From Ischnura elegans (taxonomy: Eukaryota; Arthropoda; Insecta; Odonata; Coenagrionidae), in the NCBI RefSeq assembly GCF_921293095.1, contig NC_060246.1, forward strand, positions 112,572,941 through 112,636,940: a DNA stretch of 64,000 nucleotides, written 5' to 3'. Made by a program: the position numbers and the translations under genes. Shown here in pieces: positions 1-64,000 of the stretch (its first letter is position 1; each line of letters opens with the position of its first letter). Below the pieces are notes generated by a model. The model worked only from the letters and a program-made list of their open reading frames with translations, made no database searches and was not told the DNA's origin.

Positions 1-969
1 GCAGATACGCGATATCAACATTCCCTTCGAGACGCGAGATTGGCGATGGATCACTGAGTTCACACCACGATTAATTCGTAGACGTTTAGATGGCTTGCCG
101 GGGCATACTTTAGTACGTTAAGATAAACATTGATCATCTATTCCATCTCTTCCATGCATTATTGCTGCCGTTCAGTAACACGACCAACATGATTCGTTTT
201 TCTGTTGACATAATAGAAATACTAAGACATGTAAACATCTCGTCCTCTAGCAGAAACTGTTAATAATCTACTCGTATTCGCGCCAGAAACATTTTAATCA
301 GTATAAATCGTGAATAGTGGCATGTGCTTGCACAATCAGACATATATGTATACGCACCACAGCGCATTTAAAATTATGTACTGAAATGATGAGAACAGCT
401 CAAACACATACGAGAGTGAACCATTATTAAATAATAAAATAACACTTGTTCTCATTCCGCGTAAGCATTAGCTCCATATCATGAGGAAATTAGAGCTAAT
501 TGTGCTATTACGAGCCCGCTACGTGATAACTGACTTTGATACGCAGCACTTGACAACATATAAAAGAGGTAATATACAGTTTATAGCTATTAACTAATTA
601 AGCAACCGTAACTTATCATTAATAGGCACTTTTAAAAGAAAAGACCTCACTCAAAATTGAGTAAAGAAGTATTATTTACTTAGGGAGTGAATATTCCACG
701 GCATTGTATATGTTTCTCTATGGTAACTGAAGTTGCAGTTGGCCGCTGAAGTAAGTTTGTGTCGGAGATTCTGATTCGTTCCTCGCGTCCGCACAGCTAC
801 CAACATAAGAAACTGAAGTGATCGTTCGCAATCCGTCAAACATCTCACGACACAGGCTTACAGGATCGCTTGAACGTCTTTCACGGTGAGAGGCGTGAGA
901 ACTCCACTGTGGTTCGAACCACGCGAAGCACAGGTATGACATTTACAGAATCGAGCTGCTGTTAGCAGC
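1..969. other. AT-rich intergenic, no gene seen
   Basis: No open frame with recognisable domains and no element ends were found. The 74-codon minus frame at 718-942 has no family resemblance and looks like chance. Confidence 0.5.
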
Positions 970-1226
970 CTGCATCGCAGTGGCGCACACATCCTTGCCC
1001 CAAGGCCACCTCACAATGCAGCAGCGGGAACTGGTGTGACGTCACTAGGGCTTTTCCCAGCGTTTATATTTAGCCTTCGCGTTTTCGTGCGCTTGAAAAT
1101 TTTCACTTTTCATTTTATTGCGAAAAATAAATATCGTCATTTAAAAATCTAAAAGCGTGAAATGCGTACTCCAGGAGTAATAACCTTTCGATTTAGGCTA
1201 TAAAAAAATAATAGGAAACCACCCTA
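970..1226 (+). repeat. Partial copy 1 of the ~0.6 kb TIR element (right half only)
   Basis: This stretch matches the right half of the elements at 7283-7896 and 58148-58794. Shared landmarks are the GC-rich block around a CAGCGGGAAC core, the AATCGCGAAAAATA-like block, TACTCCAGGAGTAAT and the terminal GGAAACCACCC followed by TA. The left terminal repeat was not found upstream, so this copy looks 5'-truncated or internally deleted. It has no coding capacity. Confidence 0.75.
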
Positions 1227-1308
1227 TTTGCTCGACAGGTTCTTATCTTTTTCAAAAGTGTTCTTTCCTTGCGAGCTATTTGCATCCTTGTTAACTTATT
1301 TTCATCCA

Positions 1309-1445
1309 TCATCTACATACCACCGTGCATACCATCTCTAAGGTGTTTGGCAGGGGGTAATCAATTACCAACATGCAGCATGCAAGAGGAGCACCAGAAG
1401 CACACCACGCGGTAATAAAATAACAAACCAGCCCTATGTCACTCC
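1309..1445 (-). mobile_element. 3'-UTR fragment of a CR1/Jockey-type LINE
   Basis: The block includes GTGTTTGGCAGGGGGTAATC and CAGCATGCA and matches the 3' untranslated end of the LINE at 48521-49645 in the same orientation. Only the tail remains and no reverse-transcriptase coding accompanies it. This is typical of 5'-truncated LINE insertion. Confidence 0.65.
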
Positions 1446-1731
1446 CTATCCCACTCCATTGGGAACCCATGGTCTTTTATTGAAGTCGTTTCCTCAACCT
1501 GCCGCACGTTTGCCGGGGCGGCACCACGTATTCTGGAGGGCAAGAATTAGCGGGTAAGTTAATTTCCGTATTGTTGAGCGCATACTACAGGTGAGTGGAA
1601 ATAGTCATTTTTGTAATTAATTAAGATTTAGTTTTCATTTATTTTCGAATGTTAGTCTTCTGCATTATTTCCTTATTGTTCTACATTAATATTTCGTGGA
1701 TATATATCGCGGATTTACTGAAAAAAGGAAA

Positions 1732-1839
1732 ATGCCGTGGACGTGTGTGGTACCGCGTTGCACCACTGGTTATGGCCACAAGACTTCGGGGATTTCGCTT
1801 TTTAAAGTCCCCAAGGACCTGAGAAGCGATGAAATAGCT
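1732..1839 (+). pseudogene. THAP-type zinc-finger N-terminal exon (isolated)
   Basis: An ATG opens 36 codons beginning MPWTCVVPRCTTGYG and continuing with SLFKVPKDLRS. C5 and C10 form the first cysteine pair of a C2CH THAP finger, and the FKVPKD segment matches the conserved F-P-K-D area of THAP domains. The frame runs into a GT at 1840, so it could be a first exon of a THAP protein or of a P-element-like transposase. The second half of the finger (the conserved W and the C-x2-H pair) was not found in the next kilobase. The exon is probably an orphan remnant, although a distant second exon cannot be excluded. It sits among transposon debris. Confidence 0.5.
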
Positions 1840-4144
1840 GTACGATTCCTTTTTTTGGTGTGCTAAAGCTCCAAAATTTATACATATTTTAAATTACAGG
1901 TTTTGCTGTTCCAGTGGTCAATGTCATTCACAGTGGAGGAATGAAGTAACACTGAGAAAATGCAAGATGTGCGACGGCTTTCATCAACTATTCATCATTC
2001 TCTCCTACTAAATTGAATCTCTTAGAATGATTAGTAATTAGAAATTAGTAATAGAAAGAATTAATAGAAATGTTAAATTGTGAGTACTTAAAATTTATTT
2101 TTCATGACATTACCTTGCATTGATTGTATAAATAATCTCAGTTTCAATAGCATTGTGTAATCATTCTGGAAATGTAGATTTGATGTGTGTCTACATTATA
2201 TAAATTGGAAAAATGTGAATCGTTTTCATTCTTAATACCTCTTTCGATGATTTCTTTTAATGCATGCATCGCACAGCTGTAGCTGTTATCGATGGTGCGT
2301 GCAACTCTCATGAAAAGTACATTTACCGCGTATTAGCAGTATTAGCATGTGGTTTCTGTCGTACTACTCATCTTATTTTTGGGCGAGGGATAATATTTCA
2401 GATTTGCCAGCACCTGAAAGTGATCAGACATCCGCAAATCCCTCGGATTATATCCATTGCACTGTTTTCGTGGAAGTTTATTCGGAAATTATTTGCAAAA
2501 TCTCTTTCGTTCTTATCTTTCATATGGTATTTTACTCCCTTAAATCTCAAATTATTCCTCAAGGTGAGTAGGCAAGCATCGTTATAAAATAGCCTTTAAC
2601 GGTAATAATGGTACTTCCGGAAATTATTCACCCCGTTCAACGATTAAATATGCCTATTCTATACCCGCAAAACGTCCCTAGGATAGAATCATTTTTTTAG
2701 GTTTGCTGTGCCCTGCCATTATTATTATCACTTGATCGAGACCTAGGAGATTAAAAACATTAACATACGTCACTTCATAAGAAGTATTTCACTTCGGCCT
2801 TGGTAAGAAGCCGTTTGCGTTTCTGATATTATATTTATTAATAGTGTTTGAAAGCAAGGAATAACATCTATATTCTTATAAGGCCGTGGAAACATGCCGA
2901 TGGGCTCAGAGGCAATGGTGCGTACGTAGCTTCTATGACAACTTATATTAACGTTTACCACAAGATAGCTATAAATAATTATTTCCTTAAAAATACCTTT
3001 CCTCACTACATAAGGTTTTAACTGCTGACAATCTTTCGTTATGGCTGTAACTGATTTTACAAAGGTATGGAAGCAGACGAAGCTGAAATCCAACGCCTTC
3101 CATTTGATTAATACTCACGTATGAGAACGATTTCTAGGTATTTTTCGCTATAAGATGTTAAGTGCATATGAACTTGTAAACTAGTAACCACTGTCGATGT
3201 GTTTATATTCATTTTTGCCATAAATTAGTTCATAATTACTGAAGTATCGTATACAGATACGTAGGAAACTTGCCCTTCAGGATAGGTGGCGCCCCTACCG
3301 GCCTCAACGGGAAACGGCTTCATTAAAAGACCATGCCTGAACGGAGAGTGTCCAGACCTTCTCATATTCTAAGACCGTGTAACAAACATAACAACAAAAA
3401 ATACGTGCATATTCATGAAAGGGCAAAAATTGCCAAAGTTTGTAATTTCTATAGCAATTTATCTAACAATAGTGCCTCTTTTTCTCCTTCTCAATGAAGA
3501 ACTTCTCACTTTAATGGTAATTGTCTTGTAACAAGGATTTTGGGAACCCTTCGCCCCTTTAATGTTCAATGGTGTCAGGCTCAACTTTGTGGAAGTTGAA
3601 GTTCACAAATGAAAAAACGAGGAAGTGGAAGAAAACGAAGTCGTTTTTTCATTTGCTTCGCCCCTTTTTGCTGCTACAACAATTGGCCCACCAGGTTTCT
3701 TATAAATTACTTGCAACAATTGCCTTTGCAGGATGCCTTCCTTATCCTCCTGCTAGCCTAACCCTTGGCCGTCTCTATCCTATTGTAATCTTTATTTCTC
3801 AGATTCCTGTAATTCTACTCCACGTTATACTGAAGGCCAATTTAGGGCAGTATTCTTATTATCACTCGCATCCAGTCGACTGGTGGCTCTCCATGGTAAT
3901 AGAAGGGGTGAGAAGGGGTGCTAAGGGGTACAAGTGATAGACTGCCTGAATACTTTTTAAATACTCCATGCATACCAACAGTAATCGGTAGAATACTTTT
4001 GATAATAGTAATTTGCTTAAAAGCGTTTCTCTTCTTGATTTTTTTCATATCGCAGCACCATTGGAATTTCTTCGTTTAGTTACATGTCAGCAATCATATG
4101 GTGATCATCAAAATAACTATAAATAAAATTTCGCATGTAATATA
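1840..4144. other. Intergenic, nothing firmly identified
   Basis: Open frames at 2264-2587 and 3569-3937 show no motif or family resemblance and are treated as chance. A short inverted repeat (about 14 bp arms, CAAATGAAAAAACG) lies near 3605-3655. The AAGGGGTACAAGTGATAG block near 3915-3940 resembles the interior of the MITE at 4145-4390, which suggests an older copy of that family. Confidence 0.4.
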
Positions 4145-4390
4145 TGAGGACCGTAGAAGCTAAGGGGGATAAGGGCGATTTTCTATTTTTGGGGATAAGT
4201 ACAGATGGTGGGGTACACATAACTGTTGGGGCAAAGGGGTACTAGTGAATCACTGATAAGAATATACTTTTAGATATAGTAATTTACAATTATCTCTTTG
4301 TTACAAAAACATTGTGTACCCCACCAACCATCCATCTCTACTTATCTCAAATAAAAAATTGCATTTATCTCTTGGCTTCCAGGGTCCTCA
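4145..4390. mobile_element. ~246 bp MITE with long inverted arms and TA target site
   Basis: The two ends are inverted copies of each other over roughly 75-80 bp. The left end starts TGAGGACC after TA and the right end finishes GGTCCTCA before TA. Internal landmarks pair as well, for example GTGGGGTACAC against GTGTACCCCAC. TA target duplication and non-coding content fit a Tc1/mariner-type MITE. A single similar arm (CTTGGCTTCTAAAGTCCTTA) lies near 4630-4652, so the family has more than one copy here. Confidence 0.75.
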
Positions 4391-6576
4391 TATGAGGGCT
4401 GAGAACCCAATGGGTAGAAGTAATTTTTTGTTCTAAACAGAGTTAGTTACAGAAATTAGGTAAAAAACAAAAAAGATCAACTAAATATTCAGCAGTGAAT
4501 TTACTTTTCCACTTGATGTCAGTGATGAATGTATAGACTTACTCGTATCTCTTGACCACCAAGTTTTTATATATTTCTCCTATCAATTCCTGTATGTAGC
4601 TCTGTTCAGAAAATAAATCACTTATTCCCCTTGGCTTCTAAAGTCCTTAATTTTCTTCTACCTTTCACTGCAGTCATACTTTCAAATGATCCGTGCAACT
4701 ACACGAACCATATCCTCAATATTTTATATTTCTTTACAAAATAATTTATATTTCCGGCGTAAAAATCGTTGAGAGTGGCTGTTAATCGTTCCAAAACTCC
4801 TACTTCTTAAGTTTTACTCTAAATTTAGAATCTAACAATTAATTCAAGGACTGGTAAAATTATGTTTTGATATAGGGCTTGAGTTTCGGATGCGGAGTTT
4901 TAAGCAGTAGGGACATATGATGGATGTTCGTGTTAGAAACAAAGTAAGTACCTGTCATTTTCACGCACAAGTAAAAAAAATGATCCTTAAAGTATCCCTC
5001 ATTGTCTGGAAACCACAAAAATGGGGTTTCCGTGGTATAATTTCTGAAAATTTCATTTGGAAATCACTATTTTCTTCAAGGTCCCTATAGTCTTATTCTT
5101 TACGGGAAAGAAAAGCAGTTAATTGCAGTTATAAACAAGTATAACTTTGAAGAAATTGAAATAATATTGGTTATACCATAGGAATAATGGAGAATAAAAA
5201 AATTAGGCGCACCATCCGATTACTTTTTGAATTACCAGCAAAATAATGTTGTGATTGAAACCGATTCATCTTAGGTAAGTACATGAAAATGAAACTTCTG
5301 TTGGCTCATATGGCTAGGCAACCTGAATACTAAAATGTAAGCATTAAATTTTCCACATCCTGAGAAACCTAATGTTAATATTTTACCTCTATGTTTGCCT
5401 GTTTGTGATAGCATAATATTTTTGGAAAAGAATCACGTTTTTGATCGCGAAATCGGGCCAGACTTGTTCAATTTGACAATGTGAATTACCATGTCTTTTT
5501 TACATTTTTAATGTTAATTTTCCTCAATTTAAGGTCCCACTAATCCTTTTCCTAAAAACCTTATGCATTTGGCTCCATTAATATAAGCAGCTATGTCTCG
5601 AACCGCGTCTTTAATGTCTATTCGACCTGGATATCGTGTGTAGCGTTCAATCATGAATATGTGGTTCATGATATTGTAAACATTTCAGTTAGGCGTGTTT
5701 TCATAGTCTATGCATCCTATGCATTTGAAATGGATTATCGAATCATCGGGAAGGAGAGAAGAGAAGGCTACGTAGCTACAGGTAGGGTGATCATGTGGGC
5801 GTTCTCTCTCTCTCTTCTTCTTAATACTTATTCATAGGTAATGAATAATTTTCGTCATATTTTTCCGCGAAAGCTTCAATAGTAAAAAAAAACCTTCCAA
5901 ATGGCGTTAAAGACCCGAAATAATTCACGTATCCGCAGGAAGAAAAAGTTAAAGAATTAATGGGATTCGGTTGTTGAATTCCAGCATAAAATTATCTTTC
6001 ATAAAGCGTATAAGGCACCTAGTGCTTTATGGACGTAGTTATAAATATAGCCTAAGGCAACCTTATTTATCGTACAAACCTCCTTAAGAAGCCAGATACG
6101 AGGCTGCGCCAATCAAAACAAGTTCTTTTCGCGTACATTGAGTACTTTAAAAATTCGAAGAAGAAAAATACGTCCAGATTAAAATACCAGTGGAGGCGGA
6201 GATTTTTCAAAGAGTTCCCGCTACCTGGTAGAGTACTTCGTGGAGGGTAGTTGAAGCACAGCACATCGTCCGTCGGATGGTATGACAATCCGCATAATTA
6301 CCATGAATTTTATCAGTGATAGTGCAATTTAATCTTTACCTCTTACCTCTTGCTGCTCATTGGAGTTGATGTTTTATTTTTATTTATTATTATATTATTG
6401 TAATGATACCATACATTTTATCTGCTTGAATCAAGTTAGTTTCAAAATAAAAATGGTACTTATATGATAACATATATCAGTAAAAATAATCACAGGTACA
6501 CCAATATTGAATGTTTGGCAATTTTTTTAATGGTATGAAACAGGTTTCGACAGTATTCACTGTGTCATTCCTAAAA
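4391..6576. other. Intergenic, nothing identified apart from a possible coding remnant near 6085-6250
   Basis: A plus frame of about 56 codons at roughly 6085-6250 is basic and lysine-rich (contains YFKNSKKKNTSRLKYQW) and ends in a stop. It lacks a start codon and I do not recognise it. It could be a worn transposase fragment or chance. Confidence 0.3.
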
Positions 6577-6624
6577 ATAGCCAGCATTTTACCTAATATA
6601 GCCAGCATTTTACCTAATATAGCC
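6577..6624 (+). repeat. 21-bp tandem repeat, 2.3 copies
   Basis: Two perfect consecutive copies of a unit starting ATAGCCAGCATTTTACC (6577-6597 and 6598-6618) are followed by the first six bases of a third. Confidence 0.9.
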
Positions 6625-6786
6625 ATTCACCCTTAAGTTGAACAATATATTATCTCTGTATCATAATCAGTGGCTAACAATCCTGAGATTGGTTTAACGT
6701 AGCTCCCCACCCAATTCTATTATCCGTTAATCTTTCCAAACCTACGCCTTTCTTTTTTTCGACATCCTTCTTTACCTGTTCCGCTT

Positions 6787-6851
6787 AACACGGCAAGAAC
6801 GGAAAATAATGACCTTCATTCAAGGTCATTATTTTCCGTTCTTGCCGTGTT
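6787..6851. repeat. Perfect 30-bp-arm inverted repeat with 5-nt loop
   Basis: The left arm (6787-6816, beginning AACACGGCAAGAACGG) is the exact reverse complement of the right arm (6822-6851), with CATTC between them. Perfect pairing with so short a loop differs from ordinary microRNA precursors. It fits a recent template-switch palindrome or a tiny fold-back insertion. Confidence 0.95.
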
Positions 6852-7282
6852 CTTGTCCCACGACGATTGTCAAGGTTTTCATGATGATTCGCTTCTCTAC
6901 TACTTTTCTTCTGTGTACTGTAAGGAAATGGATATGCCTCAAAATTGAGGCTTGAGCAACCTAAGTAAGTGATCAAGTAAGTGCCTTTGATGGTTGGTTT
7001 CAAAATGTTGGTGGTACTAATCATAGCATCAATATAATTATTACTTGAAGATTTTTTCCGAGATCAAGGATTGATATCGATTTCCTCAATATTTGTCTAT
7101 TAAAATTCGATTTTATATTTTATCGTAATCTATTTTTCCGTCATTAGGCGTGTACCGCGCTCAGAGGGCAACGGCACTTCCTCCGTACCTCACGCTCAGA
7201 AAGAAATTTTCCGAAAAGTGGGCCTCAGAGCTCAATGAAACTTGAAAAATTATCTTAAAAGATATCAATCAAACTTTGAATA

Positions 7283-7896
7283 GGGTAGTTTCCTTCATCA
7301 AGGAAAACGAAAGAAATTGATTGCGATTCGTTACCAACCATTAGTGTATTCATAATATACAAATTATTTGGTTTTAGAAATCCCAGTTTAGACGAATGGC
7401 AATGTTAAATTTTATCCTCATTTGAAAAAGGCCAGATTGGCGCCCATGCGATGCTACTCCACGTGACGCCACAGGGACCTAGTTTCTATACGAGTAGATA
7501 GGAGTTTTACATCGTCTGAGATTACCAATGCATGCATGAGGCACAGAGCTCAGGGAAACATGTCTTAGTAATCACCTATTAAAACTGCCTATGGTCGGTA
7601 AGTTTCCTTCGTTTGATAAGGTCCTTATTTAAGCCAAGCGCTACCTGCTAGCATCCTGCTTCGTATCAGCGCTCAAAGCCTCGCCCCAAGGTCACCTCAC
7701 TTGCGGCAGCGGGAACCAGAACGACGTCACACGGAGTTTTCCCAGCATTCATATTTATCCGTTGCGTCTTCGCGCGCTTGTAAATTTTCTCTTTTCATTT
7801 AATCGCGAAAAATAGATATCGTCATCGTGAAATACGTACTCCAGGAGTAATATAATCTTTCGATTTAGGCAATAAAAAAATAAGAGGAAACCACCC
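7283..7896 (+). mobile_element. ~614 bp non-autonomous TIR element, copy 2
   Basis: The element is bounded by AATAGGGTAGTTTCC on the left and GGAAACCACCCTATT on the right, imperfect inverted repeats that differ at one of 15 bases. TA follows or precedes the GGG/CCC ends, so a TA target duplication is possible. The sequence is closely similar to 58148-58794 along its whole length. It contains no transposase frame. The superfamily is not assigned. Confidence 0.75.
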
Positions 7897-7900
7897 TATT

Positions 7901-8110
7901 CCGATGACAACTAGGGAAGCAGAGAGGATTTTTTCAACCCTTAAACGTGTTAAAACATTCTTACGTATCCAGATGGAGGACAGGCTCACTGCTTTGGCTA
8001 TGTTGTCAATTGAAAATAACTTCCAGGATGGTATCGAAGGTTTCAATGACAAGGTGATAGATAAATTCGCTCGGACGAAGGAAAGGAATTTCACCTGCTG
8101 TCACTTGTAA
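7901..8110 (+). pseudogene. hAT transposase C-terminal dimerisation region (fragment)
   Basis: A 69-codon open frame begins PMTTREAERIFSTLKRVKTF and continues through QMEDRLTALAMLSIEN to a stop at 8108-8110. The pattern E-x-E-R-x-F-S-x-L-(K/R)-x-(I/V)-K-T-x-L-R followed by R-L-x-x-L-A-x-L-S-I is the hAT dimerisation signature of ZMYM/ZBED-like hAT transposases. Only the last 70 or so residues remain. It directly abuts the right end of the TIR element at 7283-7896, so the element may have inserted into an older hAT copy. Confidence 0.8.
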
Positions 8111-9363
8111 AGGTGTGGTTAGAATAATTGCTTTCATTAACATGCTTATATTATTTCTGTTCATGCAGTTTTAAGGGTAGGGAGTACCAGCGGCACATCT
8201 TGCCTGCAATGCATTCTATTACGACGAAATATGATGCTCATGGATTATAATTAACATTATATAAATCAATCATCCTGTATCTGCTCTAATGTACATCATG
8301 CACACTCTGTATAAATTACCACCAGCCGCTATTGGGCTAAGGTAGCTAAAATCACGAGCTACCACAGCCCAAGAGTTAAAGGGGCTAAAGGTTGGTGGGA
8401 TTCGACCTCTTACAATTAGTGTGTTTCTCTTACATTAGTTGAAACTTTAGATGTGATATGAAGGAGATGATGATATATTGAGAGGTCATTGAAAATTCTC
8501 CAAATTAGAAAAGAAATCCTCTCAATAAATATCTGTACCTACTTAAAGCAAAAGAAATAACAAATTTCAAATATGAATCTTGTTAATCATGTCCATTTTA
8601 GCTCTCTTCAATATTTATATTATTTTTTCTTGATCAATAAAATAGCAAAATATAATGGAACAGATGTGTGGGGAACATAAATCATTCTTTATCTATTCAA
8701 GCTCTCTAGGTTTTAGTAGAACGTCCATTGGGAGCATCGAAACCCATTAATCTACGTTTGAGGTGACTGAAGAAAAGATCTTCAGAAAGAGATTTTATGA
8801 ACGGTCAGTTCTTTCTCACATTTTTAAAATTCCTGTTCGCACAAAGGCTGCGGCGGATCTCACTTTAGTAATGCAATGAAAATATCACTAAAAATGAAAC
8901 AATTGCGAATAAAGGTCGCAAAGTGACCTAAAAGGTCAAGTTATGCCATTTTTCTGGACGTGCTGAAGTTATTCACGGCATTTATGACACGGATGAGCGA
9001 GGACGTAAATATTGTCGAGGACATTGTGTACGCGAGGATTCAAAGTGGGCGCGCCATATTTCTTTACCGAAGTGAAATACGACTGTCCTCAAGCGTGTTT
9101 CATAACTTCCATAACATCGCACAGCACCACGTAACATGGCAATAACAACAAGATAAATTAGCTATCGATCGACTCAGGACCTTCACCCCTGACTTGAACT
9201 AATTTTCGTTGAAATCTGGATTAAATATTTGTGGAATTCAATTTAGCTAGTTAAGTAATCGAGTGAAGTGGTAGGTCTGCTTATCTTCCATTATTTTTTG
9301 TAAAAGTAGTTTATTTAGTTAAATTTTAGACAATTTTTAAATGTAATTTTTGTTTGAAAAACT
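8111..9363. other. Intergenic and upstream region of the glyoxalase II gene
   Basis: A SINE-like piece may lie at 8330-8410 (GGTGGGATTCGACCTC resembles a B box). The last few hundred bases before 9364 should hold the HAGH promoter and 5' leader. No TATA box is evident and no start site can be fixed. Confidence 0.4.
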
Positions 9364-12300
9364 ATGTTAAATTCTCTTGTGCGTGCGTTACCTAATTGTG
9401 TTATCCAAAATTTAACGGCAGCATATTTTAAAGGTTAGTAAGTAGTCCTGTTTTCGAGTTGAACATTCCCATTGATTAGAAGTTTGTTGGTATTAATGTG
9501 TTCTTTAATAAAATCTTTGGTTGTCTTTGAAGCTTCAGCATTCAGATCCGTAGGATTCCGGGGTACTCACAGCATTCCATCGTCAATTTCACTCGCAGAC
9601 ATGAAGATAAGGATTTTGCCCGCTCTTCAGGACAATTACATGTACTTGGTAAATAATCACACTAGTTTTCACTAGGCTAGAAACTTTTTAATGAAAAAAA
9701 TTGATGCTAAATTATTTAGATGCTAAATTATTTAATTTTAAGGTCGTCGATGAAGTTTCCAAAGAGGCGGCTTGTGTAGATCCTGTCGAACCTGAGAAAG
9801 TTCTACGAGCCGTGAAGGAAGAAGGAGTTAAGCTCACCACTGTTTTGACAACACACCATCACTGGTATTCTAGCATTTTTACATGAATGATTTCCATTAT
9901 GTTATACCGGTGACACTGCGGCGAATCACCACTAAAGTCCACACCGCATTTCCATGTATCTGAGAATATGAAGACAGTCGCTTTCGCCTTATGATAAACT
10001 AGTCTCATGCCCTGCACAATTTTCTCGTCCTCGATGATTGGAGTAATTTGAGAGTTAATTATGCAATAGATTTTACGCAATATAAATTGCATGCTAACTT
10101 GCCTCTTGATACGACACTGTTTATTCACTATGGCTGAAATACTTCGTGCATAATTTCTATTATTTAGAGTATCATTCGTTCAGGGAATACTTAAATCCGC
10201 GGTGATTAATAACCTTATGACCTTTACTTTTGACAGCTGAAGAACTCCTAAGTGCCGAGTTCCTGTTATGATAATTTTTATGATTGGTTATTTGTAAAGT
10301 TGTTCTTGGTGCCTGTATCTTCCATTGATTCAGAAATTTACGTAACTAGTGCATACTCCTCTTAAAATGCGTGGACAACCTTGGAATGATTTTTATGGCT
10401 TCAAAAGTTTATCTGAGTAAATTTAATTCAGAATGGTTGCATTTTTTCTTTTTTGGAAATGAATCGTGAAAAAAATATTTCGTTGTTCCATCCTAATGTA
10501 AACTGTTATCCTGTAAACTCTTCCTGTGAATACAGAGTGTATCTCGTTGAATAGTGAATGAATCTTTGGTGACATTAAAATATGGCCTGTTAATTAGAAA
10601 AAAAACTTTGACACTTTTATCAATTTCATTTAAAAATAAAACCATTTATTCTGTCCTTATGGCAAAGATTTCACCAGTACAGGACGTTTAGTAAAAAATT
10701 CAACTCTATTGCGACCGATATTGATGTATGGGCCAAATAAATGTGCTAATTTCTAGCATCTTGTCGCAGTTACAATTCTGTCCACACTGCTCATTCTTTA
10801 TACAACTGTAACAAGCATTGAAGTGTAAGTATGGGATCCTCTTCTTCTGGCTACCCAAAGCGCTTTCTATGGCTTATGCTTAATTTTAGAGGTGTGAAGT
10901 GTGGTATGAGGGAATGCTATTATCTGTTGATGAATGAATTCTTATTTAGGCTCTTGGCAAAATCTCAATAATAGTCAAGATCTTTTCTCAATGAGATAAA
11001 ATGGATGTTGGGACAATTGAATGCACTCTCAACCTGCACTTTGTTCCTACTTGAGCTGTTTCATATAAACTTGCCGGGTCAACAATTCAGTTTTCAACCA
11101 TTCTTTTTTTGCTAAAAAATCATTGTGTACCAGATTCCACACTTAATTCTTGTTCTGAGGGAAACAGAAGAGCATCAAATGTTGGATGTTAATCAGCATA
11201 ATGAAATTCAATGTAAAGGAAGGAAACAGACTAATGAAACCAGAGGTGGGGCCAAATATCTGCTGCTCATCGTGATCTTATTTTTGTTTTTTTCTACCTT
11301 CCTTTGAAAGTGGAGTGTGAACTTCCTCTTGACACGTAAGCATAGTCATGAAATTTCATTAATTGGTGATGATCACTAGATCTCAGTATTCATCAATAGC
11401 TGTCCACAGCATACTGATTTTCATGATGAATATTTTAAACTATGCACTGGATGATTTTTTAAATTTGCATTCATATGCAGACCTTATATATCAACTCCCT
11501 TGTGAAGTGTTTTAATTGGCTATTGAGTAGATATTTAATTTAATGGTAACTAGGGATTACTTATTTAAATATTATTCTTAAGGTTTACCATTATTATAGG
11601 TTAGTTTTATTTCTTTTATATTCTAGGTTGATAAGTAAAATTACAAGAAGTTGAATGTTATGTAAGACATTCAATATGTTCTTAACATTAATATGCGAAA
11701 AAATCAAAGAAAAGATGAAATATCTTTGTAATGTTCCATGCAGTTTTATGAATCCAACAAGTTCTGGTGCTTGCTGTGCCATTATTAAAAGGTACAACTT
11801 TCAAAAGGAATGTCGAAGATTACAGGCATTAATTCAATCTGTAATGATACTGGTTTCAGCAGGAATCAAAATTAGGATTATTCATACTATTTTTTGATAA
11901 GTGTTTTTAAGTCAGTAAGATCTGTTTACCTTTTTCAAGTGTTGAATATAAAAAAAAATTATCTTGTTATTATCTTGTTGAAAAATTTCATGAAAACCTA
12001 AATTTTATGAAGTCACAGCTCCAGTCCCAGGCCTTTCTCATGCTTAATTCAATGGGAAAAACAATCAAGATGAACCTCTATTATTATGGAACTTTATTCG
12101 AACAAAATCCATGCATGGGCCCCTGTCAGGAAAAATAACCTCCGTGCCACAAATTTTCTGCTTAAAAATTGATTTAGTATGCGTTAATTTGCAATTTTTC
12201 TTCCAAAGTCTTCATTATAGTCAAAGTTTCTCTTATTATGACTTAAAGTTACACTTTATGCATCTGGTTGGTCATTTCCGCAAGGTGCTGCTTATCAGCT

Positions 12301-15300
12301 GCTAGTGAAGTCTATGATGTCTTCTAATTTCCATCTGCTTATCAGAGTTGTCTCCAGTTGACCCATCAAACTGCAGATATAAAATCTACATACTACCCCT
12401 GAAGCGACCTCATGAGGCATGTGGTAGAGGGGTGTTTGAATGCCATATGTTTCCAAAAAAATAAAAGAAATTTTGTATTGGAATAATTTGATTATTTGTT
12501 TAGGGTAAAAACACTATGCCTTTCTGTTCAGAAAAATATATATGTCTCTTATTTTATTATTTCTGTTTGATCTAGAAATATAGTTGGGTTCTATTCAGGC
12601 GTTGCTCTGAAAGATATATGTTCTTAATAGTTGGTAAATAATTTGACTCGATGGTCTAAAATTTTTAATTTACGCTATAATGCCTAAGGATATCTTTTGT
12701 GCCCCACTTCCTTGTTGTCTAGTTTATGAGGCTGGCCTTTTTTCGCTGTTAATATTTATTTCAGAAAAAATTATGTGCACATAAAGTATTTTTTGGTGGT
12801 ACGCTTTAGGCCATGTGCAATGCCAGCTTCAACATATTATGACCTCGAGCAATCTATTGACCACTGTTCAGTCCGATGAATAGTAGCATCTTAGCCTGTT
12901 GTCATGGCCATGACTTTTCCATTTACATTAGCCTCAAATGTCTATTATTAGGTTCAACTCATTTAAAACTTTTTAATGTGGCTAATAAATTATAATGCTT
13001 TAGATCTTGAAGGTACCACGAATAACTTATCTATTTCCGTAGTTGCACAATAAGAAGGTCATTTGTATATTCCTTGGCACCGTATGGTTGCTTCTGTGGA
13101 GGACTTCCAGTGAAAACATATTCAATGTAATGAACAGAGTCTTTGTTTTGCTCATGATGCAAACAGCCATCAAAAGAGTAAAAAATACTAACATAGAGAC
13201 CACATTTGTATTGCCTTATTCATCTCTGATTTCAGGTTTTTTTCCAATATATGTGCAACGAATAACGTGTGTTGAAATATTTCTTGTATTTTAAAACACA
13301 TGTAATATTATATTTACCAATATAAACGAGACACAGTTTTATTTTACAATACAGCATTTTACCAGTGCAATTACAGTAATGTTTTTTGATGCAATTTTAT
13401 TCTTACACTATGCCTAACCGTAACACATCAGAACGCTTCTACACAAGTTAAGAATAATTAGGAAGGGAAAATATACCATAGTCATGCATAGATGGTATGC
13501 GGCTAACCCATCATTCTGGTGTTAAAGTTGGAGGCATGAAGAAATTTGTATTATGAATTGGAAATTATCATCTTTTATCATTGGGTACGCATGGATGGAG
13601 GATTACTGTGCAATAAGTGATTGTCTGCTCTGCTCTAAATGAGCCAGTGTGAGAGGAAAGAATAATATTCCGCTGAGGGTTTTACAACTGATGATTTCAT
13701 TTGCTTACTTATGCAGATAGGTTTATAGGGTCAATCTTGTCAACCTTAAGGTTTTCATTGCATTTATCCACAATTGAAGACACTTACAGGCATTCCTATA
13801 CATTAGGGTGTCTTGAAATTACTTAAGTTCTCTAGTGTCTATGTTGGTACCTATTATTAGAGTTTGTGATACAAAAGAAAAGACCTGAATGTAGAGTATA
13901 GCCTGAAAGAATGTCTTAACCATGAAAAAAGTTTGCCTTATTATCACATTTACAATTTCTCAATCCTTCAAAACACCTGCCATTGCTGCTGCTACATTGG
14001 TGAGACCCATCTTCAAAACTCATGAACAATATGGTCATCCGGTGAAAAATGCAACCCACGCATCACATTTGCTAGTGAACCCCCTTATGCCTTGTTAACA
14101 GCTGCTTGACTTTGTGTACACATGGTGTTGTACATTCAAAATGAGTCTTTTGGTAGAAAACAACTTATGGCATGTTACGATAGTTGCTAGTTGGGAAAGC
14201 TTCTACACAATGTTGGTCTTTCTTGAAATGAACCAACAGCAAAGAAGATATTATATATGTCAGGAGACATTAAACATGTGGGAAGTCCTCTGAAAATCGA
14301 TTTCTTGAGTAATATGTAGTTTGTTCTGTGATTGATGGAGTATGTCATCAATTTTTCTAGTTCACTGTACCAACTGAAGTTATACCAAGTGAAGTTGTTT
14401 GTGAACAGAGCTTTACAATGAATATTCTGTGGAAGAAAAATCACTTGTCTTGACCAGGATGAGTGTTTGCCATAGAGTGAAACTTCTAAAAAGTCTCGCT
14501 ATGTATTCAATATGTGTAGAAAGAATGATACCTTTGGGTTCAAAGTTCTGGCACTAGCATCGGTACTGTAGCTCTATGCACACAAACATGTGGTGTTATA
14601 TTGTGTCTGGCAGCATAAGGCATCTTGCGCTCTAAAACCATCAAAAAACTGCCAGGAAGATGTTTGGTGTTTGAAATGGTGTAAAACTCAGCGTGAATTT
14701 GGGTTCAGTTACTGGTCAACGCAAATAATCCGTTTAATAATTCAGATTTTAAGTGCATTTGTGGGTGATTCTGTAATGATACACCACTGGCTAGTTGTGG
14801 TTATTCACTGAATAACTGTACAGTGAAGTTGATATTTTTCTGGTCCAAACAGAGTTTTTAAAAGAGGTTTTACTGTATTTCATTGTTTTTGGTTTTTTAC
14901 ATATTTGAGCTTATAAGTGTTTTATTTATTTATTTCCATTACCCCATAAACAGCACATTTACGGCCTTTACAATGGGGAATTAACAATTGACAATGAAGG
15001 ACATTCACACACGCCCATGCCCTGGATAAGGGTAACTTACCCAGGCGGGACTCGAACCCGCGACCTTCGGTTTGGCAGTCGAGGACTTTACCCCGCCGCC
15101 ACCGAGGCTGGCGGGGTAAAGTACTATTTCTGTACTACTTTCTGTACTATTTTCTTTCCTTGTCAGGGATCATGCTGGGGGGAACAAGAATTTGGTGAAA
15201 ATGGCCACAGGTTTGGGTGATGCTTGCCCTCAGCTGTGTGTGATGGGTGGTGATGACAGAATCGAGGCGCTCACTAAGAAAGTCTCACATGGAGAGGAGT

Positions 15301-18300
15301 TCAACCTTGGATCCCTCTCTGTCCGTTGCCTTTCCACGCCCTGCCACACATCGGGTCACATCTGTTACTATGTTTCTGGAGCAAATCATCCTCCCGTAGT
15401 GTTCACTGGTAAGCTGTAGTGTATTGAGTACCTTTTTGCGTGTATTAGTGTGTTCAATTAAGTTTTTATTGCCTTCACTTTGGATATAATGCAGACTCAA
15501 TTCTGAATCTTTTTATTGTCAATAGTTATTGGCAGTCTCAAAGGTAGGAACTGTGATTTTGTGGCCAATAATTTAACTATGTGGTGCAAAACTAAGTTCC
15601 CACTGTTTGTCTATAGATGATTACAGATCATTAACAGCATGAACTATAAAGCTTAGGCATTTGGTAAACAAACTGCTCAACGATGAAGGTGAGTTTGTTT
15701 TGGTGACATATCCTAATTGTTGCGTGAAAATGTCTGAGTTTGCTCCGAATAATTGTTGTTTTTGGGGAGAATTGATTTTCTTCTTTCAATTGAAGAAAAC
15801 GCCATCTAAAGGGCACTGAGAGCTCCATAAAGTGTACAGAGTTGATGCTCTGAGTGATACAACATGCTGTGATTGGTTCTGTTGCTTCAAAGATAGTCAT
15901 TTCTAAGTTAATGACTGTCTGCATAAAGGAAGGCCAAAATCCTTCGAAGACGCTCAAATGGAGGTATTGCTTGATGATGATCCATGAAACTCAAGAAGAG
16001 CTTGTTTCATCACTGTGAGTTATCCGCTAAGCCATTTCCAAGCAATTGCATGCAATGGGAATGATTTAAAATGAAGGAACTTGAGTTTTTTGTGATTTGA
16101 AGCCAAGGGACGTTGAGCATAGTTTTTTTGCATGTGAAAAACTGTTCTAGCAGCAAAAAATGAAGTTTTTCTTCATCGTGTCTTGAAGGGTGATGAAAAA
16201 TTGATTCATCACAAAAACTTTCCCTCCAAAAAGAGGGAAGAAAGTCATGGGGACTGCCTGGTCATACCTCTACTTCATTGGCTTCGCCAAGTACTCTTGC
16301 TGTGAAGGTTATGCTGTATATTTGGTGGGATCAGCTCAGTGTTATTTGTGAATTGTTAAAACAAAAAAAAAACAATACTGGGGAATGATATCGACTTCAA
16401 TTGATGCAATTGAGCCGAGCACTGTGTGAAAAACAGCCGCAGTGGAGCAGAGGTACGACAAAGTGATTCTACCACAGAACAACACTCCAATTCATGTTGC
16501 CAAACCCTTTAAAACTTACTGGGAAGTACTCAAATGGGAAGTCCTAACTCACCTTCCATATTCCTCAGATATTCGGTCGTACAATTATGAGTTGTTGCGT
16601 TGTATGTCTCATGGTCTGACTGGTCAGCAGTTCTACTCACATGAAGACATCAAAAAATTGCTTGATTTGTGGATAGCCTCAAAAGATGAACTCTTTTACT
16701 GTAATGGTAATTGAGCTCTGCCAGAAAGATGGGGAAAAGTTGTAGCTAGCAATGAAAATGCTTTGAATTATTCATTTGTCATAATTTTTCACAATAAAGT
16801 TGTAGTTTCATGAAAAAAAGTGTGAACTTAGTTGCCTACTTTATAGATGCTTGAGAATTCCTGCTTAAATTACAAGCATTGGTGGCCAAGATGTATATTA
16901 TGTCTAAGTGATTAAATTATGTTGAGCTGTCTGTTGTAGCAATGAGGGAAGCTCTGGATGAGTGCTTCGGCCATGTAAGTGTTTGGATTGCTTTTAACTA
17001 AATTCCTTAACACGTTCAGGGAGATGTGACCCACTGGGGGGCCGGACAAATTAACACCGTTCATTACTGCTGCGCCTGCAAGGAATGACCTTGTTTGTTG
17101 TTATTGCTCATGTGGACATATTGTTAGGATATTATGATTTTTTTCGGACCGAATTTTGTAATTAAAATTTAGTTTCTTGATTTTACATAATTCATAGTAA
17201 TTCTTGAAAATTTAATTATGAGCATTCACACTAACAATACATTAATCCCCTGGACTGGGAATTAAATCACAGACTTGTTTCTTTCGGGGGCATTGAGCAT
17301 ACCACTAGGTTATCCAGGTTCCTTCATTCTCATGGCCTTCTTTACCTGGGTTAATAGTGCTAGGTGTTAGGCCCTTGAAGGATGACCACATCAGGGAGAA
17401 TGGGTGGCCCATGGTCCATGAACCTTGGTTTAGAATTGACATTGGAATCAAGGAACATGGGCAGCGTAGTGGTCAGTACTATAGCCAGGAAAGACTAAGG
17501 CCTGTGATTAGAATCCCAGTCTGGGCAATAACAGAAACCTTATGCGAGTGATAAGGAAGATGAACGGCATTGGTGGTAATGTTTAAAATCTTCACTTCAA
17601 AATTGCATTTTAATGAAGATTTAACCCTTTGCCATTCAGATGATTACTTTGTTTTTTGAAACCAGTCCACATATTCCTGACTGTGGTACCCTAACGATGT
17701 TTGAATTTGTTCCCCGAGAGTTGATCTCACATACTGTGTTTGTTGTTCGTAGTCTGTATGTGTGTGCAATCTTAACCCATACTACCTTACCTGTGTCCTT
17801 ACAAGGGGTTAATCTTTGCAAAGGGTCTTTACAAATTGAGAGTGTGTATTTGTGAATGGTTTCCGGCTAAGAGGCTGTGATTGGTCTCTGGTGTTAATTG
17901 CTTCTTTCCGGCAAATCAAAACAGTAAATCACCTTACCTTTGACAAGGTCTTAAACGTTTTGGTCATTGGAGTTAATCTTTTTGTTTGACTATTTAAGCT
18001 GTGACGCTCACCTACCCTGTTCTACCTTACACAGGATTAGTTTTTTTCATTTTCTTTCAGCATTGTTTGGTCATACCTTGTATATATTAGCAGAAATTCC
18101 TAATACCTCATCTACACCTACTTTTACTACTACATCTACACCTCACCTATTTCCTCACCCTCATCTTAACAATAGGCTTATTCTCACTGGCAAAAACTCC
18201 AATGCACACCACTGGACTCAACTATCCTCTGAATAGCATCCTCAAATGGCTCAAAGCTAGTCCAATGTAAGGATGCTGAATAGCTTTAAGTGCCCTGCTA

Positions 18301-20587
18301 ACCTTCCATAGTGTAGGATGCCTTTATTTTTGTTTTCACCGTGTTGTAGTTGTGAAAAAGACTACAGTTTCTGCTGCATTACAGCTGGTGTCATCAAGTC
18401 TAAGTACTTAATGCTGTATTGTGCTCACCATTATATAGCACACTGAGGTGTCTCATCTCTGATTGGTTTTAGAGTTTGCTCTTGGGCCTGTAATATCAGA
18501 GTTAGAATCAAATAATGTATTCCTGGTGTTTACCGGGCTGCATATCTAATCCCAACACCCATATTATTTATCAAAATGCATGTTCTCACTCTAATTAGTT
18601 GCAAGGCTGGGCTGCATGAATATTAAAGTCAAAATATGATATCAAGTACTTAGGCCTGAAGAAACCCACTGGAATGCAGCAGAAACTGTCTTTTACAGCT
18701 CTATGATGCAGTGGAAGCTGAAAAATGCTGCTTGCATTGCGGAAGCGCTGCAGAAGTCTTCACACCAACCTTCCATAGTTTATTCATGGTGAGGGTTCTG
18801 CTGTCAGTAAAATTCAAAGAGCAACGTCCATCACGTTACCTGGCCAGTCTAATTTCTTGTCTGAGTTCATTGAAAACTGCAGAAAACAAACAAGCTGATG
18901 AGTTTCTCTGTACCTCTCTTCTAACTGTTGCTGAAGTAGTGAAAAATTTTATGAAGTCTGAGTCTTCAATATTTCTCGTTATTTATTCCATTTGAAGTTG
19001 TGCAAAACATCTTTCCCACGCTTGTGTCTTAACTTTTTTTTGTACCTAGTAGACGTAATAAATAAATGTTTCTTCTAGGTGATACTCTCTTCATTGCTGG
19101 ATGTGGAAGGTTCTTTGAGGGAACTCCTAATCAAATGTACACTGCATTAGTGGAGATATTGGGAAACCTTCCTGACAATACGGTGAGCATTATAGTGGTG
19201 GTTTTGGTTGCTCATTATGTGCCATTGAACTTGTTAAGCATTGAAATTTATCTCTAAAAAACACCAAAAATTCAGTATAGTAATAGAGGATACATGAGAT
19301 GTATCATCACATTTTAGGTTAAGATCCTTAACAAATAATTTCATATTTAAAATTAACAGCAGACAAGGCAAGAACTTCAGGTCAGTTTTACCCCATAAGA
19401 TAATTTTTGTTTTGAAGATTTTTACAGCTTCTTTTATCTATCTTGTTGGCTCCTTTCGGGAAATGCTGTGCTGAAAACATTTTTGTCCCGATCTTATATG
19501 TGATTCGTTATCTCATTGTTGGCCCGATTTGAATTTCCCATGGAAGGCAATAGCCATTAGGCATTAGATTGGGCCAGGAACCCTTTATATATCTGGCTGA
19601 GGTTATATCCATCCACCCAACTGAAATTATTTGGCCTTTTTGCTATTTAGACAGCTTCACATATAAGGCATGGAAGGTAATCTTCTGTCTTCGCCAATAC
19701 CTGTGTATGGTTAAACATTATTTTATGCCCAGGACTGGAGGAGTAATGTTCTGCGACTGCTAATGCCTCCTATTATTTCAATGTTTCCCTCTCATTCTCT
19801 TGAAAATGCTCTTAGTAGGAGGAGTGAAAGGTTGAGTGGTAAATGCTATGGATTGTTGAAATGTGCAAGAGATGGTCATTAAACTTGTTGCAGTGTCCTA
19901 ATGTTTTCTGGTCTCAATTTACTGCTTGCAGTTTAAAGTTGATAAAAAAAATTCTTGAAGGATATATCATTAATTATGACAAATTTATATCCCAGCGGAG
20001 AATGAGTAAAGATATATGGCATTTTAATTCAAAGTAATGTCTTTCTATACCAGAATACTTACTACTTCCTCTAGCTAATGTATATATGTACTCTATAAAT
20101 TATTGATGAAGACAGTTTTAAATATATATGATCTAACAATATTGGGAACTGCAAGTGCATGATTGAAATTTCTATTGCATTTACAGCAAGTGTATTGTGG
20201 TCATGAATACACAATCCAAAACCTGAAATATGCTCAGCATGTGGAACCTGCCAATGAAAATATTCAGGATAAAATGTCTTGGGCCCATTCGAAGCGAAGC
20301 AAAGAAGAACCAACAGTGCCTTCAACCATTGGTAATTATTGTAGCTGTTACCAAATTTTGCCTTATTATTGTCGTAGGTTTCAGTGAAATTTGCTGTTTA
20401 TACTCTGTGAGCCTCGTATGTGTATGAGCATCTCAATGCTTGTTGCTTGCCTATAGGGGAGGAGAAGCTGATCAACCCTTTTATGCGTGTCCTTGACCCT
20501 GCAGTGCAGCAACATGCTGGCCAGAATGAACCTATAGCCACCATGGGATTCATTCGTACCGAGAAGGACAGCTTCAAAGCTCGGTAG
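9364..20587 (+). CDS. HAGH: Hydroxyacylglutathione hydrolase (glyoxalase II), mitochondrial, 7 exons
   Basis: The gene hydrolyses S-lactoylglutathione to lactate and glutathione, the second step of methylglyoxal detoxification, using a two-metal metallo-beta-lactamase site. Coding exons are 9364-9433, 9539-9648, 9743-9864, 15167-15408, 19079-19182, 20187-20331 and 20457-20587. All have GT-AG borders and consistent phases, giving 307 aa, almost the length of human HAGH. Metal ligands are all present: THHHWDH gives H98, H100, D102 and H103; H161 lies in TPCHTSGH, D183 in FTGDTLF and H222 in YCGHEYT. NPFMR near residue 271 is the usual glutathione-side motif. Residues 1-44 form a basic leader without acids until its end, fitting mitochondrial import. 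M45 (ATG at 9601) opens [13 protein letters not shown], the usual cytosolic start. Start 9364 was chosen because exon 1 joins in frame and has A at -3. Intron 3 holds a SINE and intron 4 holds a mariner fossil. Confidence 0.97.
9865..14936 (+). other. HAGH intron 3, first 5 kb
   Basis: AT-rich intron sequence. The short open frames here (for example 9859-10128 minus and 14187-14444 minus) have no recognisable domains and no exon fits the HAGH reading frame. Nothing else is identified. Confidence 0.5.
14937..15118 (-). mobile_element. tRNA-derived SINE in HAGH intron 3
   Basis: Read on the minus strand, the block has a tRNA-like head containing GTCGCGGGTTCGAGTCCCGC, a near-perfect B box. An A-box-like TGGCGGCGGGGTAAAG lies about 50 bp before it, and a tRNA-unrelated body runs to about 14937. 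The cloverleaf is not complete, so this is a SINE and not a tRNA gene. Its head lies only about 50 bp upstream of HAGH exon 4. Confidence 0.7.
15580..16843 (+). mobile_element. Decayed mariner-family element (maT/cecropia-like) in HAGH intron 4
   Basis: The ends share an inverted repeat around AACTAAGTTC, next to TA dinucleotides at 15578-15579 and 16844-16845. The length (about 1.26 kb) is normal for mariner. The 3' half keeps an open frame at about 16448-16714 ([54 protein letters not shown]) that aligns with mariner transposases. The catalytic HDN is replaced by PQNN and the third D by R-S-Y, so the enzyme is dead. Earlier blocks such as [12 protein letters not shown] and [12 protein letters not shown] remain but are broken by many stops and frame changes. 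It is an old neutral insertion, oriented with the host gene. Confidence 0.85.
17240..17345 (-). mobile_element. SINE-like fragment in HAGH intron 4
   Basis: On the minus strand the block reads like a tRNA-derived head: TAACCTAGTGGTATGCTC as an A-box region, then a worn B box around GATTTAATTCCCAGTCCAGG. The tail was not defined. Confidence 0.5.
17455..17590 (+). mobile_element. SINE-like fragment in HAGH intron 4
   Basis: GCAGCGTAGTGGTCAGTAC resembles a tRNA A-box region and GTGATTAGAATCCCAGTCTG resembles the B box. The order and spacing are those of a SINE head. The element is worn and its 3' end is unclear. Confidence 0.5.
17591..19078 (+). other. HAGH intron 4, 3' part
   Basis: No conserved coding or RNA feature was found. 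Open frames at 17640-17855 and 18711-18995 do not resemble any family I know and do not join the HAGH frame. Confidence 0.45.
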
Positions 20588-21110
20588 AAAGCTCAAATTG
20601 TGTGCTTATAGTGTGGAAAGATTGCTATTGTGTTACAAATGGTCGTAGTTGTGGACTAAGTTTTCTTTTGGTATTAGTTTCTGTAATTTCTGTTTGAAGT
20701 ATTGATTGTATGAATTGGAGCGAATATGAATTGTAAATAATTTTTGTATCCTTACTACCTGATTTTGTTGGTAAAATTTTTCTCAAGTAGTTTAGTAGTC
20801 AAGTCATAGCAGAATGGTTACTTTGAAGACTAATACATACGTTCTCCCTAAGAATTGGGCATTAATTTCAATAACTTTTACAAAGAAAATTTTATATTTT
20901 ATTACAAAATCGTACAAAAATTATAAATATAACTAATAAGATGAACTGCATAGCCAAATATGATCTGTAGAAGATTGATAATATCTATGAACTGAAAAAA
21001 CAATTTTAAATTTCGACCAGCTCCAATGTTCACTCAGTTTCACAACATCCAGCACTTCCTACAATAAACATAATCTATCATCACGTCACTTATCTTCAAA
21101 TTCACTCAGG
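20588..21110. other. Convergent 3' ends of HAGH (+) and the INO80F-like gene (-)
   Basis: This 523 bp interval holds both 3' untranslated regions. On the minus strand an AATAAA hexamer (TTTATT at 20898-20903) lies about 210 bp after the INO80F-like stop. No clean AATAAA was seen on the plus strand close to the HAGH stop, so HAGH may use a variant signal or extend further. Confidence 0.6.
20898..20903 (-). terminator. Candidate polyadenylation signal of the INO80F-like gene
   Basis: AATAAA on the minus strand, about 210 bp downstream of the stop codon at 21111-21113. The cleavage site is not visible from sequence. Confidence 0.5.
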
Positions 21111-22422
21111 TCAGCTCGAAGAATCATCCGCTGGAAAATGTGAAAATTTAGGTCGAGAGCTGTACATCTGCATGTCAGCAGAATACTTTTCTTTCTGCTT
21201 CTCATATTTATCATAGTAAACCTGAAAATCAACGAGAGTATGATTGAAAGTGTTTTAGCATGACACTGACAACTGGATGTCTTAAGAATAACGATTTACC
21301 TAACCCCGAGATGCTCGACATAACTTCACTAAATATACCATTAATCAAGGAATCATGAGTAATGAAGAATGAGTAAGTCATGAAATTCGCTCTCACTTAA
21401 ATAGCATTCAGTAAATGATAACATTCACTTACCGTTATTGGGTAACAACAATCCAGAAAGCAGGTAAAAAGAAAATTAACTAAATTTGAGAAATCCATCA
21501 TAATAAAGTGGTAACTCTAAAGAAGAGTTAAATTAGGGCAAAATAAACACTACACAATATCAGAATCAAACCAATGGTGCACAACCTTCTTATCATCATT
21601 GGTGAGACTATTCCATCGGCTGGCCAATAACTTTGTTAGTTCTTGCTTGCTTAAATCTGCCTCTTGACCACTTCCAATATTCGTATACTGCTCGGATACC
21701 AGTGGTCTCTGCTCCTGGCAAAACTGGAAATACGGGTTAGCAGGCCGTTTAGGAGCACTTGGATCCCTGTCTTTTCCATCTTTATTTTTCCTCTTAGAGG
21801 AACTAGGAGTGCCTCCACCAGTACCACCCTTCCCTCTGGGAGTTTTTTCCGAATTTACAGTGGAGGAGGTTGAACTAGAGGCCTGAAAAAGTAACAACTC
21901 ATAAAGACTACTGACAATAACTGTATTTCCATATACAAATACGAGCCACAATAAAATTCTATACCTTAACCTGAGGACTTAATTTGTTCGGCTCTGGATT
22001 CTTGTGTGTCTGAGGAATCAAAACTGGAGGCTCTTCTGCAAGATGGAGCGAAAGGGGAACATTTCTCCAACTATCTCCATGCTTATCCAACCGCGCCATC
22101 AAAAACCTTTTAACAACCAATTTTCAATAAGCAAATGATTAACATACATTATAATCACAATGCTAATGTGCCTCCTTACTTTCTTTCTTTCCGGGCTCTT
22201 CGAAGCATCTTCCGTACTCTTTGAATGCGATTGACCAGTCTCTCGTTGTCCTGGAATATAAAATTGCAACTTAGTAGCAACGACAAAAGGAAAAACACCC
22301 GTAGTATAAATATTATTTAGTACCTGTTGCATTGCGGTGCACCTTTCTAATAGAATATGGAACTTTCTACAGTATGGATCCACTTCTACATCATCTATTT
22401 CATCTTCTGTTTCATCTGACAT
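21111..22422 (-). CDS. TFPT/INO80F-like protein with C-terminal HMG box (probable INO80 complex subunit), 5 exons
   Basis: Exons in order of translation are 22422-22324, 22250-22180, 22106-21971, 21882-21586 and 21221-21111. All have GT-AG borders and matching phases and give 237 aa. Residues 1-15 are strongly acidic (MSDETEDEIDDVEVD). Residues 16-72 include ERLVNRIQRVRKMLRRAR and KERKFLMARLDKHGDSWR, which parallel the helical part of human TFPT (INO80F). Residues 103-141 are a Ser/Gly/Lys linker. Residues 142-221 are an HMG box (DPSAPKRPANPYFQFCQEQR at its start, LASRWNSLTNDDKK, then VYYDKYEKQKEKY from the last exon). Yeast Nhp10 is an HMG-box INO80 subunit, so the combination suits INO80, with nuclear, DNA-binding action as the inferred role. 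The start at 22422 is preferred; an in-frame ATG at 22446 would add eight residues. An unrelated HMGB-type protein is the alternative. Confidence 0.9.
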
Positions 22423-23250
22423 GACGTTGGAACTTAATATGATCATAGTTCAAGAGAAGAATTCCGGGAACATGAAAAGTATACAGTCTTATTCATTAGC
22501 GGATAACCAATTAAAATTTACACGGATTATCACTATCAACATTTGAAAATCAGATATCCTACAATATTGTGTCCAGGCAACTAGATTTATGTCGTTTTCC
22601 TGATGTTACAATGCACATTTATGTTGTTTTCTATTGAGCGTAAAAATTTGCACTGAAACAGTTGAGGTACGATATTCGTACCACACATCGAATTCGTGCT
22701 TCGAAAATAATCGATATTGCTAAGCGGCGTTCTGCTGGTTCTGCTTTCCGTGGAAGGGATTCGTTTTCAGCTTTGCAGGCGAGAGGTTACTTCGCACTCT
22801 TGTTTCGTTGTCATTAAAGGGGTTTATTGTTTGGTTTTACGTAGAGTAACTGATATAGGTTATTTTTAGTGGTTTCTGTTTGGAGGAAGAATATTACATA
22901 ATCGGAATATTTTTCTTATAACTATCTTATTAGTGGAAACGAAACTCTTTCGATCAGGGTGTCATTGCGCATACTCAATTATTTTTTGTGAATTTTGCCG
23001 AATACTTGCGATATTGTGTTTAAGCGTGAAGGTTGTATATTTGAATGTTTTCGTCATTGTGATGATCCTTCATTCTGGTTTTCCATCTCGTCGCGATTTT
23101 TTTAATTTCTGTCTCTAGCTAATAATTCTCCGGATTGTGTTGACTCCAAAAATTAGGACTTTGTATCACCTGTATCCATCGTCGAAGTGTGTGGGAACCA
23201 ATGACCTTAAACTACGTGGGAGAGCATCAATGATTTGGTAGCACGCATAG
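22423..23250 (+). promoter_or_regulatory. INO80F-like promoter region and candidate divergent non-coding exon
   Basis: The minus-strand INO80F-like gene begins at 22422. Going right, a moderately GC-rich stretch (22720-22830) could serve both strands. At 23241-23260 the sequence GCACGCATAG is followed by GTGAGTATTT, a strong 5' splice site on the plus strand, suggesting an untranslated first exon ending at 23250. No coding frame in this stretch looks real. No acceptor partner was identified. Confidence 0.4.
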
Positions 23251-26200
23251 GTGAGTATTTGCTTTTGATATGAATTTGTGAAGTGTCCATTGCTAATTAA
23301 TATTTTTCGTTTTTGTGACTTGCTGAACCAGATCTCTGGTCTGGTTTCTCTTGCTTAAATTGTGTGTGTGTGTTGCGGGAAAGTTATGAACATTCTTCAA
23401 TTTTATGTTGTCAAGTGATGGACAGTTCTCATCCTGTTATCATGAATGGAGTTGGGTATTGTCATTGGGTATTCATACTTTACACCCAGACATCCTGGCA
23501 AAATTTTTCTTGTTGGTTGTCCATCTCTTATTCATTAGCAGTTTCCCGTCATGTAAATGGCTGACCGCGTTAATCGCATAGCTCGAGCTTGCCAACAATA
23601 AAAATAGAGTCACTATTCTCAGCATCTTGGGAAATTTGCCATTATTTTTCCTTAGTATTGCTGTATATGCCATTTTCTTCTGCATATCATGTGTGCTCGA
23701 GACTGGGAAGTTCCAATATACCCTGTCGCTAATTTGTCTCCTCTGAACTTAAAAGGCTGAGTTGTTTTTTGACCCCTAGGTTGCCGGTTGCCTGTCACAA
23801 TCTACGCGCTCTGTATTGTTTGCCTGCTTAAGAATTTACTCCTAAAATCTTGTCCGTGCGGGTGGTGGCTATTACCCGGCGAGGAATCAGCTGTGCCTGC
23901 CGATGTGTCCCGACAGGAGAGAGCAGGATCCGTAAAAAGTGTTTTCTACGTTATGTGAAAAATTTTCGGACACATTCGTTTTTAGCCATTGATGAGTGTT
24001 CGCTGTTGTTTTTGAAAGTCGAGACTCCTTAAAATCAGGAGGAAAATGTTGACGTGATTCCCCGTTTAGCAGAAATTAAACTTCCTCTTAGGCTAGCAAA
24101 AATAACCGACTTCATTGCATTAGTATGTTATCTGGTTCGTCCAGAGGGGCCGAGGGGGGGGGGGGGTCAATCCTGGAAATTCGACCCTTATCCCTATTTC
24201 GGGTGCCCCCGATACAATTACCTTGAATTTGGGGATAGGAACGATCTCCATAGAGAACATATTCCCTGCTCCCAAGATTTCAGAGCGACCCCAATTGTAC
24301 CTGGATGTTGAATAGGACATTTCTTTGCAGAAAAATATTTTTGCTGGAAATAACTTTAACCCATTAAGGAGGAGTAAGTTATTTGGGACGCTTCATACAT
24401 TTACTGTCTTGTTCAATAGCGATGTGGGAAAACTGGTCCACGAAGGGGTTTCGTAAATATTAATCAAAATGTTTTGCTTTGTATGATGCGATTATAATTG
24501 AACTCCACTGTGAAAAGTACTGGATATATAACGTTAAACAATCACCAATATATTATTTTTATTCACCAAAAACTACTTTTATTGGGACCTACTTTGTCTC
24601 GGGCCGGGTGTGGGAGGGGGGGAGGAATTCAACCCCTACATCCCTCCCATCATGGTTTCACCCCTGACCCAGCCAGAAAAAAACGCGGTCGGTCTCGTTG
24701 CATTTCTTTGCTGTCATGTGTGATGCTGGGACGTCTTTCCTACTCCCGTGAAATGCTTTGGCTATATTTTAATTGTTTTGCGTGCGAATTAAGCGAAACG
24801 CGCGTGCATTGATGGCATATATTATCGACTCTTCCCAAATTCGTAACGGATAAATATTCTGCGCATTGTTCATCACTTGAAAATATGAATAGATTTAACG
24901 TTGTTTTAGTGTCACTTGTTAAATACTGAAAATTCTCTTCATCGTCGTTTATTACGTATTCCAATGTATGGTGCCACCAATTTTACTGAGACATGAATAA
25001 GTCTCAGTTTTGGCTAGCACTGAAACAAGCAACTTCGCGCTGCAAGAAATGACCGTCTATTCCTATCAAGTTAAATAGAAGTTATTAATAAGGGGGCGGA
25101 GATCAATGTAAGGGGGATTTAAGAAATTTGAAGGAGGACTACCCACAGTATTTTATATTTGAAACAATTGTGACAAAAATTCGGAGTAGCGCTGCGTGCC
25201 ACTGCTATGCCGTCGCTCATGGTTAATTCAAATAATTCAGATAGTGGTACTCGATTTTTTTCTTTGATTCACTCAGTTTCTTGGGGGGGAGGGTCTTGGG
25301 TCTCCTGGGCCTCCCCTTATAATCACCCTTATATTCGGTGTCTACTCATAAAAAAATTGGGTTATGGCTATAGAAATTTCAAAAGATGCATTCTGGTGAA
25401 AATTCAGTTAAACCTCATTTATTACTATCATGGCAGTTGGACGAGTTACTGAATACAGACCGGTGACTAACCCCTGGATCCCTTTTTGCCAGGGGAGGGG
25501 TTGCCCCCCCCTGGCCTCTTTATCCCCCCCAAAGTTTATTCCTAGTTACACCTCTGACTGAGGTTATAGATTATCTAATGCAATGCATGAACACACATGA
25601 ATCATTGTGTAAATGGATGCTTTTTTGAATGAAGTCAAAATTCGCTATGTGACCAACCACCCAACTTGTGTGAAGGCGTGAACAGAAAATAGAACCTGTT
25701 CTAATTTAGTTTATGCATTCATTCAGGTTCCATTCCGGTGATACTTCCCTCATATATCCCCAATCTAAGCCGTATCACCAATAATTTGGATTGACTTATA
25801 TTCTTTTGTAGGTGTGGTAATTACTTTGTAATATTATTGTGTTTACCAAAACTTTGAGATATCCTGACTCGCATTAAAATTCTATGAGAAAGAACGGCAA
25901 AATTATGTTGGCTAGGTTATCTACCTCCATTGATGCTGTGGAATGCAGTGATATCAGTGTTGATGTGATGAGGGATAAATCCTCTTATAATATTTAAATT
26001 GAATTTTCTTCTAAAGACATGATATACATTGACACCCTACTGATTTGGAAATTAGCTCTTTGAAATCATTCATGGTGGAAAGAATAGTTTTAAGATGCAC
26101 CACCATTTCTTGATTTTTTAAAATATGGGACTCCCCCACATCCGTAATTGGTTGCCTGGGTTACTCTTACCATCATTTATATTACTATTAATTTAAATGT

Positions 26201-26319
26201 ACTTCTTTAGTTGTTGTTTTTAGCTGTGGCTGAAGGCCATTTTAGTGCCAGGCATGTACTTCATACATGAATTCCATCGGTGCTCACTGAAGGGCAATGG
26301 AAGCACAGTAAGGGAGGGG
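23251..26319. other. Intergenic or intronic stretch with G/C-run element debris
   Basis: Several G- or C-run-rich blocks (24125-24310, 24595-24675, 25090-25320 and 25440-25560) look like ends of hAT-type non-autonomous elements. The block at 25540-25560 ends CCTAGTTACACCTCTGACTG, a style of end common in arthropod hAT MITEs, but its partner end was not located with confidence. A run of 13 G lies at 24154-24166. No gene is supported. Confidence 0.4.
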
Positions 26320-26585
26320 TGTACAGTGGCTTAGTTAGTAGACCACATGGCTGTTGATCTAAGAGTTTTGGGTACAAATCCTAGGTGAAGACTTTGGACA
26401 CATCCAAATTACAAAATTACTAATCCTTGAAGGTAAAGGTGGCAAAAAGAAAGGAATTGACCCACTTATCCCGAATATTCTCATATTCACATGCCTGTGG
26501 CTAAGGCTAGGGTGAGCTATCCCCTCCTCTCCTCCCACTGACCTTCGGGTTGACTCATTGGTTGAATGAGTGTAAATTTTAGGGA
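26320..26585 (+). mobile_element. tRNA-derived SINE
   Basis: The head has GTGGCTTAGTTAGTAGACC (A-box region) and TTTTGGGTACAAATCCTAGG (B-box region). The body block AATTGACCCACTTATCCCGA and the following ATATTCTCATATTCACATGC recur in related form at 26900-26960 and 27720-27770, defining one SINE family with three neighbouring copies. Confidence 0.65.
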
Positions 26586-26824
26586 ATATTCTGAGGCTGC
26601 TGCCAGGTACGACCTTTCAATATTCATGCTGACTCTGGTTTAATTAGTTATGATGAAGGTGGAAAAAATTGCTATCTGCTTTATAAGCATCTATTACTGT
26701 TGAGATTCAAACTTGGAACTTGTAAGTAGTGATAATACCATGCTTCATAGAGAATGGCTGTCGGATGTTCTAATTGACTTTTTTATTTTTAATTAACTAT
26801 TTAAACATAAATATAAACCTTGAT

Positions 26825-27090
26825 TTTATTACAGCCGGTGATGATAATCCTTGGTGAAGCCTAAGGGCACTCCCAACTTGTGTGTGTTTGCGTATGAAGT
26901 GGCCTAGGATAAGGGATTGATCCCTTACCCTGAACGTTCTGATATTCAAATTTCTGTGGCTTAATATGTGTAGAGCTCTACCCTCACATATCAAGTAACC
27001 AGCTATCACTAACCAACCTATCAGTTGAAGCCCTGAGTGGGTTGGGGTAATTATCTGGAATCAGTCAGCTAGGGTTAAATAAAGTTATTA
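26825..27090 (+). mobile_element. SINE body fragment, same family
   Basis: GGATTGATCCCTTACCCTGA followed by ACGTTCTGATATTCAAATTT matches the body of the SINEs at 26320 and 27405. A recognisable tRNA-like head is missing or too worn to call. Confidence 0.5.
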
Positions 27091-27404
27091 AACTCTCCAC
27101 CAAAGTGTTGACATGGTTGATAATATCGAAGATAGTGATTACCTTTTTTCAGTCACAGGGTGGATTCAAAGTAAAACTTGTTCATTCATTAGTCTTACTT
27201 CATTACTCGTATTGAAATTCAGTGCATTTAATGCTTTTGGGGTCATAAAATGGTTTATGGGTAGAAGAGGTGATTTCAGATTCGCCAAAGAGATGGACCT
27301 GGGGTCAGGGGGCATAATAGCCGGGGTCAAAGGGTCCATGCCCCAGGGATTACTGATGAATGTTGAAAAGTATGAATTATATCTGCTTACCAAAACTTTT
27401 GGGG

Positions 27405-27800
27405 GAGCGAGGAAGCCTGGTGGGTAAAGTGCTTGATTGCTGGTGCGTCATGGGTTCCAATTACAAGCGAAGCCTATAAACACTCCCTAAAGGCCGCTAT
27501 ACACGGTGAATGATCATGCTGAATGATCACGTGATCATTCATAGGATCATGCGAGCAAAATAGAACATGTTCTAATTTTCACTGAATGATGCGCATGAAA
27601 TTCGCGAATTGTTACGTCCTACACGGCGAATGATCATGCTGAATGATCATGCAAATAAAATCATTCGCCGTGTATGGCGGCCTTAAGAAAATCCTCGAAG
27701 TAAGGGATGGCCCAGAGAAAGGATCTGCCCTCCCCCTACCCTGAATGTTAATATATTCAAATGCCAATGGCGAGTTGGAGACCAGAATGTCTCTTATATA
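27405..27800 (+). mobile_element. tRNA-derived SINE interrupted by a Harbinger-like MITE
   Basis: The head (CCTGGTGGGTAAAGTGCTTG, then CATGGGTTCCAATTACAAG) precedes 27491, and the SINE body resumes after 27683 with CTACCCTGAATGTTAATATA. Removing the MITE and one TAA copy rejoins the two halves. Confidence 0.65.
27491..27683. mobile_element. 193 bp PIF/Harbinger-like MITE, copy A
   Basis: Terminal inverted repeats AGGCCGCTATACACGG and its near complement CCGTGTATGGCGGCCT are flanked by TAA on both sides (27488-27490 and 27684-27686), the three-base TWA target typical of PIF/Harbinger. The interior is built of repeated GAATGATCATGC-like words that pair with one another, so the whole element can fold on itself. 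It has no coding sequence. Confidence 0.85.
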
Positions 27801-29998
27801 TTTAAATATAATATATCATGGGGCGCCTTTGTTTGAAATGAGTTCTCCTAATCCCAGAGAGAATATAAGGGATGCTCACCACCCCCAATCCCCCAAAATG
27901 AGGCTCTTAATGCGTCACTGTCTATAGAAAATAAATTCAGAAGGAATTGCCGGACATCAGATCGCTAGCGGATCTAAAACAGTAGCGTGCATGTTTTATC
28001 GCTTTTTACGATTGGAAGGGACTCTGTTTGGAATTTCCTCGCTCCCGTGCCTCACGACGCCGCTCAATCTCAGTCAAATTCAGCGGTTGCGGAGGTCGTT
28101 TGTCATATTCAAGGATGTCCTGGGTAATTACTCCATATCTTTCACTCTGAGGAGACTTCCAGGAAAGTGGAAGGAAGCCGTTAAAAGTCACATGCTCGTG
28201 TGGTCCGTGTTAAGTCCCTTGTGTTGCGCAATACTCGAGTCGCTAGCCGCGGTTTTACTGATTAAAATTGCATGCCACAGGTTATGGCCTTGGTAACTTT
28301 GGCCTGAAAGCCCGTGAGTGAAACGGAGGGTGTATATCAAACTCCCATGTCCATTATGTTGGCTTCCAGGTTTTCCAGACAATAGGGTCGTTCACTCACC
28401 TACTCTCAAAATCTCAATTCATAAAAACAATTCGGTAAATTGAAGTGAAAGATAAGTGGCTACTAAAAAAAATTTCTTCTATATTCACAATTTCTCATAT
28501 AAGCTAATTGACAACACGTAATATATGCCGTTCACTTTTCATGAGATGGTGACATCATAAGGAGTTTTTTGTTCATTTACTCGATCAAGGAGAACATTTC
28601 ACTGAGGGAAAAAATTGCTAGCAAGAGCATATGCAAAAAAGAACTTGAGTTTTTTTCTTTTTCTTGACCTCGATGTTTAACGTGGATCTGTGTCTTCGAG
28701 TTTAGGTATTGAAGAATATAAATGGGAATTTTCCAACTTTTTGGTATAGTGTTTTATCACCTTCATCAGGATTTGTTTTTTGCAATGAATTGAATTTGTT
28801 TACAACTAAGAATCACACGAAGTTCATGCACAAGACCGAGTACTAGCTGAGTCGCGGTGAAACACTATGCATACGTTCTTGATGTCATCAACTTACTCGA
28901 AAAAGGGTTATAAAGGTCGTCGATTTTAATTTGAATACGTTGCTGTGATATTTTGTATCTCAATCATCGATTAACTACTTGTGACGATGTGATTGAAAGT
29001 TCAGAAGTTCTAGGGAGTTTCGTCACTCGTAAATATTAACAAGTTCTATGATTTTTCTCAAAACTTGCTGCATAAAAACCTCTTAAGCATTTCGAAACTT
29101 AGACATCTCTAGCCTCTCTTGTACAGCATATATTCTTGTGCCCTTTCAATGGTTGCTGCTATCGTTTCTCCTCCCTGGCATTCTAACGGTAGTGTCCCAC
29201 TCTTGTAACTGTCATTAATTATTCCGCGGAGAATGTCATTGGATTTGTCGTGTCTACGAGGTTAATCGTGAATTCACGGTTAATTTTGTCTTCTACCGGC
29301 GCCTGGATGCCTTTTAATTTTCTCGTTGATGTAGGGGATCGATAGGGGGTCTGCTTTTTGATTCCTCTTTTTCACCTCGTCTTCTCCTGAAACTTATCCA
29401 GCGTTCTGCTCAAATATCTGCTCATTTACACTTAATAAATTGATCGCTTCTACTTTCAATGCCTTCTTTTCGATTGGCGCATTTGGTGTAAGCTCATTTG
29501 ATTTTTAGCTCTTCATACGCCATTTGAACTGTTATTAGAAATATTTAAATATTTCCTTACATCTTTCCGCTACCCATTCCTCCATTGCTTGCCTTTTATC
29601 AAGAGCCTTGTTAGCATCATTTGTGTTTACGCGTTTGCTCCAATCTTCCACGTGATAAAAGACGTCTTGCGTATACTTTCCCGTTCATTCTCCCTACTTC
29701 TCCCCTACCGGACGATGATACGAACTGCATCGAAAAAGATTCTGATATTAAATTTTACGTGGAAAATTGCCTGTCTTTTTTATTCATATGTAGAATTGCC
29801 ACCAGTTAAAAGTTGAAAAACTCGTTATATGTCTGACGTGAACTTTGCCTACCTCAAAACACGTAGCTTACTCATAGTTTCTGATATGCTTCATTCGTAA
29901 TTATTTTCGCAGACAATCATAATTTTTCTTTGCTTCCAGATATTTTTCCGGCGAATAGTAGTTAGTATCTGTGCTATTGATTTAATGTGGTTTAAATT
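27801..29998. other. Unassigned stretch with one possible coding remnant
   Basis: The region includes the minus-strand remnant at 28003-28191 described separately. No other supported feature was found. Confidence 0.4.
28003..28191 (-). pseudogene. Unrecognised coding remnant or terminal exon
   Basis: A minus-strand frame contains SERYGVITQDILEYDKRPPQ followed by PLNLTEIERRREARERGNSK and ends in TAA at 28009-28011. The composition is protein-like, with a charged ERRREARER helix. A pyrimidine-rich stretch ending CTCCTCAG precedes the SER codons and could be a splice acceptor, which would make this the last exon of a minus-strand gene. An in-frame stop upstream near 28213 argues against a longer continuous reading. 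I do not recognise the family. Alternatives are a fragment of a processed gene copy or chance. Confidence 0.3.
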
Positions 29999-30388
29999 TA
30001 AGGATGGGTCGGTTCGATTCTTCAATAATCTATGCCATCGGTTCTTGAGTTTTTAACCAAAATCGGAACAGGAACGTAACAGGAACCGAAATCGGTTCCG
30101 AAGTACACGCGCAAAAATCAATTTGGAAAGTTTACCAAGCAATAATATATATAGGTACATATATACCTACATAATGTAAATGTAGTGGTGTTATTAAAAA
30201 TGATCCGTTTGAGATGACTTTGTGTGTTATTTTAGCTAGTTTTCGTGATGAAATGGCTTTCGGAAATCATTTATAGCTTTTGGGAATTGAGCGATGAAAA
30301 TGAAACTGTCGATTAAGATACGAGACCGAGAACCGATGCCACGAACGGAATAGGAATGGATAAAAGAAGTGAACCCGACCCATTCTTA
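29999..30388. mobile_element. ~390 bp non-autonomous element with GGATGGGTCGG-type terminal repeats
   Basis: The left end TAAGGATGGGTCGGTTC and the right end GAACCCGACCCATTCTTA are inverted copies with small differences. Flanking GTTTAAAT on the left and GTTTCAAT on the right could be a diverged 8 bp target duplication, which would suit hAT. The interior is non-coding. Confidence 0.65.
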
Positions 30389-30877
30389 GTTTCAATTGTT
30401 ACCCTTACATGCTTTTTCACTTCACTCATGACGTTTTATTTGCTCGTTGACGAATATGTAACTGACAGCCGGATTTTTTGTTTCTGTGTATCTTTCTCCC
30501 GCACTGCCTCGAATTTCATTTGACTTGTGTACTATCGTGGAGAAGGGCTGTTATCGATTTGGTTCATTCTTCTCTCTTGGCATTTTCCATGTGTGTGTTG
30601 TCTTCTGCGTATGTAGTTATCTCTCGGGTAGCGTGTTTACTGCATCTATTTTATTCTTTCCACAGAACTCCGAAGTCCATCTCCTTTACCATTTCATTTC
30701 CCAACTGCTACAGTCTACTCATATATTTTCCCCTTCTATGGATAAGGCCTCAGTCGTCAATGGGGTAATTTCATCGTTCCCGATATCGCGGTTCAATTCA
30801 AGAATACGAAATATGAATATGGAAGTATTAATTGTGCTAAAAATACTTACATACGTCCAGCTTTTCACTTTTTACAA

Positions 30878-31185
30878 ACGAGAACCCGTGAAAGCTGAGA
30901 AGTAATTTTAATAATTGGACAAGAACAGCAACTGAATATCATAATTTTCCACCTGCCTTTTCGTTAAAGTACGTAGAACAATGATGATTGACATGGATAA
31001 CTCGTGGAGTAGATGACGTATCAAAAGACGGAAATGTCGATAGCTTCACATTTTATTTACCCTATTAGAATTCGCAGAAAAGGTTCTGGTAGACGAGCCA
31101 ATATTTATTAGATTTATTCCACTTCTACACTCCTAGATTTAGCTCTTTCGGTAGCTGGATCAGAATATGATTTATTTTTCTGTTT
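30878..31185 (-). repeat. Long dispersed repeat, copy A, with a short conserved coding tail
   Basis: About 310 bp are near-identical to 33837-34170. On the minus strand both copies share an open frame ending at the same stop (31115-31117 here) with RKQKNKSYSD and RAKSRSVEVE. Several differences between the copies fall in or beside this frame, some silent. The piece looks like the 3' end of a larger element of unknown family. Confidence 0.7.
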
Positions 31186-31329
31186 ACGAGACTTTTTAAA
31201 ATTATAGAATAAAATAAAATAACTTTGTTTTATTTTATTCCATAATGAAGAAATTCCACAAAATAACGCCTGAGACCGTGAGTTATACTTTTAAAAAATT
31301 TTTACCGTTGTATTCAACACATTAAAATC

Positions 31330-31460
31330 CACGGGAAAGAATTTCCTTGGGCTGGGAGTGGAACCGCTGTCCTTCGGTTTTCCGTCCCAGTGTGCAGATC
31401 TCTAAGCTAAGTAGGTTAATTTTTATACCGGTCTGGGAAGTCATAGCCGTCAGAGAAATT
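31330..31460 (-). mobile_element. SINE-like fragment
   Basis: On the minus strand AACCTACTTAGCTTAGAGAT precedes GCGGTTCCACTCCCAGCCC, giving A-box-like and B-box-like blocks in tRNA order. The 3' body is not defined. Confidence 0.5.
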
Positions 31461-33114
31461 ATGCCTGGGACAAACTCTACGGAGGTACCGCTAAGGGATG
31501 AGATTTGTGATTAAGCATAGGTATCCCTTGTAATATTGCCGTCCTAGCTTGGCGACACGGGGTATAGCCGACTTGTCTCTACTTGACTTCATTTATACTA
31601 CTGCTTGGCTTAATTTCACAGTACATCTTAATGGTTTTTTACGAAAAGTTTCTGCTTGCGACTTCTTTCGGTACAAATTTTAAATTTCGGACTGAAAATC
31701 AGGGAAATCGAAAATGGAAAGTTTGTATGATCCCTGAGACTCGGTGATTTCCATTTCAATTTACCGAGGTTCATGGGGATATGCGGAAGAGTTTTTTCCC
31801 ATGGCAATTTATTTGGATTTCACCGCCGTTTGCGTGCCAGAATTGAAATGTATTTGCCACATCTCAGCCAGCAGGCATTTGCCATCTTAGCATCTCCTCG
31901 ATCGCCATGCCCAGTGTACGTCGTTCATCGTGCCGCTGGCTCTCTTCATTCTTCCCTCACTCTCACAAGTCAAACACGTTGCTGCCTGTTCTTATTCTTT
32001 TTCGGAAGCTCATGTTTCCATTCCATATAGTGCTGCAATCTGAAACAAAGAAGCTCTATTCAACATAAGCACTCATTGATTCCAGTCGCCAAGGAATCTT
32101 CTAGTTGAATTAATCTGATAGGAATACGTACGGCGACGACGATATACTCATGACTTTGCAAATAAAGTGTCATTAATACTATCGTATTAATGACACTTTA
32201 TTTGCAAAGCATTCACACTTAGCGTTCAAGTTTCGAATGGTTTGCTTACAAGCGGCCATATCGTAAAGCGATATCGGTAGGCTAATTTATAATTGTTGAT
32301 AACGTATTCCCGGTAAAGATCATAGCAGGTTAAGATCTTCAATTAGTGGAAAATTCATGTACGTATGTTATCACGTCGTTTAATGTATAATTTTTTTGAA
32401 ATCGTTGATATTGTAAACTTCCTAAAATATTCGCAAAGTTTTTTGTGAAAAAATAATGACCAATATACACCAAATATATGAATTAGAAGAAGTTACAGCC
32501 TTTCACAAAAATGAGCTTCGTATTTCTTAAACTGATTTCAACGAACGACGCTATTATTAATGACGATCGACTGTAACGGCGTCGCGTCGCCATTACAGGT
32601 GATCTCACTATAATGACCACGAGAGTTGCAACTCCGGACGGCGCTAACGATGCTACTCAATTTTTTCCTGAGATCAAAGCTATGGACGGCATGCAACGTC
32701 ATTAAAGAAGTGATTTCAAGGTCTGTGTAGCTACTCATAGCACGTACGATCCCATTCGTCTGCGTTATGGAGCACCGACCTCTTGAGGAAATTGCACTAG
32801 AGCACGCATTGGCTTATGCGCTTGGGGCTAATGCTGAATTTGCAAGAATTAAGATCACTTGATGGATCTAAGCAGCGATTCCGACGATAGTGTTTGTTTT
32901 TATGTTGTTATTTTCGATTTGAATGAAAAAATAGCATATTTCTTTTATTCTTGACCTTTTGTTTATATTTTAATACGAGCTCTTGAGCTTTATTTCATGT
33001 ATAAAAATTAGTTTAGAAAAAAATATATACAAGAAGTTGGGTGCGCTATGAAAATAATTAACTGGAATAGCTACGCAAGTTTCACGAGGAAATAAGGCAT
33101 GGTTGAAGCTGAAA
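31461..33114. other. Intergenic stretch
   Basis: Apart from the palindrome at 32154-32209, nothing was identified. The open frame at 31773-32030 shows no recognisable domain. Confidence 0.4.
32154..32209. repeat. Perfect 26-bp-arm inverted repeat with 4-nt loop
   Basis: The left arm (32154-32179, CTTTGCAAATAAAGTGTC at its start) and right arm (32184-32209) are exact reverse complements around TATC. This is the second such perfect short-loop palindrome in the window and its sequence is unrelated to the first. Confidence 0.95.
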
Positions 33115-33425
33115 TAGAAGAGATAGGAACAGCGCTTCTAAGATGGGGGTGTGGAGGAGGCTAGAGATGGTGAAATGGGTAGAATAGGTAAGGAATGTGG
33201 ATGTGCTGGAAAGATCTGGAGAGGAAAGAACATTATGGAGAACTATACAAAAGAGAAAGGGAATTGGATCGGGCATATTTTAAGTGGGGAGGGGATTTTA
33301 AATACAGCAGTGGAGGGAACAATGGAAGGAGAAAAGACGAAGATGGCAGACGAAGTGAGAATAAAAAGGTGGTGCAAGGAAACCATGGAAGAGACAAGGG
33401 ACAGGAAGAGGTGGAGACAACTTAA
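33115..33425 (+). pseudogene. LINE C-terminal fragment (endonuclease/RT-type)
   Basis: The open frame contains KGNWIGHILSGEGILNTAVE, GTMEG and a late RDRKRW segment. This is the post-RT C-terminal signature (R-x-x-W-I-G-H-x-L-R-x-(D/E)-G-x-L-x-T-x-x-E-G) common in arthropod LINE polyproteins. Neither endonuclease nor RT core remains. Two more fragments of this type lie at 60519-60735 and 62543-62880. Confidence 0.7.
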
Positions 33426-33836
33426 TTGGCATTACTTATATTCTTTGGCACACAACAGTACCAATCAATTTTCAATTGACCCATTTGTTTCGAAGTTTTC
33501 AGAGGTTTGCGTTTTTTATAACAAATCCATCAATGTTAGTGGTGTAAACATTTTTTTCGGCAGACTGTTAATACTATAATGTATCAAAATTGAAAGTTAT
33601 TGGAAGGAAAGATACGGGAACACCAAGCGTTCGAAGTTCGGCAACTTGATTTTAGGCGTATAAGAATGGATACTTAAAAAAAGTTCAGGAAATGCTATGA
33701 AGCCGAAGAGTTTTTAAAAAGTAAACGATCCAACGTATAAATAAAAAATTTTCATGATTTTTGTTGCATTTTAATTGAATACTTCGTTTTGACGATAGAA
33801 CTACTCAAACTCGGGTGTATTGCTTTTTTTTTACAG

Positions 33837-34240
33837 ACGAGAACCCGTGAAAATTCTGCCGTGAAAGCCGTGACGTAATTTTAATAATTGGACAAGAACA
33901 GCAACTGAATATCATAATTTTCCACCTGCCTTTTCGTTAAAGTACGTGCAACAATGATGATTGCCATGGATAACTCGTGGAGTAGATGTCGTATCAAAAG
34001 ACGGAAATGTCGATAGCTTCACATTTTATTTAACCTTTTAGAATTCGCAGAAAAGGTTCTGGTAGACGAGCCAATATTTATTAGATTTATTCCACTTCTA
34101 CACTCCTAGATTTAGCTCTTTTGGCAGCTGCATCAGAGTATGATTTATTTTTCTGTTTACGAGGCTTTTTTTTCAATTTTTCACCGTGTTTTTGCAATAA
34201 GAACTCCTCAAACTCGGGTGTAGTGCTTTTTTTTACAGAC
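33837..34240 (-). repeat. Long dispersed repeat, copy B, with the longer version of the coding tail
   Basis: The block matches 30878-31185 and extends further. On the minus strand the tail reads STTPEFEEFLLQKHGEKLKK, then KPRKQKNKSYSDAAAKRAKS, then RSVEVE and a stop at 34087-34089, a lysine-rich end that could serve as a nuclear-localisation tail. Just left of it (33800-33836) lies another partial copy of the ACTCAAACTCGGGTGTA block, so units are partly tandem. I do not recognise the family. Confidence 0.65.
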
Positions 34241-34676
34241 AGGAGATATTTGGAACCTGCCATTGGTCAGAAAACCAGTTGATGATAACTAACTCTGAGA
34301 ATAGGTCTGGGTACGCCACTGCAGTGTGCGAATGTATATGTAGATATTAACTCCATCAAGCCCAGGTCTCCTTTATTTTACTGCCGAGACCGACTGATTG
34401 CGAGGGTTACAACTCACATCAAAGGTCGCCTATTGAGTTGCAGATTCTTCCTTGATCTGCTCAACGCTTCGTCCCTCTTTCAATCGCATTCTCGTGATTA
34501 GATCGCTTTGTCGCATTGGAGTCGGTTGGGAAGAGTGCAGATCACATCTCTGGCTCGAATCCCGAAGTCGTCGCGTGTTCTGATCGACCAAAGCGGCGTG
34601 CTTTGAAGTCATGCGAGAAGGTGAGGATTGCTGAACGTCTCATCCCACTCGATACACGTGCAGGTATTTTCAGTGC
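34241..34676. other. Unassigned; open minus frame next to the candidate exon
   Basis: A minus frame at 34430-34612 (ending RMRLKEGRSVEQIKEESATQ) is protein-like but cannot be joined in phase to the candidate exon at 34677-34955 by the obvious splice sites. Confidence 0.3.
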
Positions 34677-34955
34677 TTACGTGGTTCCCTTTGCGTCTTT
34701 ATTTCCTTTAAACGCAGCTATAAAGCGGTCGATGTGAGCTTCGCAAATACTTAGGTACCAAATCATCCAGGTCTGATCTTTCGCAACAGCTCGACCTAAA
34801 ATATTGATCATGTCCCAAGTGTACATGCAAGGGTCTTGCCACATAAATACACCGGTTCTCATAAGATCACGGAAATGAAACAATGGTGGACCCGGGCTAA
34901 GTCTTGATGGGTGTCCATTCCTACTTAACCCGTGGTGATTGTCTGCAATTGGCAG
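34677..34955 (-). other. Candidate coding exon of unknown family
   Basis: The open minus frame includes PGPPLFHFRDLMRTGVFMWQ, DPCMYTWDMINILGRAVAKD and EAHIDRFIAAFKGNKDAKG. An acceptor-like TTGCAG precedes ACAATCACC, and ACCAC is followed by GTAAGC near 34680, so exon borders can be drawn. Tryptophan and aromatic content is coherent and unlike chance. No family comes to mind and no partner exon fits in phase. It may be an exon of a minus-strand gene or a relic. Confidence 0.35.
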
Positions 34956-34970
34956 GCAGAAATGGCACAA

Positions 34971-36413
34971 TTAATCAGGAAAGTCAGAGTTTCATGGTAC
35001 CTGACTAAGGTCCCCTGCACCATGCAATATAATCTAACTTTCCCTACTTAATTTTTGGTGGAGAAATTTGAGCACTTTGCGTCTTCTGCCATAACAGCTA
35101 CAGCAGATTCCTCTAATATGCGCCACCGCATAATGGCGCAATGGCGCTCGCTCACTTGGGGCGATTCCCCAAGAACAGAATCCCGCCAGAGAACCTATGT
35201 GTTCTCCAGTAAATTGGGCAGAAAGCAATGGAAGTTGTACGTAGATAGCTGAAGATGGTAAAAATTCATTCTTCGCGGGTGTTTAATTCATTTAAACAGA
35301 AATGAAGTAATAAGTTTGGTTATTATCGACTGAAAAAGTGATACAGTTCGCTAATTAAGTCCGTTTCCGAAGTGGCGTGAAAGCAGAATTAAAGATTATT
35401 TTTTGAAAATCCCTCCATTAAAAGAAAACTTGAATGATTATTGCTATGGTTACAATTTTAATTGGATACAAATTGACTATCATCGAATGAAATATGTTTA
35501 CAATTAATGTTGAATAGTTAAATAATTATTGTTGAGTATCTATTTTTACGTTACATTCTGTTTGCGGAATGAAGACTGCACCACTAGTAACTATGTGCCG
35601 CGTTCGTCTTGTGCCACAAAGCAATGGTTGCAACGCATGCGTTCTGCTCCGTTACAAGTCATCTGCATAAAAAATATTATTGTCCATGATTCTGATTCCG
35701 TCTAATATTGGTGCCATGCTCTGTTTAAGCCTGGCGGCAAAACCTCATCTTTGAATTTTAAATGAACCTATATCTTTTCTATGAATTATTTATTAGCGCG
35801 ACACATGTTCCGACTTTTCCTGTGTGTATATTGACTCCTAAAAGAATAGGAGGTACTAAAACCTGTCGGTAGGGAGAGGCACCGTGAATTGCCGCACTAT
35901 GGGGCACTGACCTTAGTGATGCCACTGGACCTGTATTCCATTTTTTCTACTGTTTGTAAAGCTATAAACTATATGGTGGCTATTTATAGTGCTACACCTC
36001 AACATCCTCCGTCAATGGTCGCGTTAAGACCGCTTAATGCGGCGAAAAGTTTCTGCTGATCCCTTACAGTGGTTGCTCACCGGTCAGTCAACATGTTGTG
36101 ATATTTTGCACCATTGTTGGAGGATTAATGACTCGGGGAGTGACCGGTCAGTGAAATCAAACAAACTCGATGCAGCGGCGTATATACATAGCCCCCCTTA
36201 CCCCCGAAATGAGGAAAATAAATGAAGTAAGTTTCGTAGTTTGAATGAATCAAGCGTGAGGGTAAGGCCGTGGCATGCAGTGATACTCCGTCACCTATGT
36301 TATTTCTTTTTGTATATGAATATATTAGTATGAAGTATAATGGGTATTCCTTATTTACAATGCATCAAAGTGACTTTACATTGATATTGCCTCCCCAATT
36401 CTGTAATCCTCTA
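34971..36413. other. Intergenic stretch
   Basis: Overlapping open frames on both strands near 35034-35252 have no recognised domain. Nothing else is supported. Confidence 0.4.
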
Positions 36414-36565
36414 CATAGGCGGATCTAGGGGGTGCATCACGGGGGCACGTGCCCCCCTTATAAATATGCAAGATTTTCAATACGGTCCCTCTATCATTGC
36501 GTTCGTTTTGTATTACGAGGTATCTTTGTGCCCCCCCCCAGAACAAAATCCTGGATCCGCCCCTG
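36414..36565. mobile_element. 152 bp hAT-type MITE with near-perfect 8 bp target duplication
   Basis: The ends CATAGGCGGATCTAGG and CCTGGATCCGCCCCTG are inverted copies in the common arthropod hAT style. Flanks ATCCTCTA (36406-36413) and ATCCTATA (36566-36573) match at seven of eight bases. Confidence 0.85.
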
Positions 36566-36658
36566 ATCCTATAATCAATGCATCAACATTCTAGTTAATG
36601 CTAAGCAGGTACACATGAGGGATAGAATGGTAAAACCCAAAAGGCTGATACCGCCAAA

Positions 36659-36687
36659 CTGAAGCGCCCCCGGTGGGGGCGCTTCAG
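36659..36687. repeat. GC-rich 13-bp-arm hairpin
   Basis: CTGAAGCGCCCCC pairs perfectly with GGGGGCGCTTCAG around GGT. No T-run follows and no adjoining gene is known, so no terminator role is claimed. Confidence 0.85.
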
Positions 36688-36689
36688 CA

Positions 36690-37030
36690 ATTTTCGTCGC
36701 ATAAGAAGGAGACCGTCCCGTAGAAGCTGAATTTATATAGCTAGTTAGGACTCATATTAATCGGTTTTCAAACATGTCCGCAGCTCGTATTTCGAGTGCA
36801 GAGCGATCCGAATGTTTGCAACTTTGATCTCGCGAGACATAAAACTGAAAATTTACGAATTTCATAGATTTTGTCATCGCAGATATAAATTTGGTTTAAT
36901 GGGCCAAACAATAGATGATTTTACCGAGCAGTTGGGATCTTTATGCTGTCAGCATCGCGAGTGGCGACTCTTAAAAACCCATTTTAATGCACATTTGGTA
37001 CGTATAAAATCGTTTCAGGCTTGATTTTGT
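36690..37030 (-). repeat. Fold-back repeat family, inverted copy
   Basis: Read on the minus strand, the block matches the arms at 51530-51870 and elsewhere: the GGATCGCTC-like start, a GCGGACATTT-like block and AAAACCGATTA. The 70-codon frame at 36812-37024 is inside this repeat and is not considered a gene. Confidence 0.6.
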
Positions 37031-37279
37031 GGAATATTGTTAAATCCGTGTTAAATTGAATAATGTGGAAATTACCATTTTCGTTTTTATCATGGATGGT
37101 ACATTTGGTAGCCCACAGGGGAAGAATCCATTGTAATATTTGTGGAATTGACCTATGTACATATGTTGCTAGTTATTTGGAATGTGAGAAAATACGAGTG
37201 CAAATGTCCTATAAGGAGAGCCACGATTCTTGGAACGTGTAACGCAACTGTTATATATCCGTGCGGCCATCAACAGTCA

Positions 37280-37700
37280 AACTGTCTTGGCAAGGCGCGA
37301 AGGGAGAAAGGCCAAGGGGGGATGGGGAAGGGGGCGCCCTCCCCATTTTCCCCTCCCGCCTTTCTTTCCAACCCCTCACCCTCCCCATCGCGGTCCCGGT
37401 GTAGTCCTCTCTTGCCCTTCGCTGCGCTGAGCGAAAGGACCCCTCCCCTTCCCAAATCCTTTGGATGTCCGCCAAATGGGTTTGCATCCTTGTCCTCCCC
37501 CCCTTTCGTGAGCGGGCGAAGGTTGTGCCGGCAGTGGCAGTAGGGCAGTCTGGCGGGCGTCGGCGACCTTAGCATGTTCGTGTGTTTGTGTGTGGAATCA
37601 CGACGACCAGCTGTGGCGGTCACGGAGGCCCCTCCCTCTCGCGGTCGAAAAGTGAATGAGCTTTTGTTTTTGTTTTCCACTTCGCTCCTCTCCTTTTCCT
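37280..37700. promoter_or_regulatory. GC-rich island, candidate promoter or first exon
   Basis: CpG and G/C content rise sharply against AT-rich surroundings. Long frames open on both strands here (for example 37270-37782 minus) because of the composition, and none resembles a protein family. It could be an alternative 5' exon of a gene further right. Confidence 0.35.
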
Positions 37701-40124
37701 TTCCTCTCACCTCGTCGAGGGGAAACAGCCAATATCGCTGTGCGGGCATAATTAATATTGTTGACCAAGCCGTTGACCTCATTGGAATCCGTTTCTAGTT
37801 ATATTTTCTCGAGGTTTTGGTCAACAACGTAAAAAAGAACGCTTTCCAACGTTTCGATTTATTTGTAAATAATATTCTGGGCTTTATTGGTTAGAGAATG
37901 GGTAACTGTGGGTATAAAACCGCATGTTCACTCTTATATTAAAAAAAAAATAATTGAAATTTGAAAACAGTTAGTTGGCTTGGGATACTGTGAGTCAGGG
38001 TCCTACTAAACACATTTTTAATCAACCCATCTCCATAGCCTTTTATACATTAACCAAATAAATAAACTGGGAACAAAAAATATGGAAAAAAACTAGTAGA
38101 AACTAATTTTTATAAAATGATATTTTTCAGCCTTGAAATTTTATTGGGTTTCCATTAATTAAGTTAACTTATATATCCACGTTATATTTCTTATGATTGT
38201 AAAAAGTTGGGGTAAATATTGTTTCTTCGCGTAGTTATTATTGTTAATGTTTCATATTTGTACTGTTTGGGCTGGTAATTTTTTGTTACGGTTTAACTTA
38301 ATGGTGTTTATAGGAATTTTAATGTTGTTTCTTTTGGCAGCACATGTAAATAAAACTCTCAGTATTCCTGGTCAGGTAACAGTTTTCAAAATTCTTTATG
38401 TTCATTTTTTTATGTGCAAGAGCGGACGTTCGTTTGTTTGACCTACTATTATCCATGTGTCCCATCATAACATCTCTGGATATTATTTACATTTTAATCA
38501 AAATGTAGGAATAACTTCTTTTACTTTGTTAACTTTACCCCCGCGAAAATATTAATAACAATGTATAAACATTTCTCATTCACTCCTAGTTTCAACTCCA
38601 CCAGGTGGAGTACCACCCAGTTGTCGGCAAGCTTTCAAACCTTTTTTAAGTATAATCATAAAACCACACTCAGTAGTGAAGTTAGGGAATCACGCGGTGT
38701 GTATGCGTTTCACACAGAACTGTACACCGAAGATTTTCCTCTTATAATAAGTGGTGGGCCAATTTACTGATGGTCGGTCATTTTACGTGCCGCCACCCAG
38801 TCTGTCGAGAGCGTGACCCTCTGGTGGGGTTTCGTCCTGGGCGGCGAGACCCACCTGTGGGACTGACATCCGATGCTATATGTACGATATTAGCATACCA
38901 AATGTTTCTTTTTCTAACTCCTCAGGTCGCTAAATAGCGACAGCTGCAAATGGAAGATGAATAGCAAATTTGCCATCGCGCTGGGAGGAAGGCTTGTGTG
39001 GCCCAGTGGTGGGTCACGTGATAAGGAACGCAGTTTCCAGTGCCTAATCTCTGCAAATTTACACTAACCATTGCGGTGATGTTGTGAACATCGGTCACGG
39101 CTTGAGTCTATTCTGCGTTTGTCATACCTTTCTGCAAATTTCGGACATCAACATCGTACTGTTTGCGTGCTCCGTTGTGAATGTAAGTCACTCTCGTAAT
39201 CTAAATTTCCATATGTATTCTGTTTTTCCTCGCCTCCATTCTAATTTATCATCCCTGCTCGTTATTACCAGAGTCTTTTAAATTGCCCGAGTATTATTTT
39301 TCTCTTAGAGGCGAAGACCAGTCGCCATATTTGAAACCCAAATTGCGCTAATCTAGGCTCTCCGGAGTCTTTTTGTGGGCTCATGTGTTAAAAAGCGGAG
39401 TGAGATTATTTTTTTAATATTCTGGCATCACTTCATAAATTTTACTCTTTTTGAATTTTTTATATCTCAGTAATTATGCTCGTCCGTTCCCTACTATCCT
39501 CACGGTACGGATGGCTTGTATGATGAAGAGGAATACTTTCTCTTGATTTTTTGCCCGCTGTATGGAGTAGCACGCTCTGTCAGAGGATGCAGCGCATAGA
39601 ATTCATTGTGAGCTGTGTGCAGGGTAGTTGTTGCAGTAATTAATGTCGCAACTGAGCTTTGAGAAGCGAGGCTCTCTTTTTTTTAATGGGACGGAACGTC
39701 ACTTTTTTTTTTACTCTCTCTCGGTCGGCTGGAGATGCGCGCGCATATGAATATTATTTGCCCTCACCGCCTTTCGTGGCGGCTCTTCAAGTGTCTCCAT
39801 CATGGCACTTAAATTTTCCGTTTACGTCACGTACGCCTATCTATACGCAACAAACTGTGTTGCTGCGTACAAGTATAGTTCATGTAAATGAAGGAAATGA
39901 AGCAAGAATATAAATATGGACGACGCCTCGCAGACATATGAGACCTAGGAGACCAGCGGAAATGCGGGAAATTTTTAGCATAAGTAGTCTACCGCCTGAC
40001 GCTTACAGTTTTTTATTTAGAACTTCTTCTCCTACTCTTTCAGTGATTCAACTCGAAGGTTGATATTGTCAGGTATTGTCAGGTGAGGGTCTAGTTCATC
40101 CTGGACTAAGCCTCATGTATGTGA
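37701..40124. other. Intergenic or intronic stretch
   Basis: No coding or RNA feature is supported. A (GTCAGGTATT)-like short duplication lies near 40065-40085. Confidence 0.4.
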
Positions 40125-40285
40125 ATACCACTCGTAAGGGCGGGAGGGGGGCAGTTTGCGCCAACTCACACTAAAAGGATTAGTTATTTGGGGTTGTCCA
40201 AAGGATTCACCCGAGTTCTGAACCCGGGACCCTTCCATGTGCAGCCAAGCGCTTGACCACTAGGCTTCTACGCTCATCCTAAAGA
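40125..40285 (-). mobile_element. tRNA-derived SINE
   Basis: The minus strand reads GATGAGCGTAGAAGCCTAGT, then GGTCAAGCGCTTGG (A-box region), then GGGTCCCGGGTTCAGAACTC (B-box region), in tRNA order and spacing but without a full cloverleaf. Confidence 0.65.
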
Positions 40286-40406
40286 TCTGGTTGGCAGTCA
40301 AAATTCCAACTCTTCACCACTCCTTAACTACAACCCTTAGGCCAACCTGAAATCACCGCCTCTCCCCCAAGACCACCGGGGAGACTGGATTGCAATCCTA
40401 AACAGT

Positions 40407-40697
40407 ATGGAAATAGGTGTGCTGAATGAGGAAGTTTTACTAATCATTATCCTTGTAACTGATAAACAGCATCACTATCATCGAGATTTTAGCGATGCTC
40501 AGTGGCCTGAAATCGAAAATATACTTGACATATATGAGATGACGTTTTTCGAGGCCGAAACCTCTAAGTTTACTATTTGCTATCCAAAAAATCGTTCGGA
40601 TTCAATCACATCAGTTGGCATATACGAGCAAATTCGCCGTTGTCTAGTCCAAGGAATGGCTTTTTTTTACCATCTATTGGAAAATCATACTGATTAA
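40407..40697 (+). CDS. Hypothetical 96-aa open frame
   Basis: The frame runs from ATG to TAA and contains RDFSDAQWPEIENILDIYEM and a mix of acidic and aromatic residues that looks more protein-like than the surrounding frames. There is no signal peptide or known motif. It lies about 120 bp right of a SINE. It may be an exon, a relic or chance. Confidence 0.25.
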   Translation: MEIGVLNEEVLLIIILVTDKQHHYHRDFSDAQWPEIENILDIYEMTFFEAETSKFTICYPKNRSDSITSVGIYEQIRRCLVQGMAFFYHLLENHTD

Positions 40698-41034
40698 ATG
40701 GATAGTGGAGTGTTTCACTGGTGTGAAAAACGGTATCAACTACGTATGTATGTATGTATGCTACTTATTATCTATTTTGTTATAGTTTCAGAGACGTTAC
40801 TCTTAGTTTGAGTGCCGTTACGTTACAAAATGAAGAACGCTAATTTAATTCGACCTTTCTCATAAAATGGAATAAAACTGGGGCCAAAAGATATATTTAA
40901 GGCGGGAAATGTATTTCAAGGATTTAATGAAGTGAACTGAAGACGTGGCTGACGAAAAATAAATCCACTTGCGATCCCGAATAGTAGCTAATGTTTTGAA
41001 TGCACGTTAGGATCTCGTCTTCGAGCGGCTGTAG

Positions 41035-41625
41035 CAGTGGCGGTTTGCCCTTAAGGACTCTCGGACGCCGCCCCTCCCAAAGATTTGAAAAAGGAAAAAA
41101 GAAATAAATACCCATTCAATTGTAAGTATACATCTAATTAACCTAAGTATTTTTTCAATCGCTTACATCGAAAATGTAGGAAAAACACGCAGAAATAGCG
41201 CGAGAAGTTCGCATTTCTAGCCGCGGGGCGCTGGCCAGAACATCCTAATCCATCGCCATGCAGTTACATGAAGAGTAGTAGTGGTGGGGGCTGCTGGTGC
41301 TATGACGCGTCTAAGCTTGTGCCTTGTGGAAGTCTTGGGACGCCGCCCGAGCATGCGCAGAACGACGTATCTAGGGAGTTGACATCGCCGTTACGGCTGG
41401 CGGCATTATAATCTGGCGTTTACTTGGTGCTGTAGAGTCGAAGAATACCTTGTTTTTGTTTAAATTTTATTATTATAAATATTTAAATTATATTATTTTG
41501 AATTAAACAAATTTAATACCTTGATGGCAAATTAAAAACTCACTAAAATATACAAAATATTCAAAAATTTTGACCCCCCGATGTAGTGTGCCCCCCCCGA
41601 GCATTGGACTTACGAGCCGCCACTG
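41035..41625. mobile_element. 591 bp non-autonomous hAT element with perfect 8 bp target duplication
   Basis: It starts CAGTGGCGG and ends CCGCCACTG. The flanking bases GGCTGTAG at 41027-41034 and 41626-41633 are identical, the 8 bp duplication expected for hAT. The interior has no transposase frame. The intact duplication and ends suggest a fairly young insertion. Confidence 0.93.
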
Positions 41626-42394
41626 GGCTGTAGTTGGAAACCCACGACTCACTTCTCTTATTTGTATGATGACGACGATAATTCATCATATTTTCCATGT
41701 TTTTTCCGGTTGTGTTGTGGAGTGGTATGACAAGGAACTAAGATTTCTTTTCCCTGTGTCACGATTCTTAAGTAAAACGCCTTCGAAAATGGGAAAAGTA
41801 ATATTGTGAACGTTGATAAGGTTAATTTAAGCGTCCATAAAACGGAATATTCATTTCGGGCATTCGTCGAGAAGTCGTATAGCGGATGTGGAAATGTGGA
41901 GCGGGTGGGCTATTTGCCGATAAGTAGCCCATGCGATAAGCTATCGCCACAACGGAGTCATTAAGATCCGTTACCAAGTCTTAAGCGTCTATTCTTGTAA
42001 GTGGTTATAGGACACTCAAAGTCTATTTCTGGAAAACTAAGAAATATGAAACATTCGAAAGATTCTGTGTTCAAGAAAGAAATTAGGCTTACAGTCAAGT
42101 ACTTAACAAAACACGTCATAATTATTTCATTTTCCACCTTCGCACGCAGTCGGCCGCTCTTCCAACACTCTTATTTTTTCACAATTGCTTAAATCTGTTG
42201 TCTGTTCGATAGAATTTTTATCACCTTATGCTCACCACCATTGAAAAATTGGTGCTCTAAGAGGTATTTTGCCCTGAGCTGATAATTAGTATTATTAACC
42301 AGGAATGTGTGTGTTACTCCGTTATAACGGACTCGATAATCGTATTTTTACCATCGTCGATGAGGACAGAGTTTTGAAAGTAAGTATCTGCAGC

Positions 42395-42554
42395 CTACTT
42401 CTTGAGCTACTCTCGGAGGGAAGTCGACTGCTTTTACCAGTTAGTGGTTGAGTTGATGACGTCACGAGTTCTTGCCGAGCGGATCATCGTTTCTCAATTA
42501 CTCCTTCGTCTTGCGGGCATGGTCCTCGTGTGGTCCGTTGTTGTTCACACTCAG
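42395..42554 (+). promoter_or_regulatory. Candidate promoter and first exon with CRE site
   Basis: A perfect CRE/ATF octamer TGACGTCA lies at 42457-42464. About 55 bp on, an ATG at 42519 opens MVLVWSVVVHTQ and reaches CAG followed by GTGAGTGATT at 42555, a strong donor in phase 0. The short peptide is hydrophobic and could begin a signal peptide. No acceptor partner was identified, so the exon is inferred only from motif order. Confidence 0.35.
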
Positions 42555-43849
42555 GTGAGTGATTACGTCCATCATTGAATGGTGCTGTATAGTAAATGAA
42601 CAAAAACGGTAATGACGTCACCAACTACTGAAAAGTCATTGGATACGTTCTCGTTTTTTTATTTTTAACTTAAGAGAGAATGGCTGAATAGGAATTTTTT
42701 GTCGTATTTTATCTTTCCCTTACTTTCACCGTTTATGGCCTTGCGATTTCGTATCGTAGTGAATGACTCTATGCAAAATAAATGTACCACTTGCGACGCA
42801 ACATGGCGTTGTAGTTGACAAAGCTCTAAGAATACTGAAAAAAATCCTAAAATGTGCGGGGGCTCCACGGTAGCTTTAGAATCATGAAAAAGGCGAAAGG
42901 AAGTTATTCCAATTGGAAAATCATGGCCTGTCATCCGATTTGAAAATTTTATTTCATCATTTCTAACGGATACTAAGGAGAGTTGTTAAGATTTTAATGA
43001 AATCTACTAATTAGTATCTTTTAACCTTTTCTGTGTACCGTAAGTATAATTATTTCCATGTTGTCCTCAGATTTTGCGTACTTACAAATGATTCCCGCGA
43101 ATATTAATAAAAAAAAACCTTTTGTCTTTTTAGAAGGCATTTACGGTGTTTGAAGAGCGAAATCTTGCTACTGAGAAAGTTGATAATGCATAATTATAAT
43201 TTTAATTAATACTTTTCCAAATATTTCAACCAGCTTTTGCGACATTATCACGTAATTTACCTCGGTTGACTTACAATTATAATATTAATTTGCTAATGAC
43301 TGAGAAATTTGCATGGCAATAAGCCTAATTTTTGTTTTTGCTTAATTATTAAGATTTAACGAACATTGCACCACAATCAGTAAGGCAAATTCTTTCTTTC
43401 TTATTTGCAATGCGCCTCCTACCAGACTTTTAAAAATTAACATGAATTCAAAATATGCGAAAAAAAGAGAAAAATCAAAAGTCTAATCATCATCGTCAAA
43501 ATCTATGAGAAAATTTGAAATTTTTCTAATCGTAATTTTTTCTATGAACGCAGCCATTGACCTGTGAGTTCTGGCATGACACGCTTTGTGTTCCCAATGG
43601 TTAATTTACTCCTAATTTTTTCCATATACTGGTCTTCAGGCTGCAATTAAGGGATGAGGCCAGTAAAAATATCAATAAATATCTATGGATTAGAATTGAT
43701 AAAGAAATTATCTTCATGGATTCGGGGCGTTTATAGAAAAAATTGCGTGCATACGACGCCGTTATTTATTATTGTCCTGCGCAACTATGACTGCTAACTG
43801 CCGCTCTTAAGAAATTGAAATTGACTTGGTTTGTTTCTTAGCCGCATTA
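42555..43849. other. AT-rich stretch, nothing identified
   Basis: The open frame at 42665-42934 minus shows no recognisable domain. No element ends were found. Confidence 0.45.
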
Positions 43850-46192
43850 ATGTCTTTTGCCGCCGCCGCGGCGGAAGAGTCTCGGGAATTGTGGCATTCC
43901 GCCCGGCCTGCCGGCCGGCTCGCACGATCAGCTGATGCATGAGGTCGTGCGTCTGTTGTGAAACCTCTCCCTCTCTGTCGGCGGTGTTGTTCGAGGGACC
44001 TTTGGCTCAGAGAAGGCTCTCTCCCTGTGTGGAGAGGGAGGGGGGTGGGTTTGGAAGCGGCTGATAAGCGGGAGGGGTGGGGGTTAGCTGCTCCCCCCCC
44101 CCCTGCTCGCCCATTTTTATCCCCGCTGACGAAACGGAGAGAACGGTTCTCTCCGGTCTTTATCTCAGTTGTCTCTCTGCGCGTCCAGGCGTGCGAGTGT
44201 GGAGCGCACGTTTTCCTAGCTTAAAAGCTCTGCTGGTGCGTGCGTGTGTCACCCCTGGAGGAGTACCCCCGTCCCCATTTCACTCCACCCCTTTTGCCGG
44301 AGGAGGACCTCCCCCTCGGCCGTGCACGTTCGCTCAGACCTCTTACAGGCGAGAGCGCAATTGAGCGTAGGTGCCATGGTAGGTGCATTCAGTTTGTGGG
44401 AAAGCTACACCTGCAAAACACCCGCGGTATACTTTTCCACGTATCGTTGCATTTCACTGTGGACTTAATAGGTGGAAGTGCGTGGTGTACTGTGTGTAAG
44501 TTGATCCTGCACTGTGGGCAAACCCCTCGGTGCGCTTGTACACAGGGTATATGAATTGACGCGAGTCTCCGTCTGAGGAACTCATGGGAGAAGCGAGAAA
44601 ATAGTCCATTCGACCCCAAGGTTGATAGTGAATTAGCTCTCTGCGCTTCGTGGGAGCATCGCGCCGTCTATTTTGGAAGGAGCACCTGGAGGAACCAAAA
44701 AATCCATTCGACATCTCATGATAGTGTGTAGTGCAGTCCCCAAAGCAAGGAAGTCCATCGACCTTGTCATGATATCGCAGTGGTGTTAAGGCCATCTTCC
44801 GACACACTCAACTCTCTTAGCTGAGCGTAGTAGGTTGAATCTTTACCCATAGTGTAGGAAGTGAGGTTTCATAGGGGTCAATTTTTCAGTTTTCAATCTG
44901 GCTGCGGGCAGTGTTACCGATAATTAATTTTGATGAGGAGAGTTATTGAATGCTGATATTATAAATTTCTCTACCGAGAATTCACTGTGCCGAGAAGAGT
45001 AATCGAATGGTGATGTAAACCAACTTGCCACTGAGAATTCAGTGTGCTATGGACGTTAGTCGAATTGTGATATTATAAATTTCTCCACCGGTTCACCGAA
45101 CCTCAAAGGGGGGGTGGGGGTGTTTTGGTATTTTCTCTTGCCGGGCGGAAGTGTGTTTTCGTTCGTCAAGGTGAGCGCGGAGTCGACAATGAGAGTGACG
45201 GTGCAAGGGGGGAGGTGGTGCGCGCGCTGCCCCTCACATCTCGCCGAGGACGGGCGGTCCACCTCGGAGGAGGAGATGGGCGCCCCCACGTTGGAAGGGA
45301 GGGCCGCGTGCTCTTGCTGAAGGAAGGCTCACTCGAAGAGTGTACGCACACACTCCTCCACCACCCTTCAAGACGAGAGGACGGCCGTGGTGGTGGAAGA
45401 TGGACCCGTGAAGGCAGCTGGAGCCTATCGAAGTCTAGTGCTGTGATCCGTGTGAATTGGTGATAACCGAGTGTATATAATTATTGAGCCTTCACAGGAG
45501 GCGGTTTTCTCAATCATACACTGCTGGATGTGCCTCGTTGTATTTAAATACCAGGACACAGTTTTAATTTCATGTGGCCGTGGTCAGATGTGTCAGTAGT
45601 TAGTGATTCCCTAGTGCAAGAAGGTAGTTTTCGTTGGGGACAGTTTTCTCCATCATTTTTAATCCATCACATTTCATACGAATACCGTGGCACACAATTT
45701 CTCGTGGCCTTGGTCGATTTTCGCCGAGAATTCAGTGTGCTACAGAGTCATCGAATGATGATGTTTGTAAATTCGGTTTAATTTTGCTGCTACGTGTAAT
45801 TCCATGCGGTTCAGTGAGTCTTCGGTAGTGTAAGGAATTGAGAGAAGTCGCCAGTTGTGTGTGCCTTGATCGCTTAATATCCCGAGTGCGTGTGTTTTTT
45901 TCTTATCTGCGTGGTTACATACCGACATATATCATCCGGATTCTTCGCCCTCGCTGGCACGGGGAGCCGAACAGCGTTTGTTCTTTTGGTGATTGCCATT
46001 TCTCGTGTTTTCCCTCCTGAGGATACGCACAATTCTCCATCGAGATTGGTCTACCATTCCCCTGTTATCTTTGAGAACCTCCTTTCATCCCCCCCCCCCC
46101 CCCCGGAATCTTCTCTCCGACCTGACCTATCCATTGGTGACGGCATGATCTCCGCTGGGGGCGCAGCTGCGCGGATCGTCAGCCGGACCACG
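43850..46192 (+). promoter_or_regulatory. Large GC-rich island, candidate long 5' leader of a + strand gene
   Basis: The region combines high CpG, C/G runs (16 C at 46089-46104) and frames open on both strands. It ends at a strong donor (ACG then GTGAGTGACC at 46193) preceded by an ATG at 46145 that opens MISAGGAAARIVSRTT in phase 0. A second donor-like GTGAGCGCGG lies at 45171. This looks like a promoter and long untranslated exon ending in the first 16 codons of a protein continuing to the right. No matching acceptor was recognised in the window. Confidence 0.4.
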
Positions 46193-46410
46193 GTGAGTGA
46201 CCAGGACGGCGACGGTGTCCTTGAGGACCCACATGCTTCCCTCTTTACACATCGAATATTGTTTTTCTTAGGTGACTTATCACTCATTTAAATCTGACCT
46301 TGTATTTTAGTGAAGGGAACAGTGTATACCACTGTCAATATTTGCCTCCGAGAGTTCAGTGTGCTACTGATTGTGAGAGTAATTGAATTATAATGTTATA
46401 AATATCTCCA
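44570..46410 (+). repeat. Degenerate ~60 bp repeat units in the GC-rich leader
   Basis: A unit built on GAGAATTCAGTGTGCTA, then GTAATCGAATGRTGAT, then TATAAATTTCTCCACCGG recurs at about 44935-45090 (three units), 45725-45785 and 46340-46410. A longer direct repeat pairs 45060-45180 with 46378-46495 (TCTCCACCGGTTC, TGCCGGSCGGAAGTG, CGTCAAGGTGA). A related TCCATTCGACC series runs at 44605-44770. Units are diverged but regularly ordered. Confidence 0.6.
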
Positions 46411-47156
46411 CCGGTTCGCCTAATCTCAGAGGGGAGGGTGTTTTGGTGTCTCTTGCCGGCCGGAAGTGGTTTTCCCTCGTCAAGGTGATCGCGGTTTATG
46501 GAATAGTTCTAATGCATAGCGGAAGATAGTAAAAGTTTCTAGGGTGTAACTAATTTACAGCTGATAAGTATTGTGAGAGGATAATGAGGTAAAATTTTCT
46601 AATTCACAAAAACATAGGCTAGTGTTTACCAGGCCCTGATCATAAAAAAGGATTTTAGCATGTAAGTAAGGTCATCGCTGTAGTGGAAGATATGCGGCCA
46701 CTTCAAAGGTGGACGGTTGGTGACGAATTACTCACCTAAAACTTGTGCCTTCATATTGTAATTTTCGGGGTGTGTAAAATTGACCCAGGGTAGCATGTGC
46801 CCGTATCTCAAATTTTGTAACTCTTCACTTAGTATTTCTCGGATAAAATTTTTCATATATTCGAGATATGTACAGGAGGGTGCTATTTGCTGTATGCTAA
46901 GGTCTATACTACTCATCCTGAAAAATTCAAGATGATTGCTTAAGTTTTCGACGAGTAATACTTCAACTAGAAAAGACGAAATACGTCCGTCGAGAGGTAT
47001 GTGTGCGTCCTTATAAACCTTGTTTACCCGTCGAATTTGACAGCTATAGCAGTCGACTGTCAGCTCGACTCGAATGTGTGGACAGTGGCTGCGTAACACT
47101 GCGAAGAGAGAATGTTGCGTTCTCTGCGAGAATGTTGTCCGCCTTGATTCTATCTA
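46193..47156. other. Stretch between the GC-rich island and the mariner
   Basis: It contains the second copy of the 120 bp direct repeat (to 46495). Open frames at 46728-47099 minus and 47003-47317 plus are not recognised. Confidence 0.4.
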
Positions 47157-48487
47157 CAAGGTTTGTGCCAAAAGTAATGAGCTTCATTTTTTTGCCACGC
47201 GACTGTGCAACGCCACCTGCGCGACTGATTGGAAGTAGTGGGGGGGACTTTAAGCTTGTCAGCGACACCTCGTTCAGTTGCATACGAGCTTTTGGAGCGG
47301 TAGGACATCTTTTTTAGTAAACCTCCGCGCAGTGTCTCGTCGTGGTTAGGATGGAGAGAACTTTGGAGCAACGCTATGCGATAAAGTTTTGCGTCAAACT
47401 TCAAAAGACGGCGAAGGAAACATTTTATTTGCTCACTGAGGCCTTCAAGGATGATTGCTTGTCGTACTCGCAGGTCAAAAAGTGGCACAAGTCGTTCAAG
47501 GAAGGCCGGGAAGAAGTGGCCGATGAGGCCCGTTCTGGGCGTCCATCAACATCGCGAACGGGCGATAATGTCACCCGTGTGCGAGATTTACTGAACAAAG
47601 ACCGCCTGATGAGTGCTCGTTTGATGGCAGAAAAATTAAATTTGAAAAATTAAATTTTTCCGAAAACAGATGTTCATCAAATTGTTTCAGAAGACTTATG
47701 CGTAAGACTCCATGCGTAAGATTTGCGCGAAACTTGTGCCAAAAGTCTAGTCCGACGCTCAAAAACAGCAGCGCGTGGAAGTGTGCAACGAGCTGCTTGA
47801 ACTCTGCGAGGAGGATCCAAATTTCCTTGACAACGTCATCACAAAAGATGAGTCGCGGATCTTTGAATACGATCCGAAGACGAAAAAACAGAGTGCGGAG
47901 TGGCACACGACCTCGTCACCGCGTCAGAAGAAAGCAAGAATGAGCAAGTCCCGCATCAAGTCCATGGTCATCGTGTTCTTCGACGCTAAGGGAATCGTGC
48001 ACTACGAGTTTGTACCACCTGGGCAGAACGTCAACAAGAACTTCTACAAAGAAGTTCTTAAAAGACTCAATCACAGAGTTACCCGCGTCCGGCCAGAGAT
48101 CCAGTCGTCATGGAGACTCCACCATGACAACGCGCCGAGTCACACCGCCTTCGTAGTCAACTCCTATCTGACCCGGATCGGTGTTTCAACGGTGCCACGG
48201 CCCCCCGATGAAGCCCCGGCAGACTTCTTCTTGTTTCCTAGGGTGAAAAGGGAGCTGAAAGGAAAGCATCTGGAGACCCTAGATAACATTTAAAAAACCA
48301 CGACGAGGTGCCTTAACAGCATTCCGCAAAGCGAGTTCCAGAGGGCCTACAATGCATGGAAAACACGTTGGAATAGATGTATAGACGCGGGAGGAGACTA
48401 TTTTGAAGAGTATTAAGTTGCATTATATGTTTGATCAATAAATCTATTTTTTTGAAAAAAGGCTCATTACTTTTGGGACAAACACTG
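47157..48487 (+). mobile_element. Full-length but inactive mariner element
   Basis: The inverted ends (CAAGGTTTGTGCC and its partner CAGTGTTTGTCCC read inward, then AAAAGTAATGAGC on both) differ at three of 26 positions. TA flanks lie at 47155-47156 and 48488-48489. The length is 1331 bp, standard for mariner. It lies 33 bp from the tail of the LINE at 48521. Confidence 0.93.
47351..48416 (+). pseudogene. Mariner transposase, disrupted
   Basis: The N-terminal part (MERTLEQRYAIKFCVKLQK to about 47640) holds the helix-turn-helix region and GRPSTSRTGDNVTRVRDLL. The frame changes between about 47640 and 47712. From 47712 it reads MRKICAKLVPKV, then a TAG at 47748, then a long frame to a TAA at 48291, and the reading continues in the same frame to a natural stop at 48414-48416. 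Catalytic aspartates remain in TKDESRIF, LHHDNAPSHT and APADFFLFP. The usual YSP before the third site is missing, so the spacing between the last two aspartates is 31 where 34 is normal. The protein would be inactive. Confidence 0.9.
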
Positions 48488-48520
48488 TATTAGCGACATT
48501 AAGAAGTTCAAATTCGAAGG

Positions 48521-49645
48521 TACATCTACATCTACATCTACATAATACCCTGCGAGCCACCTCTAGGGTGTTTGGCAGGGGGTGATCAATCACCAGCATG
48601 CAGCATGCATTTGGACTCCCACATGCACACCACACCGTCCAAAAAACGTCCCGTATAATAACAAACTATACTACTATATGCTGTTAGAAATAGAATATAG
48701 AATAGAATTTCAGAAACATGCATTAAGTTTTACATAGGTTAGTAGGCTACACTACAAGTCATGCAATCTATTTACGAGTTCTATTGCTGCCGTTATAATC
48801 TCTTATTGATCGTGGAAAAAATGACATTCGGAATCTGTCTGTTCTACAATCTATCTCTCTTATTTTATTTATATGATCTGATTTTCCGTAGTACGTTGGC
48901 GTCCGCAAGATATGGTTAACTTCGTCAGAAAAGACACTGCTCTTGAGTCTATTTTTCAATCTACGGTTCGACAGAGATTCCCATCCGAGTTTATCTAAGA
49001 GGTCAGTTACACTAACATGACTATCGTAACGACCTTTCACATACCTGGCAGCTCTTCTTTGCACGCGTTCTAACTCTGTTATTAAGCCTTTTTCATGAGG
49101 GTCCCAAACACTGGCAGCGTATTCCAAATGTGGTCTAACGAGGGAAAAGTAGCTAATTTCTCTCACTTTGTCGTCGCACTTTCCTAATATTCTTTTAACA
49201 AAACCAATTTTACGATTAGCTTGACCGGTTATTTCTCGAATATGTTTATTCCACGATAGATCATTATTGAGTCTAACGCCTAGATATTTCACGGATTCAA
49301 CTGCATTTAATTGGGTGCCTCGAATGATATAGTTACGCTGTAGGGAGTAATTCTTCTTCCAGAAATTCATTACGACGCATTTTTCCAAATTTAATTCCAA
49401 CTGCCAAGCATCGCACCAAGCTTGGATAGCAGCAAGGTCATTCGTTAGTTCATCCATATCTTTGCTGGAACGGATTTCTCTGTAAACTACAGCGTCGTCT
49501 GCAAATAATCGTAACTTCTGTGTACTACTTCGCCAATGTCGTTTATATAAAGAAGGAATAGGAGTGGGCCAATGACACTACCCTGAGGAACGCCAGAAGT
49601 GACTCTAACCTCATTGGAGACTGGAGGTAGTAGGAATGAATATAT
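48521..49645 (-). mobile_element. 5'-truncated CR1/Jockey-type LINE with RT fragment
   Basis: The minus strand starts within the reverse transcriptase ([20 protein letters not shown], then [12 protein letters not shown]) and reaches FADDAVVYR with the catalytic DD. A one-base loss near 49515 separates the two blocks. From 49457 a clean 229-codon frame follows (MDELTNDLAAIQAWCDAWQL, thumb segment VKYLGVRLNNDLSW, SVWDPHEKGLITELERVQRR) to 48768. The 3' UTR ends in repeated ACATCT read on the plus strand at 48521-48542. It was inserted as a truncated copy. Confidence 0.85.
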
Positions 49646-50799
49646 CACCAGCGCCAAACGTTGATATAACTGATCGCAGGCAAAGACTGTGGTTACAGTT
49701 TTCTTTGTTTCAAGTTTTTGACTTTATGAGAGATCAATGGTGAGCGAAAAGTCTAGCATAATATCTCATGAAGAAGAGGAAATTGTAATATTTCTCTGGA
49801 GTAGTCGTCACGTTTTTCTTATTGTGCCTTTTATATAATGAAGCGCATTATTGGTTCTCCGGAGACTTTTGCCTTTTCATAACTTACTAGAAATAGTTTT
49901 TTTATCTGCTGCTATTTAGCAGTCAACTACCACTTGTAAACAAGGCTTTATTGTTCATCCTCTGTTTCATGGCCTGTTCCACATCTGAAAATGTATCTGC
50001 ATTCTATCAATCTCCAGCTATCTGCAGAATATTAAAAAAGCAAGCATATAGATTATCTAAAATTTCATGAAACTCAAATGGGTTGAATGAGAAGCATAGG
50101 AGACAGGATGGCTTTTAGATTACACGATTTGGGTAGGTCAAGTAATTGAAGAAAAGCGAGTTCATCGGTCATCCTTAGAACAATAACTAGATTTTTCTAA
50201 AAAAAATTCCATACGTGGTTAAAATGTTGGTAGTTGTAATATACACAAACTGGGGGTAAACTTTTCCGGAGTCACCTGCATGTTATTGTTGACGTCGGTT
50301 AAAAATGATTTCAATTTAAGGGTGGTAATCATAATACAAACTCTTTGGTTTGATCTATCTGAAACCGTAAGAGTTGTTCTATAGCTGTACTACTGTTTGT
50401 GGTGTAGCAAGAGAAGATGAAATGTTCAGTTTTTTTTGCTTTCAAATTCGCTTTCCGAGAACTCGCTTGTCAGCTGTGATTATCTAATCGCCTATGAAGT
50501 GAATAAAACCACTAGTTTATCCTATGTGAGCGGAGGATGAGAATTCCATATGGGTACTCCAGGAGTCAAAGGTGGTGACATAGAGCTGGAGGGGGAGGGA
50601 CGGAGGCGTGGGAGATAGAGAGAAAGCGCAGATGAGAGAAGGAAGTTGATAAATATGTACTACAAAGCAGGAGATATTCCCGAGATTACATCCCGTCAAC
50701 GCTTTCTGACTTCCGCCTGGCATTTCGATTCATAACAATCGTTGCGCAACAGACTTGTCGAAGAGCCAGCGACTTTTGCAATCGAGTAAAGGGAGTGCA
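49646..50799. other. Intergenic stretch
   Basis: No supported feature. The minus frame at 50517-50723 is not recognised. Confidence 0.4.
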
Positions 50800-51435
50800 C
50801 CACCTTTGTGATGAATTTCCAAGAGTTTAACAATGTAGGAATCACCAAACGTACCCTTGATTTATTTACTCACACCACGTTTGAATGGATATACAAAAAA
50901 CTTGCATCGCTGACGGCAGTGTGATCCGAGTTTCAAGCTTCAAATAAATAGGGAATTTATAAGCGTGATGATAAAGTTTATCCATTCCATAACTTTTCAT
51001 TGAAATTCTCGCGAGTAGAAATACTTTATTGCAAATATTGAGGATAAATGGATGCTTTCACCGTCGCGTTGCGGGCATTTTTGAAGACCGATTGAAAGCG
51101 AACGAAGTGGTAGTAATAATCCTGCTTCTACGCAAGGAGGCTACATCGAAAAAATCCCATTCCATTCCGTAGTAGGTTGATTGTTGTTGCCTTTTCGGGG
51201 ACATTACAATTGGTTTCTGAATATGTCCGCAGCGCGTGAATAAGTGCAATCTCGTTTGTGTACTCGCAAGGAATAATGTCGAAAAGTTATGCAATTTGTG
51301 CATTATGTGATCAGAAGTATATATTTCGGTTAACAACTCGAATTATAGCTTATTTTCCATCAAAGTCGCATAACTCTGCTCGACAGTGACTTTTGTAAAC
51401 CCCTTCAAATGCGTAGTGGGTGACGACAATTTTGG
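50800..51435. repeat. Fold-back repeat family: two arms in head-to-head orientation
   Basis: The left part (50800-51165, plus orientation) and right part (about 51180-51435, minus orientation) are diverged inverted copies of the same sequence. Landmarks are GACATTTTTGAAAACCGATT-like on one side and ATCGGTTTTCAAAAATGTCC-like on the other. Together they form a fold-back structure of about 0.6 kb. Confidence 0.55.
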
Positions 51436-51529
51436 CGGCCGACTGCAGAATCCTCTTATTCTGATATTCGTGCGTCTGCGGGACGAACTTGGGCCTCATC
51501 CACGCAGATCCTCTTAGCCACGAGTGTTA

Positions 51530-51870
51530 GAAAAGGGGATTGTCATGTAGGCCTCTAAATGTGTTGTCACCCACCGCGCATTTAAATGGGTTTACGAAAG
51601 TCTCCATTCGCGTCGCTGACGAACAAATTGATCTAAGTTTCTTGGGGAAATAAGGTGAAATCAGCGGATTTAACCGAAATCTATCTACATGATGATGTGA
51701 TCTATCAAATTCATGACGTTTCAATGCTCTTCCTCGCAATTACAAACATTATAATGAGAAATATTGGGAAACAAACGGATCGCATTGCACTCATCACCCC
51801 GCCGCGGACATTTTTGAAAATAGATTAAAATGCGACCGAAGTGGCAACAGAAATCAGCCTTCAATGGGAT
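51530..51870 (+). repeat. Fold-back repeat family, plus-orientation copy
   Basis: Key blocks are GTTGTCACCCACCGCGCATT, GTCGCTGACGAACAA, TTCTTGGGGAAATAAGG, CCGCCGCGGACATTTTTGAA and AATGCGACCGAAGTGGCAAC. The same blocks recur in order at 55950-56260 and 57855-58135 and inverted at 36690 and 63270. Confidence 0.65.
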
Positions 51871-51889
51871 GGAATTGGGACTCCTCTAT

Positions 51890-52140
51890 GCAGTCCCCTT
51901 GCGCTTATAGCACTACCGTGTGAGGAATTTCTTTCCGCATCGGCTGCAGACCGCTGCTGGTGGGTTGAATGAAAGCCTTTGTCGCTTGAGGCATCACGGT
52001 CGACCGCTGACACCTGTGCGTGTGTTGTTTGTGCTGCTCTTTCCCTTTCTCTCTCCTTGGGACAGCAAGTGCCTTTCATTCTCGTCCCACTCTCTTCTCG
52101 GGCGATGTGGGAAAGCGAAAACACTCACCCATAGGGATAC
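51890..52140. promoter_or_regulatory. Moderately GC-rich island
   Basis: The local composition resembles the other islands. No ATG-donor combination or domain is recognisable. It lies directly next to a fold-back repeat arm. Confidence 0.25.
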
Positions 52141-52283
52141 GTGAAGCAGTTCAATTACTGATATTTTAGACAATTTTTGGTGGATGTTTTGCTACGGTGA
52201 TTTTCATCTTTTCGCGTGTTGTGCGGTGGATATTGAAGGGACCAATTGAGATAAAATACATGGAAATTGCATGATAGAATACA

Positions 52284-52640
52284 ATGGACAGTTGCATCAA
52301 AAATTTTACAAAAAGTCTTGTTTTCCGTTTCCTCTTTGTTTTTCGTTTTCTCATTTGTGCATTTCACGTTGGTTTAGGGGCAATTTTTTTAAAAGCGCAA
52401 TCCCTTCTGGCGAACGTACCGGTAGGAAATTGCAGGTACTCGTTCACTTGCAAACTAGATACGCTCCGAGTGCTTGGTTGTGTGAGGGATTGGTCATCAG
52501 TTGGAAATGACTTACGCTGGTACATATTACATTTTTACCAGAAGCCAAAATATAACCTTAAAGTTGCTGTGCCGGCTGACATAGAATCACTGCGTGAAGA
52601 ACACATGCCAATAGCGCTCGATCTTTTGATGAAACTATGA
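52284..52640 (+). CDS. Hypothetical 118-aa open frame
   Basis: It starts MDSCIKNFTKSLVFRFLFVF with a hydrophobic run that could act as a signal or membrane segment, and its C-terminal part (LRWYILHFYQKPKYNLKVAV, PADIESLREEH) is protein-like. No known family. It lies just left of the hAT-like element at 52706. It may be chance or a relic. Confidence 0.2.
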   Translation: MDSCIKNFTKSLVFRFLFVFRFLICAFHVGLGAIFLKAQSLLANVPVGNCRYSFTCKLDTLRVLGCVRDWSSVGNDLRWYILHFYQKPKYNLKVAVPADIESLREEHMPIALDLLMKL

Positions 52641-52705
52641 TAAAAACATTATCACTGGTAAATTAAATCAAAATTGCCAAAAAAATCGCTGCTGAGAATA
52701 ATTTT

Positions 52706-53352
52706 CAGGGTTTCCACTCAGGGTTTCCACTCAACTGTGAAAACCTTAAAACCGTGAAATAGCCGTGAATTTTGTCTACCGCGAGTAAAACCTGGAAAAA
52801 GCCGCGAATTTCGTCGTAAAACCTTAAAAATCTCTCAAACTTAATTGTAAAACTACGATTGACCGATAGAAAGAATGATCGATATGTCGATCATGTTTCA
52901 AGGTCTGTAGTCACTCGCAGACACTGTCTTTGCATTTATCTGCACACCTGTATTCGAAGCGCAAATATTGGGCTGTTTGCCGGGACGACACTTCGACCTA
53001 AAACCTGTGATTGGAAGACCGGTAACCAAAGTGTCATTAAACCCTGGCGAAAAATCAGATACCTTCCTGCCACCCTACTACTTCCATTTACCCACTCACA
53101 ACCTTTATCCGGCCCTGAATTTTGCTAACGATAGGTGATTTCATAAGAGATATTAACTTCATTGCTGCGTTTGCATTCACAGCGTCTGTTGCGTTTAGTA
53201 AGTTTTTAGTTGACGTGCGGCTGGTGATTGTTATGTGATCAAATATATCCGACTAAAATGGCTCGTTAACGGACCGTGAATTTGAAGACATTTAGACCGT
53301 GAAAACTGGGAAAAACCGTGAATTTTATAATTTAGTGAGTGTGGGAGCCCTG
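52706..53352. mobile_element. ~647 bp hAT-like element (CAGGGTTTCCACTC ends)
   Basis: The left end CAGGGTTTCCACTCA and right end TGAGTGTGGGAGCCCTG are inverted partners. The left end carries a 13 bp internal duplication. Subterminal repeats of CCGTGAATTTT type occur on both sides. A clean 8 bp duplication is not visible; the flanks share AATTTT only. No transposase is encoded. Confidence 0.65.
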
Positions 53353-55346
53353 AATTTTGTAATAGAAACCAATTTCCGCTTTATGCGTGCGATTGCCGTG
53401 GACGCTTCAAGAAGAAATTTTTGGAATATTTCAAGCATTTTTTTTTTTCAAAAATAAAATTCGTTTGTAATTGCCGGTGGTCGAAAGGCCGTCTTTCGCT
53501 GTGAATATCTCGAGAAGTAGGCGATGGATTGAAAAAAATACAGGTATTTATTTTTAGGACTATCATAATGATAAATTTAAAACTAGTGAACAAGTCCATT
53601 ATTACTTCTCCTTCTACTTTACACAATTACGAGTTCAGGGATCGTTCGAAATCTTCCTTCTGGTATAGTGACAAATTCATACTGTGTGATTTTCCAAGCA
53701 TATTGTGTCGTTCTCTGTTTTACATTTTTATCCTGTCCTTGGTGGTCTCGTAGTTCTTTGTGCTCGTGGAAATGTATTGGCAACGACAATGCATGTCTGC
53801 TCGAGGTCGAAATCGAGTCGGTGCTTGCATATCTAGTATGAAGAAGGCTCGGGGCAGTTAAACACACATTTTTCAGCACTAGATGAATGGATTAATATTA
53901 CGAGCACCATTCAAGTGATAAAGCGTGTTAGCATTTGAGTGAACGTTACTAATTGGAAGACAATGTGGGATAATCAGTGCTCGTTGTTCCTTTTGAGGCG
54001 ACTGATTTCTTAGTAGTAGGCAATCTTTGCCAGATTATTTTCATTAACTTTATACAGTTCTTTTGAATTTCTCGTACATAAAAGTCAGTTGGTTAAACCC
54101 AGCTTTCCGCTATCTTCATCTGAGGCTAATCAATTTGCACCGATATATTTCTGCTTTTTTCAGGTTCAACTTATTTGCTACTTTTAATTCTTTCGATTCG
54201 TTCGCTGTACTTACTTTACTTTCCGAGAAACTCTTCAAGAAGCCCTCTTTCTTAATGTCTATATTAGAATGTAGGCAAGCGGTTTATGCTTTAGGAGAGA
54301 AATAAATATTTAAATGCCAAATAGAATCGTTAACTTCCTTGTTTTAATCATTGAAATCCATTGTGTACATCGCTGTTTACCTTTATTGAATATTTACGCG
54401 AATTGTACCTTCTGTACGTTTGTTATTGCATCTCCTTTTAAGGATTCCGTAATTTTTCAAAATATTTTCCTCGGTACTATATATCGTTTTTTGTTTTGCA
54501 AGGTAAGAGAGAGCATTTTGAAATTTGGCTCACTTATATTGTTGGCAGTGGCTTCTGTTTTTCGTTTGTTCAAATGGCTGGTGTGGCCATTGTATTTTAA
54601 GACAAGACTTTTTACGCTTGCTTTCTTTTACGATGTTTACCACAAGAGTCGTGATAAAAATCTTCGTATTTTTTGCGATCATCGGCACTCGACGCACTTA
54701 CAAGCCAAGGAAAGTGATTAAAATATCATGTATCTCCTTTTAAAGATTTACAGTCTGCCGCCGATAAATGAATTTCAGTGCGACGTTGGGGAGTGCATAT
54801 CAGCATGTCGTGGATAGCTTTTGAAGAAGAGGGGTAATTGTAATTCAATCTTTTTAGAGATTTTGTGAAAAAGATAGGTAAAAAAACATCTCAGGACATG
54901 AGCAATTACATGTTCCCCTTTCGTAGAACCCCTGACAAAAATGTTGCTATAAAATAAAAAGGAAATTCTTGTACTTGAGCTGCAAGGTTTTACAACACAC
55001 GACCTGATTTTCGATTTTGGTTATCCACATCATCAGGTCAACCTGCTGGCCAGCCAACGATGGGGCTAATAAAACCTAATGACATTAGTAAAAGTTTTCT
55101 TTAACATTTTCTATCGATGAGACGCCTCCAAGTAAACTAGACGAAATTGAGTAAACTTTTATCAGTGTTCAAGAAGATATTGTATCAAATTATAAAAATG
55201 AGTATAATAATACAAAACTAATGTTGAGAATTATCTATCGTTTCAGTATTTATTTTGTGAATTTTTTTTTTTAACTTTCACTGTGAAATATAACTTACTT
55301 TGTATCCACCCCTTTCATTTCTTAACCAACCCGGGTTCCAACACAG
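53353..55346. other. AT-rich stretch, nothing firmly identified
   Basis: The 135-codon frame at 54314-54721 is rich in F, L and I because of the local base composition and is not recognised. Confidence 0.4.
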
Positions 55347-55871
55347 TTGCATTGCCGTCATCTGAGTAAGAATGATTTCCCCACTTCTGTGTTGAAACCC
55401 GATCGGTTTATATATAATGATGAGTTGAAAATGGCAGCAAAAAAAAGCGTCGAACCTTTGGCAATGCTGTGTGCCGGGCGTGTTGGAATGCGTGGAGCGT
55501 GTTTCTTTGTCCGCTCCAGCTGTTGCTCTTTTGAGACGCGTTCGTTTTCCGCCTTCCTTGGTCGGATCAGCTGAGAGAGCGGCCGGTGAGCGTCCTTGGT
55601 CGCATTGGGGCAGCCCACGTTGAGGCCGCAGTCGTCGACTCTTCTCTGTTGTTGGGAGAGGGGAGGGTTGGCTGGACGCGTGAAGGACTCTCCGCCCTTT
55701 GAAAGGGGAGGAGGAGGAGGCATCCGGAGAGGAAAACATTCCCCCTCTTCTTCGCGTCTCAGAAGGAAAGACGAAAGCCCCAATCTCCACCTCCACCCTT
55801 GGATGACAGGGCGAGTCACCTTGCCTCTTCATCGCTCACTTTCGCCCTCGCCTTGTCTAAATAATTTGTAG
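55347..55871. promoter_or_regulatory. GC-rich island, candidate promoter or first exon
   Basis: A TATA-like TATATATAA lies near 55408-55416, followed by a CpG-rich tract. GCGGCCG then GTGAGCGTCC near 55583 is a possible donor. Frames are open on both strands (up to 184 codons on minus) but are low-complexity. No protein family is recognised. Confidence 0.35.
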
Positions 55872-55949
55872 ATTTTCGCCCCGCCATGAACTCCTAATAT
55901 TAATAATGTCATCAAGAATATTACAATAGAGATTTATCTGGTCAGTCTC

Positions 55950-56265
55950 TCAATGCGTAGTCACCTGCCGATAATTAAAAGAATCTACAGAAGTCGTCAC
56001 ACGCGTCGCTGCCGAGCATAGCGATCCAATTTTCTGGGGGAAATTAGCCATAATTAGAGCTCTTGACCGAAATTTATGCCTTATAATGATGAGATCTATC
56101 AAATACATAGGTACTCAGTGCCATGACTGGAGTTTGTAATGTAGTATAAATGAAATATCGAGAATAATGCTCCACTTAGCTCCAATATTGCCTACATTTT
56201 TGAAAACCCATTAAAATGCGCCCGAAGAAGCAACAAAAATCGTACTTCAATGAGGATACATTAGC
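55950..56265 (+). repeat. Fold-back repeat family, plus-orientation copy
   Basis: GAAGTCGTCACACGCGTCGC, GCGATCCAATTTTCTGGGGG and GCCTACATTTTTGAAAACCC, followed by AAAATGCGCCCGAAGAAGCA, match the copies at 51530 and 57855 in order. Confidence 0.6.
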
Positions 56266-57854
56266 CTTCTCTGTTATAATTTTTGGCTGTTTATAGCCCA
56301 TGAGGTAATTATGTACGTATGAAATCACATTTTAAAGCACTGGAGATAAAGAAAAGAATCACTTTATTCGGAGAATTAATAAAACTAGGAAATGTATTGA
56401 AGAATAATTCTATTTCATTGTTGAAAATGCCATTTTAAGCGAATGAAAGATAAAGTATGTAAACTTAACAACCCCTCCCTACTGTGAATGTGTAAATTTC
56501 TCTAGTCTGTGGCATAATACTTCGGTTTATGTCCCACCCTCACCTATTCAAACCTTTTTTCTGGTTGAAGCTCTCATTGAGTGATCAAATAACTAAATCT
56601 TCTGTTGGGCGAATTAAGCCGGTATATGTACCCGCTGTCGAGCAAAATAAATTTTTCTAGATTTTAACTCTTGGAGTAACCGAACGGATAACTTCACTCG
56701 CCGCAAGAAAAAATGTGCGTGAAAAGGGAGGAAAATGGAGACAATCTTTTGAAAAAGTTACAGTTAGTGTAAATGTTGTTATTCATTTCCATTCTCAGAA
56801 GTTTCGTCTGAGTACCTATATATCTATGACCTTGCTCTTCTATTGCATTACCGTATTGATTATTGCAATTCGATCATTTCTCCCCTGTTCTTGCATCCTC
56901 CGCCGCCTGTTTTACCATTGCTCTATCCGATTGCTTTGAAAAGTTCTGGATGTCAATAACCTCATTTATTAAGATCATCCTGGACTTTCGTCAACTTTAA
57001 CCGTTCTTGCTAACTACCATTTCTGTTCTTAATTTTTTTGTATTTTGTTTTAGGGTGCCTCGACAACTGAGGTCATTTGCATTCTGTTCTTAAATAGCTG
57101 TTACTGTCTCACATGCTAAAAAATCTATCTATCCACGCGTGCGCAATTCAATCGGGACCGTTAAATTCACAGTGATCATGCTGCATCTGCAACTGTATCA
57201 CCAACAAGTTTTTCCTCTTCGAAGAGGCTGTGTTGAAGTCTTCGTGAGTTTCTCGGTCATAAAGAAAAGTCTATGAATTTAAAATTTTCATTAATCATAT
57301 CAGAAATCAATCATCGTAATTGCTTCCAATGTGCCGCCTATATATATCCGTAACGTCTTCACTCACCCTGGTTCCAGGAGTCGCCAGTTGTTGCTTTAAA
57401 ATTTACCGATTCGATCCAGTTAAAATTTTTGAATATTACCCAAAGTCAAGGGTAAATGATAGTTATAGACCGTATTTTGCTCTGGATTGGGTTGAGATGC
57501 TCACGTTGGTCATACCATGGAAAAAATGAAGTTGGTTAGTAATGCCATGTCTGTGATGCGTAAAATTTGCTCGCTTTGACACGATATCTTCGGAACGTGA
57601 ATGTTACTTTCTTTGGTCCTGTCCTTATGTAGCTCCCGTGTATGGGCGGCCGATGGTAAAGTTTTATATTCTTATTTTCGGACTTCGGCCGATGAAGTTT
57701 TCATGGCAAGGTAAACTTCCTCGGTCAAAGGCCAACCTTTTTGGGGCAAGGCAGCGTTCAAGGTTTGGTCAGTAGAGCGGTTAATGTGCGTCGTAGCTTC
57801 TCGCACTGACCCTTCAAATTGTGCTTTGAATAGCGAAAACACGAGTATAGTAAT
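56266..57854. other. Intergenic stretch
   Basis: No supported gene. Short frames at 56715-56939 and 57320-57529 are not recognised. Confidence 0.4.
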
Positions 57855-58135
57855 TCTCTAGTAGGTCACTAGATGTGCTGTCACCAATCGTGCTTTTTAA
57901 TGTATTTACAGAAGTCGTAACTCGCGTCCCTGACGGGAAAGCGATCCAAGTGTCACGGCGAAATAAGTTGTGACGGGGGCCTAAATTTAGATTCGTGAAG
58001 ATACAATATATCGAATCGATAATATTAATACTGAGATTGAATAGATCGCTTTACATCCATAGCCCCGCTGCGAGAATTTATAAGAAAGATGGAAATGCGC
58101 TCTGGCAATATTTCCTTACAAATATATCGATTTGC
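57855..58135 (+). repeat. Fold-back repeat family, plus-orientation partial copy
   Basis: AGAAGTCGTAACTCGCGTCC, GCGATCCAAGTGTCACGGCG and the following GATCGC-to-CCGCTG block align with the other copies. The 3' arm is cut by the TIR element starting at 58148. Confidence 0.55.
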
Positions 58136-58147
58136 AAAATCTTAATA

Positions 58148-58794
58148 GGGTAGTTTCCTTCATCAAAGAAAACGATAGGCATGGATTGCGATTCGTTACC
58201 CACCATTAGTGTATTCATAATACACAAATTATTTGGTTTTAGAAATACCGGTTTAGACGAATGGCAAGGGTCAAATTTTATCCTCATTTGAAAAAGGCCA
58301 GATTGGCGCCCATGCGATTCCACTCCGCGTGACGTCACAGGGACCTAGTTTCTACACGAGAGGATAGGAGTTATACATCGTCTGAGGTTACCAATGCATG
58401 CATGAGGCACAGAGCTCAGGGAAACATGTCTTAATAATCACCTATTAAAACTGGCTAAGGTCGGAAAGTTTTCTTCGTTTGATAAGGTATTAATAAACCT
58501 TTAAGCCAAGCGCTACCATTCAGCAAGGTACTCAGCTATCCGCTAGCATCCTGCGTCCTATCAGCGCTCAGAGCCTCGATCAAGGTCACTTCACAAGGAG
58601 AGAGGGGGAACCAGAAATGCGTCGCACGGACTTTCCTACTTACGCGTCGCGTTTTTGCGCGCTTGAAAATTTTCACTTTTCATTTAATCGCGAAAAATAG
58701 ATATCGTCATTTAAAAATCTAAAAGCGCAAAATACGTACTCCAGGAGTAATAATCTTTCGATTTAGGCAATAAAAAAATAATAGGAAACCACCC
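58148..58794 (+). mobile_element. ~647 bp non-autonomous TIR element, copy 3
   Basis: The same terminal repeats and interior as 7283-7896 (AATAGGGTAGTTTCC ... GGAAACCACCCTATT), with small insertions. It has no coding content. It lies at the truncated edge of a fold-back repeat, so it may have inserted there. Confidence 0.75.
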
Positions 58795-60518
58795 TATTGG
58801 AAGAAACTCTCTCCAAATGTTATAACTCAAAAGTACCAAATATCATAAGTAAAAAAATATTAAAACGAAAGCAATAAGGTCATTCAGATTTTTGTTTTTT
58901 ATAAAAGAAGTAAGAGGCAACGTGTACCAAGCTTCTACGGGAGCGACTGATGCCTCCTGTGTATAATCCTTCTTGAGTGAAATCGGGAATGCGGTGGAAG
59001 CGACACCTGTCCGATACGGCACCTGAGGTTTTTTTATTTTGAGATAGTTAAATTGGCAGTCATGTGAAGGATCCTTTGGGTCATTGTAAAGGTGGGATTT
59101 TACGTTGATTTTTAGCACCCTCCTTTCGTTACTCTCATCGCCATGACGTTAACGGAAATATCCGATGATATTTTTTGTGTAAGTATTTTTAGTGACGGAT
59201 TCCGACATTTAGAAGGGATTCTGTGTCAAGGTTGTTACTTTCTAATTTTTTACCGTAGTGCTGGTATCTTAAAATTAATTTCGACGGATCTCTTTCGTAA
59301 ATTTTGTCCATACCGAGGAAGAAATAATAAAGGAAGAAGTTTGATGTTCGTTTTCGTTCACCTTCCCTATTTTCAACGTAATAACATCATTTTGACTTCT
59401 TTTGAAGAATGTTTAAAAGCGAATTAAATCTTGCAAGAAGGAAAGTTTGTGGAACATCCTTGGAAATGGCACATGTCCCTTCAAACTGGTGTGAGAGAAA
59501 TATGTCGAAAAAAAAACCCTTTCTTTAGAGTTGATATCAGCCAGACGAGTACTCTAGCGAAGATTGAGATTTTTTTTGCGTATTACGTATTTTTTCCGTG
59601 TATTTTATATTCGAATTCCCCAGGAAAATATATTTTCTGCTCCCATTTCGGAATGTAAAGCAAATATTTGATAACTTCGATGATTGTTATCGAAAGTAAC
59701 AGTCTGATTATTTAGGGAGCGTGTATATAGTGGGTTATAAGTATCATTGTAATTAATTACGCAGTCCGAAGATAGATAACTCTCTCCTTTTATTCAAGTA
59801 AATACCGCGGGCACATTCCTATTCGTCATCTTCGAATAGCTGGCATTCGAGCAGAGATTGGCGTCTCGTATTTTCCCTGGAGCATCCAATGTTAACTTTG
59901 ATATCTCGACTCTCTAGGAGATTTTTTCCCCTTTCGGAATTGATAGCGCGCAAACTCCGTGGGATAATTTCTCACGTCGCTCCCGGCATTTTTGTGACGC
60001 TGCGCGTCCTTGATAAAATATTGAGACCGAGTTTGGGTCTCAGATTAATCTCGCCGGCAGAAAATCGAAATTTTGTAGCCTTTTCTGTATTATTTTCTCT
60101 GAAAATCGAAGTTTTTGGGTCCTCCAGTCTCGATTGTACTCATGCAGTCGTATAATGGATATGAAAAGATGTTAGAAAATGCACCTTATTTAATTATTAA
60201 CCAGTTTTTAATATTTCATTAAGTTTCTTTCATATTAGGCCAATATCAACTGTTTTCTAAAAAAAACCAAGATAGCTTGAGTTTATACACTTTACGCTGA
60301 AACGGAAGTCAATTTCGTTCCGTTAATTTTTTCTTCGTATATCCAGTTAATATCCATTTAAATGTTTTTCAAAACTATTTAAAATCGCGTTTTTGTTTGT
60401 ATTACTGTGCTTTAAAAAAATGTGTATGCACTGTTATTTCCCTTTTAGGAGTGCATGTAGGAGATTTGCCTCTAATTTACTCTTTTTCCCCGCATCATAT
60501 TGATTTAATCTATTTATA
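58795..60518. other. Stretch with one unrecognised minus-strand frame
   Basis: The 91-codon minus frame at 58843-59118 (MLKINVKSHLYNDPKDPSHD, then QVPYRTGVASTAFPI) is coherent but not recognised. Nothing else is supported. Confidence 0.3.
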
Positions 60519-60735
60519 GGCCACATCTTGAGACATGATGGCCTGATGAAAACAATCGTCGAAGGACAGGTGGAAGGCAAGAATGGAAAAGGAAGACCTC
60601 GAACAAAATATATGGAACAAGTAAAGAGAGATGTGAAAGAGAAGAAATACGTAGGAGTGAAAAGATTAGCTGATAGGAGAACTGAGTGGAGAGCTGCGTC
60701 AAACCAATCCTAGGATTGTTGACCAGTGATGATGA
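60519..60735 (+). mobile_element. LINE 3'-terminal fragment with (GAT)n tail
   Basis: The frame begins GHILRHDGLMKTIVEGQVEG, continues KNGKGRPRTKYMEQVKRDV and ends in TAG near 60711. A GATGATGATGATT tail follows at about 60727-60740, the simple-repeat end of many LINEs. The fragment is severely 5' truncated. Confidence 0.75.
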
Positions 60736-60740
60736 TGATT

Positions 60741-61929
60741 AAAATTTTAGCGCAATTTAAAGCGCATTTAAATATTTTTTTCTGTTGATAAAAGGCCTAT
60801 GAATGACTTTTATATTAAGTTTTTACGATTTATTTAATAGCAGTCAATGTGCTAGTGCCTCAACAACTGATCTGGAATTGATTGAAAACAGATATTGACC
60901 AACTCGAGCAAATTTTTGTTGATAAATATATTTAATAAATATTTTTTCATTGCTTCCAAGAATTATTTATGCCCAATTGATCGAATTTCCACTTTATCAA
61001 ACATGTGTGCTATCTAGGCAGTTTTATCCTGAATGCGATGCAACCCAAATGACATGTATTCACCCTTACGCCGATTAAAATAAACCGTAGAATTACCGTA
61101 GATTAGTCATCACTGATTCATTCTTGGTTGCTCTACGATTTCATGTATGGTAAATTTTTTCGCGTTTGCCAGGACTCGCATGAAGACTCTCCAACTCACT
61201 TGAAGGCTATATTAATGCTGCCGCGTCGCTATAGCTTATTCTTCACTCTACACAGAGCATTGATAGACGCAGATCGACGCATTTTTCCCAATATGTGTTT
61301 GAAATAGGGCATTTGCACTCGCGAGGAATAGCATTGTAAGCTTATGGATTCGATATTATAAAATCGCGAATGTAAATTTGGATCAGAAGCTCTGATAATA
61401 GTTCATTTTCACGTGAAATTCGGCTCGTTCTGTCGTCAGAATCGCGAGCATCGTCAAAATCGTCAGCAGCAACGTTATTGAACTCATTTAAATTCGCGAT
61501 GAGTTGGAGCACACTTATGACCGAATGGAGAATCCTCAATTGTAATTTCCGTGGTATCAACCAGTAACCTCAGTACAAGGAAAAATCTATCTTTATTTAT
61601 TTGTAATGAGATGAAAAAATCCCGTCATCTGTGCAAGAGCAAAAACCTTTTCGTCGATGCGAAATTCATTGACAACTTATAATCTGCAAAAAAATTTAAA
61701 TGATCGACCAATCTCCTTGTGAATTACTTTCGGGTTTCCAATTTATTATGCTTGATGGGTGTCGGCGTTCGACGTTGGTCGGAATTATTCATTCAGAAAC
61801 TAACCCGGTTGAGAAACCCGGAAGAATTCACCCGTACCATTCACTGGAAAAGCATTAGTACCTTCAATTCATTGATATTTCTGGAAAACCTTAAATTGTC
61901 GGATTAATGAGTTTTAAGTGTGGTTTTAG
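60741..61929. other. AT-rich stretch, nothing identified
   Basis: Short frames (61342-61560 minus, 61719-61907 plus) have no recognised domain. Confidence 0.4.
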
Positions 61930-62285
61930 TCGTCATGCATTTCGAAAGACTTTCGTCGAGTGGCGCAGATCCCGGCTTTCAAGCCGTTTCCTCGTGAGTC
62001 CCCTCGTCTCTGTCTGCTAATCGTCCTCGCCTCGGTTCTCGGCTTGGATACTTTCGTCGTGGCGGTCGAGAGATTATCTGCAGTGGTGTGTTGTACATGT
62101 GAGGGTGTGTCTGAGAGAACTATCATTTTTATAAGCGCCCACAGGAATAGACGTGGCGACCGTGAATGTACCCCATTGAGTTTTAAAAAGCCTTCTCAAG
62201 GGGCTAAGGAGTGGCGTGGACGTACTGAGTGGACCACTCGCTTCGCTTGTGCCTAAACATCCTGTGTTGCAACCCTCCTCCCTCC
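61930..62285. promoter_or_regulatory. GC-rich island, candidate promoter or first exon
   Basis: CpG and GC rise over about 350 bp, with a donor-like CTCGTGAGTCC near 61990 and no recognised coding. It resembles the islands at 37.3, 44-46 and 55.4 kb. Confidence 0.3.
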
Positions 62286-62542
62286 CTCCCTCCTCAGAGA
62301 ATAAATAAAACCCGCGATCTCTCGTCTCCTTGGCAATGAGCGGAAATTTTTGCGCCATCCCTTATTTTTACGACCTCTCTTCTGAAGAATGCTTTCCTTT
62401 GTCTCTCTCCAAATGTTAGTCGTTTCCAAGGGAACTGCATGGAAGAAGCCCCAGAAGTCCATTGCGTGAAAACTTGATTTTTGTTTCCTTTTCCGTTATC
62501 ATTAAAGTAGTCTACCGACCAAGGTAGTTTTCCATGTAGTAT

Positions 62543-62880
62543 TTAAGAAGTATTCTGGCAGTCTCCCCTCCTTTCATGGACTTCCCTATTAAATTTATAG
62601 AAAGGCCTGCTCCCTTTAATTCTATCTAAAAACCGTAATCTCTTCCTTCCTATCCCCCCTTTACCCAGCATTATATCCTCCAACTCTGTTTTCAATATAC
62701 CATCCCCCCTCAGTACTCGCTCCATCCATTGCCTTCTATCTCCTCTGTTTATTTCGTATATCATCTAGAAGCTGCCTCTCCTAACCCACCATGTCCAGCA
62801 CTTCGTCCTTCCTCCTCCTTTCCATTAACTTCGCCTTCTTCATACTTCTCCACTCCTGTCAAAAATGTTCACAGCGGGTC
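62543..62880 (-). pseudogene. LINE C-terminal fragment (endonuclease/RT-type)
   Basis: The minus frame RRQWMERVLRGDGILKTELE, then KGGIGRKRLRFLDRIKGSRP, is the post-RT C-terminal block. Just upstream in another frame, AKLMERRRKDEVLDMVG is the preceding conserved segment, separated by a stop. The RT core is absent. Confidence 0.7.
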
Positions 62881-63269
62881 GATGAATTTTGAGCAAACCA
62901 CTTATTTTTATTATTTGCAATACATAAAGCTACCAAATTTTTCGCGAAAAGCTATAATAATTTCAGATCACTTCCACAATTTCCTCTCAGTATTTGTAAT
63001 AGACTAGAAATCATGTGTGCGGGCAATTTATAAAATATCTCTATTATTTATAATACAATTATGTACGGAACATTAATTAAAAATGACTGTGTGTTTCCGA
63101 AATATGAACAATTTGCTACATCTTGCGTTAGAGTCTTTGCACTTGTGTGAGGAATGGCTTTAAAGAATTTTGAATTCGTTAAATCTTGTCGCCATGAATA
63201 CAATTGTTAGTTAACAGCCCTAGTTATATCTTCTATACCCGTGAACAAGGGACTACATCGATGACTTCC

Positions 63270-63770
63270 CAGTCTGTCCCGTAAAAGCTTAATTTTTGTT
63301 GCCGTTTTGAGCGCATTTTAATCGGTTTTCACAAATATCCGCAGCGCGGCGATGAGTGCGGAGCGATCCATTTGTTCTTAAGGCCGCTATACACGGTGAA
63401 TGATCGTGCGAATGATCATGCTGAATGATCACGTGATCATTCACAGGATCATGCGGGCAAAATAGAACATGTTTTAAATTTCACTGTATGATCATGCGCA
63501 TGAAGGTTCGTTCATTCGCGAATTGTTCCGTCATACACGGTTAATGATCGTGCTGAATGATCATGCGAATGAAATCTTTCGCCGTGAATAGCGGTTGTAG
63601 ACTATTTGCAGTCGCGAGAAATAAATCACATTTAAAAGTTACGTCTTCGATTGATCACTTCATCGTGATAGAAAATTTCGGTTAACAATTATGGCACATT
63701 TATCCGCAAAATTCGGATCTCTTTGCTCTTCAGGGACGCCATTGGCGACTTAAGTAATTCTATTTACACG
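63270..63770 (-). repeat. Fold-back repeat family, inverted copy split by a MITE
   Basis: Left part 63270-63380 (GCATTTTAATCGGTTTTCAC, GAGTGCGGAGCGATCC) and right part 63598-63770 (GTCGCGAGAAATAA, GGATCTCTTTGCTC) match 36690-37030 in order once the MITE at 63381-63597 is removed. Confidence 0.6.
63381..63597. mobile_element. 217 bp PIF/Harbinger-like MITE, copy B
   Basis: The sequence matches copy A at 27491-27683 along its length, including AGGCCGCTATACACGG at the left end. The right end (GCCGTGAATAGCGGTTG) has drifted. A three-base TTA precedes it, and the matching right flank is altered (TAG). Confidence 0.8.
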
Positions 63771-64000
63771 ATCATTGGGTTACACCCATCAGAAGGCTGT
63801 TGGGACAATGCTGTATTGTAATATTTGTGATTGTATTTACTCAGGAAAGTAATTTGTAATTATGGCTGTTTGTCGAATTTTTATTTGGAGATGATTCATA
63901 AAAATTGCTAAATTTTAAATTTTATTCTTCGCGAGTGCAATTACCCTATGCAAGTATTCAGAATTAATTTTCATCGCTCTGTCCTCGCCGCCACGCTTCG

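Follow-up and report, generated by a model that had tools for sequence, protein, structure and literature searches.

According to passages of PMC6098158 and PMC12403922, the yeast Nhp10 module is located at the N terminus of Ino80; it binds flanking DNA and contributes to the dependence of sliding on the length of that DNA. As for array spacing, point mutations in the HMG box of Nhp10 mimic the absence of the whole module (passages of PMC8163753), and this contribution of the HMG box is called minor compared to that of the HSA helix. Passages of PMC6098158 also describe the extreme N terminus of Ino80 as bound by the yeast Nhp10 module and by a metazoan-specific version, and they state that the metazoan module is not required for remodeling. 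HMG-domain subunits are also described, in passages of the respective papers, for the INO80 complexes of Schizosaccharomyces pombe (Nht1; PMC10341484) and Chaetomium (PMC9733932); we compared these two by description only. In PMC2614481, a table from 2008 lists Nht1 without an orthologue in S. cerevisiae and gives two other S. pombe genes as the predicted orthologues of Nhp10, so even the fungal HMG subunits are not joined there.

Passages in INO80 papers set the Nhp10 module apart. They term it yeast-specific (PMC12624141, PMC6098158) or species-specific (PMC8163841, PMC8163753), describe it as missing from human INO80 preparations (PMC6548343), or state that its conservation does not extend from yeast to human (PMC12403922). 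A table in PMC6770637 lists Nhp10 for yeast only and Amida (TFPT) for human only. Within the open-access literature, including searches for co-occurrence of the names, we found no passage that equates TFPT with Nhp10; this includes passages of PMC6770637, PMC3275488, PMC2614481, and PMC4341892. The combination of an INO80F helix with an HMG box, which we describe below, may already be recorded in subscription papers or in eukaryotic protein databases, and it may be ordinary in databases of invertebrate proteins.

We analyzed a stretch of 64,000 nucleotides from the insect Ischnura elegans (contig NC_060246.1, positions 112572941-112636940; hereafter, the window). Five exons on its minus strand, from 22422 to 21111, join in a single frame (a coding sequence of 714 nt) to encode a protein of 237 amino acids. 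The features of this gene are:

22324..22422, minus strand: exon 1, residues 1-33, with the acidic start and the first part of the INO80F helix; ATG at 22422, donor GT after 22324
22180..22250, minus strand: exon 2, residues 34-57 (codon 57 is split), the core of the INO80F helix; AG/GT borders; by itself, this exon matches INO80F in Pfam at 38.2 bits
21971..22106, minus strand: exon 3, residues 57-102, the end of INO80F and the start of the linker; AG/GT borders
21586..21882, minus strand: exon 4, residues 103-201, a basic linker rich in Ser, Gly, and Lys and most of the HMG box; no Met; AG/GT borders
21111..21221, minus strand: exon 5, residues 202-237 and the stop codon, with the last helix of the HMG box and the C terminus; AG border and stop codon
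22088..22374, minus strand: INO80F domain (Pfam PF24245), residues 17-63, exons 1-3; predicted helix 16-65
21159..21753, minus strand: HMG box (Pfam PF00505), residues 146-222, exons 4 and 5; HMGB1 is the best match in PDB
20898..20903, minus strand: hexamer resembling a poly(A) signal, 3' of the stop codon; a pattern match only

The exon joins and the introns were inferred from the sequence. All four introns are GT..AG, with lengths of 73, 73, 88, and 364 nt. Each of these lengths leaves a remainder of 1 modulo 3, so retaining any one of the introns would cause a frameshift; in-frame stops are added if intron 2, 3, or 4 is retained, and none are added by intron 1. Upstream of the ATG, there are in-frame stops at 10 and 23 codons.

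Three other features of the window are worth recording. C-terminal exons of a hydroxyacylglutathione hydrolase gene lie on the plus strand at 20163-20587 (HAGH_C in Pfam, 51.3 and 43.9 bits), and this gene is tail-to-tail with the minus-strand INO80F/HMG gene. Remains of a mariner/Mos1-type transposase are found at 47321-48293 on the plus strand, as two fragments that do not share a frame (HTH_48, 32.9 bits; Transposase_1, 54.5 bits). On the minus strand at 48768-49577, an open frame matches the end of the reverse transcriptase model RVT_1 (33.5 bits) and is probably part of a retrotransposon.

An earlier note on this DNA had claimed that a single 237-residue protein is encoded at 21111..22422 and that one gene combines a TFPT-like helical region with a C-terminal HMG box. 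The coordinates and the protein are right (five minus-strand exons separated by GT..AG introns), and both domains were found where they had been proposed. When the protein was compared to Pfam, residues 17-63 matched INO80F with 58.2 bits (the cut-off is 25.1 bits; E = 8.6e-16), covering model positions 1-47 of 47, and residues 146-222 matched HMG_box with 50.9 bits (cut-off 25.4 bits; E = 2.2e-13). Just five families had hits at E ≤ 1; the others were HMG_box_2 (7.2e-9), HMG_WDHD1 (0.033), and NEMO (0.19). The matches of the protein to INO80F and to the HMG box are both far above chance. The note had also said that its claim would be refuted if residues 16-72 had no similarity to TFPT; such similarity was found, and both the INO80F match and the predicted helix fall within this region.

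That helix comes from an AlphaFold2 model built from the single sequence, which was poor overall (mean pLDDT of 63.5, pTM of 0.25). The model contains one long helix at residues 16-65, mostly confident (the block means for residues 21-60 are 86-97). In the HMG part, the predicted helices are 152-159 (a low-confidence stretch), 181-194, and 197-222. A PDB search with the full protein gave 48 distinct sequences up to E = 1, with HMGB1 chains at the top (E = 1.4e-12). No chain named Nhp10 or TFPT was among these 48 matches, nor among the 31 matches for a hand-entered sequence of yeast Nhp10 that was not drawn from a database record. The N-terminal 82 residues alone had eight weak matches in PDB (best E = 0.31), and the 237-residue protein had no match in NCBIfam, which is a prokaryotic library.

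We then compared the protein to TFPT (also known as Amida or INO80F). A human TFPT sequence, likewise entered by hand and not drawn from a record, scored 62.1 bits against the INO80F model (58.2 bits for the insect protein). It differs in what follows the helix: in Pfam at E ≤ 10, no HMG model matched the hand-entered TFPT, which agrees with the earlier claim that the vertebrate protein lacks an HMG box. The insect protein and the hand-entered TFPT are 37% identical over 71 columns, with no gaps. Separately, residues 79-121 of the hand-entered TFPT weakly matched INO80E (E = 0.018), the sole other family at E ≤ 10; the INO80E and INO80F helices may be related.

We searched the genome exon by exon (1.72 Gb in 110 contigs). 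The INO80F model hit two places at E ≤ 1: one exon of our gene (38.2 bits) and a second place at 24.8 bits. The HMG-box gene is thus the only locus found above the INO80F cut-off, where counts from an exon-wise search are lower bounds. The whole protein had five matches in the genome, and all five lie within its own locus. Domains of other INO80 subunits are present: DBINO, the signature of the INO80 ATPase (78.5 bits), INO80E (51.8 bits), and NFRKB (66.9 bits). The Pfam model Ino80_Iec3 had no match in the genome, in a search whose controls were silent too, so this result carries no information. Given the INO80F score, the alignment with TFPT, the single locus, and these other INO80 domains, we conclude that the gene is an INO80F/TFPT orthologue that carries an HMG box. 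In viral and prokaryotic contigs, there were 21 and 75 pattern matches, respectively, and none were confirmed as relatives, which is expected for an animal gene. The genome also contains 43 COX1-like places that are scattered over long contigs. Most have stops in the standard code, and they are probably nuclear copies of mitochondrial DNA. One of the 43 is open in the invertebrate mitochondrial code; the vertebrate code gives it three AGA stops, of which the third lies where the copy ends. This points to an animal whose mitochondrial code is of the invertebrate type. The telomere pattern TTAGG had 0 matches, a result that carries no information.

Nhp10 and the insect protein share their domain order: first a helix, then an HMG box. 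Nhp10 is a subunit of yeast INO80, and the insect protein would be expected in INO80 as well. Nhp10 differs in having a shorter linker, and its helix has less similarity to INO80F. In the hand-entered Nhp10, residues 7-45 matched the INO80F model with 21.4 bits (E = 2.6e-4), which falls short of the curated cut-off of 25.1 bits. Only three Pfam families matched Nhp10 at E ≤ 10: HMG_box, HMG_box_2, and INO80F. None of 20 altered N termini of Nhp10 (9 random shuffles, 1 reversal, and 10 shuffles that kept the hydrophobic pattern) matched INO80F, in a search where HMMER's filters discard most matches above E of about 0.1.

We also ran six coiled-coil controls against INO80F. Three zippers had no INO80F match in their full lists. 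For two tropomyosins, INO80F was not among the best 25 of 39 families or the best 25 of 48 families. The sixth control was the second INO80F place in the genome:

about 1501-1626 of L007 (G000:C16): HAP1_N-like coiled coil, 24.8 bits to INO80F in the genome search, below the cut-off

HAP1_N was the best family for this coiled coil (50.1 bits), and INO80F scored 25.1 bits, higher than for Nhp10. So, an unrelated coiled coil can reach the curated cut-off of PF24245 and can beat the score of Nhp10 without kinship. With 16 families at E ≤ 10, this coil is promiscuous, whereas Nhp10 is not.

Direct comparisons of the two helices were weak. Using a two-sequence profile, hhalign gave a probability of 3.2% (P = 0.014). 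In an ungapped profile test, the Nhp10 helix scored 35, which was reached by 14, 7, or 45 of 2000 shuffles (under three shuffling rules), versus 33 for the best window of tropomyosin. BLASTP of the 237-residue protein against the hand-entered Nhp10 gave nothing useful for the helix.

For the HMG regions, BLASTP reported 34% identity between the insect protein and the hand-entered Nhp10 (59.7 bits over 104 residues, with gaps). The gaps reflect a longer loop in the HMG box of the insect protein. We also compared 18 HMG boxes in a hand-made panel; most were entered by hand and not drawn from records, and several are partial. Among 17 partners, the best for the Nhp10 box was the insect protein (57.8 bits), followed by NHP6A (57.0 bits) and HMGB1 box B (53.9 bits); the best of seven other HMG boxes from the same genome reached 43.5 bits. 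In the other direction, the box of the insect protein was most similar to HMGB1 box B (64.3 bits), with Nhp10 second. HMGB1 and NHP6A are stand-alone architectural proteins. They share the HMG box with the insect protein, and HMGB1 is its best match in the panel and among solved structures, but these proteins are not known to have an INO80F helix. A SOX/TCF-type factor is not favored: the genome's SOX-like box, the sole one in the panel, gave 32.0 bits, versus 64.3 for HMGB1 box B. When the hand-entered Nhp10 was searched exon by exon against the genome, an exon of another HMG gene, which resembles SSRP1 (by eye), came first (24.3 bits) and the INO80F/HMG gene came second (20.8 bits). A tree of 17 HMG boxes, which leaves 10 of its 14 inner branches unresolved, pairs the insect protein with Nhp10 at 62/88, a support that falls short of the threshold.

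How else could these results be explained? One alternative is that two adjacent genes were joined on paper: exons 1-3 would belong to a TFPT-like gene, and exons 4-5 to an HMG gene. The splicing was read from the sequence, and a retained intron 3 would stop the first part after a few residues. However, there is no Met in exon 4 or in its upstream open frame. A stand-alone gene for the HMG half would have to start in an exon not seen here, which makes it unlikely. The junction of exons 3 and 4 is in phase 0 with good borders, and just 88 nt lie between them. Since exon 4 lacks Met and the phases fit, we consider two genes to be very improbable and set this reading aside. Another alternative is that the protein is an HMG-box factor unrelated to INO80, with a generic coiled coil as its N-terminal helix. 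Although unrelated coiled coils do reach the INO80F model at 25 bits, 58.2 bits across all 47 model positions is far higher; outside the HMG box, nothing else in Pfam matches at E ≤ 1 except NEMO (E = 0.19); and the identity to the hand-entered TFPT is free of gaps. A generic coiled coil is therefore rejected for this protein as extremely improbable, on the strength of the 58 bits, but the caution stays for Nhp10.

A less improbable alternative, but one that we still think unlikely, concerns the history of an INO80F/TFPT orthologue: the HMG box might have been gained within the invertebrates by fusion with an HMGB-type gene, and the likeness to Nhp10 would be convergence. The insect box is indeed closer to HMGB1 box B than to Nhp10, and the helix of Nhp10 falls below the cut-off and does poorly in the direct tests. 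On the other hand, the two parts would have to have joined twice, both times in subunits of the same remodeler. Also, INO80F is the only coiled-coil family that the hand-entered Nhp10 matches, and the Nhp10 box scores higher with the insect protein than with the seven other boxes from the genome. 

In our judgement, the whole protein is likely, though not proven, to be homologous to Nhp10. Under homology, the simplest history starts from an ancestral subunit that already combined the helix with the HMG box, and TFPT would later have lost the box; without homology, the box was gained in the lineage of the insect protein. From three sequences, one each from an invertebrate, human, and yeast, we infer with moderate confidence that the insect protein, vertebrate TFPT, and Nhp10 descend from one subunit, whose HMG box would have disappeared in the line leading to vertebrate TFPT. 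The earlier note had proposed such a link between TFPT and Nhp10. The shared domain order, the sub-threshold match of Nhp10 to INO80F, and the choice of the insect protein as the best partner of Nhp10's HMG box in the small panel all speak for it, while hhalign, the exon-wise ranking, the tree, the shuffles, and the coiled-coil control were weak or contrary. The bridge to Nhp10 is a good hypothesis that is moderately supported.

Based on the papers about the yeast and metazoan modules, we propose that the protein docks through its INO80F helix and holds linker DNA with its HMG box. The helix would pack into the accessory module, at the N-terminal end of the Ino80 ATPase. With the basic and flexible linker, the HMG box at the C terminus would be free to grip and bend the DNA next to the nucleosome, and the subunit would help INO80 to sense the length of the linker, by analogy to the HMG box of Nhp10 in yeast. 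Overall, we estimate a probability of about 0.7 that this gene encodes a form of INO80F (TFPT) with a DNA-binding HMG box, a helix that docks, a role in linker sensing, and shared descent with Nhp10.

Two subunits that are usually treated as unrelated, TFPT and Nhp10, may be one, and a single animal protein with both parts provides a testable bridge between them. The bridge predicts that TFPT binds at Nhp10's site on Ino80. It also predicts that invertebrate INO80 has a sensor of linker DNA that is absent from mammalian TFPT. More broadly, we lean towards the view that TFPT and Nhp10 represent a single INO80 subunit of ancient origin, that the accessory module is common to fungi and animals, and that its HMG sensor was kept in invertebrates such as this insect and lost towards vertebrates. 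If this is true, then the module at the N terminus of Ino80 is not yeast-specific, and vertebrate INO80 would measure flanking DNA differently.
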